Shown here: piece by piece, positions 1 through 64,000 of the stretch
How positions within the stretch are numbered: position 1 is the first letter of the stretch
Layout: every line of letters begins with the position of its first letter
NCBI RefSeq assembly: GCF_036417845.1
Contig: NC_089981.1
Coordinates: 19,860,001 to 19,924,000, forward strand
DNA from: Apteryx mantelli
Lineage: Eukaryota; Chordata; Aves; Apterygiformes; Apterygidae
DNA: 64,000 nucleotides
Direction: 5' to 3'
Notes under the pieces: generated by a model
What the model saw: only the letters and a program-made list of their open reading frames with translations
The model's database searches: none
Told to the model about the DNA's origin: nothing
Program-made: the position numbers and the translations under genes

Positions 1-77
1 ATTGCAAATAAATAAACTTCATGCTGCGTCCAATAGAAATGCACTTTTCAGTGTTTCATCTTTATTCCGCGCGCACA

Positions 78-113
78 CACACACACACGCATATATATAT
101 ACATATAAAGAGA
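78..113. repeat. CA/TA-rich microsatellite, copy A
   Basis: A run of alternating CA followed by TA and ACATATAAA. The same tract is at 59147-59182 in copy D. Copy B has a shorter, differently composed version at 14363-14395. Confidence 0.85.
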
Positions 114-1780
114 GGCAAATGTACATATGTATATGTGTACAGATGGAAAGGAACCAAGTCTCTAGCATTCTTCCCACCACCCTGAGGATAACCTAAGGCA
201 GAACAGACCTTGCAATCAAAACTGAGGTCGCTGGGACACTTGCAAAGCAGAGGTATTGGTCCAGCATCACAGAGTCCACCATTCCCCAGCAATGTGCTCC
301 TCTATCACACAGAAGTGAAAACAAGGCGATAATCATGTCCCTGAGCACAGTAAGCTTAACTGAAAGGACCATCCTTTCAAAACACACAGGAACCTTTTTG
401 TTTTTGTTTTTTTTAAAGCAATGCATAGTGCCAGGATAACTCTCTTCTCCCAGGGAGAGGATTTGGGACAAAAGAGGTTCCTCGTGGTCAGAGGACAGTG
501 GGGCAAGCAGACCAAAAGAACTTTGGGTTTCCATGAGAAATTGCGCCAGTGAAAAGCTGAAGATCAGGGTAGCTCTGCAGCTGCTTGGCCCAGCATGTGT
601 TTGGTGGGGTGCCTCTACCCTGCGCAACAGGCAGGGTAAGGCAACACTGAAGCTGCCCACTCAAAGGAAGAGAAGGCAGAAATTCTACTCCTACTCTTGA
701 TTTCTTATTCCAAATGGCAAGGAGGGCTTCATCGCCTGTAACAGGGAAGCTCCCAACTGGTGATCAGCCTGTGACTGTGCAGCGATGTTGCTGGGGCAGC
801 TGGCTGAGCCCTCAAGCCGCAGGAGAGCATCTGCCAGGCTGCACTGGTCCTAGGTCAGGGGATGGCTTGGGTGATCTCTCAAGGTCTCCACTAGCACAGA
901 TTTTCTAAACTGTAAGTTGAGACCGATTGCGAACTCACAAGGAACAACATGAATAACCGCGAGCCTTGAGTTGGGACTGCCATCTTCCCCGCTCTCGCCT
1001 GGAAAGAGCACAGTGATGGACACCAAAGGCTCCAGTCCTGAAAGCTTTTCTCTGTAGGAGTGCAAAGATACCGATGTGGAACAAGCAAACTAGGTGGCTG
1101 GGGGAGTCGAGCCGCGCTGGGTGAGGGAGGGCTTGAACACACCTTTAGCGCCCATCACAGCAGTCTTGCAGGGCAAACGCCTTCTACCAGCCCGTGTCTC
1201 CACTCCAGGTAGATTTCACACCTTCTTGGAGTCCACAGATCCCTCAGGCTCTCCAGAGACCTTGGAAAGGCTTCCTCTTTTCCTGGAGCTTCAAGTCTGC
1301 TTCCCTGCCACCCCCCAGCCAGCTCCCCCTGAGCCAGCTGTCTCCCCAGTCCCTCCCAGAGCCAGCAGCCCCCCTTCCTTCCTCCAGAGCCTCTCCCCGG
1401 GCAGGCAGGCACCTCTCTCCCCAATATATGACCTTTTTCTAAACATCATTTATCATATCTGGACACCATCTGACAAGGAGACATTTTGACCACCCAGCAC
1501 AGCATAGCTGATTTGAACTCTGCAGTAAGAAAGGAAGTGGCAAGCAACTAATGCCTGAACGGAGCTGGATTAGCTCCTGAAAAGAAGGATTTGCTAGAGC
1601 TGCCCACAAGGACTAAAGGTGATTCAGAAGTCTTTCCAGTCCTACATCACATTTCTACAGAAAAGCGATCGCCAGCCCCATGAGATTATCTCCTAGGACT
1701 ACCAGGGCATGGCTACCGAGCTATCTAACACTAGCCCCTCTGCTGGCTTTTTCTTTCTTCACTCAGGCTGGGAAGAAAGG

Positions 1781-2404
1781 ATGGTAGAAAACTGCACAGA
1801 AGCAATAGAGTTCATTCTTGAGGGGTTTTCAGACTGCCTGGAACTGCAGATTCCCCTTCTCTTGGTTTTCCTGGTGAGCTACGTCATCACATTAGTGGGG
1901 AATCTCAGGATGATCTTTCTAATTGGGGTTGACCCTCAACTTCACACCCCCACGTACTTCTTCCTCAGTCACCTGTCCCTTGTAGACCTCTGCTGCTCCT
2001 CCGTGGTCACCCCCCAGGTGCTGGCCAATTTCTTTGCTCAGCAGAAAGCCATTTCACTTCTGCAGTGAGCCACACACATGTGGTTCTTCAGCCTCTTTGT
2101 GCCTACCGAGTGTCACCTCCTGGCAGCAATGGCCTAGGACCACTATGTGGCCAATACGTGGCCATTTCCAAACCGCTGCTCTACGCTGTCATCATGTACC
2201 CAAAATCTGTGCCCGGCTGATAGCTGGCCCTTACATGGTGGGGATCGTGAATGCCGTGACACATAGCAGCCTTGCTTCCAGCTACGCTTCTGCAAGCCCA
2301 GTGTGATCAATCACTTCTTCTGCGATATCCCCACAGTGATCCCCTGCTCCTCCTCACACACACGCACCAACAAGCTGGTGCTTTTCACCCTGTCCTTCGT
2401 ACTT
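1781..2404 (+). pseudogene. Class II olfactory receptor pseudogene, copy A
   Basis: Remnant of a seven-helix odorant receptor. The ATG at 1781 sits 17 bases after a good splice acceptor (pyrimidine run ending CAG at 1764), as expected for an OR coding exon. The frame gives an N-glycosylation site (NCT), TM1 with LVGNL, the LHTP-YFFLS intracellular loop 1 motif and TM2-3 start, then a stop after 95 codons. Beyond it, other frames keep MA-DHYVA (the MAYDRY site, with a stop in place of Y), VINHFFCDIP (2302-2331) and a TM5-like stretch ending near 2404. An 11-base tandem duplication (GTGGCCAATAC) follows the DHY site. TM6 and TM7 motifs (KA-STC, NP-IYSLRN) are missing. The framing resembles the OR5/8/9 group, but family assignment is tentative. 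It cannot encode a receptor. Confidence 0.9.
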
Positions 2405-3394
2405 ATGTACTGGCCTATGTACTGGAGAAACCCACATGTCCCACAGACTCCCCCGGAAGAGTCGAAGCCCCTAGGATAGATGAGGCCTTTAGCAGCTATG
2501 TACAAAGACAAACGCAAAATTATTTCATACACGGTAAGGCAGAAAAGGGGGAGCACAGCCAGAGCTAGACACGAGCCTCTCCTCAACCAACCCAGGCTCC
2601 CACGATATCTAAAGGACTTCTCAAGTTTTTATTTGATTTTCTATGGAGTGAAAAACAGGCAAAGATGAAGCATCTGATTAGCAAATGCCAACAAATGCAT
2701 ATAAACTGCACGTGTAGTGAGAACACTTCTTTAAGGAGACCAAATGAGAGGCCTTGTCTAGCAGCAGGCAGAGGGAAGAGTTGAAGCTTGACCCACTGGA
2801 AGCCTCTTGGCTGGCCTGAACTCCAAGCTCTCATCACCTAGGCTACGCTACCCTAAATCTATTTCTGCCACAAATGACACTGCTCTGCTTCCCAAAACAA
2901 GAAGCTCACTCTGGGGACCAGCCAGCCAGCCTTCCAGGAGTCATCAGCTTAACAAGCCCTTCTGGGCATTAGGAAGAAAGTCCCTAATGACCCTGAAACC
3001 TTCTTGGAGAGCTCACACTCACCTTACCTCATTCTTCCTAACAAGCCACTGCGGGACAACCTCAGAGAGACTATCAAGAAGGAAACTTTCTTCTTTGTTA
3101 ATGGCAACGAGCACTTCTAAAGCTGTTTGGTTTGTCACAACTACCTCGGCCCTGAAGCCTGTGGTTAGGGAGCTTATGGGTCAGTACGTTCGCATATGCC
3201 TCGCCAGTCCTCCACTCCTTTGGTACGGAGGTTACCACCAGAGGTCCAAGCCCAGGCAGCTTGCCAGCAGCAGCTGAGAAGGCAGCTTCCCCTGGCCACC
3301 AAGGGTTGGCAGAAGCCACTTAGCACCTTGCAGCAGGAGCTTGGGGCCTCACAGAGGCTACAGCATGGAGAGCTAGAAAACTCAGCATGAAGGA

Positions 3395-3780
3395 GACCCC
3401 CAACACACTAGAAGCAAGCATCAGGGGCCAGTAATAGGGCCCATCAGCAGCCCCAGGCACCACAAGTGAAGAAGCAGGTCCGGAGTCCATCCAGGGCCTC
3501 CCATCAGGAGCAAAAGGAGACCAGGCAGGTCCAGAGACCAGCCACAATGTATGTTCCAAGGGTCCATCTAGGAGGGAAGCCACCTGCAGTGCAGGGCTGA
3601 GGTCCATCCAAGAGACAGGGGAGGAGCCAGTCACGCCTACAAAACATCTCAGAGAAGGGCTGAAACCCCTGGGCTGAGCTTAAATGAGGTCCTAGGCTAT
3701 GGGCTGGGTGGAGGTCCAGGTGAGGCTCTTCAGGGCCATCAAGGCCTATTATTGCTTTCAGGGCCCTGACTCAAACAGTG
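3395..3780. repeat. GC-rich dispersed repeat, first instance, copy A
   Basis: A block with TGAGGTCCATCCA, GGGCTGAGCTTAAA, a GGGCTGGGTGG run and TCCAGGTGAGGCTCTTCAGGGC. The same words in the same order occur at 13845-14100 of the same unit, so this is a dispersed repeat family and not only part of the duplication. I do not know its family. No coding frame. Confidence 0.75.
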
Positions 3781-5874
3781 CTACTACCCCAGCTCATGGA
3801 TGCTAACTGCGCTGGTGGTTCTTAGTTGCTTTCTGCTGCTTGAGGGACTGAAGTCTGTGAGGTGGCCTCCTCCACGGCCAGCTCTATCAGTAAAAGCAGG
3901 CCTTGATGTGCAGCAATGCTAGGCTTTTCCCACCTGCGATTCTTGCCCCTCCCTCTTCAATGCATGTCAAACCATAGTCCTCTCCAACACAGGGCTGACT
4001 GCTGGTGCAGCCTTGCATCTCTCTGAGATGTGCAGCTGCTTAACCACACTTCAAATGGATGTGGTATTAAATTGGTTAACATGTTAAAAAAATGCTGAAT
4101 GATGCGAAAGCACTACTAGTCCAAGTGAATTCAGCTATTCATGCAGGCCCACATCTTGGCAGGCTTCAGGGAGTCACTAACCTCCCACCTCAGACTCAAA
4201 GGGGACATTAGCACATGGTTTCTCTTAGAGAACTTCATGGCATTGCAGCGTCTGCCTGAGTCAGCAGAGATTACGTAGTCCCTTCAAGTTGGGTCATAAG
4301 GCCCTACCCAGATGTCAAGGTAGCACGTGTCCAGCTGAGGCACACGCTTGGTGCACGGGCAGCGCTGCCTGGGGCAGGTGACATTCCCCTGTCCGTGAGG
4401 CAGGGGCTGCCAGCGATGCCTCTGTCGGCCTCGGCAAGGATGCAGGTGAGCCCTCAAGCTCTGCCGGGGTAATGGGGACCAGTTCCCCCAGCAGCTGCAT
4501 GGGGAGGGCCCGCCAGCATTCAGGACACCCAGGTTGGCACCTGAGTCCAGAGTGATGCCTGCACCACCACAGCCAAGGGACGGAGAAGGAAAAGGGAAGT
4601 GGTGTGAGCCTTGCAGGGGGACAAACAACCATCCCCTCAGTTTCTCTGCTTGACAATTTTAAAAAGCCTTGATTTCCTTGGTGGTGATTGAGGTCAGCAC
4701 ATGATTTCCAGCTCTGTGTTCTGTAGCAGGGGTGTATGGCGCATGCTCCAGGACCACTCCGCAATGTGATCCAGAGCTAACCAGCGTGGGCATGGGCAGA
4801 GTCATGAAACACAGAGCACAAGGCAGCGACCTGCACCCCAAGGGGCTCTCAAAGAAGCCACGCACAAGAAGGTGCTGGGCAGGAAGATGGCAAGTGAAAG
4901 TCAGCATACCTATAAAGAAAGCAGTGCGCAGGAGGAAATAAAGAACGTCATTAACTTCAGCTCAGAACCCCTTTTTTTGTACTCGGCCACGGTTTCATAT
5001 CCCGTGCTGAGCGCAGGAAATGGAAAAAGTGCCTCTGACCCTCAGTATAATCTAGAGAAGAAAACTTACTTTAAGGGAAGACTCAGAATATGAATTTGAA
5101 CAACTCATTTAACATGTTCTTTATACATACAGAAGAGTATAGTCAGTCCAAGGATATGAAGTTATACCTTTAATATCCTAGGAGGGTAGTGGTGGTCAAC
5201 AAATCAGGTAGCACAACACTTCATGATTCAGCCTCAAACTATTCAGATATAGAAATGTAACATAAGCTTGTTCATCATTCATTGAAGTTTACATTTTATC
5301 ACAGCTTTTAAATAGTCTTCATTGAACACTGTACATTCAAACTCCCGTTCACTCAGCATAGGCATTCTGGAAACATGGTGAGGCTGCGTGACAAAAATGG
5401 AAAATAGAAACAAATAGTTTTGGCTAACAGAAAAAGGAGATGGTCCGAAGCAGCTGAAAAAGCTTTGAGGGGAATTTCAACGTTCCTATACTTTAAGAGG
5501 GCCTGTGAGAAGACATTTCACTCATAAAGCCTGTGTTCCTGGAGGACTCTCTTTTATTTTTTCCTGCTCTTATAATCTCCTCGAATTCATTTCACCATTT
5601 TCTTCTCTTACTGCCCCTCTATCCTTTGGATTGACTATGTTACGCACTGTTCTCTGCTGTTGCCACACATGTGCGTACCTGCCAGCATGTGATGCCCTCT
5701 CCTCTCCCATCGGTGTTGTGACCTCCTGGTGCTATACTAGAAACACTATCATTGCAGATTACTGGGGAAGTGGTCAGTGTAGGTGTTCACTAGCATGGTC
5801 AAGGGGAATAAAAATCTTCCTGGGTCACTAGGATAATGAGTCTCTTCCTTTCAGCTCTGTCATTAAGAGCAGCA

Positions 5875-6857
5875 CAAAGTCCAGCCGGAGGCCAGTCACT
5901 AGTGGTGTTCCCTGGGGTAGACACTGGGGCCAATACTGTTTGACGACTTCATTAGTGACCTGGATGATGGGACCAAAGTCACTCTCAGCAAATCTGCAGA
6001 TGGTGCAAAAGTGGGAGGAGTGGCTGATACAGCACACGGTTGTGTCGTTATTCAGAGGGGTCTTGACAGGCTGGAGAAAGGAGCAGAGAGGAAGCTCATG
6101 AAGCTCAACAGAGGGAAGTTCACAGTCCTGCCTCTGGGGAGGAATAACCCCATGCACCAGGACACGCTGGGGGCTGACCTGCTGGAGAGCAGCTCTGCAG
6201 AGAAGGACCTGGGAGTCCTGGTGGACAACAAGTTGAGCATGAACCAGCAATGTGCTCTTGTGGCAAAGGCGGCCACCAGCCTCCCGGGCTGCATGAGGCA
6301 GAGCGTTGCCAGCAGGTCGAGGCAGGTGATCCTTCCCCTCCACTCAGCCCTGGTGAGGCCACACGTGGAGTGCTGTGTCCAGGCCTGGGCTCCCCAGTAC
6401 AAGAGAGACATGGAGCTCCTAGAACGAGTCCAGCAAAGGGCTGTGAAGGTGATTAAGGGACTGGAGCATCTTTGCTGTGAGGAGAGGCTGAGAGAGCTGG
6501 GACTGTTCAGCTTTGAGAAGAGAAAGCTCAAGGCGGATCTTATCAATGTATAGAAATACCTGATGCAGGGGGAGGTAGGGAAGATGGAGCCAGACTCTTC
6601 TCGGTGGTGCGCAGTGAAAAGACAAAATGAAATACAGGCAATGCTATTTAAACATAACAAAAAGGTTTTGATGGTGAGGGTGGTCACACACTGGAACAGG
6701 GTGCCCAGAGAGGTTGTGGAGTCTGCATCCTTGCAGCTATTCAAAGCCCGACTGCACACAGTCCTGAGCAACCCACTGTAGCTGATCCTGCTCTAAGCAG
6801 AGGGCTTGGACTAGACAGCTGCAGAGGTCCCTTCCAACCTTAACCCTTCTGTGATTT
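5875..6857 (+). mobile_element. CR1 LINE fragment, 3' end (+), copy A
   Basis: Non-LTR retrotransposon fragment, 5'-truncated as usual for CR1. The translated frames carry the C-terminal part of the CR1 reverse transcriptase ORF: RPVTSGVP, LGRNNP, GADLLESSSAEKDLGVLVDN, HWNRVPREVVES. It ends in the typical CR1 tail (CCCTTCCAACCTTAACCC followed by TTCTGTGATT). The frame from about 6011 to 6553 is open for 180 residues, but the element lacks endonuclease and most of the RT and cannot move. Confidence 0.95.
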
Positions 6858-7164
6858 TGTGTGCAGATCCACAGCATCACCATCTCCAGCTCATAAACTC
6901 ACTTTTTGCCGTTTTGCACAGTGGCAATATATCTATGAGAGTGTGGGGGACAGACTAACTGGACGAGAAGCTTGTTCTTCAGACAAGAAAGATGTAGCTG
7001 TGTCAGTGGGCACAATCAGTCTGAGAGCTGGCTAATTAATTCTCCAGTCCTAATCTATGAGGTTTCAAACAGTTTTGGAAGCAGCAGATCTCAGAAACAT
7101 GCATGAAACATTCTCTTTCCAAAGAAGAAAAACTAAGGAAAACCATATAAAATGAGAATGCCTT

Positions 7165-8100
7165 TCAGAAGTACACTTTCCTCCTGATAATATTGATTGT
7201 GGCATGCTTCACCTCCTTGTTCCTCAAACTGTAAATCAAGGGATTCAGCATGGGGATTATAATGCTATAAAAGATGGATGAAATTTTCTTGCTCTCCATT
7301 GAGTTCATTGAACTGGGTTGCATGTAATTGAAAGCAGCAGATACGTAGAAGATGGTGATGGCTGCTAGGTGGGAGGCACAGGTGGAACAGGCTTTGCGCC
7401 TGCCTTCAGCAGAGTTCATCCTCATGATGGTCACCGCAATGCGGGCATAGGAGGCGATGATGAGCAGGATGGTGGTGGTCATGTTGAAGCCCACAAACAC
7501 AAACATCACAACCTCGTTGAGCCATGTGTCAGTGGAGGAGAGAACAAGCAATGGGGGCCCATCACAGTAGAAGTTATTGATGACGTGAGGGCCACAGAAG
7601 GAGAGCTGGAGCAAGCCACTCGTGTGTATGATGGCATTCAGCAGCCCTGCAAGGTAGGACCCGGCAACCAGGCACGTGCAGAGTCCAGGAGACATGACGA
7701 CCCCGTAGAGCAGGGGGCTGCAGATGGCCACGTAGCGGTCATACGCCATGGCAGCCAGAAGGTAGATCTCAGACGTGGCAAAAACACCATAGAAGTTTAA
7801 CTGCATGAGGCAGCCAGCAAAAGAAATGGCTCTGTGTTTTTCTGAAAGGTCCAACAGCATTTTGGGGCTGATAGTGCAGGAATAGCAAATGTCTAAGAAG
7901 GACAAGTTACTGAGGAAAAAGTACATGGGGGTGTGGAGCTGGGGGCTGACCCTGACCAGCACGATGATGCCGAGGTTTCCCACTAGGGTCAGCATGTAGG
8001 TGCCCAGGAAGAGGGCGAAGAGGACGGGCTTCAGGTGTGGGTGATCTGTGAGTCCTGCGAGGGTGAAGTGGGTCACCCTGGTGCAGTTCTCATCCACCAT
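7165..8100 (-). CDS. Olfactory receptor, class II, intact frame, copy A (311 aa)
   Basis: Seven-transmembrane odorant receptor expected in the plasma membrane of olfactory neurons, signalling through a Golf-type G protein. The frame is complete. Visible: N-glycosylation sequon at N5, GN at 41-42 in TM1, LHTPMYFFLS at 55-64, disulfide cysteine C97, MAYDRYVAIC at 118-127, EC2 cysteines C169 and C179, SY at 217-218 in TM5, KACSTCASHL at 236-245, PMLNPLIYSLRN at 283-294. Length is normal for vertebrate ORs. The third conserved EC2 cysteine (usually in LSCSD) is replaced by Ser (LSSTD, about 189). The start is fixed by the sequon spacing and by an acceptor-like TCTCTCTGCAG ending 18 bases upstream of the ATG. 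It resembles the OR5/8/9 families rather than the bird-expanded OR14 group; the family call is from memory. It differs from copy B by one residue (I248 against M248). Confidence 0.95.
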   Translation of the reverse strand: MVDENCTRVTHFTLAGLTDHPHLKPVLFALFLGTYMLTLVGNLGIIVLVRVSPQLHTPMYFFLSNLSFLDICYSCTISPKMLLDLSEKHRAISFAGCLMQLNFYGVFATSEIYLLAAMAYDRYVAICSPLLYGVVMSPGLCTCLVAGSYLAGLLNAIIHTSGLLQLSFCGPHVINNFYCDGPPLLVLSSTDTWLNEVVMFVFVGFNMTTTILLIIASYARIAVTIMRMNSAEGRRKACSTCASHLAAITIFYVSAAFNYMQPSSMNSMESKKISSIFYSIIIPMLNPLIYSLRNKEVKHATINIIRRKVYF

Positions 8101-9261
8101 TGGTACTGTCCTTAATCGCTGCAGAGAGACCTAGAAGGAAGAGGGTGAAAACAATGCTGGATGCAATTTCCACTTCAAAATATCAATGTGAAAAGATGAC
8201 ACTGCCTTTGAGGTTAAATGGAAAAGGAAAAAAGTAAAAGAACTGCTGATTATTCTCTTGCAGTGACAGTAACCTCTTTGGAAGAAAAAACTCAGCAGTT
8301 CTTAGAAAGTCTTTTCCATAAGCATCCAACAAAGAAAGCAGGGTGTCACAACCTGTTCTGTGACCCCTGATTCCCTTCCAGGCACAAATCCAGTATCTAC
8401 ATGCAGATTTTGGGGGGCTCATGAGATGTTTCATAAATATAATGATGACAGCTGCGGACCATGCACCCTTATTCATGTTTTCCTGTATTTTGATGCAGCA
8501 GCTACAGTGCCTAAGCAGATCCCTCTCAAGGCTCCAGGTAATACAAGGTCCTATCACAAAGCGGAAGGGTATCTTGGAACTTAAAGTTCTGGGGAAAGGT
8601 GGCTGTGCTTTCAGGGTGGAAACTGGCCTCTCTTTATCTGTTTACAGACTAGGCAGAGTCTTTCCTTCTGCTCTTGTTTCCTTCATTAGAAGTGAGATTC
8701 ATTGGACTACCACGCTATAGACAAGCTAGAGCCAAAGTGGCCCTCTGGCTTTCCTGGCAGTGTAGAGGATTGGCTCTTCTGACCTATTATGAACTATTTC
8801 TCTTAGATTAAGAAGACTTATCCTCTGAGGGTAGCTTGACTATGGGAGAGGTTTAAATGAAAAGCTCGGGCTTTGAGGCTTGTTCCGTAGATGTCGAAAA
8901 GGTGACCAAGGCCAGCTGCCTCCCTGCACACCATCGTGCACGCCAAACAACTCCTTCAGCTAGACACTCACTTTTAACCTTTTGACGCAAGACCTTTTGA
9001 CAAAGGTTGCCAAGGTGGGTAAATCTTAAGGCAAATCTCCCCTTAATCATTTCCTTTCCAGTTCAGGGGTTTGGTCTCTTTTGCACAGCTGATGTGAAAG
9101 TGCTCAAGCAGACATCTAAAATATCTGTTGTTACGTTAGAAGTCCAGAACCAACTGTTATTAAATAATATAGATGTGATGAAACATATCTAAGTAGAAAC
9201 TTCTATGCTCAGTCAAGCGAGACTACTCTCAGCTTAATTACAGAAGGGTATACTACTTCTC

Positions 9262-9293
<32 letters not shown>
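9262..9293. repeat. (TAG)n microsatellite, copy A
   Basis: 32 bases of TAG repeat, flanked by TACTACTTCTC and CCCTTCAAATG. Confidence 0.97.
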
Positions 9294-9785
9294 CCCTTCA
9301 AATGCCCTTTCAGAATACTAAGGCATGCCTTAAGCTGTCATTTTCACAGGCTTTAGAAAGGATTTTCCAATGGGTAACAGAATGCCTACATGTTCCTCCA
9401 ATGCAGGGCATGATACAATGCTTGCCTTACACTTCCACTAACCTCTTCATTGCAAAGCTCTCCCCTTACCTGAGGAAGTGCTTGCTAAAATAAATTGGAG
9501 TCAGGCACTTCTGCAGGGCAATTCATCCCCTCCAAAGAAAGGTCTTAGCCATTTGGGGTAAATCATCACCTGTAGCTGCTCACTTCCTGCTTTTAAAGGG
9601 AAAGCAGAGACCTGTGTAGAGCTAAACTTACAAAGGTTGGATGCCCAAGAGTCAGTGAAGATTCCTCACAGGACAGAGATCTGCACATAGGGCAAAGAAG
9701 GAGTGATCTAGGATATCACTGAGTGCATATAACCATTGAAACAAGAGTGCTGCTGAAGAATACCTAGTGAGAACGGGTGGCCTTC

Positions 9786-10330
9786 ATCACAGAATCACAG
9801 ACTGGTGGAGCTTTGAGGGGACCTTTGGAGATCATCTAGTCCAACGCCCCTTTTCAAGCAGGGTCACCTAGGTCATGTTGCACAGGATCGCGTCCAGGCG
9901 GCTTTTGAATATCTCCAGAGAAGGAGACTCCACAACCTCTCTGGGCAACCTGTTCCAGTGCTCTGTCACCCTCACAGTGAAGAAGTTTTTTCTCACGGTC
10001 AGATGGAACTTCCTGTGTTTCAGTTTGTGCCTGTTGCCTCTTGTCCTGTCGCTGGGCACCGCTGAAAACAGTCTGGCCCATCGTCTTGACACCCTCCCTT
10101 AAGATATCTGTATACCTTGATAAGATCCCCTCTCAGTCTTCTCTTCTCCAGGCTGAGCAGGCCCAGCTCTCGCAGCCTTTTCTCTTAAGAGAGAAGCTCC
10201 AGTCCCCCCCTAATGATCTTCATAGCCCTTTGCTGGACTCTCTCTGATACTTCCATGTCTCTCTTCTACTAAGGAGCCCAGAAATGGACACAGTACTCCA
10301 GAAGTTATACCACGTGAGCCTCAAGTGAAG
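9786..10330 (-). mobile_element. CR1 LINE fragment (-), copy A
   Basis: Read on the minus strand it encodes CR1 ORF2 C-terminal motifs ([45 protein letters not shown]). It ends at the left with the reverse complement of the CR1 tail (CACAGAATCACAGACTGG). It is 5'-truncated near 10330, with frame disruptions in the upstream part. Confidence 0.94.
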
Positions 10331-12895
10331 GTCCTGAAAAAGATAAGGACAACTTAATTTGTGGGGGGGAGGAAACAGGAGGATGGAGCAGTCATGAGTG
10401 ACAGAAAGCTACATTCTCTTTTGCACCTTCCTGCTGGGGTCCAGGATTGTCTGCACTGCCTACAGGAGCGCTGGTCATGGCCAGCTACCTGCAGCAGAGC
10501 TGCCGGCAAAGCCCCGTTTCACCATGCATCCCGGGGCTCTGGAGCCCAGCCAACTTTCCCCTGGGTGTCAGCAACATCCTGAGGAGGCCAAGGCAGAAGC
10601 TCTTCCTGGGCAGATGTGCTCATTCCTTGCCTGACACAGCTACCTGCCCAAGCAAGTGGGGAGTACGGGCTCAAACTTTCTTTCTAGCAAGTTCCTCTGG
10701 CGTTCCTCCCAAGCCCATCTGGACTTGTTTCCATAATGCAGGAACAATACAGATGAGAGGTGAGCTTGGACCTGACAACAGCCTGGGACACACTCTTGAA
10801 ACACCACCAGGACCTAGCAGAGCTGTGTCCAAGTGTGCCCTGGATGTCGGTGTGCTCTCTGCTTCCCGGTGCTTTGTCCCCTGGACTCCGCGTAGGACTG
10901 GTGGGGAAGATGCTCTTCTACAGACGTGTCATCCCATGGTCAAAACTAAGTGTAACCAACCCAGGGATGGTTGTGTGTTTGGGTGAGGCAAGGGGGACCT
11001 GTGAGGTTTGGGGTATCCTGTCTCATCAGTCCCCCAAATCCCATCTTGCACATTACAGTAGGCGTGCTTGTTCTCTCATTCATTTGTGCATCTCTTCTCC
11101 TGCAGCTCCTGGTGGGATGCAGTGAAGTACACCTGAGGAGTATGTTTGCATACTATGCCTTTTGTCAGTACATACTCTGTTTTTGAGATCCCCATGATTA
11201 AGGGAATGGTGTTCAGAGACAGGCATTGACACCTGAACAGGCATTTCCAACAATTATGATCCAAAATCGCCCCACCCGCAGGACCTCATCCTGTTAACAT
11301 ACATTAGTCTTCCACAGTTTTCAGCCAAACCTGAAATCTCCAACTGTCGTGCCTCTTACTTGGATACAGACAAACTGTAATGATTCAGACAAACTTTCAA
11401 AAGTGAATAATAATGGTGAGGTATTGGCCAGCGTTCGTTTTGAAAGTGTGCCACAGGCAAGACAAGCTGACAAAAAAAATTTTCCTACCTTACATTGGCG
11501 CTCCTGCAGTTCTTCACAGTTCTCCTCCGTCCCAGTGAAACTACAGGCAGGTAGGATCATCAGCCAGGTGCTGACGGAGGATTTTCTCCAGGCACAAAGT
11601 TATCCAATTCTTCTCAGAGACATATGAGGACAGTCAACACGTCGCCATCCAGCATCTCTTTGTCTCGGAAATTCACTCACGTTTGCTCCGTTCAGTGGTC
11701 TCCCCGAGCTATTGGCAGACCCCCACTCAGTGAGGACTGAGCGGAAGTCCAAATATAGGCTCTGTCGGTCTCTGTGAAAACAGAATGATGTCCCACTCAT
11801 CCCATACTCATGGGATAAGTTATCAGAGGTTCTCCAGGGCACCTGGTAAACAGAGCGAGCTTCCCCTGAGGACCTGGGCTTGCATCATGCAGAGATTTCT
11901 CTCTGCAGCTAATGTTTTGGCAAATCCCCCAAACATATCAGAAATAATGCCTGCAGAGGATAAGTCATTATACTGATGCACTTAACTTTGCAGGGAAGAA
12001 CTAGACATGAGACAATGCATTTCTGTGGAAGGATGTAAATCAGAAGAACAACTTCTTCCTGTGTTTCTGGAGAAACACATCCAAGTAACTTCTTACTGCT
12101 GGCTCAATTGAAGGAAATCTGTTCGTCTCTGTCATGGCCAGTCACATTAAATTTACTTTTATTTGTGTAATATTTTTCCTTGAATTGAACGTGCACCTGT
12201 TAAAGAAAAAGCATAGCAAAATACAGAAATCAATCTGCTACCATTCTCCCTTCTCCAGTTTGAAGACAACTTGCAGTTTCATATTGCCCTTTCTCATACG
12301 ATTGTGTGGAGGGTTTTTCCTCGGGTGGGGTGCCATATCAGCTTCTTTACTTAGTCTTTTCAAGGACTCAGGCTAGCTTTGGACACCTCTGCAGGACATA
12401 TCACTCATCAGAAGCACCTGTTTCTCACTGTACAGGATTAAGGACACCTGGACAACAAAGCCAGACCTACAGAAACAACTTTTCAACACCTGCAGTTAGG
12501 CAGGTGAATCCCAACCAGGACACTCTTTTACCAAGTCTCTGAGTTCACACTCAGTGAGTTTACATTTCTTATTACTAAGTCTTTCTTTCTGGGATTTACC
12601 TCCAACTCTGGAGGTAACACCTACCTCTGGGCTAGTTTACCTGAGGTTCCCTCTGCTCACAAGAAAAGGTGTCCAACCTAAAACATGCCATGTGCCACCA
12701 TTAAGACATGTTCAGGAGCTGCTCTGCTGCACTCATGCCACTAGAGAGCAGTGGTGGTATTTTAAGGATGCTTGGAAAAACCCAGGATGTCTCATTCAAC
12801 ATGTTGCCTAGTTTAGCATTACTGTCTCCACATCACACACTATCCATGGAGCCTGCACAAAGGTCCTGGCTCTTCAGCCCCTTCGTAGGTGATCA

Positions 12896-13700
12896 CTGAA
12901 TCAGACTAATCACGGACTCGGGTGGGAAGGGACCTCAGGAGGCCTCTAGTCCAACCTCCTCCTTAATGCAGGTTCAACACTGAATTCATATCACATTGCG
13001 CAGGGCCTTCTCCAGTCAAGGCTTGAAAAATCTCCAAGGATGGAGGCTGCACAGCCTTGCTGGACCCTCTTCCAGTGCCCGACTGTCCTCTTGGGGGGAA
13101 AAACGGTCTTCTATCCAGTCAAACCTCCCCATTTCGGTTTATGACCACTGTCCCTCATCTCTCTGCTGTGTGCCTCAGCAGAGTCTGGCTTTGGCTTCTT
13201 GATAACCTGCATGTAGGCACTGTGAGGCTGCTCTTAGGTCCTCCCAAGGCCTTCTGGTCTCCAGGCTAGTGTAAGTACTTTTCCCTCAGCTTCTTCTCAC
13301 AAGTGGGGTGTCTCAGACCCCGACTGTCTTGGTGGTCCCTGCTAGACTTGCTCAGGTTTGTTGACACCGTTCTTGCTGTGGGAGGCCAAACCTGGAGGGG
13401 GTACCCAAACATGGCCTAAGAAGTGCCAAGTAAAGGGGGATAAGCACAGCCCTCCACATCCTGGCTGTGCTCCTGTGCACGTGGCCCAGGATGCTCTAGG
13501 CTCCACTCGCTGCCAGGGCACACTGCTGGCTCAGACTTGCCTGCCAGGACTGCAGGTCTCCCAGCAGAGATGCTCCCCAGCACACACCAGTCTGTCACAG
13601 GCACAGCACTTATCATTTGTCCCTGCTGAAGTTCATGAGGTTCCCGGTGGCCCATTCCCCCAGCCTGCCCAGGTCCCTCTGCACAGCCACCCTGCCCACA
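12896..13700 (-). mobile_element. Older CR1 LINE fragment (-), copy A
   Basis: The left end reads as the reverse complement of a CR1 tail (AATCACGGACTCGGGTGGGAAGGGACC, TAGTCCAACCTCCTCCTTAATG). The right end on the minus strand gives the RT-adjacent motif VAVQRDLGRLGEWATGNLM. It is more degraded than the other CR1 fragments and has lost frame throughout. The right edge is cut by a deletion relative to copy C. Confidence 0.88.
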
Positions 13701-13844
13701 AGCATATCAACAAGACAAAGCTTTGGGGAGCAGCGAGGGCCAGCTGGGACCTCAGCACAGGCAGGACCCTCCCCATGGGGACACAGACCCACAGGCACAG
13801 AGCCAGCAGGCAGAGCCTGGGGCTGGCAACAGGCTCCCTTGACA

Positions 13845-14100
13845 GCCCCAGGCACGGCAAGCAAGGAGCCAGGTCTGGGGCCCATCCAGAGGCGACCTAT
13901 GGTGCAGGTCTGAGGTCCACCCAGGAGGCAGAGACCAGGCTGGAGACAAGCACACCTACAGCATAGCTCAGGAAGAGGCTGAAGGCCCTGGGCTGAGCTT
14001 AAACAGGGCTCCTGGGCCATGGGCAGGGTGGTGTGAGTGGGGCTCCAGGTGAGGCTCCTCAGGGCTATTATGCCCCCTTGCTGCCCTCAGGGCACTAAAA
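13845..14100. repeat. GC-rich dispersed repeat, second instance, copy A
   Basis: Homologous to 3395-3780: CAGCCCCAGGCAC, TGAGGTCCACCCAGGAG, GGGCTGAGCTTAAACAGGG, TCCAGGTGAGGCTCCTCAGGGC. Confidence 0.75.
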
Positions 14101-14362
14101 TGCACAATGAATGCCATCCCAGGAGGGATAGAGAAGGCATTAAACAGGAACATTTTGACCAGTTCAGAAAGCAATGTTTTTTGTCGGACGTGGAAGTATA
14201 CCATCTTGGCACATACACTTGGACCTTTTCATCTGCATTATGAAAAGGCACCTTTCATTTAAAGATTGATCTTTATTTTAAATGGCTTAAGTAAATTGCA
14301 AATAAATAAACTTCATGCTGCGTCCAATAGAAATGCACTTTTCAGTCTTTCTTCTGTATTCC

Positions 14363-14395
14363 ACACACACACACACACATATATACATATAAACA
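14363..14395. repeat. CA/TA-rich microsatellite, copy B
   Basis: The same locus as the microsatellite at 78, but starting CCACACAC and lacking the GCGCGC lead-in seen in copies A and D. Confidence 0.8.
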
Positions 14396-16059
14396 GAGCC
14401 AAATGTATATGTGTACAGATGGAAAGAAACCAAGTCTCTAGCATTCTTCCCACCACCCTGAGGATAACCTAAGGCAGAACAGACCTTGCAATCAAAACTG
14501 AGGTCGCTGGGACACTTGCAAAGCAGAGGTATTGGTCCAGCATCACAGAGTCCACCATTCCCCAGCAATGTGCTCCTCTATCACACAGAAGTGAAAACAA
14601 GGCGATAATCATGTCCCCGAGCACAGTAAGCTTAACTGAAAGGACCATCCTTTCAAAACACACAGGAACCTTTTTGTTTTTGTTTTTTTTAAAGCAATGC
14701 ATAGTGCCAGGATAACTCTCTTCTCCCAGGGAGAGGATTTGGGACAAAAGAGGTTCCTCGTGGTCAGAGGACAGTGGGGCAAGCAGACCAAAAGGACTTT
14801 GGGTTTCCATGAGAAATTGCGCCAGTGAAAAGCTGAAGATCAGGGTAGCTCTGCAGCTGCTTGGCCCAGCATGTGTTTGGTGGGGTGCCTCACCCTGCGC
14901 AACAGGCAGGGTAAGGCAACACTGAAGCTGCCCACTCAAAGGAAGAGAAGGCAGAAATTCTACTCCTACTCTTGATTTCTTATTCCAAATGGCAAGGAGG
15001 GCTTCATCGCCTGTAACAGGGAAGCTCCCAACTGGTGATCAGCCTGTGACTGTGCAGCGATGTTGCTGGGGCAGCTGGCTGAGCCCTCAAGCCGCAGGAG
15101 AGCATCTGCCAGGCTGCACTGGTCCTAGGTCAGGGGATGGCTTGGGTGATCTCTCAAGGTCTCCACTAGCACAGATTTTCTAAACTGTAAGTTGAGACCG
15201 ATTGCGAACTCACAAGGAACAACATGAATAACCGCGAGCCTTGAGTTGGGACTGCCATCTTCCCCGCTCTCGCCTGGAAAGAGCACAGTGATGGACACCA
15301 AAGGCTCCAGTCCTGAAAGCTTTTCTCTGTAGGAGTGCAAAGATACCGATGTGGAACAAGCAAACTAGGTGGCTGGGGGAGTCGAGCCGCGCTGGGTGAG
15401 GGAGGGCTTGAACACACCTTTAGTGCCCATCACAGCAGTCTTGCAGGGCAAACGCCTTCTACCAGCCTGTGTCTCCACTCCAGGTAGATTTCACACAGTC
15501 CACAGATCCCTCAGGCTCTCCAGAGACCTTGGAAAGGCTTCCTCTTTCCCTGGAGCTTCAGGTCTGCTTCCCTGCCACCCCCCAGTCAGCTCCCCCTGAG
15601 CCAGCCGTCTCCCCAAAAGCATGCTCAGTCCCTCCCAGAGCCAGCAGCCCCCCTTCCTTCCTCCAGAGCCTCTCCCCGGGCAGGCGGGCACCTCTCTCCC
15701 CAATATATGACCTTTTTCTAAACATCATTTAGCGGTTCTGGACACCATCTGACAAGGAGACATTTTGACCACCCAGCACAGCATAGCTGATTTGAACTCT
15801 GCAGTAAGAAAGGAAGTGGCAAGCAACTAATGCCTGAACGGAGCTGGATTAGCTCCTGAAAAGAAGGATTTGCTAGAGCTGCCCACAAGGACTAAAGGTG
15901 ATTCAGAAGTCTTTCCAGTCCTACATCACATTTCTACAGAAAAGCGATTGCCAGCCCCATGAGATTATCTCCTAGGACTACCAGGGCATGGCTACCGAGC
16001 TATCTAACACTAGCCCCTCTCCTGGCTTTTTCTTTCTTCACTCAGGCTGGGAAGAAAGG

Positions 16060-16672
16060 ATGGTAGAAAACTGCACAGAAGCAATAGAGTTCATTCTTGA
16101 GGGGTTTTCAGACTGCCTGGAACTGCAGATTCCCCTTCTCTTGGTTTTCCTGGTGAGCTACGTCATCACATTAGTGGGGAATCTCGGGATGATCTTTCTA
16201 ATTGGGGTTGACCCTCAACTTCACACCCCCACGTACTTCTTCCTCAGTCACCTGTCCCTTGTAGACCTCTGCTGCTCCTCCGTGGTCACCCCCCAGGTGC
16301 TGGCCAATTTCTTTGCTCAGCAGAAAGCCATTTCACTTCTGCAGTGAGCCACACACATGTGGTTCTTCAGCCTCTTTGTGCCTACCAAGTGTCACCTCCT
16401 GGCAGCGATGGCCTAGGACCGCTACGTGGCCATTTCCAAACCTCTGCTCTACGCTGTCATTATGTACCCAAAATCTGTGCCCGGCTGATAGCTGGCCCTT
16501 ACACGGTGGGGATCGTGAATGCCGTGACACATAGCAGCCTTGCTTCCAGCTACGCTTCTGCAAGCCCAGTGTGATCAATCACTTCTTCTGCGATATCCCC
16601 GCAGTGATCCCCTGCTCCTCCTCACACACACGCACCAACAAGCTGGTGCTTTTCACCCTGTCCTTCGTACTT
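16060..16672 (+). pseudogene. Class II olfactory receptor pseudogene, copy B
   Basis: Copy B of the broken receptor at 1781, with the same acceptor-like tract just upstream, the same stop after 95 codons and the same loss of TM6-TM7. It has NLGM where A and D have NLRM in TM1, so it retains the more usual residue. It lacks the 11-base duplication, reading directly DRYVAISKP in the displaced frame. That makes it the less decayed member of the three. VINHFFCDIP lies at 16570-16599. Confidence 0.9.
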
Positions 16673-17679
16673 ATGTGCTGGCCTTTGTACTGGAGAAACC
16701 CACATGTCCCACAGACTCCCCCGGAAGAGTCGAAGCCCCTAGGATAGATGAGGCCTTTAGCAGCTATGTACAAAGACAAATGCAAAATTATTTCATACAC
16801 AGTAAGGCAGAAAAGGGGGAGCACAGCCAGAGCTAGACACGAGCCTCTCCTTGACCAACCCAGGCTCCCACAATACCTAAAGGACTTCTCAAGTTTTTAT
16901 TTGATTTTCTATGGAGGGAAAAACAGGCAAAGATGAAACATCTGATTAGTGAATGCCAACAAATGCATATGAAATGTATGTGTAGTGAGAACCAGAGATG
17001 TCTTATTCTTTAAGGAGACCAAATGAGAGGCCTTGTCCACCAGCAGGCAGAGGGAAGAGTTGAAGCTTGACTCACTGGAAGCCCCTCGGCTGGCCTGAAC
17101 TCCAAGCTCTCATCACCTAGGCTACGCTAGGCTAGGTTAAATCTATTTCTGCCACAAATGACACTGTTCTGCTTCCCAAAACAAGAAGCTCACTCTGGGG
17201 GCCAGCCAGCCAGCCTTCCAGGAGTCATCAGCTTAACAAGCCCTTCTGGGCATTAGGAAGAAAGTCCCTAATGACCCTGAAACCTTCTTGGAGAGCTCAC
17301 ACTCACCTTACCTCATTCTTCCTAACAAGCCACTGCGGGACAACCTCAGAGAGACTATCAAGAAGGAAACTTTCTTCTTTGTTAATGGCAACGAGCACTT
17401 CTAAAGCTGTTTGGTTTGTCACAACTACCTCGGCCCTGAAGCCTGTGGTTAGGGAGCTTACGGGTCAGTACGTTGGCCTATGCCTCCCCAGTCCTCCACT
17501 CCATTGGTACGGAGGTTGCACCAGAGGTCCAAGTCCATGCAGCTTGCCAGCAGCAGCTGAGAAGGCAGCTTCCCCTGGCCACCAAGGGTTGGCAGAAGTC
17601 ACTTAGCACCTTGCAGCAGGAGCTTGGGGCCTCACAGGGGCTGCAGCATGGAGAGCTAGAAAACTCAGCATGAAGGAGA

Positions 17680-17970
17680 CCCCCAACACACTAGAAGCAA
17701 GCATCAGGGGCCAGTAATAGGGCCCATCAGCAGCCCTAGGCACCACAAGTGAAGAAGCAGGTCCGGAGTCCATCCAGGGCCTCCCATCAGGAGCAAAAGG
17801 AGACCAGGCAGGTCCAGAGACCAGCCACAATGTATGTTCCAAGGGTCCATCTAGGAGGGAAGCTACCTGCAGTGCAGGTCTGAGGTCCATCCAAGAGACA
17901 GGGGAGGAGCCAGTCGCGCCTACAATACATCTCAGAGAAGGGCTGAAACCCCTGGCCTGAGCTTAAAGGA
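17680..17970. repeat. GC-rich dispersed repeat, first instance, copy B (truncated)
   Basis: Counterpart of 3395-3780. It ends at GAGCTTAAAGGAGC, where copy B has lost about 430 bases relative to A and D. Confidence 0.75.
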
Positions 17971-19736
17971 GCTGCTAGTCCTAGTGAATTCAGCTATTCA
18001 TGCAGGCCCACATCTTGGCAGGCTTCAGGGAGTCGCTAACCTCCCACCTCAGACTCAAAGGGGACATTAGCACCTGGTTTCTCTTAGAGAACTTCATGGC
18101 ATTGCAGCGTCTGCCTGAGTCAGCAGAGATTATGTAGTCCCTTCAAGTTGGGTCATCAGGCCCTACCCATCAGATGGCAAGGTAGCGTGTGTCCAGCTGA
18201 GCCACACGCTTGGTGCACGGGCAGTGCTACCAGGGGCAGGCGATGTTGACCTGTCCGCGAGGCAGGGGCTGCCAGCGATGCCTCTGTCGGCCTCGGCAAG
18301 GATGCAGGTGAGCCCTCAAGCTCTGCCGGGGTAATGGGGACCAGTTCCCCCAGCAGCTGCATGGGGAGGGCCCGCCAGCATTCAGGACACCCAGGTTGGC
18401 ACCTGAGTCCAGAGTGATGCCTGCACCACCACAGCCAAGGGACGGAGAAGGAAAAGGGAAGTGGTGTGAGCCTTGCAGGGGGACAAACAACCATCCCCTC
18501 AGTTTCTCTGCTTGACAATTTTAAAAAGCCTTGATTTCCTTGGTGGTGATTGAGGTCAGCACATGATTTCCAGCTCTGTGTTCTGTAGCAGGGGTGTATG
18601 GCGCATGCTCCAGGACCACTCCGCAATGTGATCCAGAGCTAACCAGCGTGGGCATGGGCAGAGTCATGAAACACAGAGCACAAGGCAGCGACCTGCACCC
18701 CAAGGGGCTCTCAAAGAAGCCACGCACAAGAAGGTGCTGGGCAGGAAGATGGCAAGTGAAAGTCAGCATACCTATAAAGAAAGCAGTGCGCAGGAGGAAA
18801 TAAAGAACGTCATTAACTTCAGCTCAGAACCCCTTTTTTTGTACTCGGCCACGGTTTCATATCCCGTGCTGAGCGCAGGAAATGGAAAAAGTGCCTCTGA
18901 CCCTCAGTATAATCTAGAGAAGAAAACTTACTTTAAGGGAAGACTCAGAATATGAATTTGAACAACTCATTTAACATGTTCTTTATACATACAGAAGAGT
19001 ATAGTCAGTCCAAGGATATGAAGTTATACCTTTAATATCCTAGGAGGGTAGTGGTGGTCAACAAATCAGGTAGCACAACACTTCATGATTCAGCCTCAAA
19101 CTATTCAGATATAGAAATGTAACATAAGCTTGTTCATCATTCATTGAAGTTTACATTTTATCACAGCTTTTAAATAGTCTTCATTGAACACTGTACATTC
19201 AAACTCCCGTTCACTCAGCATAGGCATTCTGGAAACATGGTGAGGCTGCGTGACAAAAATGGAAAATAGAAACAAATAGTTTTGGCTAACAGAAAAAGGA
19301 GATGGTCCGAAGCAGCTGAAAAAGCTTTGAGGGGAATTTCAACGTTCCTATACTTTAAGAGGGCCTGTGAGAAGACATTTCACTCATAAAGCCTGTGTTC
19401 CTGGAGGACTCTCTTTTATTTTTTCCTGCTCTTATAATCTCCTCGAATTCATTTCACCATTTTCTTCTCTTACTGCCCCTCTATCCTTTGGATTGACTAT
19501 GTTACGCACTGTTCTCTGCTGTTGCCACACATGTGCGTACCTGCCAGCATGTGATGCCCTCTCCTCTCCCATCGGTGTTGTGACCTCCTGGTGCTATACT
19601 AGAAACACTATCATTGCAGATTACTGGGGAAGTGGTCAGTGTAGGTGTTCACTAGCATGGTCAAGGGGAATAAAAATCTTCCTGGGTCACTAGGATAATG
19701 AGTCTCTTCCTTTCAGCTCTGTCATTAAGAGCAGCA

Positions 19737-20719
19737 CAAAGTCCAGCCGGAGGCCAGTCACTAGTGGTGTTCCCTGGGGTAGACACTGGGGCCAATACTG
19801 TTTGACGACTTCATTAGTGACCTGGATGATGGGACCAAAGTCACTCTCAGCAAATCTGCAGATGGTGCAAAAGTGGGAGGAGTGGCTGATACAGCACACG
19901 GTTGTGTCGTTATTCAGAGGGGTCTTGACAGGCTGGAGAAAGGAGCAGAGAGGAAGCTCATGAAGCTCAACAGAGGGAAGTTCACAGTCCTGCCTCTGGG
20001 GAGGAATAACCCCATGCACCAGGACACGCTGGGGGCTGACCTGCTGGAGAGCAGCTCTGCAGAGAAGGACCTGGGAGTCCTGGTGGACAACAAGTTGAGC
20101 ATGAACCAGCAATGTGCTCTTGTGGCAAAGGCGGCCACCAGCCTCCCGGGCTGCATGAGGCAGAGCGTTGCCAGCAGGTCGAGGCAGGTGATCCTTCCCC
20201 TCCACTCAGCCCTGGTGAGGCCACACGTGGAGTGCTGTGTCCAGGCCTGGGCTCCCCAGTACAAGAGAGACATGGAGCTCCTAGAACGAGTCCAGCAAAG
20301 GGCTGTGAAGGTGATTAAGGGACTGGAGCATCTTTGCTGTGAGGAGAGGCTGAGAGAGCTGGGACTGTTCAGCTTTGAGAAGAGAAAGCTCAAGGCGGAT
20401 CTTATCAATGTATAGAAATACCTGATGCAGGGGGAGGTAGGGAAGATGGAGCCAGACTCTTCTCGGTGGTGCGCAGTGAAAAGACAAAATGAAATACAGG
20501 CAATGCTATTTAAACATAACAAAAAGGTTTTGATGGTGAGGGTGGTCACACACTGGAACAGGGTGCCCAGAGAGGTTGTGGAGTCTGCATCCTTGCAGCT
20601 ATTCAAAGCCCGACTGCACACAGTCCTGAGCAACCCACTGTAGCTGATCCTGCTCTAAGCAGAGGGCTTGGACTAGACAGCTGCAGAGGTCCCTTCCAAC
20701 CTTAACCCTTCTGTGATTT
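19737..20719 (+). mobile_element. CR1 LINE fragment, 3' end (+), copy B
   Basis: Identical in position and, as far as I compared, in sequence to the copy A fragment at 5875-6857. It was carried along by the segmental duplication and is not an independent insertion. Confidence 0.95.
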
Positions 20720-21026
20720 TGTGTGCAGATCCACAGCATCACCATCTCCAGCTCATAAACTCACTTTTTGCCGTTTTGCACAGTGGCAATATATCTATGA
20801 GAGTGTGGGGGACAGACTAACTGGACGAGAAGCTTGTTCTTCAGACAAGAAAGATGTAGCTGTGTCAGTGGGCACAATCAGTCTGAGAGCTGGCTAATTA
20901 ATTCTCCAGTCCTAATCTATGAGGTTTCAAACAGTTTTGGAAGCAGCAGATCTCAGAAACATGCATGAAACATTCTCTTTCCAAAGAAGAAAAACTAAGG
21001 AAAACCATATAAAATGAGAATGCCTT

Positions 21027-21962
21027 TCAGAAGTACACTTTCCTCCTGATAATATTGATTGTGGCATGCTTCACCTCCTTGTTCCTCAAACTGTAAATCA
21101 AGGGATTCAGCATGGGGATTATAATGCTATAAAAGATGGATGAAATTTTCTTGCTCTCCATTGAGTTCATTGAACTGGGTTGCATGTAATTGAAAGCAGC
21201 AGATACGTAGAAGATGGTCATGGCTGCTAGATGGGAGGCACAGGTGGAACAGGCTTTGCGCCTGCCTTCAGCAGAGTTCATCCTCATGATGGTCACCGCA
21301 ATGCGGGCATAGGAGGCGATGATGAGCAGGATGGTGGTGGTCATGTTGAAGCCCACAAACACAAACATCACAACCTCGTTGAGCCATGTGTCAGTGGAGG
21401 AGAGAACAAGCAATGGGGGCCCATCACAGTAGAAGTTATTGATGACGTGAGGGCCACAGAAGGAGAGCTGGAGCAAGCCACTCGTGTGTATGATGGCATT
21501 CAGCAGCCCTGCAAGGTAGGACCCGGCAACCAGGCACGTGCAGAGTCCAGGAGACATGACGACCCCGTAGAGCAGGGGGCTGCAGATGGCCACGTAGCGG
21601 TCATACGCCATGGCAGCCAGAAGGTAGATCTCAGACGTGGCAAAAACACCATAGAAGTTTAACTGCATGAGGCAGCCAGCAAAAGAAATGGCTCTGTGTT
21701 TTTCTGAAAGGTCCAACAGCATTTTGGGGCTGATAGTGCAGGAATAGCAAATGTCTAAGAAGGACAAGTTACTGAGGAAAAAGTACATGGGGGTGTGGAG
21801 CTGGGGGCTGACCCTGACCAGCACGATGATGCCGAGGTTTCCCACTAGGGTCAGCATGTAGGTGCCCAGGAAGAGGGCGAAGAGGACGGGCTTCAGGTGT
21901 GGGTGATCTGTGAGTCCTGCGAGGGTGAAGTGGGTCACCCTGGTGCAGTTCTCATCCACCAT
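21027..21962 (-). CDS. Olfactory receptor, class II, intact frame, copy B (311 aa)
   Basis: Tandem copy of the receptor at 7165-8100, at offset 13862. All OR hallmarks are kept: sequon N5, GN at 41-42, LHTPMYFFLS, MAYDRYVAIC, KACSTCASHL and PMLNPLIYSLRN. The only amino-acid change is M248 for I248, just after KACSTCASHL. The flanks are equally similar, including the acceptor-like tract upstream of the ATG. This points to very recent duplication or gene conversion rather than selection on the coding part alone. It also lacks the third EC2 cysteine. Both copies could be expressed independently, each with its own upstream region. Confidence 0.95.
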   Translation of the reverse strand: MVDENCTRVTHFTLAGLTDHPHLKPVLFALFLGTYMLTLVGNLGIIVLVRVSPQLHTPMYFFLSNLSFLDICYSCTISPKMLLDLSEKHRAISFAGCLMQLNFYGVFATSEIYLLAAMAYDRYVAICSPLLYGVVMSPGLCTCLVAGSYLAGLLNAIIHTSGLLQLSFCGPHVINNFYCDGPPLLVLSSTDTWLNEVVMFVFVGFNMTTTILLIIASYARIAVTIMRMNSAEGRRKACSTCASHLAAMTIFYVSAAFNYMQPSSMNSMESKKISSIFYSIIIPMLNPLIYSLRNKEVKHATINIIRRKVYF

Positions 21963-23123
21963 TGGTACTGTCCTTAATCGCTGCAGAGAGACCTAGAAGG
22001 AAGAGGGTGAAAACAATGCTGGATGCAATTTCCACTTCAAAATATCAATGTGAAAAGATGACACTGCCTTTGAGGTTAAATGGAAAAGGAAAAAAGTAAA
22101 AGAACTGCTGATTATTCTCTTGCAGTGACAGTAACCTCTTTGGAAGAAAAAACTCAGCAGTTCTTAGAAAGTCTTTTCCATAAGCATCCAACAAAGAAAG
22201 CAGGGTGTCACAACCTGTTCTGTGACCCCTGATTCCCTTCCAGGCACAAATCCAGTATCTACATGCAGATTTTGGGGGGCTCATGAGATGTTTCATAAAT
22301 ATAATGATGACAGCTGCGGACCATGCACCCTTATTCATGTTTTCCTGTATTTTGATGCAGCAGCTACAGTGCCTAAGCAGATCCCTCTCAAGGCTCCAGG
22401 TAATACAAGGTCCTATCACAAAGCGGAAGGGTATCTTGGAACTTAAAGTTCTGGGGAAAGGTGGCTGTGCTTTCAGGGTGGAAACTGGCCTCTCTTTATC
22501 TGTTTACAGACTAGGCAGAGTCTTTCCTTCTGCTCTTGTTTCCTTCATTAGAAGTGAGATTCATTGGACTACCACGCTATAGACAAGCTAGAGCCAAAGT
22601 GGCCCTCTGGCTTTCCTGGCAGTGTAGAGGATTGGCTCTTCTGACCTATTATGAACTATTTCTCTTAGATTAAGAAGACTTATCCTCTGAGGGTAGCTTG
22701 ACTATGGGAGAGGTTTAAATGAAAAGCTCGGGCTTTGAGGCTTGTTCCGTAGATGTCGAAAAGGTGACCAAGGCCAGCTGCCTCCCTGCACACCATCGTG
22801 CACGCCAAACAACTCCTTCAGCTAGACACTCACTTTTAACCTTTTGACGCAAGACCTTTTGACAAAGGTTGCCAAGGTGGGTAAATCTTAAGGCAAATCT
22901 CCCCTTAATCATTTCCTTTCCAGTTCAGGGGTTTGGTCTCTTTTGCACAGCTGATGTGAAAGTGCTCAAGCAGACATCTAAAATATCTGTTGTTACGTTA
23001 GAAGTCCAGAACCAACTGTTATTAAATAATATAGATGTGATGAAACATATCTAAGTAGAAACTTCTATGCTCAGTCAAGCGAGACTACTCTCAGCTTAAT
23101 TACAGAAGGGTATACTACTTCTC

Positions 23124-23155
<32 letters not shown>
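23124..23155. repeat. (TAG)n microsatellite, copy B
   Basis: Same length (32 bases) as in copy A, consistent with very recent common origin of this part of A and B. Confidence 0.97.
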
Positions 23156-23647
23156 CCCTTCAAATGCCCTTTCAGAATACTAAGGCATGCCTTAAGCTGT
23201 CATTTTCACAGGCTTTAGAAAGGATTTTCCAATGGGTAACAGAATGCCTACATGTTCCTCCAATGCAGGGCATGATACAATGCTTGCCTTACACTTCCAC
23301 TAACCTCTTCATTGCAAAGCTCTCCCCTTACCTGAGGAAGTGCTTGCTAAAATAAATTGGAGTCAGGCACTTCTGCAGGGCAATTCATCCCCTCCAAAGA
23401 AAGGTCTTAGCCATTTGGGGTAAATCATCACCTGTAGCTGCTCACTTCCTGCTTTTAAAGGGAAAGCAGAGACCTGTGTAGAGCTAAACTTACAAAGGTT
23501 GGATGCCCAAGAGTCAGTGAAGATTCCTCACAGGACAGAGATCTGCACATAGGGCAAAGAAGGAGTGATCTAGGATATCACTGAGTGCATATAACCATTG
23601 AAACAAGAGTGCTGCTGAAGAATACCTAGTGAGAACGGGTGGCCTTC

Positions 23648-24192
23648 ATCACAGAATCACAGACTGGTGGAGCTTGGAGGGGACCTTTGGAGATCATCTA
23701 GTCCAACGCCCCTTTTCAAGCAGGGTCACCTAGGTCATGTTGCACAGGATCGCGTCCAGGCGGCTTTTGAATATCTCCAGAGAAGGAGACTCCACAACCT
23801 CTCTGGGCAACCTGTTCCAGTGCTCTGTCACCCTCACAGTGAAGAAGTTTTTTCTCACGGTCAGATGGAACTTCCTGTGTTTCAGTTTGTGCCTGTTGCC
23901 TCTTGTCCTGTCGCTGGGCACCGCTGAAAACAGTCTGGCCCATCGTCTTGACACCCTCCCTTAAGATATCTGTATACCTTGATAAGATCCCCTCTCAGTC
24001 TTCTCTTCTCCAGGCTGAGCAGGCCCAGCTCTCGCAGCCTTTTCTCTTAAGAGAGAAGCTCCAGTCCCCCCCTAATGATCTTCATAGCCCTTTGCTGGAC
24101 TCTCTCTGATACTTCCATGTCTCTCTTCTACTAAGGAGCCCAGAAATGGACACAGTACTCCAGAAGTTATACCACGTGAGCCTCAAGTGAAG
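23648..24192 (-). mobile_element. CR1 LINE fragment (-), copy B
   Basis: Copy B counterpart of the CR1 fragment at 9786-10330, same orientation and extent, with about one base difference in the tail region. Confidence 0.94.
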
Positions 24193-26507
24193 GTCCTGAA
24201 AAAGATAAGGACAACTTAATTTGTGGGGGGGAGGAAACAGGAGGATGGAGCAGTCATGAGTGACAGAAAGCTACATTCTCTTTTGCACCTTCCTGCTGGG
24301 GTCCAGGATTGTCTGCACTGCCTACAGGAGCGCTGGTCACGGCCAGCTACCTGCAGCAGAGCTGCCGGCAAAGCCCCGTTTCACCATGCATCCCGGGGCT
24401 CTGGAGCCCAGCCAACTTTCCCCTGGGTGTCAGCAACATCCTGAGGAGGCCAAGGCAGAAGCTCTTCCTGGGCAGATGTGGCCATTCCTTGCCTGACACA
24501 GCTACCTGCCCAAGCAAGTGGGGAGTATGGGCTCAAACTTTCTTTCTAGCAAGTTCCTCTGGCGTTTCTCCCAAGCCCATCTGGACTTGTTTCCATAATG
24601 CAGAAACAATACAGATGTGAGGCGAGCTTGGACCTGACAACAGCCTGGGACCCACGCTTGAAAAACCACCAGGACCTAGCAGAGCTGTGTCAAAGTATGC
24701 CTTGGATGTCGGTGTGCTCTCTGCTTCCTGGTGCTTTGTCCCCTGGACTCCGCGTAGGACTGGTGGGGAAGGTGCTCTTCTACAGATGTGTCATCCCGTG
24801 GTGAAAAGTAAGTGTAACCAACCCAGGGATGGTTGTGTGTTTGGGTGAGGCAAAATTGCCCCACCCACAGGACCTCATCCTGTTAACATACATTAGTCTT
24901 CCAGAGTTTTCAGCAGAACCTGAAATCTCCAACTGTCATGCCTCTTACCTGGATACAGACAAGCTGTAATGATTCAGACAAACTTTCAAAAGTGAATAGT
25001 AATGGTGAGGTATTTGGCCAACGTTCATTTTGGAAGCGTGCCACGGGTGAGACAAGCTGACAAAGGTTCTGCCTTATTCTGGGACGTGGAAAAAATTAAC
25101 TTTAGCACCTGACTTAAACACAGTGCTAAACTAAGAATCCCCCTTGGCCGTGTTGCTTGTGCACTATGACACTCTTCCTGCTCGTGAATTCTAGTGAGCA
25201 GCACAGGTCTAGTAAGGTTAATCCGACACCATGTGTAAAAGCATTATTCCATGTGCCCTGCCATTTCCCACCTCTTCTTTTGCATCTTTGCTGCATTCTT
25301 TATCAGTAGTTTCTTAGCAAGATCCTTAATTTCCTACCTCACATTGGTGCTCCTGCAGTTCTTCACAGTTCTCCTCCGTCCCAGTGAAACTACAGGCAGG
25401 TAGGATCATCAGCCAGGTGCTGACGGAGGATTTTGTCCAGGCACAAAGTTATCCAATTCTTCTCAGAGACATATGAGGACACTCAACACATCGCCATCCA
25501 GCATCTCTTTGTCTCAGAAATTCACTCACGTTTGCTCCGTTCAGTGGTCTCCCCGAGCTATTGGCAGACCCCCACTCAGTGAGGACTGAGCGGAAGTCCA
25601 AATATAGGCTCTGTCGGTCTCTGTGAAACCAGAATGATGTCCCACTCATCCCATACTCATGGGATAAGTTATCAGAGGTTCTCCAGGGCACCTGGTAAAC
25701 AGAGCGAGCTTCCCCTGAGGACCTGGGCTTGCATCACGCAGAGATTTCTCTCTGCAGCTAATGTTTTGGCAAATCCCCCAAACATATCAGAAATAATGCC
25801 TGCAGAGGATAAGTCATTATACTGACGCACTTAACTTTGCAGGGAAGAACTAAACACAAGACAATGCATTTCTGTGGAAGGATGTAAATCAGAAGAACAA
25901 CTTCTTCCTGTGTTTCTGGAGAAACACGTATGAGTAACTTCTTACTACTGGCTCAGTTGAAGGAAATCTGTTCGTCTCTGTCATGGCCAGTCACGTTAAA
26001 TTTACTTTTATTTGTGTAATATTTTTGCTTGAATTGAACGTGCGTTAAAGAAAAAGCATACCAAAACACAGAAATCAATCTGCTACCATTCTCCCTTCTC
26101 CAGTTTGAAGACAACTTGCAGTTTCATATTGCCCTTCCTCATACGATTGTGCAGCAGGGTTTTCCTCCGGTGGGGTGCCATATCAGCTTCTTTACTTAGT
26201 CTTTTCAAGGACTCAGGCTAGCTTTGGACACCTCTGCAGGACATATCACTCATCAGAAGCACCTATTTCTCACTGTACAGGATTAAGGACACCTGGACAA
26301 CAAGGCCAGACTTACAGAAACAACTTTTGAACACCTGCAGTTAGGCGGGTGAATCCCAACCAGGACACTCTTTTACCAAGTCTCTGAGTTCACACTCAGT
26401 GAGTTTACATCTGTTGTTACTAAGTCTTTCTTTCTGGGATTTACCTCCAACTCTGGAGGTAACACCTACCTCTGGGCTAGTTTACCTGAGGTTCTCTCTG
26501 CTCACAA

Positions 26508-27202
26508 ATGCATTCATTTCTAAGAGGATCAAGCTTGGCTTCCCCCACAGCACCTCACGCTCCACAGTTTGTCCAGTTCTCCACTGATAGTTCAACCTGT
26601 GGAGAACATAGAGGGCAAAATGGAGATATCTGTTCTCTCCAGAAGCAGTGTGCCCCAGCCCAGCTCAGGGGCTAAGGACTCCCTTAATGCACCATGACCA
26701 GTGGAGCACCTCTGGACACGGGAGCCACCTGATCACTGCTCCGGGGCCCGGGGGCAGCCCCACACCAGAGCCCTACCACAGCTGGAGAACCGGGTGCCAA
26801 GCACACAGCCCTTCATCTCCTCTGGGGCTGCTCCCCACAAGATGCTCTTGGCCATGGGAGACCACTTTCATCCTCCAAGCAGATCACTGCCTTGCACGAC
26901 CTTTCTTCTGATGGATGCCAATGCAGGGCTGGCTGTACGGCCCTGCCAGCGTCACAAGTGGCATTTCAGCTAGTGCTTTTCTTCTGCAGCATTCCTTCCT
27001 TCCTTCCTTCCTTTTCTGTGTGCCTGTGGCCTCAGTGTGGGAAGCAGGGCAGATATCTAACCCTCAGCTCAGCTGAGGAGGACTCTCAGGCAGTATGCTT
27101 TGGCTCCCTGGTGGCAGTGATACACTTGCAGGTGGGAATGGACAGTGGCTGCAAACAGCTGGGGAAGGGATGCATATGAGTTGCCTGAGAGCACCTGTGA
27201 AA
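26508..27202. other. Segment present only in copy B (about 695 bases)
   Basis: Copies A (12667) and C (57353) read straight from CTGCTCACAAG to GTCCAACCTAAAAC, while B has about 695 extra bases between. The segment contains a TTCC microsatellite at 26992-27013 and no terminal inverted repeats or target duplication that I can see. Either it was inserted in B or A and C share a deletion. No coding frame I can defend. Confidence 0.85.
26992..27013. repeat. (TTCC)n microsatellite
   Basis: About five TTCC units inside the copy B-specific segment. Confidence 0.9.
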
Positions 27203-27425
27203 GAAAAGCCTTGTCCAACCTAAAACATGCCATGTGCCACCATTAAGACATGTTCAGGAGCTGCTCTGCTGTACTCATGCCAGTAGAGAGCAGTGGTGGT
27301 ATTTTAAGGATGCTTGGAAAAAAACAGGATGTCTCATTCAACATGTTGCCTAGTTTAGCATTACTGTCTCCACATCACATACTATCCAGGGTGGCCTGCG
27401 CAAAGGTCCTGGCTCTTCAGCCCCT

Positions 27426-28187
27426 TCGTAGGTGATCACTGAATCAGAGTAATCACGGACTCGGGTGGGAAGGGACCTCAGGAGGCCTCTAGTCCAACCT
27501 CCTCCTTAATGCAGGTTTTCAACACTGAATTCACATCACATTGCACAGGGCCTTCTCCAGTCAAGGCTTGAAAAATCTCCAAGGATGGAGGCTGCACAGC
27601 CTTGCTGGACCCCCTTCCAGTGCCCGACTGTCCTCTGGGGGGAAAAACAGTCTTCTATCCAGTCAAACCTCCCCATTTTGGTTTATGACCACTGTCCCTC
27701 ATCTCTCTGCTGTGCACCTCAGCAGAGTCTGGCTTTGGCTTCTTGATAACCGGCGTGTAGGCACTGTGAGGCTGCTCTTAGGTCCTCCCAAGGCCTTCTG
27801 GTCTCCAGGCTAAGTAAGCACTTTCCCCTCAGCTTCTTCTCACAGGTGGTCCCCAACTGTCTTGGTGGTCCCTGCTAGACTTGCTCGGGTTTGTTGACAC
27901 CATTCTTGCTGTGGGGGCCAAACCTGGAGGGGGTACCCAAACATGGCCTAAGAAGTGCCAAGTAAAGGGGGATAAGCACAGCCCTCCACATCCTGGCTGT
28001 GCTCCTGTGCACGTGGCCCAGGATGCTCTAGGCTCCACTCGCTGCCAGGGCACACTGCTGGCTCAGGCTTGCCTGCCAGGACTGCAGGTCTCCCAGCAGA
28101 GATGCTCCCCAGCACACACCAGTCTGTCACAGGCACAGCACTTATCATTTCTCCCCGCTGAAGTTCATGAGGTTCCTGGTGGCCCAT
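27426..28187 (-). mobile_element. Older CR1 LINE fragment (-), copy B, cut by duplication edge
   Basis: Same element as 12896-13700. It stops at about 28187, just after GGTGGCCCATTCCCATT, where sequence with no counterpart in A or C begins. The duplication breakpoint therefore lies inside this CR1 near its RT-encoding part. Confidence 0.88.
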
Positions 28188-28301
28188 TCCCATTCCTGGC
28201 TGGGCCTGGCCTGTGGGAGAATGCCTAGACTGGGCAGTGCAGTCCCAGAACAGGTTTGCCTGCCCTGCTCAGGACCAACGCTACCTTCTTCCCCCTGCCA
28301 G

Positions 28302-31300
28302 AGAGATGAGAAAGGCCCTGCATCCCCAGCGTGCCTGGATCTTCCACCAGCTGACAGTGCTGCTCAGCAGCGAGGAGCCCTGCCACGAGATCCCTGCCAT
28401 GGCTTTCCTCATCGAGGTGAGCCCAGTGCCAAGCGGGGCCTCTCTGGGGTGCCACAAACCACTCTACTCTCTTGTGCCCGCAGCTTTGGGGTGCTTGGCA
28501 GTGAATGGAGCGGGGCAGTGGGTGCATCCCAGCAGTACCCTTGGCCTCAGCACATTTCTGGTGGGATAACTCTTGTCACCACCTGTATTTCATGCCTCCT
28601 TTGTGCCTGCTTTCTCTCCTCGACTGCTCCTCAGAGGCATGAGAACAAGAGGCTGCGGCTGGCTGCGAGGCCCAGAGGAGCAAGCGAGCGTTCTGCACGG
28701 TGTGCCCTGAAGCACAGGGCAGGGCCACAGGGGCTCTCACAACCGCTGCTGCCTTCAGGCTGGCCCTTGTCTGGGCCTGGTGGCCTTGCCCCGAGCTCTT
28801 GCTTTGATCCGGCACTGCCTGCTATGGCAAGTGCTGCCAGCTTCATCAGCCTGTCGCTGCTGTGTGTGTTTCAGCTGCTGGTCTGTGCTGACCTTAGCGG
28901 AGAGGACGAGCGTGTCCTGAACCTCTTCCAGAGATACCTGCAAAGCCAGAGCACAGTCATGCGTGGGCTGGTGTTGAGAGGCCTCCTCATACTGTGTGGG
29001 AGACCCGAGACGGTGAGTGGGGACAGCCGGCTGAAGCCATGCCAGCGGCCTGGGGCTGGGCAGGGAGTGCTGGGTAACACAGTAGCTTGCACTTTGCTGC
29101 GAATCAGGAGCGGTGATAGCTACCCTCTTCCTCTGCCCCCAAGTCCTTTGGGGCAGAGCCTTGGCTGTGCTGCACAAGGAGAACAGCACCGGTGCCACAG
29201 AGGGACCTTGGCCCTGCACCAAGCAAGCCAGCTCCAAACCACCTCAGTCGCAGGAACGTTGTGCTCAATGCAGTTGCGTTTCACACAGGCAAGGAAAATG
29301 CAGGCCCTGTTGCCAGTCATCATGGAGTGCCTGCAGGATGCAAACAGGGACATCGGCGCACAGGCCCTAGTTGTGCTCAGCAACATGCTCCATCTCCTGG
29401 AGGACGGGCAGAGGGCCAGCCCCATCGCTCTGCAGCTGGCTCAGCAGCTCCTGCCACTCTTGGATGACGTAAGGCTGGGGGCAGAGCCGGGGGTCCTGCT
29501 GGCGGGCCTGTGTGTGCTATGTATGGCATCAGGGCTCTGGGCTGTTTGTCTCCACGTGTGCCCACTAGCATGGGAATTTGTGCCTCCCTCTGCAGAAGGG
29601 GTCCTGGCTGCTGTCAGGAAACTTTTTGCCCTGCAGGTTTCGGACCACTGCCCTGTCCTCCTCCTGCAGCACAGCCCTGAATAGCCTGGCTTCTTCAGCA
29701 GTGGCCTGGGGCAGAGCCCATCCCTGGCATGGCCCATGCTCATGCCCAGCCCAGCAGATGCACGGTCCATAATGACAACTTCCCTTCAGCCCCTTGCAGG
29801 CCACCACAACTTCTCCCTCCTCCCTTCCCATCCCCGGGGCATCCCAGCCCCCGTGACAGGCACTGCGTGCCCAGCCCAGGCCCTGGGCAGTCCAGCTGCA
29901 GGCTGAGGCTTGCTCTCAGAGCCCAGGCAGCTCTGCCAGGCATGACCGCGGGCTCTCAGCACTCACTGGGGCAGGCACATGAGGCTTTGAGCAGGGGGAT
30001 GCGCCCACGGGCCAAGGTGGAGGGCCAGCCCCGTCTGCTCCAGCCACATGGACCCCCTTGCTCATCGTGGGTTTGCAGCAGCCAGTGCTGAGCTCCTCTC
30101 CTCTTCCTTCCCACCAGGAGTCCAGCTGTGTGCGAAAGCTCTCCATCCAGCTCCTCAAAGATGCGATGGAGATGGTAGTGGGCACTGCAAGGCAGCAGAT
30201 GAAGCAGCAAGTGCAGAGGAGCCTGCTTCTCCTGTTCTTCCACTTGCATGACCAGGTCCAGAGCGTGGCCCAGGTGTGCCTTTCTAACCTGACCGGTCAT
30301 CTGGGGAGGGCAATGCTGACCCCCTTTGGGTGGGCCTGAGCATCAGGAGCAAAGGCTGCTGGCAATCAGACCCTTTGAATGTGTGTCACCTTGAGGCCCA
30401 ACCTCCTGAGTGCCAGAGGAGGGTGCAGAGACCCCCTCCCTGTCTACACCAAGCCCACCGCTGCCTTCGTCCTCCTGCCATGCCTCCTCCTGCACACATG
30501 GATGGAGAGGTGGGGTCCCCTCACACCCCCCACTCCCTCCATACAGCCCTCCACCAGCACAGGCCACAGGAAGAGACCCTGCAGGCGCAGAGCTAGCAGG
30601 GGCTGGAAAGCCAGGCACGGACATTTCCCAGCCCTGCACCCCCGGTTCCGGGCTCTGGAGTCTGGGCACAAGGGAGCAGCAACCAAGCAGGATGGGGAGC
30701 CCAGCACTATGCTGGGAATGCCCAGGGGAGGCGCTTCTGCCTGAGGCCTGCACCGGCGTCTCTGTGACCGCAGCACTTCAGCCTCCTCCTGCCCTTGGCT
30801 ACAGCTCAGCAGCTCTTAGGGATCTCTGTCCTGCTGCCCTGGCAGCACAAGGGGCCTCAGATGGTGGTTGCCTCACATCTCTGCCTGGGGCATTGGAACC
30901 CAGGGCCACGCTTGGTCCCCAGCTGCGGCATCTTCCCATCAGGGGCCAAGAAAGGCTCCGAGCCTTGCCACAAGGAGGGAGGCGCAAGGTCTCCTCCCCT
31001 GGGCCGTGCTGGCATCTCCTAGCCTCTGCTGCTGTGCAGGCCTCTCAGGAAGCCCTTCTCAGGGCTGCGAAGTTGCTGAAATGGGAGCAGCTCAGGCACC
31101 TGACCGAGACATCGCAGACGTGGAGGATCGGCGAGTGCCTGGAAAGGACAGCCCCAAAGTGCCCAGCACCCAGCCTCCACAAGGCCTGCCCCCCTCCAGG
31201 CCCAATGTGTGGGGCAGGCAGCTGTGCCCCTACCCACAGCTGCAACCACAGCCCCCAGCCTGGAGCTTCGCACATGCTCCCTTTCCTCAAGGACACTGCC

Positions 31301-32641
31301 CCGGCAGGCTGTTCTCCAGGCTCCTCTCCCCTTGCTCACCCCGGCATGCTAAAGCAGCCCCTGGCCCAGCTGACACTTCAGCATCCCTGGGGAGCACCTT
31401 GCCCTCTGCTCCCTCCAAACCTCAGCACTACATGGCTCGTGGCTGGGCAAATGTCCCAGCAGGGGCAGGAAGGGCAGACTGGTCCTGCGGGCAGGGACTG
31501 GCCAGCTGAGTGCGGAGGGTCTGCACCAACCCTGTGCCCTTGTGCTCTCTCCAGCTGGCGGGAGACAGGAGCAGGATAGAGGAATACCTGCGCCAGGGCC
31601 TGCTCTACTTGGAGAGCCCACAGGAGCCCTTGCAAGAGGCAGCTGTGAGGTTTCTTGGTGAGCCACACAACCGCTGGGGTCCCTCTCTATCCCAGGGCAG
31701 CTTGGTCCCAGTCCTGGCTGTTGCACTGGCAGTGACAACCAGCCCTGTGGCTGTCAGAGCCCCCACTGCCCTGTGCAGGGCCTGGGTGCCCGGCAGCTCC
31801 ATGTCACCCTCTCCCATCCCTGTCCTTGCATGTGCTGTTAGTGGGAGCCTTCTTCAGGCCCTTACAGCCTCCTTGAGTGCTATGCTCTGGAGACCACCCT
31901 GGAGTCAGCCCTGCCTGTGGGGAGCAGGGTGCGGGGCCAGGCCGGCAGGGCTGGCAGGAGCTGTGCTGCTGGGGCTGCGCTGGGCAGCGGCATTTGTGAC
32001 AGGCTGTGTGTGCCTAGGGCTCCTCGGGCAGCACATGAGGGACCAGAGCGAGGAGAAGCTGCAGGACATCTTTGAGGGTGAGTGAGGGCCATCAGGCTGT
32101 CAGCCAGGGCTGGCAGGGAGGAAGAAAGACCCTGGGCAGCGAGCGCCAATCCCCATCCCCAGGCAAGGAGGCTTCTGCTCCCCGTGTGCAGCAGGGGCCA
32201 TGTGGGGAGAGGAGAGAGAGAGATTTCAGGGGCCTTTGGGACATTCCTGGCCAGACACGTGCAGCTGATCCATTTGTCCCCCCTGCTCTCTCCTGGCCCT
32301 GGGAAGAGCTGGGTGGGACTGGCCCTGGCAGGAGGCCAGGGCATGCCTGAGGTCTGCACAGATACAGGTGGTTGATCTCTGCTCTCGTCCTTCCTATTTC
32401 AGCCCTTCAGCCCTTGCAGAGGACAAGCATGCCCTCAATCCGTTCCCTGGTGGTCCAAACCATCCTGATCCTGAGAGCTTCAAGGACAAAGTCTCCATAC
32501 AGAGCCAACCAAGGAACCGTGGCCTCCGGGATCTGGAGCATGTGGAAGAGGTGGCAGCGTTCTCTGGCAGAAAACTGCATTTGCTGCCGGAGCTCTGCTC
32601 AGTCCTCATCTCGGGGTGCTCTGCACACAGGGGCCACCTGA
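28302..32641 (+). CDS. Maestro/MROH-type HEAT-repeat gene, 5'-truncated, possibly a pseudogene
   Basis: Eight exons read on the + strand with AG/GT borders: 28302-28416, 28875-29012, 29289-29468, 30118-30273, 31040-31141, 31555-31657, 32018-32077, 32403-32641 (stop). Phases fit throughout and give about 365 residues. The order of motifs (IFHQLTVLLSSEEPCHEIPA, FQRYLQSQSTVMRGLVLRG, SPIALQLAQQLLPLLDD, LFFHLHDQVQSVAQ, RIGECL, EEYLRQGLLYLESPQEPLQE) is the one I know from avian maestro heat-like repeat proteins, helical HEAT-type scaffolds of unclear biochemical role. The usual upstream exons are absent; duplication copy B ends 114 bases before the first exon. An in-frame ATG exists at 28306, but this looks like an internal exon. 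The donor after exon 5 reads GAAAGG where GTAAGG would be expected, and the exon 4 donor (GTGTGC) is weak. I think it is a gene fragment, perhaps no longer functional. Confidence 0.82.
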
Positions 32642-32805
32642 GCGTGCTGGGAAGTCTGGGCGGTTGCTGGCCTCTCTCCCTGCCTGCAGCACATCTCCAC
32701 CCCGCAGGGGCCTGGGCTAGTGCTGCCGGTCCACCCTCTGCTGCCCTTTCCCCAAAGAAACAGTGTTGTCTCTTCACCACGTGTGGGTGTCTTTTCTTTG
32801 TGGGA

Positions 32806-32811
32806 ATTAAA
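32806..32811 (+). other. Polyadenylation signal (ATTAAA) of the MROH-type gene
   Basis: ATTAAA 165 bases after the stop codon at 32641, followed by further A-rich sequence; a usual variant signal at a sensible distance. Confidence 0.55.
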
Positions 32812-34915
32812 CTAAACGGCCCTAAAACTCAGGCCCTGAAGGAATCCGGATCATCCTGAGAGGGGTAGGACACGCACTCTTTCCAGCAGTCTGTGGCAGC
32901 GCAGAACATACCCACACACTGTGTCTTTGCCACAAAGTGCCAGCTACTCTGATGGGGCGTGAAGCCAAGAGGAAAGGAGAAGAAAAGTTTTCGCCTACCC
33001 TGCTCTCTCCAGAGACGGTGTGCTGGGGCAAGAGCAGGCCCCCGCGCTCTGCATGGCTTACATATCCCATGGAAGGGGTGGCTGCGGTCTGAGGTGCAGC
33101 TCTAGACCTTTTCTAGCACCAGGGCCTACAGCACACAGGCCCTGGAGTTGCCTATTTTTTGCCTCAAGAGCTCTCTGCTGAGATGGAGGGGAACCAGGGC
33201 AGATCATGGTGGAACGGTTCTCCCGCAGGGTCAGTCCCTGTTCTAATGTCCCTTCACCTTAGGAAGTGCAAGAGCATCTTTCTCCAGCTGGCCTCCGTCT
33301 CAACACTGTAGAAGAGAAGCTGCTAATGAATTGTAGAAGGACTTTTTCCAAAAAGGGGTGGCAGGATCGCAGTGATGCCAACCTTATTGAACCATGGGTG
33401 ATTCTTCAGGAAAAGAAGCACCCTGTTTTCCCTTACAAAAGGGTCAGGAATGGCTGGAAGACCACAGCTGTCTGGACAAGACTCTGCCTTGAAAATAAAG
33501 CACCTCTTCTGCCATCCCTCGCTTGAGGAAGGACACAGGGCTGACGCCTCGCCTGCAATGGCTTCAGCTGGCATCACTGAGCCCAACAGCATTGCAAACT
33601 GTGGACAAATCTCCTTGCATGCCCTGCAAACAGACCCCTCGGCCCAGGGGAGCCCTGGCAGGAGGGCCCCCATCGGGCCCCACTCTGACAAGAGGCAGCC
33701 AGTGCTCCCATCAGCGTAGAAACAAATGCCCAACCCAGAAGGAGGCAGAACAGACTCACGAGCACCCAACCTGGCTGCTACACTCTACTGCTTCATTTCA
33801 GGCATTGCTTTGCAGAAGGAAGGAGATCCAGCCCCCTCTTACTTCTCTGGGCCAGCTTCCACCCATTGGGAGCCCCCAACCAGCTCCTGCTGGGTGCAGT
33901 CAGGGCAACAGCTTCAGCCATGCAGGGAGCCCAAGCAGCTGCTGCTCCCCAACTGCTGCTCCCCTTCCTCAGCAACACCCCTGCTGCCCTCCACCCCAGG
34001 CTACTTCCAGCCTTTGGGCATTGCCTGCTCTCGGATTTTGGAAAAGGGAGCAGGTCCAGACCAAAGCAAAAATGCTGCAACTCAAACCCCAGGGAGGGGA
34101 GGTGGAGTGTGACCATCCTTGCACAGCCCCAGGGCAAGTAGGGACCCCCGAGCAGAAGGGCATGGCAAAGCCCCAGAAGAGAACACAGGGGTCAGCATCA
34201 CCCTTTGGCTGAGTTCAGCAGTGACGGGTCAGTGCGTCGGGCTCTGCACGTTAATTGTTCACATTACCATCTGTCTCATCTAACATCGGTAAAAAGGTCA
34301 TAATGAACATAACATAGATGAAAAATGTATTGAATTTAGCATAGATATTGACAAGAAGGAATGAAATAAAATTGTATGTAACTGGGACGTTAGCATTTCT
34401 GATATTAACAGTGTAGTGCTAAACTCATACTGAACACTGAGGGTTCGATTTCGCTGCCTGAATGGGGGAGCATGCAGCCATTTGGGATACCCTGAGCGTA
34501 TTATTAGCAGAATTTCATTAACTGTAGTAGAAGCTTAGGCACCTCTAGTTTATATGTTTACACTCATAATGTATACAACTGACAGTTTATTTGCATGAGT
34601 ATGCTGTTGCACAAATTCTTCATGTCCTCATGCTCCAGTATTAGCAACCAATTTCTCATTATATTCCTGGCTCTATTTTATCACTGTTTCAATATTATAG
34701 TGTAGGGGCTGAACCACAAGAAAGGGGAAGTATTCTACCAGATAGTCTGACATGAAAGCAAGTATATTCCTGGAGCCACCTCAAGCTGCTGCTCAGTAAG
34801 TCCCTATTTGTAGTGGAAGACAGAAATTCGGTGAGATACTGACCCCCAGCACTTTTCGTCTCTGGATTAATGGCAAAAATGGGACTTTTCTTTTTTCTTT
34901 TTCTCTACTCTCATA
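32812..34915. other. Gene-free single-copy sequence
   Basis: GC-moderate to 34230, AT-richer after. Several short open frames exist on both strands, but none shows a known motif, a codon pattern or convincing splice borders. I see no repeat family that I recognise. Confidence 0.5.
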
Positions 34916-34938
34916 GGAGGCAAAACAAACTCTACTAA

Positions 34939-35130
34939 ATGGCAAAGGAAAACAGCACCATGGCGCTAGATTTCATTTTCCTAGCATTCTCGGATCACCC
35001 AGAGCTGCAGGCCCCCCTCTTTGTGGTGTTGCTCATGATCTACATTCTCACTCTGGTGGGAAAGCTTGGAATGATTGTGTTGATAAGGATTCACTCTCAA
35101 CTTCATACCCCCATATGCTTCTGCCTCAAT
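34939..35130 (+). pseudogene. Olfactory receptor N-terminal fragment
   Basis: An OR start in single-copy sequence: ATG at 34939, sequon N5-[14 protein letters not shown], a TM1 with LVGKLGM (K replaces the near-invariant N of GN) and [11 protein letters not shown] where LHTPMYFFL is expected. Similarity stops at about residue 64; the frame continues with unrelated residues to a stop at 35184. A strong acceptor (TTTTTCTCTACTCTCATAG, ending 34917) precedes the ATG, as in a real OR coding exon. Everything after TM1 and loop 1 is gone. It is not part of the repeated unit and is a separate, dead OR locus. Confidence 0.85.
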
Positions 35131-35189
35131 CTATTCTTATTTGCGTTATTCTTCCATTACTGCATCTGGATGTTTACTTACTAATAAAA

Positions 35190-36490
35190 GGGTGAAGAGG
35201 GGAAAACTGGATCTCTGTTTTGCTTTGATTGTCAGAACACTAGGGGCTTTTTATTTATAAATACTCAATGCATGCTTGTTTCTCTGTCTGTCTCAGAGTG
35301 TAGAGGACTGCAATGAACACTTTTACTTTTCTAAAAAAATGTTAATAATATAATAAGCTCAAATAAAAATAGAGACTTTCATGTTTATCAAATAACTGGA
35401 TGAGTGACTCCACCTAGTAGGAGAATAGCCTGCAGCTGAGGCAGGAGCACTGGTTTGGAGCAGTCAAGTCTACATAAGTTAGGATGAGATGAGATGAGAT
35501 GAGATGAGATGAGATGAGATGAGATGAGATGAGATGAGATGAGATGACCTCACCTCTGGAGGTGCACTTCAAAGGAACTGCACTGGTTAGTGTCACCTTA
35601 GAATTTGACCCATCTAATTTAATACAGAAAATTCACTTGGCATAATCTGGGTACAGAATTCCTTTGTCTCCAATGGAACAAAAATAATGTAGACCAACTG
35701 AAGTTTCAGGAAAGTTGTACCGATCAAGGTGAACAGGTATTTCAGGCTGAGTAGCTACCTGAAGTAATCACATTGAATTCACGCAAATGTAAGTACATTT
35801 CAAATCTTAATTCACCTATCTCTTTATAAATTAGTGTACCATTAAGAGAACTGAATGTTTCTTGTATTAATTTCTGCATTAAAAGCCTACTAACAGATGT
35901 TGACTTATTTACTTTGCTTCAGCGATAGTCAAAATGAACAGCAATCACAGAATGTGTCCTGCTCTAATCTGTTGTCCTTTAGAGTCTAGCCAAACGTAGT
36001 CTTTGTGTCAAAGGGAAAAAGATGTGTGATATTACTCAGAGCTGTTCAGAATTTGCTTATTCCAGGAGCTGTCATGTTTGCTTCATTCTCCAAGGTCATA
36101 AGAAAGCAGTCAAAATGCTGTTACTAAGCATAACTGTTACTGCCAAGGTTTGACACACTCCTGTTAGATTGAAGTCTCAGTAGGAACCACTGCTACTTGC
36201 GCAAATATAAGGAGAGATTCTTGCTTCATATTTTGCAGTTCAGTTGATTTGGAGGGTAGGGCGGGGAGGAATGAAAGAACAGAGGAATGAAGGAGACTGC
36301 TCATCTCACAGAGCCAAATGCTAAACACATTTTCCACAAGAAAAAGCCCATCTTGTGAATGCTACGTACATTGCTTTGTTTTTTCTCTTCCACAGTACTA
36401 TGTCACAACATTTACCTCAGTTCATATCTGGAAATTAAAAGAATTCTCCGAGAGATTTAACCACCTACGTCTTCTCCAGAATCACAACGG
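35190..36490. other. AT-rich gene-free stretch
   Basis: Apart from the pentanucleotide repeat at 35483, I see only AT-rich sequence with short frames on both strands and no recognised motif. Confidence 0.5.
35483..35547. repeat. (GATGA)13 microsatellite
   Basis: Thirteen perfect GATGA units (65 bases) without interruption, suggesting an unstable, polymorphic locus. Confidence 0.97.
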
Positions 36491-36496
36491 TCAACT

Positions 36497-36745
36497 GGGC
36501 GCGCGGGGCGGGGCCACCTAACGGCCCCCTGGGCGCGCGCGGGGAGAGGGGGAGGGTCGTGACCAAGGGTCCCCAGAGCGCGGGAGCTAACGGCCGCCTG
36601 CTGGGCGCTACCGGTCAGTGACAGTCAGCGGGGAGAGCCGGCAGCGGGAGAGGCGCGGGAGGGGGCGGCGCTGCTCCCCGGCCCCGCTGAGGGGAGGGAG
36701 GGAGGGAGGCCTGGCCCGGCCCGGCTCGGCTCGGTGCCGGCGACA
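36497..36745. promoter_or_regulatory. CpG island with GC boxes
   Basis: About 250 bases dense in CG dinucleotides, including GGGGCGGGGCC (Sp1-type GC box), GGGGGCGGCG, two GCGCGC-like runs and a run of four G-tracts (36691-36709). The flanks are AT-rich. It has the look of a housekeeping-type promoter, but neither side shows an exon I recognise: to the right lies the 3' side of a minus-strand fossil element. Confidence 0.7.
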
Positions 36746-37137
36746 AAAATCTCTTTCTAGAGCTAGCACCCAAGACAAGTCAGTCTGCAGACACCTAAGA
36801 AAAGTGGAGAGGGAGATTCTTGTACCTTTCCCTTCCAAAGGAGGCCAATCTTTCAGCTTTGCTTAGTTCACCCTTCTTTACCTCTCTTATTTTACCTGAA
36901 ACAATTAAAGGCGTTTGAGCCAAACACAGCAGACTCGGTGTCCTTGTAGTGAGAGAATTTGCTCCAGGAATGGTTTGAAAGGCTGTTTATACCGAATTTA
37001 CCGAGTCCATGTCCTACTTCTCCAAGGAAAGAGCACCCCGTGCTCTCTAGTTTGGTGACTAGTGGCCACAGGAGGTAGAATAGCTTCACAAAAGGACCAA
37101 GAAGCACCAGCCTCCAGCTAGTTAATATGCTAGTAGC

Positions 37138-38110
37138 CTAAAAAAATATAAGCACATTGAAAACATCAAAAAGTAAATTTATTATCCCTTGGCAGCTCTT
37201 GTATATACTGCTCTGGATACTTGGTTTCATCATAGCCAACCAATCAACTTGTTTTTTAATAGCCAGAGCATGGTTCCCCTGTAAACATTCCCCAGAGCTG
37301 CACAGCACCCTGCAGCTAGGGCAACTTATCTTTGTCCCCAAGCTAGCTGTACAGTCGTGAGACAAGCAGAGCTGGCAATAATATTTACAGTTATGGCCAT
37401 GGTTATACAACGTATGACCAAGCTCACAAAAGTTTCTCACCCCAAATATCCTTCCTGACATCTTAACACCATAATAATGTTCATCGTGTAAAGGAAGGAA
37501 ACAGGTCTTGGGATAACTAAACCTGTTGTTCGGCTTAGAAATCCCCCAACCCTCATTCCTCTCGGATAGGAGGATGATACATACATTAACAAGTAGCAGA
37601 TCCTCAGACAAGGGGATGTCACTCAGCGCAACCTCCTTGTGCACAGAGGACCCCAGTTTGTCATGCAGCTCTTCTGCTCAGCTTAACAGCTCTGCATCTG
37701 TCAGATCACTGCTGTAAGTGCTGTGAGACTCCCAGCAAAACAGACATGATTGTTGCTGGCCTTTAGATCAGTTAAAGAGGGCTGCTTTTTGTCTGTAATT
37801 TTGGAGTGGGGGATAGAGAGTAGGGCTCTGCGTACCCCACCCCCAACAGCTTTTACAAGAATGATAGCCAGGCAGAAAGTCTGATCGAGACAGCGCTCTG
37901 ACTTTGCTGGAGAGTATCGAGCCATCCTAAAAATTTCTCAGCATTCATAGTGCTTAAAGTAGTAGCGGGAGAATATAGAGTCATGCATACTGGCAGCTTC
38001 AAGGTGGAGCTGAGCGCAATCACCAGGTTCAAACAGGCTGTGTAAATGGTCAAAAACTTGCTCTCCACCCTCAAACAAATGTTTCATAAGCTTCATGTAG
38101 TGAAAACTGA
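37138..38110 (-). mobile_element. Fossil family B DNA polymerase of Polinton/adintovirus type
   Basis: Minus-strand remnant of a protein-primed DNA polymerase. The longest open part (37138-37644) has LPLHDEHYYGV, then a hydrophobic turn, FCE and a cluster of paired cysteines and histidines. That arrangement matches the zinc-binding segment preceding the exonuclease domain in Polinton/Maverick and adintovirus polymerases. Weaker resemblance to the part further upstream in such proteins continues to about 38110. The element is broken, with at least three interruptions, and I see no catalytic palm motifs, capsid genes, integrase or terminal repeats. It appears old. The family call is from motif memory; an unrelated zinc-cluster protein is the main alternative. 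Confidence 0.6.
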
Positions 38111-38114
38111 TCTA

Positions 38115-40300
38115 AATTAACATATTGGTATTCTTCTCCACATTGCCTAGTCCTGAACCTCTGGATCGGCCATTCCCACTGCCAGACATGCTCCATGGAA
38201 GCCACGGGGTGGTCTGCTGCCTCCTCCACCACTTCTGCTGCATTTTGAGGGGGGGATCAGGGGGTAAAGCTGGGCTTTCAAATGACCTCCTGAGGACTTG
38301 GCAGAGCAGCTGGTGGCCAACCCTGGGAGATATCCTCATGATGTATGAAAGCCTCTTGCTCTGCAGGGGGCTGCAGTAACCGGGAAGTTGTTTCCAGGGG
38401 GTCATCTCACACCCTGGTGGGAGAAATGTTCACTGGCCCATCAGGTTCAGAAAAGCAGTTTGCACTTAAGAGCCCTTGTGATCCCTGTAACCCCTTGCCA
38501 ACAAGATGCTTACGGTGACACAAAGTTCGTTTAGCTTTCCTAATTAGCAGTCTTCATTGAAACTATTTTTTTCTCTTTCGCTAGCCTGCAAGCCAAGGCC
38601 CCAGAAGCAACAGAACAATGAACTCTTTTTTTGAGCGGTGCCCTCCCAGTTACATCACAGAAAACATAATCATCACGGTCTTTGAGTGTTAAAACCGTTT
38701 ACTCGCTGTTGCACCCCCCAAAAAACTGGCTTAGCTTTACCAATTAATGGCCTTGTTTGTAACTGAGTTTTGCTTCACTGTCCTGCAAACAATAGCCACA
38801 GCTTCATCAGCACAGCCAGCACTTGTATGAGTACCTTCCTGACTTCTGACAGCCTCTGTCATAGCACCGTCATCAGCCCGTTTATCACCTCCATCCCACC
38901 TGCTGCTCCTCTGTCCTGAATAATAATCATGCTCATTCAGCTCTGCAACATCCCCATGGTTCTTCCTGCTCCGCCTCCATGGTCTATCAGGCCAGTCTTG
39001 ACTGCGTGCTTGGTCTGCCTCTTCTTTGCAGCGTTGGCCTAAGAACAAGAAAACACATATAGCACCAGCCTGCACCCCAGTAATGGTTTTAGAGGGAGCT
39101 GCAAGATCCCCCCACAACCGTGAGCAAAGGGAACTCCTTCAGACCAGCCACCCTCTCTGTGTGACACTCACCTCAAAATAATAGTTTGCAATTCCCAGGC
39201 CCGTTGGCCAGTTCTTCTGGTTCACATGGTCCTTTGGGGGAATCTTTTCGGGGCTTTTTCTTGTCGTCCCCATGCACATGTTCTTCTGAAGCCGGCATTT
39301 TGTTCTGGTTTTCCATTTCTGCAGACAGTGTTGCCCATGCCTTAAAGCACTATGCAAAGCCCGAAGTCTGCCGCAGTAATACTGCATGGTCACCCTGTTG
39401 GGCTGGGACCGGATGCAGGGGCCTTTTGGTTCAGCTCACAGAACTGGTCTCTGTTTTGTACCTGACAGCGTTTGCACAGGGGGCCCCTTGGTGGTCTCCG
39501 AGGAGGGGTCTGTAGCGCTTGGGCACGTTCCAGCATGTTTGTGCTCGCCACCCTTTTGGTGCCACCCCTCCGCCCTCTTGAAGTTCCCCCCACCCCAGAT
39601 GTGTTAGGGCTTGATCTGCAGCCTTGAGAAGTGGGAGGCCCCGAACCTGCTTTTTACTTTTTTTAATTACTTTCTATTCGCAATTAACTTCCATTATTCA
39701 TTCCATTACCTCTTATTAAAGGATGTTTTATCCATTTTAAACCTAGGCTTTTGTGGCTATGTATACTTAATTTATTTGTTCTTATAAATGTGTATATATG
39801 TGCTTTGCATATACACATATCTAAATATATATGTAATAGCGTATGTATGGATAAATAAAATATGTTTTTTACATATTTGTACACTCATATCTATGTATAT
39901 ATATATTTCTATTAAAGTTCCTATTGCGTGTAAGTGACTATCTTAGGTAAAAGTGAGCAGCTAGGGTGGGTCTGTGCAAAAATGGAGAGGACATCCTGAA
40001 AAAAACCCTACAACATAAGGCACAGGCGTGTTGAAAGATGAGTGAAGGAGCAAGCCTCCTTCTGCCCTCTCCTAGCTTTGCAGTGTTTGACATTGTGGTG
40101 TCGGGGTCCTTTCAGTTCAGTTGCTTCTGCAGGTGAAAAGCAGGCTCACCGTGAACCCTGCACGGAAGGGGTCAGAGGTGTGGGGATCTTTCAGCCCAAG
40201 CTCTGCTAGGCTCTGACTCCTTCCTGGGCTCAAGTGGGTGGTGCCCGTAGTGCTCAAGGATTAGAGAAAAAGAACGGCTATGCAAGCATTGTCTCCTTTT
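38115..40300. other. Mostly gene-free sequence with an AT-rich tract
   Basis: Besides the exon-like stretches at 38737-39393, I see an AT-rich TATATG/ACATAT low-complexity tract at 39788-39912 and nothing else recognisable. Confidence 0.5.
38737..39393 (-). other. Two exon-like minus-strand open stretches of unknown identity
   Basis: One open stretch (39172-39393) ends at ANYYFE followed by GTGAGTG, a good donor. The other (38737-39038) follows TTTTCTTGTTCTTAG, a good acceptor, and is rich in charged residues (KEEADQ, RRSRKN, GDKRADDG). The frames do not continue in phase across that border, so I do not combine them. They may belong to the decayed element at 37138-38110, to an unrecognised gene, or be chance. 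Confidence 0.3.
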
Positions 40301-40302
40301 GC

Positions 40303-40308
40303 TTTATT
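40303..40308 (-). other. Polyadenylation signal (AATAAA) of the SUN-domain gene
   Basis: The minus strand reads CCTAATAAAGC, 209 bases after the stop codon at 40517, a normal 3' UTR length for this compact gene. Confidence 0.65.
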
Positions 40309-40516
40309 AGGAAAACATCTGTGCAGTGGAGAGAAAGCAGAAAGGCCGAGGAACAAACACCTCACTGTGTGAAAGCAAGAAACGGGCTGGTTTTGAGAGC
40401 GCCTGTGAAATGACATTGATCCACAGCAAAGTGAACTGCCACATCTCTTCTCTTCTTGCCTTCTTTTTTTCATTCTTGGTCCGAGAAGGTCTCACCCTGT
40501 CTTCTGGCTAATGGCA

Positions 40517-43500
40517 TTAGTTCTGGTTTGCCCTCTTCCCATGAACCTGCACTCGGTAAATGCAGGTGTACTCTGGGTTTCCCCAGTTGCTCTGTATGAG
40601 AAGTTTTATGTACTGAAAGGCCCTGGGAAGCTCGTTCTGTAAAGAAAATAAGGGGAAAAGCAACAGCTTGACTGGGGAGTAAAGAGCAACAAAACAATCG
40701 GTAGGTATCTGCCTCTGCCAGCCCTGCTGCTTCTGGGAAGGAGCAAGCTCTCGAAAGGGGGTGAGAGCAGCTGTGGACATTGGAGGCTCGCTGGTAGCAG
40801 GGCTGCTGGGAAGGCTTGTGACATGGGGAAACTCTTGCTGTGGCGGAAGACATCTGGTGTCCTCCTTGCCACCGCCTGCCTCGGCTGGGCCTGCGCCCCC
40901 CTTCCCTCAGCCCCTTCCCTCTGCTGCTTTCTCTGTGCTAACAGAGAGGCCAGGCAGGCGCTCCTGCACGCAGGGCAGCCCGGTGTGCAACCCCGCCAAA
41001 GGCCTGCTATCTCCTCCAGCTGCCTTGCCAGCAGGAGCGAGAGTGCGGGCAGAGGGAGGCACACTGGGAAGAGAGGATGCCGTCCAGCCTGCTGCCAGGA
41101 CTGACGGTGTTGCCCACTGGCCCCTCTGCCCAGGGAGAAACCACCCACAGTCTTTCTGCCACGGATTTGCAGGCAAACCTCTTTTCCTCCCAGGCATCTT
41201 GCCCACATGCACTTCCTTTACCTTCAGAGGAAAGGTCTGAATGGCCTCTTTTTCCTCGTCATACATGAAGGTCCCCAGGAGAGTTTCCTCTTCTCCTTCC
41301 GCATCCACTCCCTCAGAGACAGAGCACAAGGGGAGCAGGTCAGACTCAACAAAGAGGAACCGTGCACACTGCATGCGGACCTGTTATTCGCCCAGCCCCT
41401 GCTGGGGCGCTAGCGGTAGGTGGGTGCAGGCTCTGGTGAAGCGGAGTCTGCTCCTTGAGTTTTGATCAAGAGCCTTGAGATGCTTGGCCAAAACAAGTCT
41501 TAAGAGCGATAAAGCCATCCCGTCCCTGGAAATAGCCCCTCAGGCCACTGCAGTGCTCAGGAGAAGCCAGGACACGACTCTCCAAGGATGCACAAAGATG
41601 AGCAGGTCCCCGTTAAGGGCTTTTCCCCACGGCCAGAGCCAAGCCAGAAGTGCCTGGCAAAGACTTACAGACACAGTGAAATCTCTGGGGGCGCTGCTGA
41701 TGGTCCCAGATGCCTTGAGGATGTGCTGCACGGTGACAGCAGTCGGTCGGATTTGTGCAGGCAACCTAATGACCACCTGGCCCCGAGACCCTTGGAAAGG
41801 CCAGCAGTGCCCCGGGGAAACGTCTGGCTGCAAGCAAAAGACAACAGTAAAGAGTAGTGAGGGAGTGGCAGAGCCAGCACCACTACCCATGTAGGCAGCA
41901 GCACAGGCGCCTGTTTGTCTATGGGCTGTATTCCAGCTGATAAATGAATAGTGTGTGAGGAAATGGGCAGAAGCACGAGGCCTTCTTCCCACCTGATAAA
42001 GGGCACTCTCAGTATTCCTGAAAAGAGGAAACTTTTGATTAGGAAAGCATGAAATCTGCCACCCCATATCCGAGTCAGGGTCCTACAGCTACAGCTCTGC
42101 CCAGCAGCTCTGCAGCTCCCCTCGCTCTCTCCCCCAAGCCTCCCACCCCATCGAAGAATGGAAGGGACTATCAGGGATGTGGTAGGCAAATGGGGGTGCT
42201 AAGGAGAAACTCCTTCACCCAACTGTGACCAGGGCTTCTGGCAGGATGCTGCAGTTCTGTTCAGTGCAGTGTTCCTCCTAAGGGGAACCACTGATTTGTA
42301 GCAAGCCAAGCCCTGTATTAGACCTTAGGTTTCAGGAACCGGATCAGTGCTGTGGGTTTGAGCAAGACCAAAGGACAGAGGGGAGATGCCCTGGCATTTG
42401 TCCCCAACTTGGCAGGAAGGAATGAAACCAGCACTGATGATTTCTGCTAGGATACCTGCAAAATTGTATCTGGAGGGTTTGCAGCAGAAAGGAACCAACA
42501 CACCCCGCAGAGCCAATTATCTTCCCACTCATAGCTCTTCGATGTTCTCTGCCTGTCGATGGTGGCACCTGAAATGAGGAGAGAGCAGCTGAGGGCAGCT
42601 CTAAACTCAAGGTCTGCAACTCCAGATAACCTTAATGTAAACTCAGTGGAGAGGAATAGAGCTCTTCTGTGAGCACCGAAACGTTTGTAGGGGCAGTGCC
42701 AGAGGCACCAGTGAGGGGCCTGATCCCAGGCCTGGGAGTGAATCCAAGAGAGCCACTCTGCCACAAACTCGCTTTTGGACCCCAAGACGTCACTTCATCT
42801 CCCTCCGCCTTGGTGAGCAGCCTCCTTTTAGGAGGTCTATACAGAAGCACAAGGCAAGGAGACTTGACTTCCTGTGCGCATACCTGAGCTTTTCAGAGCC
42901 CAGTCAGACACCTGCATGCGGTCTTCCCAACTTGTCTGAGACATTGCCTGCTTCGTTTGCTGAACTTCCTGGGAAAGACATGCATGAACACAAAAAATGA
43001 CCACATCAGCAGGCAGTTCAGTGTGACCACTGCGTCCTAGCACAGTGAGTCTGTGTTAGAAAAATGCAAGAGAAGCCTAGTCCAAGGAGCGGCAAGACTC
43101 AATGCTTTCTGATGTGAAAAGCGAGGACCGGTGAATAGCACCTTTGCCCACAGCCATAGTGCAGACGTGGGTCAGACTCCCAACACCCTCGTCTCCACCC
43201 CCCCGGCTCTCCAGGTCAGGCTCAGGCTCTGCCAGCACCGGCTGCTCCCGTGAACGTTCCTGTGTCTCGTCACTGCTTCAGGGGTCAGGCCAGAGCTACC
43301 AGAGGCACGGGCGTGCCAAGAGGAGGCTGTCGGGAGTCCTCCACTGCCTGAAGTGGCCTGGCTAAAGGTGGCCTGAAGAAGGGGCTTCATAGAGGACAAG
43401 CTCAACCAGCAAGCTCCTGGGAAGGGATGGGTGCCTGAGGTGAGCAAGAAAACCCCACCAACCACCCCGGGAAGTGCCTTGCAGGGGTCCTGCTCATCCA

Positions 43501-44722
43501 AGCCCTCTTCCACCAAATGCGGGATCACCTTCTTCACGTTGCACATCTCCACACTCAGGTGAGCCGTCTGCTCCGTCAGAAGCTGCATCTCCTGGGCTTG
43601 CTCCCTCAACAGAGCAAGCGAGGTCCTGAAGACAGTGGGAAAGCAGATCCTGTCAGAGAGCTGCCCAGCCCCTGCTGGGGGCCTGCAAGCTCAGGGAGGA
43701 GAAGAGACACGTGTGCTTGGGCCCCCTTTTCTTTCCCTGCTTTGCCAGGTTTAGCAAAAGGCAAAGACACGAGGGAAAGACATGAGCCCTGTCCCTTCTG
43801 CAAGGGAGCGCAAAGAGCATGAGGTCGATTGACGCTACTCCACAGAATCAGCAGAACTGTTTCTTACCACAGGGGCTGCAGTTCTGCTGCAGACAGCCCT
43901 AGCAGCTCCTGAAAGGCAAAGGCTCTCCATTAGAATGAATATGCACTCCCAGAACTGCCGGGGCTTCCCAGAGGGGGCTTCTCTGGGGAGACATGGCCTA
44001 AGCTGCTGCTTCTGTGACTCACTCTGCATGGAACCGGCTGAGTCGGTGAGTCGTCCAAGCACCACCAGCAGCGCTCCTTTGCAGGACTTTCCTCTCCCAC
44101 AACAACAGTCACTCACCTGTGTCACTTCCTTTGCCCACATTGTCCATGCTGGCAGCAACACCATGCAGTAAACACCAGCTGTAATTCACATCACCAAAAT
44201 ACAGTTATTTTACTAGGAGTTCTAAAGATCCCTGTGGTCACGTTGTCTCCTCTCAGACTGGGGTAGCAACAGGTTAGCTGAGGACATGGGGACCTGGTGC
44301 GGAGAGAGGACGTGACTCCAGCTGGGAGCCCTTGCCCCAGGCCTCAGGGGTCTACACAACTGTCCTCTCCAGGCATGCTTGGTGCCCCAGAGCTCCTCCC
44401 CATTTCCCCTTACTGCTCCTGCGAGCACCAAAACCAGGCTCCATGGGCCTTCTAAGAGCTACTTTTCCATCACGCCACCTGCACTGCCCTTCTGAGAAGC
44501 CCCAAATCAGCTGGGCTCTGCTTCCAGGTCTGACCCTGGCTGCCTGTCCTTGCCTCTGCTTCCCGCAGCACAACACACCTCTGAGCAGTGTTGCGATACT
44601 GGAGCAGCAGAGTGAGGGGCAATGCAGAGCTGGGCCCATCTGAGGGATGGGCTCGCCACCTGGAACTCATTTCCACAAGAGAGAAGGACTCTCTCTAGCC
44701 TCCCCTCCACAGCTGCAAAGCC

Positions 44723-44762
<40 letters not shown>

Positions 44763-45844
44763 GCCTGGCGGGGAGACCACCAAGCTTCCTTTGATTTGGA
44801 CATCCTCAGGAAGCACTTGGGCCATGGGAGTTTCTACAGAGACCACCCAAAAGGGCAAGCTGCAAAACAGGCGGGACCTCTGTCCAAGAGGGTCCTGCTT
44901 GGCCCACTTCCTAATGCTGTGTGCATCGATATCAGTTCTTAGGCAGGGTGGGCTCCACTTGCAGAGAGCATCTCAGGAGCACCCTGAGTCCCTGAAACGG
45001 GAAACTGGAAGGCGCCCTAGTGCCTCTCCCTCACCCTGAGAGTTGGCACCCAGCCTGTTGGTGCTACTGCTGACAGGTGTCTGCTCATGAGAACTCACCA
45101 AGAGTGACTGGGATCAACAAGAGGAGGATTTTCAAGAGCCTCCTCTTGTGCAGGGCGATCTCTTGCCTGAAAAAAAGGGAGCCTCGTTGTTATGAATGCT
45201 CCAAGTCTGGGGCAAAGCCCTTCCCAGGTGGATTTTCCTGTACAGGCGGCAGAGGAGCGAGTTTGGCAGTCTGCTGCTGCTGGCAGAAAGCTGACAGACC
45301 AACCCCCAAAAGGCACATGGTCTCTGTCAGCCCTGTTCCACAGGGCGGGCAGCTCTTCCGGGAAGAAAGTGCTCCAAGAGCACCTTTGGAAAAGGAGTTT
45401 CCATAAGCCAGGGAAATAAACAGATCTGGCAAGGGAAAACAGCTTTCTGGCAGTCTTTGTGCTGCGCTTGCTTTCTCTTTTGCTAAGGAAGGAGGCGTGC
45501 TTTCCCTGGAGATCCCCGGGATCTTTTCTGGGGGGTGTTTTTCCACCCAACAGGAAGAGGAGGAAGGAGCCTTGCAGGGCTCCTCTGCCAGAGCCTGCTG
45601 CCCAGACACATTTGCGAGGTGCTGTGCTGCCCCCCGGCCCCCTCAAAAGCGCACCCCGCATTAGGCTGCATCTGCGCTGCCAACCCAGCCGGACACCCAG
45701 GCAGAAGAAACTGGCCTCATACCGATTCTCCAAGCACCGGCCGGGCCCGGCGGCATCCTCCGCCATGTCGCTGGCAGCGCTGCTGCCGGAGGAGGCTGTC
45801 GGTGCCTCTCGCCTCCTTCCACGGGGAGCTCTCCCCCTCGCCAT
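40517..45844 (-). CDS. SUN-domain protein, SPAG4/SUN5-like (about 323 aa, ten exons)
   Basis: Inner nuclear membrane protein of the LINC complex; SUN domains bind KASH proteins across the perinuclear space. Exons in transcription order: 45844-45723, 45166-45099, 44178-44117, 43908-43868, 43625-43514, 42968-42884, 42568-42456, 41827-41669, 41311-41222, 40636-40517. All borders are AG/GT and all phases agree. The only weak border is the exon 5 donor (GTGGAA at 43513). The product has a 45-residue Arg/Ala/Ser-rich N-terminus, one membrane helix (about 50-74, KILLLLIPVTLAGVYCMVLL), a short coiled-coil region (about 100-135) and a SUN domain (about 161-317). The domain shows PPDTILQ, PGHCWPFQGSRGQVVIRLP, ISSAPRDF, LLGTFMYD and SNWGNPEYTCIYRVQVHG. 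It is shorter than mammalian SPAG4 or SUN5, mostly in the N-terminal half. Such short SUN proteins are mainly testis-expressed in mammals; expression here is inference. It looks functional. Confidence 0.88.
44729..44758. repeat. (CT)n microsatellite
   Basis: Thirty bases of alternating CT within an intron of the SUN-domain gene (between exons 2 and 3). Confidence 0.96.
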
Positions 45845-45849
45845 TTCTG

Positions 45850-46665
45850 GGGGAGGCCAAGCTCTCAGCTCAGCTGGACCCCTTCAGGCCCAGGAGTTTG
45901 GCTGGTGCACGGCAAGGCACCGACCCGATCCTCGGAAGCAAGGGGCCTGCTGAGAGCAGAGGGCTGCGAGGCCACCGCAAGCTGCTGCCAGCTGCCGAGG
46001 GACGGCGGCCCTGACCTCACAGCAGGCCCTGCCGTGGGGCGTGGTGGTGGCTGTGAGGTCACACTGGAGCTAGGTGGGGGGGGCTGGGGACACCCGGCGG
46101 GCTCTCCTCGGGCAGCGCATTTAGCCATAGGAGCGTGTTTGTTCCTCGTTTTGTACAGCCCTGGGGGCCCGGAGGGTCCCCGTGTGGGGGCACCGGATGT
46201 GCTGCGGGCACTGGGCAGCACGGCCCGTACCAGTGTCCCAGCGAGGTGGCATGGGGGCACAGGGCCTCCAGAGCGTGGGCCACGCGTGTCCTGCCCACCT
46301 GGGTCAGGGCCACCTCTGGCAGCTATAGGGAGCCCACGGGGCAGTGCGGGGGCTGCCGGTGCAGGGTCAAGCCAGGCTGGGTCTGTGCGGGGCTCCAGCC
46401 ACCCAGCCACACTGGGGTGGCAGGAGGGGGAGTGGGGCCCTCGCGCCCTTGGGGCAGGACGGGACTTGGGGGCAATGCTCCAGGTGGGCCTGGGCCTCCC
46501 TCCCTCAGCCGACTCTTGTTTGGGGCTCCCACAGGCGCCGGGCATGGCCTTGGTGGCCATCGTGTACCTGCTCTTGCCCAGCTTGTACCTCAGTTGCCGC
46601 CCCCGCCTTCCCTTTGCCCTGGCCACGGGGGTCACCCTTTCCCTGCTACGGCCCTGCAGTGCTTG
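45850..46665. other. CG-rich upstream region of the SUN gene
   Basis: CG-rich sequence with long open frames on both strands that I attribute to base composition. It probably includes the SUN-gene promoter and 5' UTR. No other gene recognised. Confidence 0.5.
46012..46061. promoter_or_regulatory. Inverted pair TGACCTCA / TGAGGTCA upstream of the SUN gene
   Basis: TGACCTCA (46012-46019) and its exact reverse complement TGAGGTCA (46054-46061) lie 34 bases apart, about 170-220 bases upstream of the SUN-gene ATG in CG-rich sequence. The words resemble nuclear-receptor half-sites or near-CRE elements. They may act in the minus-strand promoter; function is inferred from position only. Confidence 0.35.
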
Positions 46666-46669
46666 GGGT

Positions 46670-46912
46670 CCTGGGCATGTGGCTATGGAGGGACGCAGGC
46701 CCCAGGACACCCTGGCATCTGGGTATGGGGGGATACAGTCCCAGAGGGCACCCCAGAATCCTGGTATCTGGGTATGGCGAGGGTACAGCACGCTAGGACC
46801 CTCTGAGACCCTGGTATCTGGATATGGTGGAAGAGAGCCCCCAGGGCCCCCCAGGACCCCAGTGTGTGGGTATGGGCGAGGAGACACAGCCTGACAGGGC
46901 CTGCTAGGAGCC
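46670..46912. repeat. Minisatellite, about five units of roughly 50 bases
   Basis: The word CCTGGTATCTGGGTATGG and near variants recur at 46670, 46711, 46760, 46810 and about 46859, that is at spacings of 41, 49, 50 and 49. Between them lie diverged GGGA/CCCCAGGAC stretches. Confidence 0.85.
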
Positions 46913-46923
46913 TGGTACATGGG

Positions 46924-47115
46924 GAACACAGAACCACAGGAGGGTGGAGGTTGGAAAGCACCTGTGGAGATGGTCTCCCTTGCTCCAGCAGGGTCACCTA
47001 GAGCAGGTTGCCCAGGACCGTGTCCAGACGACCTGTGAATATCTCCAAAGATGGGGATGCCACAACCTCTCTGGGACACCTCTTCCAGTGCTCAGTCACC
47101 CTCCTGCTTTGAGCT
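46924..47115 (-). mobile_element. CR1 LINE tail fragment (-)
   Basis: Reverse complement of a CR1 3' end: CACAGAACCACAGGAGGGTGGAGGTTGGAAAG at the left, then GGTCACCTAGAGCAGGTTGCCCAGGACC and CACAACCTCTCTGGGACACC. About 190 bases, not part of the duplicated unit. Confidence 0.88.
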
Positions 47116-47119
47116 TTAG

Positions 47120-50100
47120 ACAGTGAAGTTTAAAACAGTTTGGGTGCTCAGTTCTGCTGCCCACATATAGTCAGCTGCCTGTTTTGCCTCCCCCCCAGGT
47201 GCACTTTACAAATCCGCCTCTGTTTGGAGTCACATCTGCCAGCCCTCCGTGTGTCTCAGGCCTAGTATGATGTCCCAAGTTGCTTAAATAGGCCTAAGCT
47301 TAGGCAACCAAATCAAGCCATGGCTGTCCCCAACAGAAGTCTCTGAATATGAACCGGGGTCTAAACTGCTCTTACAGTCAGTAAAGATCTAGTAGACACA
47401 GCAACTCATCACACCAAACGTAGGTGCGTGTTTCAGGGTGAGCCGAACCGCTCTCTAGACTGTAGACTTGGCTGCGCTGACCAGCTCCAAGTTGGCTGCA
47501 ATGGGAACTTGGAGAAGTACAACCTGTGTCGATACCTAATTACAGAAACAGAGATTAAGTGAAATTTTCCCCACCCTCTTGTCTCTTGCCCTGCCACATT
47601 CATAGCAGGGAGAATGGTGTTCAACTGCTTGGTTTCAATTTCTCAAATTAGCACTGCTCAATGGGTTCAATAGTCTAGCCTCAAAGTCTTAGAAATGTGC
47701 TCCACTAACTCATGGCATGAGCCAGTGTAATCACAGTGGTCGATATGCACTACCAACTTACTGTATACTAGGAAGTTTCAGTCATACCCTTCTGAACTGT
47801 TTGTGCAAGTCTTTGAGAAGTTATTATTGTTATTCTGAAAAGGGGCACAATGTGCACACAGCAGAATCGCATGAAATCTGGGCCCTCACTGTTTCTGAGA
47901 CAATTACTCAGTTTTTTAGAGGCACCTTACGACAGTCCTAATGAGACCATCTGAGATCTGGAACTCAGAAACATCTGAAGAAAGCTGTCCCTTGCGGCTT
48001 AAAAGAAACAAATACTGTCATGATGCTTTTCATCCACAAAATTTCCACTGTCTGTGAAGAACTATCAAGTTTACAGGTACATTCCGAGCTTCCAGGTAAT
48101 AGGAATAAGTCCTGTAGTCCTCTGTGTGCGAAGGCTGAAAAAGAACAAGTTCTGTGTAGCTTAGCTGGAAGACAAGGAAGGGAAAGGTATTATTTCCAGT
48201 GATGCAAGAACATTAAAAAGCAAGCTATGACTACTTGTTCTTGCTGCAGTGTCTGACGCCAGTTGAAAAATGGCACTTTTTTAATGGTAGAGTAAGTAAA
48301 CAAACAAGGAGGGAAAAGAAGAGAAAGCGTTCTTTCTGTTCAAGACGGGCTGATTTGCAGTGCCTTTTTGGAATCAAGTAAGGGATCCATTGAGTGGCTA
48401 GCAGGTCTTTTCCAGCTCCAGTAATTTTTCAGTGCTTGGGTTTAGTATGTACACATGATTTGTCCTCATATCTATGTGCCTATAAGTTTTTACCTTTTCA
48501 CAGACAATTCTGATAAGTCTAGTAGCAATTTATTTCTGGCTTATTGATTCCCAGTATAGATATAAGCCCTGCTGGCATGAGACTTTGAAAAGCATCATCC
48601 AGGAGATTTCCTCTTTGCTTTTATGTCCTGCCAACCAGTTCCTTGCATGAGTATAACCCATGTTCTACTGGGCTGGTTTTGCTTGGTCATCTTTTGCCAT
48701 GCACACAAAGACTCTGCAAGCAGGTTACACACAGCTTAAGAGTAGACAGCAAGTATTTATTAGCTAAGGCACACACAAGATGATAGCTCAGACCAGCAGG
48801 CTACTGAGGTAGGCATTGCTGTGCTCCTGCCCCATCCCACTGAGGCTGCTGGCCAGGTGGGCATCAGCCAGGCTGGGAAGATGCAGCATCTTTCACCCCT
48901 GGGAAGGGGCTGAGCCTTCATCCTCCTGGCAACTCTTCTGATTTTCCCCTCAAGGTTTTGTAACATTTCAGGTCAGTATTCTTCCTCTTGGGCCCCTGAG
49001 TTAGCATCACCATCTCCACAATTTGACTGCTGTCCGTGTTTTCGTTCATGCGGCTTTAGCTTATGGACTCTTACAGCTCTTCAGCAGTGTTTTTGAGGAG
49101 GGCAAAGAGAAGGTCTCGCAGCCTTCCTGCAGGACCTTGGGTCCACGCTCAGAGCCAGGCAGTGGGCTATGAGCAACCCAAGCAACATCTGCTCTTGCCT
49201 TACACAACATAATACTTAACCAGGCTGCAGAGAGATGTTTGTGCAGGGCTGGTCACTCCCTTCAGTGGCAAACCTCACTTTGGAACAGCAATGAGATTCA
49301 AAGTCAAGGTCTAGAGGGCTTGAAGTACAAACGGTGCCACCTCCTCTGCCTGGGCCAGGGAGAGGAAGGTGTCTGGGAAGGTAACATGCCTGCACATGGC
49401 TATGTATATGTCCTGTCAGGGATGGCCTTTTTCAGAAAACATGTGATGGGGGTGGCCACATTGACACCATGTGTAGGTGGGAGGTAACCTGACCAACAAC
49501 ATTGCAGGACTCCATGCAGAGGCGCTTCCCAGCCATCGCCGCTTTGTCTCCAGCAGCATTTGTAGGACCCTCACAGCAGAAGACATGACTGATTCCCTCT
49601 TTCCTCCTCTCCCCCCATCACCCAGAACACACCTCCTGACTCTCTACAGCCTGGTCAGTGTCACCGCAGAATACACCCATACCTCTCCCTTCCCCAGGCA
49701 CCAACCATTACAAAGCAACCTGACGCTCACTGGAGCTATGGACAGGACAAAAGCAACAGCAGGGACAGGGGAATTTCCCTCAACACCCGGGCTGAGTGCT
49801 CAGCCCTGACCATGACGACCGAGCAGGAGGAGGAGCAGTTGGTGGGCTCATGACTCCTAGGCCGGGATTATGCACTCTTGCAATTATTGCCCAGATGAAC
49901 ATCCAGCTCAGCTCTGCGCAGAATGGACCAAAAGGGCAGTATGTGTCCTGGACCTGCATGGAGGCCCCATTCACCTTTTTTTTCCAGCTGATCGTATCAC
50001 TGCATGGCCATCGTTAGCTGGCCGCCTTCCTCCAGCAGATGGTACCTCTGCACAGGTAAAAGGGAGATTTTCTCCAGTCAGCCGCCCCCAGCACCTACGC

Positions 50101-50845
50101 GGCCTCCACCTGGATCAAGGCCAGCCATCCCCTCCCAGCACCATGCAAACCCTCCTGGGCACTTGGACCATTTTGAATAGTTCTGCCTGTGGCCTGGCTT
50201 CACAAAGCCAGCTACAGTGGGTTTCATAGCATGGTCCTGATATGCAGAGCACAGGCGAGGGCATGGCAGCAGTGCGTGCAGACAGAGGGCAGCCACGCCG
50301 AGTCTCCTGGGATGGTGCAGGACTGTGCTGGAGGGAGCAGGCCAAAATAGCACAGCCTGCCACCGACAGCAAACAGCCCCTGGCATACGCCACTGCCACG
50401 CTGAGCTCATCCTGCTGGGGTGGGAGGAAGGGTCCAAAGTTGTGCCAGGGAAGGTGTCAGACCACTTAAGCAGCCTGGGTGATCTGTGCCAGCGCTCTAG
50501 GTCCTGCCCTGGCACCTTGCTGTACTACCACATGTGTAAGCACAAGTCAGGCTGTGGCTTTTAGTTACTTGGCGGTAGCCACGTCTTTTCCAAAAGCTTA
50601 GGGGATTTTCTTCTTGGCTCTGGGAATGTGACATAGCCCAGTGTTTTCCAAAGGTGCTCGAAGAAAGGCACAGGTGCTTTGATGCCTTTCCAGGCTATTC
50701 AGCTTGGGTTACGCATTCCCTTTTGCTCTACAAGCCTGCCTGAAGGTATGTGGGCTAAGTCCGCTGTCCAACGATACCTTCTGGAAAGGAAAATACAAAC
50801 AAGCAAAGTTGTTGCTAAAAAGGATGGAGGGGGTGTTATCACCTC
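47120..50845. other. Long gene-free single-copy sequence
   Basis: Only short open frames on both strands, none with a motif I know. Base composition shifts from AT-rich (47200-48750) to GC-richer (48760-50560). No microsatellites, tRNA genes or recognised transposon ends. Confidence 0.45.
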
Positions 50846-50849
50846 ACCC

Positions 50850-51035
50850 ACAGAATGACAGAGTGGTTGAGGTTGGAAGGGACCTCTGGAGATCACCTGG
50901 TCCAACCCTGCTGCTCAAGCAGGGTCACCTAGAGCCCGTTGCCCAGGATTGTGCCTAGATGGCTTTTGAACCTCTCCAAGGAAGGAGACTGCACAACCTC
51001 TCTGGGCAACCTGTCCCAAATGCTGTTCCAGGCTG
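50850..51035 (-). mobile_element. CR1 LINE tail fragment (-)
   Basis: Reverse-complement CR1 3' end (CAGAATGACAGAGTGGTTGAGGTTGGAAGGGACC, then TCACCTAGAGCCCGTTGCCCAGG and CACAACCTCTCTGGGCAACC). It lies in single-copy sequence and is independent of the fragments in the OR units. Confidence 0.9.
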
Positions 51036-51079
51036 TTCCACCATCACTTTCAGGGCCCTGGAGAAGGAAAGAACAACTC

Positions 51080-51915
51080 TCTGTTGCTCTCCCTAATAAA
51101 TTATAGCCCACCACAGCAGTGCCATCAGACTCTCTTCCCTCTCCTCCTGGAGAGGTCCAACTTTGCAGTCCTGCCTGTGATGGAAGCTAATCGCAGGGCA
51201 GAAAAGCCTTCCTGCCACACACGGCCAACAGCTCTGGCCATCAGTGGAGAGCAGCAGTCACATCATGGGCCTTGGGCAGCTGCAACCAGCAGCACCAGTA
51301 TGACGTGTCATCTCTGATCGCTCACGTGGAGCTCAGGCTTTCCCTCTGCAAACTCCCTGCTGGTTTTTACATGCGTCTTTGAGTCCCAAAGCTGCTTCTC
51401 AGGACCAAGCGCCCCAAGTTATGTTCTCTAGGGACAGAAGGAGCAGGAGCAGGCCCACCTGGCAGCCAGAAGTTCCTTTCCTCAATGCCAGCTGCATCCT
51501 TCAGGGCTACAACAATCACCACAAAGAAATTTGGAGGCCGCATGGTTGACCCTGGAGACTAGTGGTGGCTGTGAAGTCAGGAAATAAGCTCATGTAGCAA
51601 TTCAGATGATGCATTGCATCTCCCTTACGTACTTGCTAAAGAAGGAACAGCTCCTCAGTAGTACTGATCAGTGCTTTGGGAAACAGTGTCCCTGAGCAGA
51701 AGGAGGAGGAGAAGCTACCTCCTCTTTACTTTTAGGCTGTTGAGTGAGATGTTGAGTATGAAGGTCCCCAGCCCACTGAAAAGTCACTCTGCCCTGCTCC
51801 TATGAACACTTTAGATGGGATCACAACCTGGTCACACCGGACTGAACATGGAAGATACCAAGCAAGAAATAAGACAGAGGCATGAAGGTTTTTTTAAAAA
51901 ACAAAACAACACTCA
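51080..51915. other. Gene-free sequence left of the chimeric OR
   Basis: Unlike the sequence downstream of the ORs in copies A and B (left of 7165 and 21027), so it belongs to the flank of the OR that donated the 3' end. Nothing coding is recognised. Confidence 0.5.
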
Positions 51916-51918
51916 TCT

Positions 51919-52854
51919 TCATGGGCACATTTTCCTCCTCAGAAGTCTCCTCAGAGCAGCCTTCACCTCCTTGTTTCTCAGGCTGTAAATCAGAGGATTT
52001 GAAAAAGGGATCACTACCACAGAGAAAACTGAAGCCCACTTATCTTCATCAACTGCTGAACTAGAGCTGGGCCGTAGGTACATGAGGACAAAACTCACAT
52101 AGAGCATCATGACAGTTGCTAGGTGGGAGGCACAGGTGGAGCAGGCTTTGCGCCTGCCTTCAGCAGAGCGCATCCTCACGATGGTCACCGCAATGCGGGT
52201 GTAGGAGGCAACGATGAGCAGGTTGGTGGTGGTCAGGTTGAAGCCCACAAACACAAACATCACAACCTCGTTGAGCCACGTGTCAGTGGAGGAGAGAACA
52301 AACAATGCAGGCCCATCACAGTAGAAGTCATTGATGACGTGAGGACCACAGAAGGAGAGCTGGAGCAAGGTGCTCGTGTGTATGATGGCATTCAGCATCC
52401 CCGCAAGGTAAGACCCGGTGACCAGGCACGTGCAGAGTCCAGGAGACATGACGACCCCGTAGAGCAGGGGGCTGCAGATGGCCACGTAGCGGTCATACGC
52501 CATGGCAGCCAGAAGGTAGACCTCAGACGTGCCAAAAACAACGTAGAAGTAAAATTGCATGAGGCAGCCAGCAAAAGAAATGGCTCTGTGTTTTTCTGAA
52601 AGGTCCAACAGCATTTTGGGGCTGATAGTGCAGGAATAGCAAATGTCTAAGAAGGACAAGTTACTGAGGAAAAAGTACATGGGGGTGTGGAGCTGGGGGC
52701 TGACCCTGACCAGCACGATGATGCCGAGGTTTCCCACTAGGGTCAGTATGTAGGTGCCCAGGAAGAGGGCGAAGAGGACAGGCTTCAGGCGTGGGTGCTC
52801 TGTGAGTCCTGCAAGGGTGAAGTGGGTCACCCTGGTGCAGTTCTCATCCGCCAT
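51919..52854 (-). CDS. Olfactory receptor, class II, chimeric C-terminal end (311 aa)
   Basis: Intact receptor frame of 311 codons. An in-frame upstream extension to 52956 is rejected as start: the ATG at 52854 matches the paralogues, gives sequon N5, and lies just after an acceptor-like CTCTCTGCAG. Residues 1-246 are close to the receptors at 7165 and 21027, with scattered changes concentrated around TM3 (FYFYVVFGTSEVY for LNFYGVFATSEIY) and TM5. From residue 247 onward only motif positions agree. The end reads YVSFVLMYLRPSS and PFSNPLIYSLRN and finishes RRKMCP instead of RRKVYF. The DNA downstream is also unrelated. The edge of duplication copy C therefore runs through this gene, and the 3' end comes from another OR. 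The frame remains open and the PxxNPLIY motif is kept, so it may be functional. Confidence 0.94.
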   Translation of the reverse strand: MADENCTRVTHFTLAGLTEHPRLKPVLFALFLGTYILTLVGNLGIIVLVRVSPQLHTPMYFFLSNLSFLDICYSCTISPKMLLDLSEKHRAISFAGCLMQFYFYVVFGTSEVYLLAAMAYDRYVAICSPLLYGVVMSPGLCTCLVTGSYLAGMLNAIIHTSTLLQLSFCGPHVINDFYCDGPALFVLSSTDTWLNEVVMFVFVGFNLTTTNLLIVASYTRIAVTIVRMRSAEGRRKACSTCASHLATVMMLYVSFVLMYLRPSSSSAVDEDKWASVFSVVVIPFSNPLIYSLRNKEVKAALRRLLRRKMCP

Positions 52855-54020
52855 TGGTACTGTCCTTAGTCGCTGCAGAGAGACATGGAAGGAAGAGGGT
52901 GAAAACAATGCTGGATGCAATTTCCACTTCAAAATATCAATGTGAAAAGATGACACTGCCTTTGAGGTTAAATGGAAAAGGAAAAAAGTAAAAGAATTGC
53001 TGATTATTCTCTTGCAGTGACAGTAACCTCTTTGGAAGAAGAAAAAAACGCAGCAGTTCTTAGAAATTCTTTTCCATAAGCATCCAACAAAGAAAGCAGG
53101 GTGTCACAACCTGTTCTGTGACCCCTGATTCCCTTCCAGGCACAAATCCAGTATCTACATGCGCATTTTGGGGGGCTCATGAGATGTTTCATAAATATAA
53201 TAACGACAGCTGGGGATCATGCAACCTTGTTCATTTTTCCTATATTTTGATGCAGCAGCTACAGTGCCTAAGCAGTTCCCTCTCAAGGCTCCAGGTAATA
53301 CAAGGTCCTATCACAAAGCGGAAGGGCATCTTGGAACTTAAAGTTCTGGGGAAAGGTGGCTGTGCTTTCAGGGTGGAAACTGGCCTCTCTTTATCTCTCT
53401 ACAGACTAGGCAGAGTCTTTCCTTCTGCTCTTGTTTCCTTCATTAGAAGTGAGATTCATTGGACTACCACACTATAGACAAGCTGGAGCCAAAGTGGCCC
53501 TCTGGCTTTCCTGGCGGTGGAGAGGATTGGCTCTTCTGACCTGTCATGAACTATTTCTCTTAGATTAAGAAGCCTTCTCCTCTGACGGTAGCTTGACTAT
53601 GGGAGAGGTTTAAATGAAATGCTCGGGCTTTGAGGCTTGCTCGGTAGATGTCGAAAAGGAGACCAAGGCCAGCTGCCTCCCTGCACGCCATCGTGCACAC
53701 CAAACAACTCCTTCAGCTAGACGCTTTCACTTTTAACCCTTTGACGCAAGACCTTTTGACAAAGGTTGCCAAGGTGGGTAAATCTTAAGGCAAATCTCCC
53801 CTTAATCATTTCCTTTCCAGTTCAGGGGTTTGGTCTCTTTTGCACAGCTGATGTGAAAGTGCTCAAGCAGACATCTAAAATATCTGTTGTTACGTTAGAA
53901 GTCCAGCACCAACTGTCATTAAATAATATAGATGTGATGAAACATATCTAATTAGAAACTTCTGTGCTCAGTCAAGTGAGACTACTCTCAGCTTAATTAC
54001 AGAAGGGCATACTACTTCTC

Positions 54021-54040
54021 TAGTAGTAGTAGTAGTAGTA
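54021..54040. repeat. (TAG)n microsatellite, copy C
   Basis: Only 20 bases at the equivalent place. Confidence 0.95.
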
Positions 54041-54334
54041 CCCTTCAAATGCCCTTTCAGAATACTAAGGCATGCCTTAAGCTGTCATTTTCATAGGCTT
54101 TAGAAAGGATTTTCCAATGGGTGACAGAATGCCTACATGTTCCTCCAACGCAGGGCATGATACAATGCTTGCCTTACCCTTCCACTAACCTCTTTATTGC
54201 CAAGCTCTCCCCTTACCTGAGGAGGTGCTTGCTAAAATAAATTGGAGTCAGGCACTTCTGCAGTGTGCCTGACTCCACTTCACCTCCAAAGAAAGGTCTT
54301 AGCCATTTGGGGTAAATCATCACTTGAATAATGA

Positions 54335-54748
54335 ATATCTACAAGGAGGGAGAGTCCACAACCTCTCTGGGCAACCTGTTCTAGGGCTCTGTCAACCTCA
54401 CAGTGAAGAAGTTTTTCCTCACATTCAGATGGCACTTCCTGTGTTTCAGTTTGTGCCCGTTGCCTCTTGTCCTGTCACTGCGCACCGCTGAAAACAGTCT
54501 GGCCCCATCGTCTTGACACCCTCCCTTAAGATATTTGTATACCTTGATAAGATCCCCTCTCGGTCTTCTCTTCTCCAGGCTGAACAGGCCCAGCTCTCGC
54601 AGCCTTTTCTCCTAAGAGAGAAGCTCCAGTCCCCCCTAATGATCTTCGTAGGCCTTTGCTGGACTCTCTCCAGTAGTTCCATGTCTCTTGTACTGGGGAG
54701 CCCAGAAATGGACACAGTACTCCAGATGTTATACCACGTGAGCCTCAA
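54335..54748 (-). mobile_element. CR1 LINE fragment (-), copy C, tail deleted
   Basis: Counterpart of the CR1 at 9786-10330, but the 3' tail and about 335 bases of flank are missing. Unit sequence ending TAAATCATCACTTG runs straight into the middle of the CR1 (ATATCTACAAGGAGGG). The removed segment in A is roughly 9574-9910. Confidence 0.9.
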
Positions 54749-57586
54749 GTGAAGGTCCTGAAAAAGATAAGGACAACTTAATTTGGGGGGGGAGGAAACA
54801 GGAGGATGGAGCAGCCATGAGTAACAGAAAGCTACATTCTCTTTTGCACCTTCATGCCGGGGTCCAGTATTGTCTGCACTGCCTGCAGGAGCGCTGGTCA
54901 TGGCCAGCTACCTGCAGCAGAGCTGCCGGCAAAGCCCCGTTTCACCATGCATCCTGGGGCTCTTGAGCCCAGCCAACTTTCCCCTGGGTGTCAGCAACAT
55001 CCTGAGGAGGCCAAGGCAGAAGCTTTTCCTGGGCAGATGTGGTCATTCCTTGCCTGACCCAGCTACCTGCCCAAGCAAGTGGGGAGTATGGGCTCAAACT
55101 CTCCTTCTAGCAAGTTCCTGTGCCGTTTCTCCTAAGCCCATCTGGACTTGTTTCCATAATGCAGGAACAATACAGATGTGAGGCGAGCTTGGACCTGACA
55201 ACAGCCTGGGACCCACTCTTGAAACACCACCAGCACCTGGCAGAGCAGTGTCCAAGTGTGCCCTGGATGTCGGTGTGCTCTCTGCTTCCCGGTACTTTGT
55301 CCCCTGGACTCCGGGTAGCACTGGTGGGGAAGATGCTCTTCTACAGACGTGTCATCCCGTGGTGAAAAGTAAGTGTAACCAACCCAGGGATGGTTGTGTG
55401 TTTGGGTGAGGCAAGGGGGACCTGTGAGGTTTGGGGTATCCTGTCTCATCAGTCCCCCAAATCCCTTCTTGCACGTTACAGTAGGCGTGCTTGTTCTCTC
55501 ACTCATTTGTGCATCTCTCCTCCTGCAGCTCCTGGTGGGATGCAGTGAAGTATACCTGAGGAGTATGTTTGCATACTATGCCTTTTGTCAGTACATACTC
55601 TGTTTTTGAGATCCCCATGATTAAGGGAATGGTGCTCAGGGGCAGGCATTGACACCTGAACAGGCATTTCCAACAATTATGATCCAAAATCACCCCACCC
55701 ACAGGACCTCATCCTCTTAACATACATTAGTCTTCCACAGTTTTCAGCAGAACCTGAAATCTCCAACTGTCGTGCCTCTTACCTGGATACAGACAAACTG
55801 TAATGATTCAGACAAACTTTCAAAAGTGAATAGTAATGGTGAGGTATTTGGCCAGCATTCATTTTGGAAGCGTGCCACGGGCGAGACAAGCTGACAAAGG
55901 TTCTGCCTTATTCTGGGACGTGGAAAAAATTAACTTTAGCACCTGACTTAAACACAGTGCTAAACTAAGAATCCCCCTTGGCCGTGTTGCTTGTGCACTA
56001 TGACACTCTTCCTGCTCGTGAATTCTAGTGAGCAGCACAGGTCTAGTAAGGTTAATCCAACACCATGTGTAGAAGCATTATTCCATGTGCCCTGCCATTT
56101 CCCACCTCTTCTTTTGCATCTTTGCTGCATTCTTTATCAGTAGTTTCTTACCAAGATCCTTTATTTTCCTACCTCACATTGGTGCTCCTGCAGTTCTTCA
56201 CAGTTCTCCTCCGTCCCAGTGAAACTACAGGCAGGTAGGATCATCAGCCAGGTGCTGACAGAGGATTTTGTCCAGGATAACTTTGTAGTTATCCCGTTCT
56301 TCTCAGAGACATATGAGGACAGTCAACACATCGCCATCCAGCATCTCTTTGTCTCAGAAATTCACTCACGTTTGCTCCGTTCAGTGGTCTCCCCGAGCTA
56401 TTGGCAGACCCCCGCTCAGTGAGGACTGAGCGGAAGTCCAAATATAGGCTCTGTCGGTCTCTGTGAAACCAGAATGATGTCCCACTCATCCCATACTCAT
56501 GGGATAAGTTATCAGAGGTTCTCCAGGGCACCTGGTAAACAGAGCGAGCTTCCCCTGAGGACCTGGGCTTGCATCACGCAGAGATTTCTCTCTGCAGGTT
56601 ATGTTTTGGCAAATCCCCCAAACATATCAGAAATAATGCCTGCAGACGATAAGTCATTATACTGATGCACTTAACTTTGCAGGGAAGAACTAAACACAAG
56701 ACAATGCATTTCTGTGGAAGGATGTAAATCAGAAGAACAACTTCTTCCTGTGTTTCTGGAGAAACACATACAAGTAACTTCTTACTGCTGGCTCAATTGA
56801 AGGAAATCTGTTCATCTCTGTCATGGCCAGTCACGTTAAATTTACTTTTATTTGTGTAATATTTTTGCTTGAATTGAACATGTATCTGTTAAAGAAAAAG
56901 CATAGCAAAATACAGAAATCAATCTGCTACCATTCTCCCTTCTCCAGTTTGAAGACAACTTGCAGTTTCATATTGTTCTTTCTCCCACGGCATTGTGCGG
57001 CAGGTTTTTCCTCGGGTTGGGTGCCATATCAGCTGCTTTACTCAGTCTTTTCAAGGACTCAGGCTAGCTTTGGACACCTCTGCAGGACATATCACTCATC
57101 AGAAGCACCTGTTTCTCACTGTACAGGATTAAGGACACCTGGACAACAAGGCCAGACCTACAGAAACAACTTTTCAACACCTGCAGTTAGGCGGGTGAAT
57201 CCCAACCAGGACACTCTTTTACCAAGTCTCTGAGTTCACACTCAGTGAGTTTACATCTGTTGTTACTAAGTCTTTCCTTCTGGGATTTACCTCCAACTCT
57301 GGAGGTAACACCTACCTCTGGGCTAGTTTACCTGAGGTTCCCTCTGCTCACAAGAAAAGGTGTCCAACCTAAAACATGCCACGTGCCACCATTAAGACAT
57401 GTTCAGGAGCTGCTCTGCTGCACTCATGCCACTAGAGAGCAGTGGTGGTATTTTAAGGATGCTTGGAAAATCCCAGGACGTCTCATTCAACATGTTGGCT
57501 AGTTTAGCATTACTGTCTCCACATCACACACTATCCATGGAGCCTGCACAAAGGTCCTGGCTCTTCAGCCCCTTCGTAGGTGATCA

Positions 57587-58480
57587 CTGAATCAGACTAA
57601 TCACGGACTCGGGTGGGAAGGGACCTCAGGAGGCCTCTAGTCCAACCTCCTCCTTAATGCAGGTTCAACACTGAATTCACATCACATTGCGCAGGGCCTT
57701 CTCCAGTCAAGGCTTGAAAAATCTCCAAGGATGGAGGCTGCACAGCCTTGCTGGACCCTCTTCCAGTGCCCGACTGTCCTCTGGGGTGAAAAACGGTCTT
57801 CTATACAATCATACCTCCCCATTTCGGTTTATGACCGCTGTCCCTCATCTCTCTGCTGTGCGCCTCAGCAGAGCCTGGCTTTGGCTTCTTGATAACCGGC
57901 GTGTAGGCACTGTGAGGCTGCTCTTAGGTCCTCCCAAGGCCTTCTCGTCTCCAGGCTAAGTAAGCACTTTTCCCTCAGCTTCTTCTCACAGGTGGCCCCC
58001 AACTGTCTTGGGGGTCCCTGCTAGACTTGCTCGGGTTTGTTGACACCGTTCTTGCTGTGGGAGGCCAAACCTGGAGGGGGTACCCAAACATGGCCTAAGA
58101 AGTGCCAAGTAAAGGGGGATAAGCACAGCCCTCCACATCCTGGCTGTGCTCCTGTGCACGTGGCCCAGGATGCTCTAGGCTCCACTCGCTGCCAGGGCAC
58201 ACTGCTGGCTCAGGCTTGCCTGCCAGGACTGCAGGTCTCCCAGCAGAGATGCTCCCCAGCGCACACCAGTCTGTCACAGGCACAGCACTTATCATTTGTC
58301 CCCGCTGAAGTTCATGAGGTTCCTGGCGGCCCATTCCCCCAGCCTGCCCAGGTCCCTCTGCACAGCCACCCTGCCCACAAGCATATCAGCTGGTCCAGCC
58401 CCACAGTTTGGCATCACCCACACACTTGACGAGGGTGCACTCCATCTCCTCCATGCATTAACAAAAACCTAAAACAGGAC
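57587..58480 (-). mobile_element. Older CR1 LINE fragment (-), copy C, longest version
   Basis: Same element as 12896-13700, extending about 100 bases further on its 5' side (through AGCTGGTCCAGCCCCACAGTTTGGC). It therefore preserves sequence lost from A. Confidence 0.88.
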
Positions 58481-58609
58481 AGCTCCAGGACAAAGCTTCA
58501 GGAAGCAGCGAGGGCCAGCTGGGACCTCAGCACAGGCAGGACCCTCCCCATGGGGACACAGACCCACAGGCACAGAGCCAGCAGGCAGAGCCTGGGGCTG
58601 GCAACAGGC

Positions 58610-58875
58610 TCCCTTGACAGCCCCAGGCATGGCAAGCAAGGAGCCAGGTCTGGGGCCCATCCAGAGGCGACCTATGGTGCAGGTCTGAGGTCCACCCAGG
58701 AGTCAGAGACCAGGCTGGAGACAAGCACACCTACAGCATAGCTCAGGAAGAAGCTGAAGGCCCTGGGCTGAGCTTAAACAGGGCTCCTGGGCCATGGGCA
58801 GGGTGGTGTGAGTGGGGCTCCAGGTGAGGCTCCTCAGGGCTATTATGCCCCCTTGCTGCCCTCAGGGCACTAAAA
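58610..58875. repeat. GC-rich dispersed repeat, second instance, copy C
   Basis: Counterpart of 13845-14100 with the same ordered words. Confidence 0.75.
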
Positions 58876-59146
58876 TGCACAATGAATGCCATCCCAGGAG
58901 GGATAGAGAAGGCATTAAACAGGAACATTTTGACCAGTTCAGAAAGCAATGTTTTTTGTCGGACGTGGAAGTATACCATCTTGGCACATACACTTGGACC
59001 TTTTCATCTGCATTATGAAAAGGCACCTTTCATTTAAAGATTGATCTTTATTTTAAATGGCTTAAGTAAATTGCAAATAAATAAACTTCATGCTGCGTCC
59101 AATAGAAATGCACTTTTCAGTGTTTCATCTTTATTCCGCGCGCACA

Positions 59147-59182
59147 CACACACACACGCATATATATATACATATAAAGAGA
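59147..59182. repeat. CA/TA-rich microsatellite, copy D
   Basis: Sequence and length match the copy A tract at 78-113, one of several marks linking A and D to the exclusion of B. Confidence 0.82.
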
Positions 59183-60848
59183 GGCAAATGTACATATGTA
59201 TATGTGTACAGATGGAAAGGAACCAAGTCTCTAGCATTCTTCCCACCACCCTGAGGATAACCTAAGGCAGAACAGACCTTGCAATCAAAACTGAGGTCGC
59301 TGGGACACTTGCAAAGCAGAGGTATTGGTCCAGCATCACAGAGTCCACCATTCCCCAGCAATGTGCTCCTCTATCACACAGAAGTGAAAACAAGGCGATA
59401 ATCATGTCCCCGAGCACAGTAAGCTTAACTGAAAGGACCATCCTTTCAAAACACACAGGAACCTTTTTGTTTTTGTTTTTTTTAAAGCAATGCATAGTGC
59501 CAGGATAACTCTCTTCTCCCAGGGAGAGGATTTGGGACAAAAGAGGTTCCTCGTGGTCAGAGGACAGTGGGGCAAGCAGACCAAAAGGACTTTGGGTTTC
59601 CATGAGAAATTGCGCCAGTGAAAAGCTGAAGATCAGGGTAGCTCTGCAGCTGCTTGGCCCAGCATGTGTTTGGTGGGGTGCCTCACCCTGCGCAACAGGC
59701 AGGGTAAGGCAACACTGAAGCTGCCCACTCAAAGGAAGAGAAGGCAGAAATTCTACTCCTACTCTTGATTTCTTATTCCAAATGGCAAGGAGGGCTTCAT
59801 CGCCTGTAACAGGGAAGCTCCCAACTGGTGATCAGCCTGTGACTGTGCAGCGATGTTGCTGGGGCAGCTGGCTGAGCCCTCAAGCCGCAGGAGAGCATCT
59901 GCCAGGCTGCACTGGTCCTAGGTCAGGGGATGGCTTGGGTGATCTCTCAAGGTCTCCACTAGCACAGATTTTCTAAACTGTAAGTTGAGACCGATTGCGA
60001 ACTCACAAGGAACAACATGAATAACCGCGAGCCTTGAGTTGGGACTGCCATCTTCCCCGCTCTCGCCTGGAAAGAGCGCAGTGATGGACACCAAAGGCTC
60101 CAGTCCTGAAAGCTTTTCTCTGTAGGAGTGCAAAGATACCGATGTGGAACAAGCAAACTAGGTGGCTGGGGGAGTCGAGCCGCGCTGGGTGAGGGAGGGC
60201 TTGAACACACCTTTAGTGCCCATCACAGCAGTCTTGCAGGGCAAACGCCTTCTACCAGCCCACGTCTCCACTCCAGGTAGATTTCACACCTTCTTGGAGT
60301 CCACAGATCCCTCAGGCTCTCCAGAGACCTTGGAAAGGCTTCCTCTTTTCCTGGAGCTTCAAGTCTGCTTCCCTGCCACCCCCCAGCCAGCTCCCCCTGA
60401 GCCAGCTGTCTCCCCAGTCCCTCCCAGAGCCAGCAGCCCCCCTTCCTTCCTCCAGAGCCTCTCCCCGGGCAGGCGGGCACCTCTCTCCCCAATATATGAC
60501 CTTTTTCTAAACATCATTTATTGGTTCTGGACACCATCTGACAAGGAGACATTTTGACCACCCAGCACAGCATAGCTGATTTGAACTCTGCAGTAAGAAA
60601 GGAAGTGGCAAGCAACTAATGCCTGAACGGAGCTGGATTAGCTCCTGAAAAGAAGGATTTGCTAGAGCTGCCCACAAGGACTAAAGGTGATTCAGAAGTC
60701 TTTCCAGTCCTACATCACATTTCTACAGAAAAGCGATCGCCAGCCCCATGAGATTATCTCCTAGGACTACCAGGGCATGGCTACCGAGCTATCTAACACT
60801 AGCCCCTCTGCTGGCTTTTTCTTTCTTCACTCAGGCTGGGAAGAAAGG

Positions 60849-61473
60849 ATGGTAGAAAACTGCACAGAAGCAATAGAGTTCATTCTTGAGGGGTTTTCAG
60901 ACTGCCTGGAACTGCAGATTCCCCTTCTCTTGGTTTTCCTGGTGAGCTACGTCATCACATTAGTGGGGAATCTCAGGATGATCTTTCTAATTGGGGTTGA
61001 CCCTCAACTTCACACCCCCACGTACTTCTTCCTCAGTCACCTGTCCCTTGTAGACCTCTGCTGCTCCTCTGTGGTCACCCCCCAGGTGCTGGCCAATTTC
61101 TTTGCTCAGCAGAAAGCCATTTCACTTCTGCAGTGAGCCACACACATGTGGTTCTTCAGCCTCTTTGTGCCTACCGAGTGTCACCTCCTGGCAGCAATGG
61201 CCTAGGACCACTATGTGGCCAATACGTGGCCATTTCCAAACCGCTGCTCTACGCTGTCATCATGTACCCAAAATCTGTGCCCGGCTGATAGCTGGCCCTT
61301 ACATGGTGGGGATCGTGAATGCCGTGACACATAGCAGCCTTGCTTCCAGCTACGCTTCTGCAAGCCCAGTGTGATCAATCACTTCTTCTGCGATATCCCC
61401 ACAGTGATCCCCTGCTCCTCCTCACACACACGCACCAACAAGCTGGTGCTTTTCACCCTGTCCTTCGTACTTA
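60849..61473 (+). pseudogene. Class II olfactory receptor pseudogene, copy D
   Basis: Copy D of the broken receptor at 1781. It shares with copy A the stop after 95 codons, the R for G change in TM1 (NLRM) and the 11-base tandem duplication. The only substitution I noticed against A over the open part is a silent C to T at 61070. Splice acceptor, N-glycosylation site and missing TM6-TM7 are as in A. Confidence 0.9.
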
Positions 61474-62462
61474 TGTACTGGCCTATGTACTGGAGAAACC
61501 CACATGTCCCACAGACTCCCCCGGAAGAGTCGAAGCCCCTAGGATAGATGAGGCCTTTAGCAGCTATGTACAAAGACAAACGCAAAATTATTTCATACAC
61601 GGTAAGGCAGAAAAGGGGGAGCACAGCCAGAGCTAGACACGAGCCTCTCCTCAACCAACCCAGGCTCCCACGATATCTAAAGGACTTCTCAAGTTTTTAT
61701 TTGATTTTCTATGGAGTGAAAAACAGGCAAAGATGAAGCATCTGATTAGCAAATGCCAACAAATGCATATAAACTGCACGTGTAGTGAGAACACTTCTTT
61801 AAGGAGACCAAATGAGAGGCCTTGTCTAGCAGCAGGCAGAGGGAAGAGTTGAAGCTTGACCCACTGGAAGCCTCTTGGCTGGCCTGAACTCCAAGCTCTC
61901 ATCACCTAGGCTACGCTACCCTAAATCTATTTCTGCCACAAATGACACTGCTCTGCTTCCCAAAACAAGAAGCTCACTCTGGGGACCAGCCAGCCAGCCT
62001 TCCAGGAGTCATCAGCTTAACAAGCCCTTCTGGGCATTAGGAAGAAAGTCCCTAATGACCCTGAAACCTTCTTGGAGAGCTCACACTCACCTTACCTCAT
62101 TCTTCCTAACAAGCCACTGCGGGACAACCTCAGAGAGACTATCAAGAAGGAAACTTTCTTCTTTGTTAATGGCAACGAGCACTTCTAAAGCTGTTTGGTT
62201 TGTCACAACTACCTCGGCCCTGAAGCCTGTGGTTAGGGAGCTTATGGGTCAGTACGTTCGCATATGCCTCGCCAGTCCTCCACTCCTTTGGTACGGAGGT
62301 TACCACCAGAGGTCCAAGCCCAGGCAGCTTGCCAGCAGCAGCTGAGAAGGCAGCTTCCCCTGGCCACCAAGGGTTGGCAGAAGCCACTTAGCACCTTGCA
62401 GCAGGAGCTTGGGGCCTCACAGAGGCTACAGCATGGAGAGCTAGAAAACTCAGCATGAAGGA

Positions 62463-62848
62463 GACCCCCAACACACTAGAAGCAAGCATCAGGGGCCAGT
62501 AATAGGGCCCATCAGCAGCCCCAGGCACCACAAGTGAAGAAGCAGGTCCGGAGTCCATCCAGGGCCTCCCATCAGGAGCAAAAGGAGACCAGGCAGGTCC
62601 AGAGACCAGCCACAATGTATGTTCCAAGGGTCCATCTAGGAGGGAAGCCACCTGCAGTGCAGGGCTGAGGTCCATCCAAGAGACAGGGGAGGAGCCAGTC
62701 ACGCCTACAAAACATCTCAGAGAAGGGCTGAAACCCCTGGGCTGAGCTTAAATGAGGTCCTAGGCTATGGGCTGGGTGGAGGTCCAGGTGAGGCTCTTCA
62801 GGGCCATCAAGGCCTATTATTGCTTTCAGGGCCCTGACTCAAACAGTG
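62463..62848. repeat. GC-rich dispersed repeat, first instance, copy D
   Basis: Counterpart of 3395-3780 at offset 59068; no difference noticed by eye. Confidence 0.75.
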
Positions 62849-64000
62849 CTACTACCCCAGCTCATGGATGCTAACTGCGCTGGTGGTTCTTAGTTGCTTT
62901 CTGCTGCTTGAGGGACTGAAGTCTGTGAGGTGGCCTCCTCCACGGCCAGCTCTATCAGTAAAAGCAGGCCTTGATGTGCAGCAATGCTAGGCTTTTCCCA
63001 CCTGCGATTCTTGCCCCTCCCTCTTCAATGCATGTCAAACCATAGTCCTCTCCAACACAGGGCTGACTGCTGGTGCAGCCTTGCATCTCTCTGAGATGTG
63101 CAGCTGCTTAACCACACTTCAAATGGATGTGGTATTAAATTGGTTAACATGTTAAAAAAATGCTGAATGATGCGAAAGCACTACTAGTCCAAGTGAATTC
63201 AGCTATTCATGCAGGCCCACATCTTGGCAGGCTTCAGGGAGTCACTAACCTCCCACCTCAGACTCAAAGGGGACATTAGCACATGGTTTCTCTTAGAGAA
63301 CTTCATGGCATTGCAGCGTCTGCCTGAGTCAGCAGAGATTACGTAGTCCCTTCAAGTTGGGTCATAAGGCCCTACCCAGATGTCAAGGTAGCACGTGTCC
63401 AGCTGAGGCACACGCTTGGTGCACGGGCAGCGCTGCCTGGGGCAGGTGACATTCCCCTGTCCGTGAGGCAGGGGCTGCCAGCGATGCCTCTGTCGGCCTC
63501 GGCAAGGATGCAGGTGAGCCCTCAAGCTCTGCCGGGGTAATGGGGACCAGTTCCCCCAGCAGCTGCATGCGGAGGGCCCGCCAGCATTCAGGACACCCAG
63601 GTTGGCACCTGAGTCCAGAGTGATGCCTGCACCACCACAGCCAAGGGACGGAGAAGGAAAAGGGAAGCACTGCGAGCCTTGCAGGGTGAAACAACCATCC
63701 CCTCAGTCTCTCTGCTGGACAATTTTAAAAAGCCTTGATTTCCTTGGTGGTGATATTTCCAGCTCTGTGTTCTGTAGCAGGGCTGTATGGCGCATGCTCC
63801 AGGACCACTCCGCAATGTGATCCAGAGCTAACCAGCGTGGGCATGGGGAAAGTCAAGAAACACAGAGCACAAGGCAGGGACCTGCACCCCAAGGGGCTCT
63901 CAAAGAAGCCACGCACAAGAAGGTGCTGGGCAGGAAGATGGCAAGTGAAAGTCAGCATACCTATAGAGAAAGTGGGGCGCAGGAGGAAATAAAGAACGTC

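Follow-up and report, generated by a model that had tools for sequence, protein, structure and literature searches.

How does an OR gene come to carry a tail unlike that of its neighbours whilst its reading frame stays open? The question is raised by gene C (51919..52854), one of three intact OR genes in the window, by which is meant the whole 64,000-nucleotide stretch of DNA under analysis (C4:19860001-19924000, from a searched genome of 1.5 Gb). All three genes lie on the minus strand, the other two being gene A (7165..8100) and gene B (21027..21962), the coding sequence of which is 2 nt off that of A. Trees of whole genes are the usual means of dating and classifying ORs; here the histories of head and tail can differ with the frame open.

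Gene C has an unbroken frame of 311 codons, running from 52854 to 51919 within a longer ORF in the frame list, and in this respect the first-pass annotation, which had described the gene as a chimera with its frame intact, was correct. The Pfam family 7tm_4 (PF13853) matches the product with an E value of 1.1e-43, and that of gene A with 1.6e-45, over residues 34-307, so that both a full-length 7tm_4 domain and an unbroken frame of about 310 codons are present, as in class II ORs. The best solved relative of gene C is consensus OR5 (7.5e-116).

The break at codon 246

Gene C is made of two parts with different affinities. The head, codons 1-246 (52117..52854), is common to A, B and the rest of the family, and the C-type tail, codons 247-311 plus the stop codon (51919..52116), is found in six genes of the genome, all of which have the family head. 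In gene A the head lies at 7363-8100 and the A-type tail at 7165-7362. The heads of A and C are identical at 701 of 738 nucleotides and 225 of 246 amino acids, as against 110 of 195 nucleotides and 29 of 65 amino acids for the tails, a contrast with a Fisher p of 4e-37. When the window is compared with itself, DNA similarity ends at 52117, and to the right of this position C tracks the repeat unit in pieces of 93-99% identity; the annotation had assigned codons 1-246 and the DNA upstream to the repeated unit, and this assignment stands.

The edge is sharp. The last exact block common to A and C is 24 bp long (cds 715-738, window 52117-52140, minus strand) and lies within the TM6 motif KACSTCASHLA. 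A one-breakpoint likelihood scan across 12 family genes, from which A_winB was left out, has its maximum at cds 738, which is codon 246, with a gain of 158.8 lnL; 12 column shuffles scored at three breakpoints gave gains of at most 44.2. Both results agree with the junction at KACSTCASHL that the annotation had proposed.

A difference between head and tail in this direction is uncommon among ORs of the same genome. In 45 pairs formed by ten other ORs, similarity in the tail (codons 246-307) exceeds that in the head (codons 96-240) by 9.7 points on average, and the opposite trend is found in five pairs, the lowest at -11 points; the figure for A versus C is -41 points. For A and C, dS reaches about 1.5 in the tail as against 0.08 in the head. 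Tails are steady within each class, at 89-100% amino acid identity to the query, and when 27 distinct ORs were scanned the 30 most strongly discordant pairs were all (30/30) between the two tail classes of the family. Judged by these sequence comparisons, the exchange of tails at TM6 between C-type and A-tail genes is real.

The annotation had also supposed that the exchange took place at a motif common to ORs in general. In keeping with this, the longest exact DNA match to C (15-21 bp) falls at the break, at cds 714-735, in four of nine other ORs; in the other five it falls elsewhere. Mean identity in 30-bp windows is highest at NPLIYSLRN (0.88), followed by the TM6 motif (0.85) and codons 54-57 (0.84). 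The position of the break would thus fit an exchange guided by short identity, TM6 not being the sole conserved stretch. Both TM6 and TM7 contribute to the odorant pocket, and the receptors of A/B and C are therefore alike in most of their length and differ in this part of the pocket.

Genes with either tail and their flanking DNA

The family comprises 18 genes, all located at C4:19.80-20.11 Mb (about 300 kb), with 12 carrying the A tail and six the C tail, and frames are open in 15 of the 18. A search with the C tail and its 3' flank (best 40 of 3847 candidates scored) returned six places: gene C of the window, two C copies at 19851531 and 20008666, each at least 99.9% identical to window C, and three copies, here called C', at 19963883, 20043530 and 20107483. 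The DNA of the C' tails is about 95% identical to that of C, and at the amino acid level C and C' agree at 92-94% in the head and 89% in the tail. The family head is present in all six genes. The equivalent search with the A tail and its 3' flank gave twelve family places, and the A-tail protein search returned the same twelve. Ten of these have a full-length head, including one (L043) with a frameshift; L050 (C4:19925076) begins at about codon 43-47, and L049 (C4:20072275) is cut at about codon 225 and retains only some 22 head codons. By eye, L049 and L050 have a common upstream stretch, which lies beside the cut in L049 and farther off in L050.

Since both halves of C group with the three C' genes, gene C is a member of an established class rather than a one-off chimera. 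The annotation had seen it as a single product at the moving edge of a duplication, a picture that does not survive the discovery of the same tail and 3' flank at five more genes with the same head. The 12 and six natural copies also offer a ready comparison of the role of the tail.

The nearest neighbours of the two parts differ. In the C-head search (best 150 of 9133 candidates), ranks 1-17 are taken up entirely by family genes (two partial), and the closest non-family head, at C4:19254422, has 58% amino acid identity to C. In the A-tail search (best 150 of 5627) the 12 family genes are followed by 30 other loci before the first C' is reached, the C' genes standing at ranks 43-45 and the C genes at 48-50. 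In the C-tail search (best 150 of 5503) the six family genes are followed by 15 other loci, with the first A-tail gene at rank 22; the intervening loci in both tail searches include near-copies of each other and fragments. The annotation's expectation of separate neighbours for head and tail is therefore upheld when C is set against the A-tail genes, for which the ranks differ, but not when it is set against C', with which both halves group, an outcome that the annotation itself had named as one that would refute it.

In the head trees the family heads are united in a single clade (100/100 in one tree), to which OR 19254422 is sister (95/93 in another), whereas in the tail tree the A tails pair with OR 19369095 (92/88) and the C tails are placed elsewhere. 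The outside ORs in these trees were drawn from the tail searches and are not a random sample; three broken genes (L043, L049, L050) and two near-identical copies (L010, L011) are omitted. An AU test on 62 tail columns, for which A_winB, A_19822, A_19808, Cp_20044, OG_L053 and OG_L081 were omitted as well, gave p 0.195 for A and C tails as one clade, which is accordingly not rejected. Given so few columns, the case for discordance of head and tail is not built on the tail tree alone but on the contrast in identity, the ranks in the searches and the flanking DNA; what the annotation observed is confirmed, and its interpretation is partly supported. As to which type is the derived chimera, the tail-tree tests on 62 columns are non-significant. 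The heads of the C-tail genes group apart (96/89 in one tree, 91/91 in another), and so head exchange between the tail types has not erased the classes.

The flanking DNA switches together with the coding part. The 3' flank of C, termed F1 (49110..51918), is unlike that of A and B, and its portion 49110-51714 recurs at all six C-tail genes, a count that disregards a CR1-like repeat of about 170 bp which F1 holds and which is present at many places. Next to the gene, a 189-bp segment (51715..51903) is found in the three C copies, the three C' copies having 9 other bases instead. The 3' flank of A, termed F2 (6862..7164), accompanies the A tail at 12 places of the genome with 93-100% identity. 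Apart from the CR1-like repeat, which is in opposite orientation, BLAST aligns no part of the non-coding 3' flank of A with that of C, and the annotation's statement that both protein and downstream DNA are unlike A and B from codon 247 is thus borne out. A loose local alignment of the two flanks scores 18.5, with 100 shuffles giving a mean of 12.9 and a maximum of 17.0.

Two features by which a fusion OR is recognised are therefore found here, namely two parts of the frame with different nearest paralogues, joined inside identical DNA, and flanking DNA that changes with the coding part. A third, the identification of the parental genes, is lacking, neither parent being among the scored loci of the genome. 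No locus among those scored joins either tail to another OR head. The annotation had predicted that the donor would share the sequence to the left of 51919; the CR1-like repeat aside, every place found to carry this sequence was a gene with the family head. The top non-family DNA match to the C tail (best 40 of 409 candidates scored) is a pseudogene fragment at C4:19265070-19265300, with 77% identity over 113 bases, and it was rejected as donor because its translation, judged by eye, is not close to that of C. OR 19369095 and OR 19351645 were rejected at 64% amino acid identity only. The tail donor may be lost, diverged past recognition or missing from the assembly.

The shared part of the family has a second edge, on its 5' side. 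The upstream sequence of C beyond this edge, termed R1 (52897..53600, of which 52900-53600 was searched), occurs at 13 places, comprising the six C-tail genes and seven A-tail genes (A, B and five more). In three other A-tail genes, at 19959475, 20039104 and 20103049, the resemblance to A, B and C ends 42 bp before the start codon, and their own upstream sequence, R2, was found at three places only in the genome search. In gene C the 42 bp before the ATG (52855..52896, minus strand) lead up to a pyrimidine tract with AG; this pyrimidine-rich stretch, which ends in CAG, looks by eye like a candidate acceptor of the coding exon. Because the edge is common to six genes, its reading as an effect of C alone was rejected. 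Each R2 gene has a C' gene of like orientation about 5.2 kb to its right, and across these three intervals the R2 and C' genes have a common island of 786-790 bp with 92-94% identity, both sides of which are unlike except for the CR1-like repeat of about 170 bp. The two truncated genes aside, three of the four flank/tail combinations are present: R1 with C tail, R1 with A tail and R2 with A tail.

Within the island, 75 two-state informative sites in 14 genes were compared, and close sites are more compatible than permuted ones (p 0.0005, 2000 permutations). The heads would appear to recombine among themselves in a mosaic exchange, and site incompatibility can stem partly from repeated mutation. 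By eye, A/B-type genes alternate R2-like and C-like states at diagnostic head sites. Replacement changes in the family heads are frequent in TM3, TM4, ECL2 and TM5 (domain limits are rough), and codons 37-89 are invariant across 13 aligned family proteins.

Origin and direction of the exchange

The two tails are best explained, with high probability, by an old homology-guided exchange between two class II ORs at the TM6 motif. The exchange would have been resolved at KACSTCASHLA, placing one tail, made up of the upper half of TM6, ECL3, TM7, the C-terminus and the 3' flank, beside the head (TM1-TM5) of the other receptor. Such an event would be a recombination, either a crossover or a one-sided conversion, probably aided by the short identity at the motif. 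As C and C' are alike in both halves, the exchange that separated the two tails should be older than the split between them, which now differ by about 5% of their nucleotides. Both forms would then have been multiplied by duplications, tandem and of higher order, whilst the heads presumably went on swapping patches.

The two directions of the exchange are nearly even in probability, and no scored locus pairs either tail with another OR head. On the sequence comparisons, a foreign C tail on a head that originally had the A tail appears slightly the better supposition. Among the ten nearest outside heads, the tails of nine are among the matches listed in the tail searches, and by bit score seven of these favour the A tail (one of the seven not being listed for the C tail) and two, 19350925 and 19245109, the C tail. 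The tails of the two nearest outside heads score 72.1 and 77.2 bits with A versus 64.4 and 63.1 with C. Percent identity opposes the bit scores and slightly favours the C tail, the mean of tail minus head identity over ten outside ORs being +3.5 points for C against -0.3 for A. Moreover, the tail of OR 19254422, which was read in part only (641 bases), is near neither type (31 to 33 of 62 residues), and with the A tail placed instead beside that of OR 19369095, the A tail could be foreign too.

The reverse direction is a variant of the same explanation and a reasonable contender, held somewhat short of even. In it gene C, with R1, family head and C tail, is parental and the A/B type is the product of a crossover that put the tail and 3' flank of another gene onto the head and 5' flank of C, on the logic that unequal crossing inside two ORs leaves hybrid copies in the interior and a parental copy at the edge. 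Seven A-tail genes do have the R1 of C on one side and F2 at the other, three A-tail genes have R2, and the R1-A-tail form would likewise be produced by a deletion crossover, within the common head, of an R2 gene with the C' gene beside it; the slightly higher identity of the C tail to outside ORs points the same way. However, two single steps from an R1-A-tail ancestor suffice to explain the three combinations without an R2 by C' crossover, so that A/B need not be such recombinants. In addition, the head states of A/B at the diagnostic sites switch repeatedly, by eye, and not once, and the majority of the outside tails score higher with the A tail. Gene conversion without crossover is a variant of mode that is compatible with the exchange at TM6 and is itself rather unlikely. 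It holds that two old, unlike ORs were homogenised over their 5' four fifths by a tract of about 786 bp reaching from the intron acceptor to TM6, which would suit both the R2/C' island with its unlike sides and the patchwork within the heads. Yet A/B and C also have a common 5' flank over kilobases, which such a tract leaves unexplained, and a duplication or crossover would be needed as well.

The two readings that do away with an exchange are highly improbable and were rejected. If the tail had merely evolved faster in one lineage, one would welcome the facts that the TM6-TM7 differences are mainly replacement changes, that the tails of C and C' differ by nine replacements and one silent change where the head of C'20108 differs by 15 of each kind (Fisher p 0.03), and that the loose flank alignment is slightly above its shuffles. 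Against a neutral expectation of 76%, however, the replacement excess in the C/C' tails is not significant (p 0.27), and rapid evolution of the tail does not sit with non-coding 3' flanks that are themselves unlike, with tails that are stable within each class, with the tail dS or with the 40 of 45 control pairs that trend in the opposite direction. A misassembly that put two receptors together at a conserved motif is suggested by the position of C among nearly identical repeats of about 59 kb, very recent in origin, in which assemblers may slip; but the same junction is repeated in the three C' copies, which are about 5% diverged and lie in another neighbourhood, and a random join would seldom preserve both the frame and the residue register.

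Beyond the exchange at TM6, the two edges of the shared part allow a more speculative reading, which is doubtful at present: the regulatory sequence on the 5' side, the head (TM1-TM5) and the tail (TM6-TM7) might be exchangeable modules with fixed joints at the intron acceptor and the TM6 motif.

Known fusion receptors and other features of the window

Fusion ORs formed by recombination are already known, and what this case adds is the genomic junction with the flank on either side of it, the numbers of copies and, possibly, a second joint at the intron acceptor. Human OR8U1 is described as a fusion of OR8U8 and OR8U9 by non-allelic homologous recombination (PMC2570968). As in the present case, two tandem ORs have been fused inside the coding exon within identical DNA. 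The identical stretch in OR8U1 is 119 bp long (bp 472-590), in contrast to 24 bp between A and C, at TM6. Moreover, both parents of OR8U1 are known and both alleles occur in people according to that text, whereas neither parent was found among the loci scored here, and the present event is older and has been amplified to 6 and 12 copies. The OR51A2-OR51A4 fusion gene (PMC2978733; table note of PMC2570968) similarly arose by a deletion that fused neighbouring ORs inside their coding regions. Its junction lies near the 5' end of the frame, and the coding region of the product is that of one parent, unlike here.

A breakpoint at about the same place in TM6 has been reported from another bird. For the gamma-c ORs of Cory's shearwater, a single GARD breakpoint is given at alignment position 246, in TM6, with a table footnote that says 264 (PMC6969042). 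That breakpoint is a statistical one in an alignment of gamma-c genes, and the present genes are classed as class II ORs only; as far as the excerpted text of that study goes, a genomic junction, flanks and paired classes are described only here. A TM6 junction with known flanks thus provides a concrete genomic case for a breakpoint inferred statistically elsewhere. For the clustering of bird gamma-c ORs by species, concerted evolution is one of two explanations offered (PMC2758906). Should the TM6 joint be in repeated use in bird ORs, a possibility hinted at by the shearwater breakpoint, changing part of the pocket in one step would often give rise to new receptors.

The window as a whole (1-64000) belongs to a higher-order repeat of about 59.07 kb, traced over C4:19807798-19912116, in which OR A and OR B are followed by a 24-kb unlike block and OR C. 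The offset at which the copies recur is +59,064 for the A-tail genes (19807798 and 19821660) and +59,069 for the C gene (19851531). Each repeat unit also has a second, broken OR on the opposite strand with in-frame stops (1787-2386, 16066-16654 and 60855-61454, plus strand), and the 24-kb block contains a 5' fragment of another OR of about 75 codons (34939-35163, plus strand). Open frames at 28167-32085 (plus strand) may belong to a HEAT-repeat gene, presumably a maestro-like one; the sole Pfam match within 28167-29684 is a weak one to CAND1-like repeats, below the cut-off at E 0.0044.
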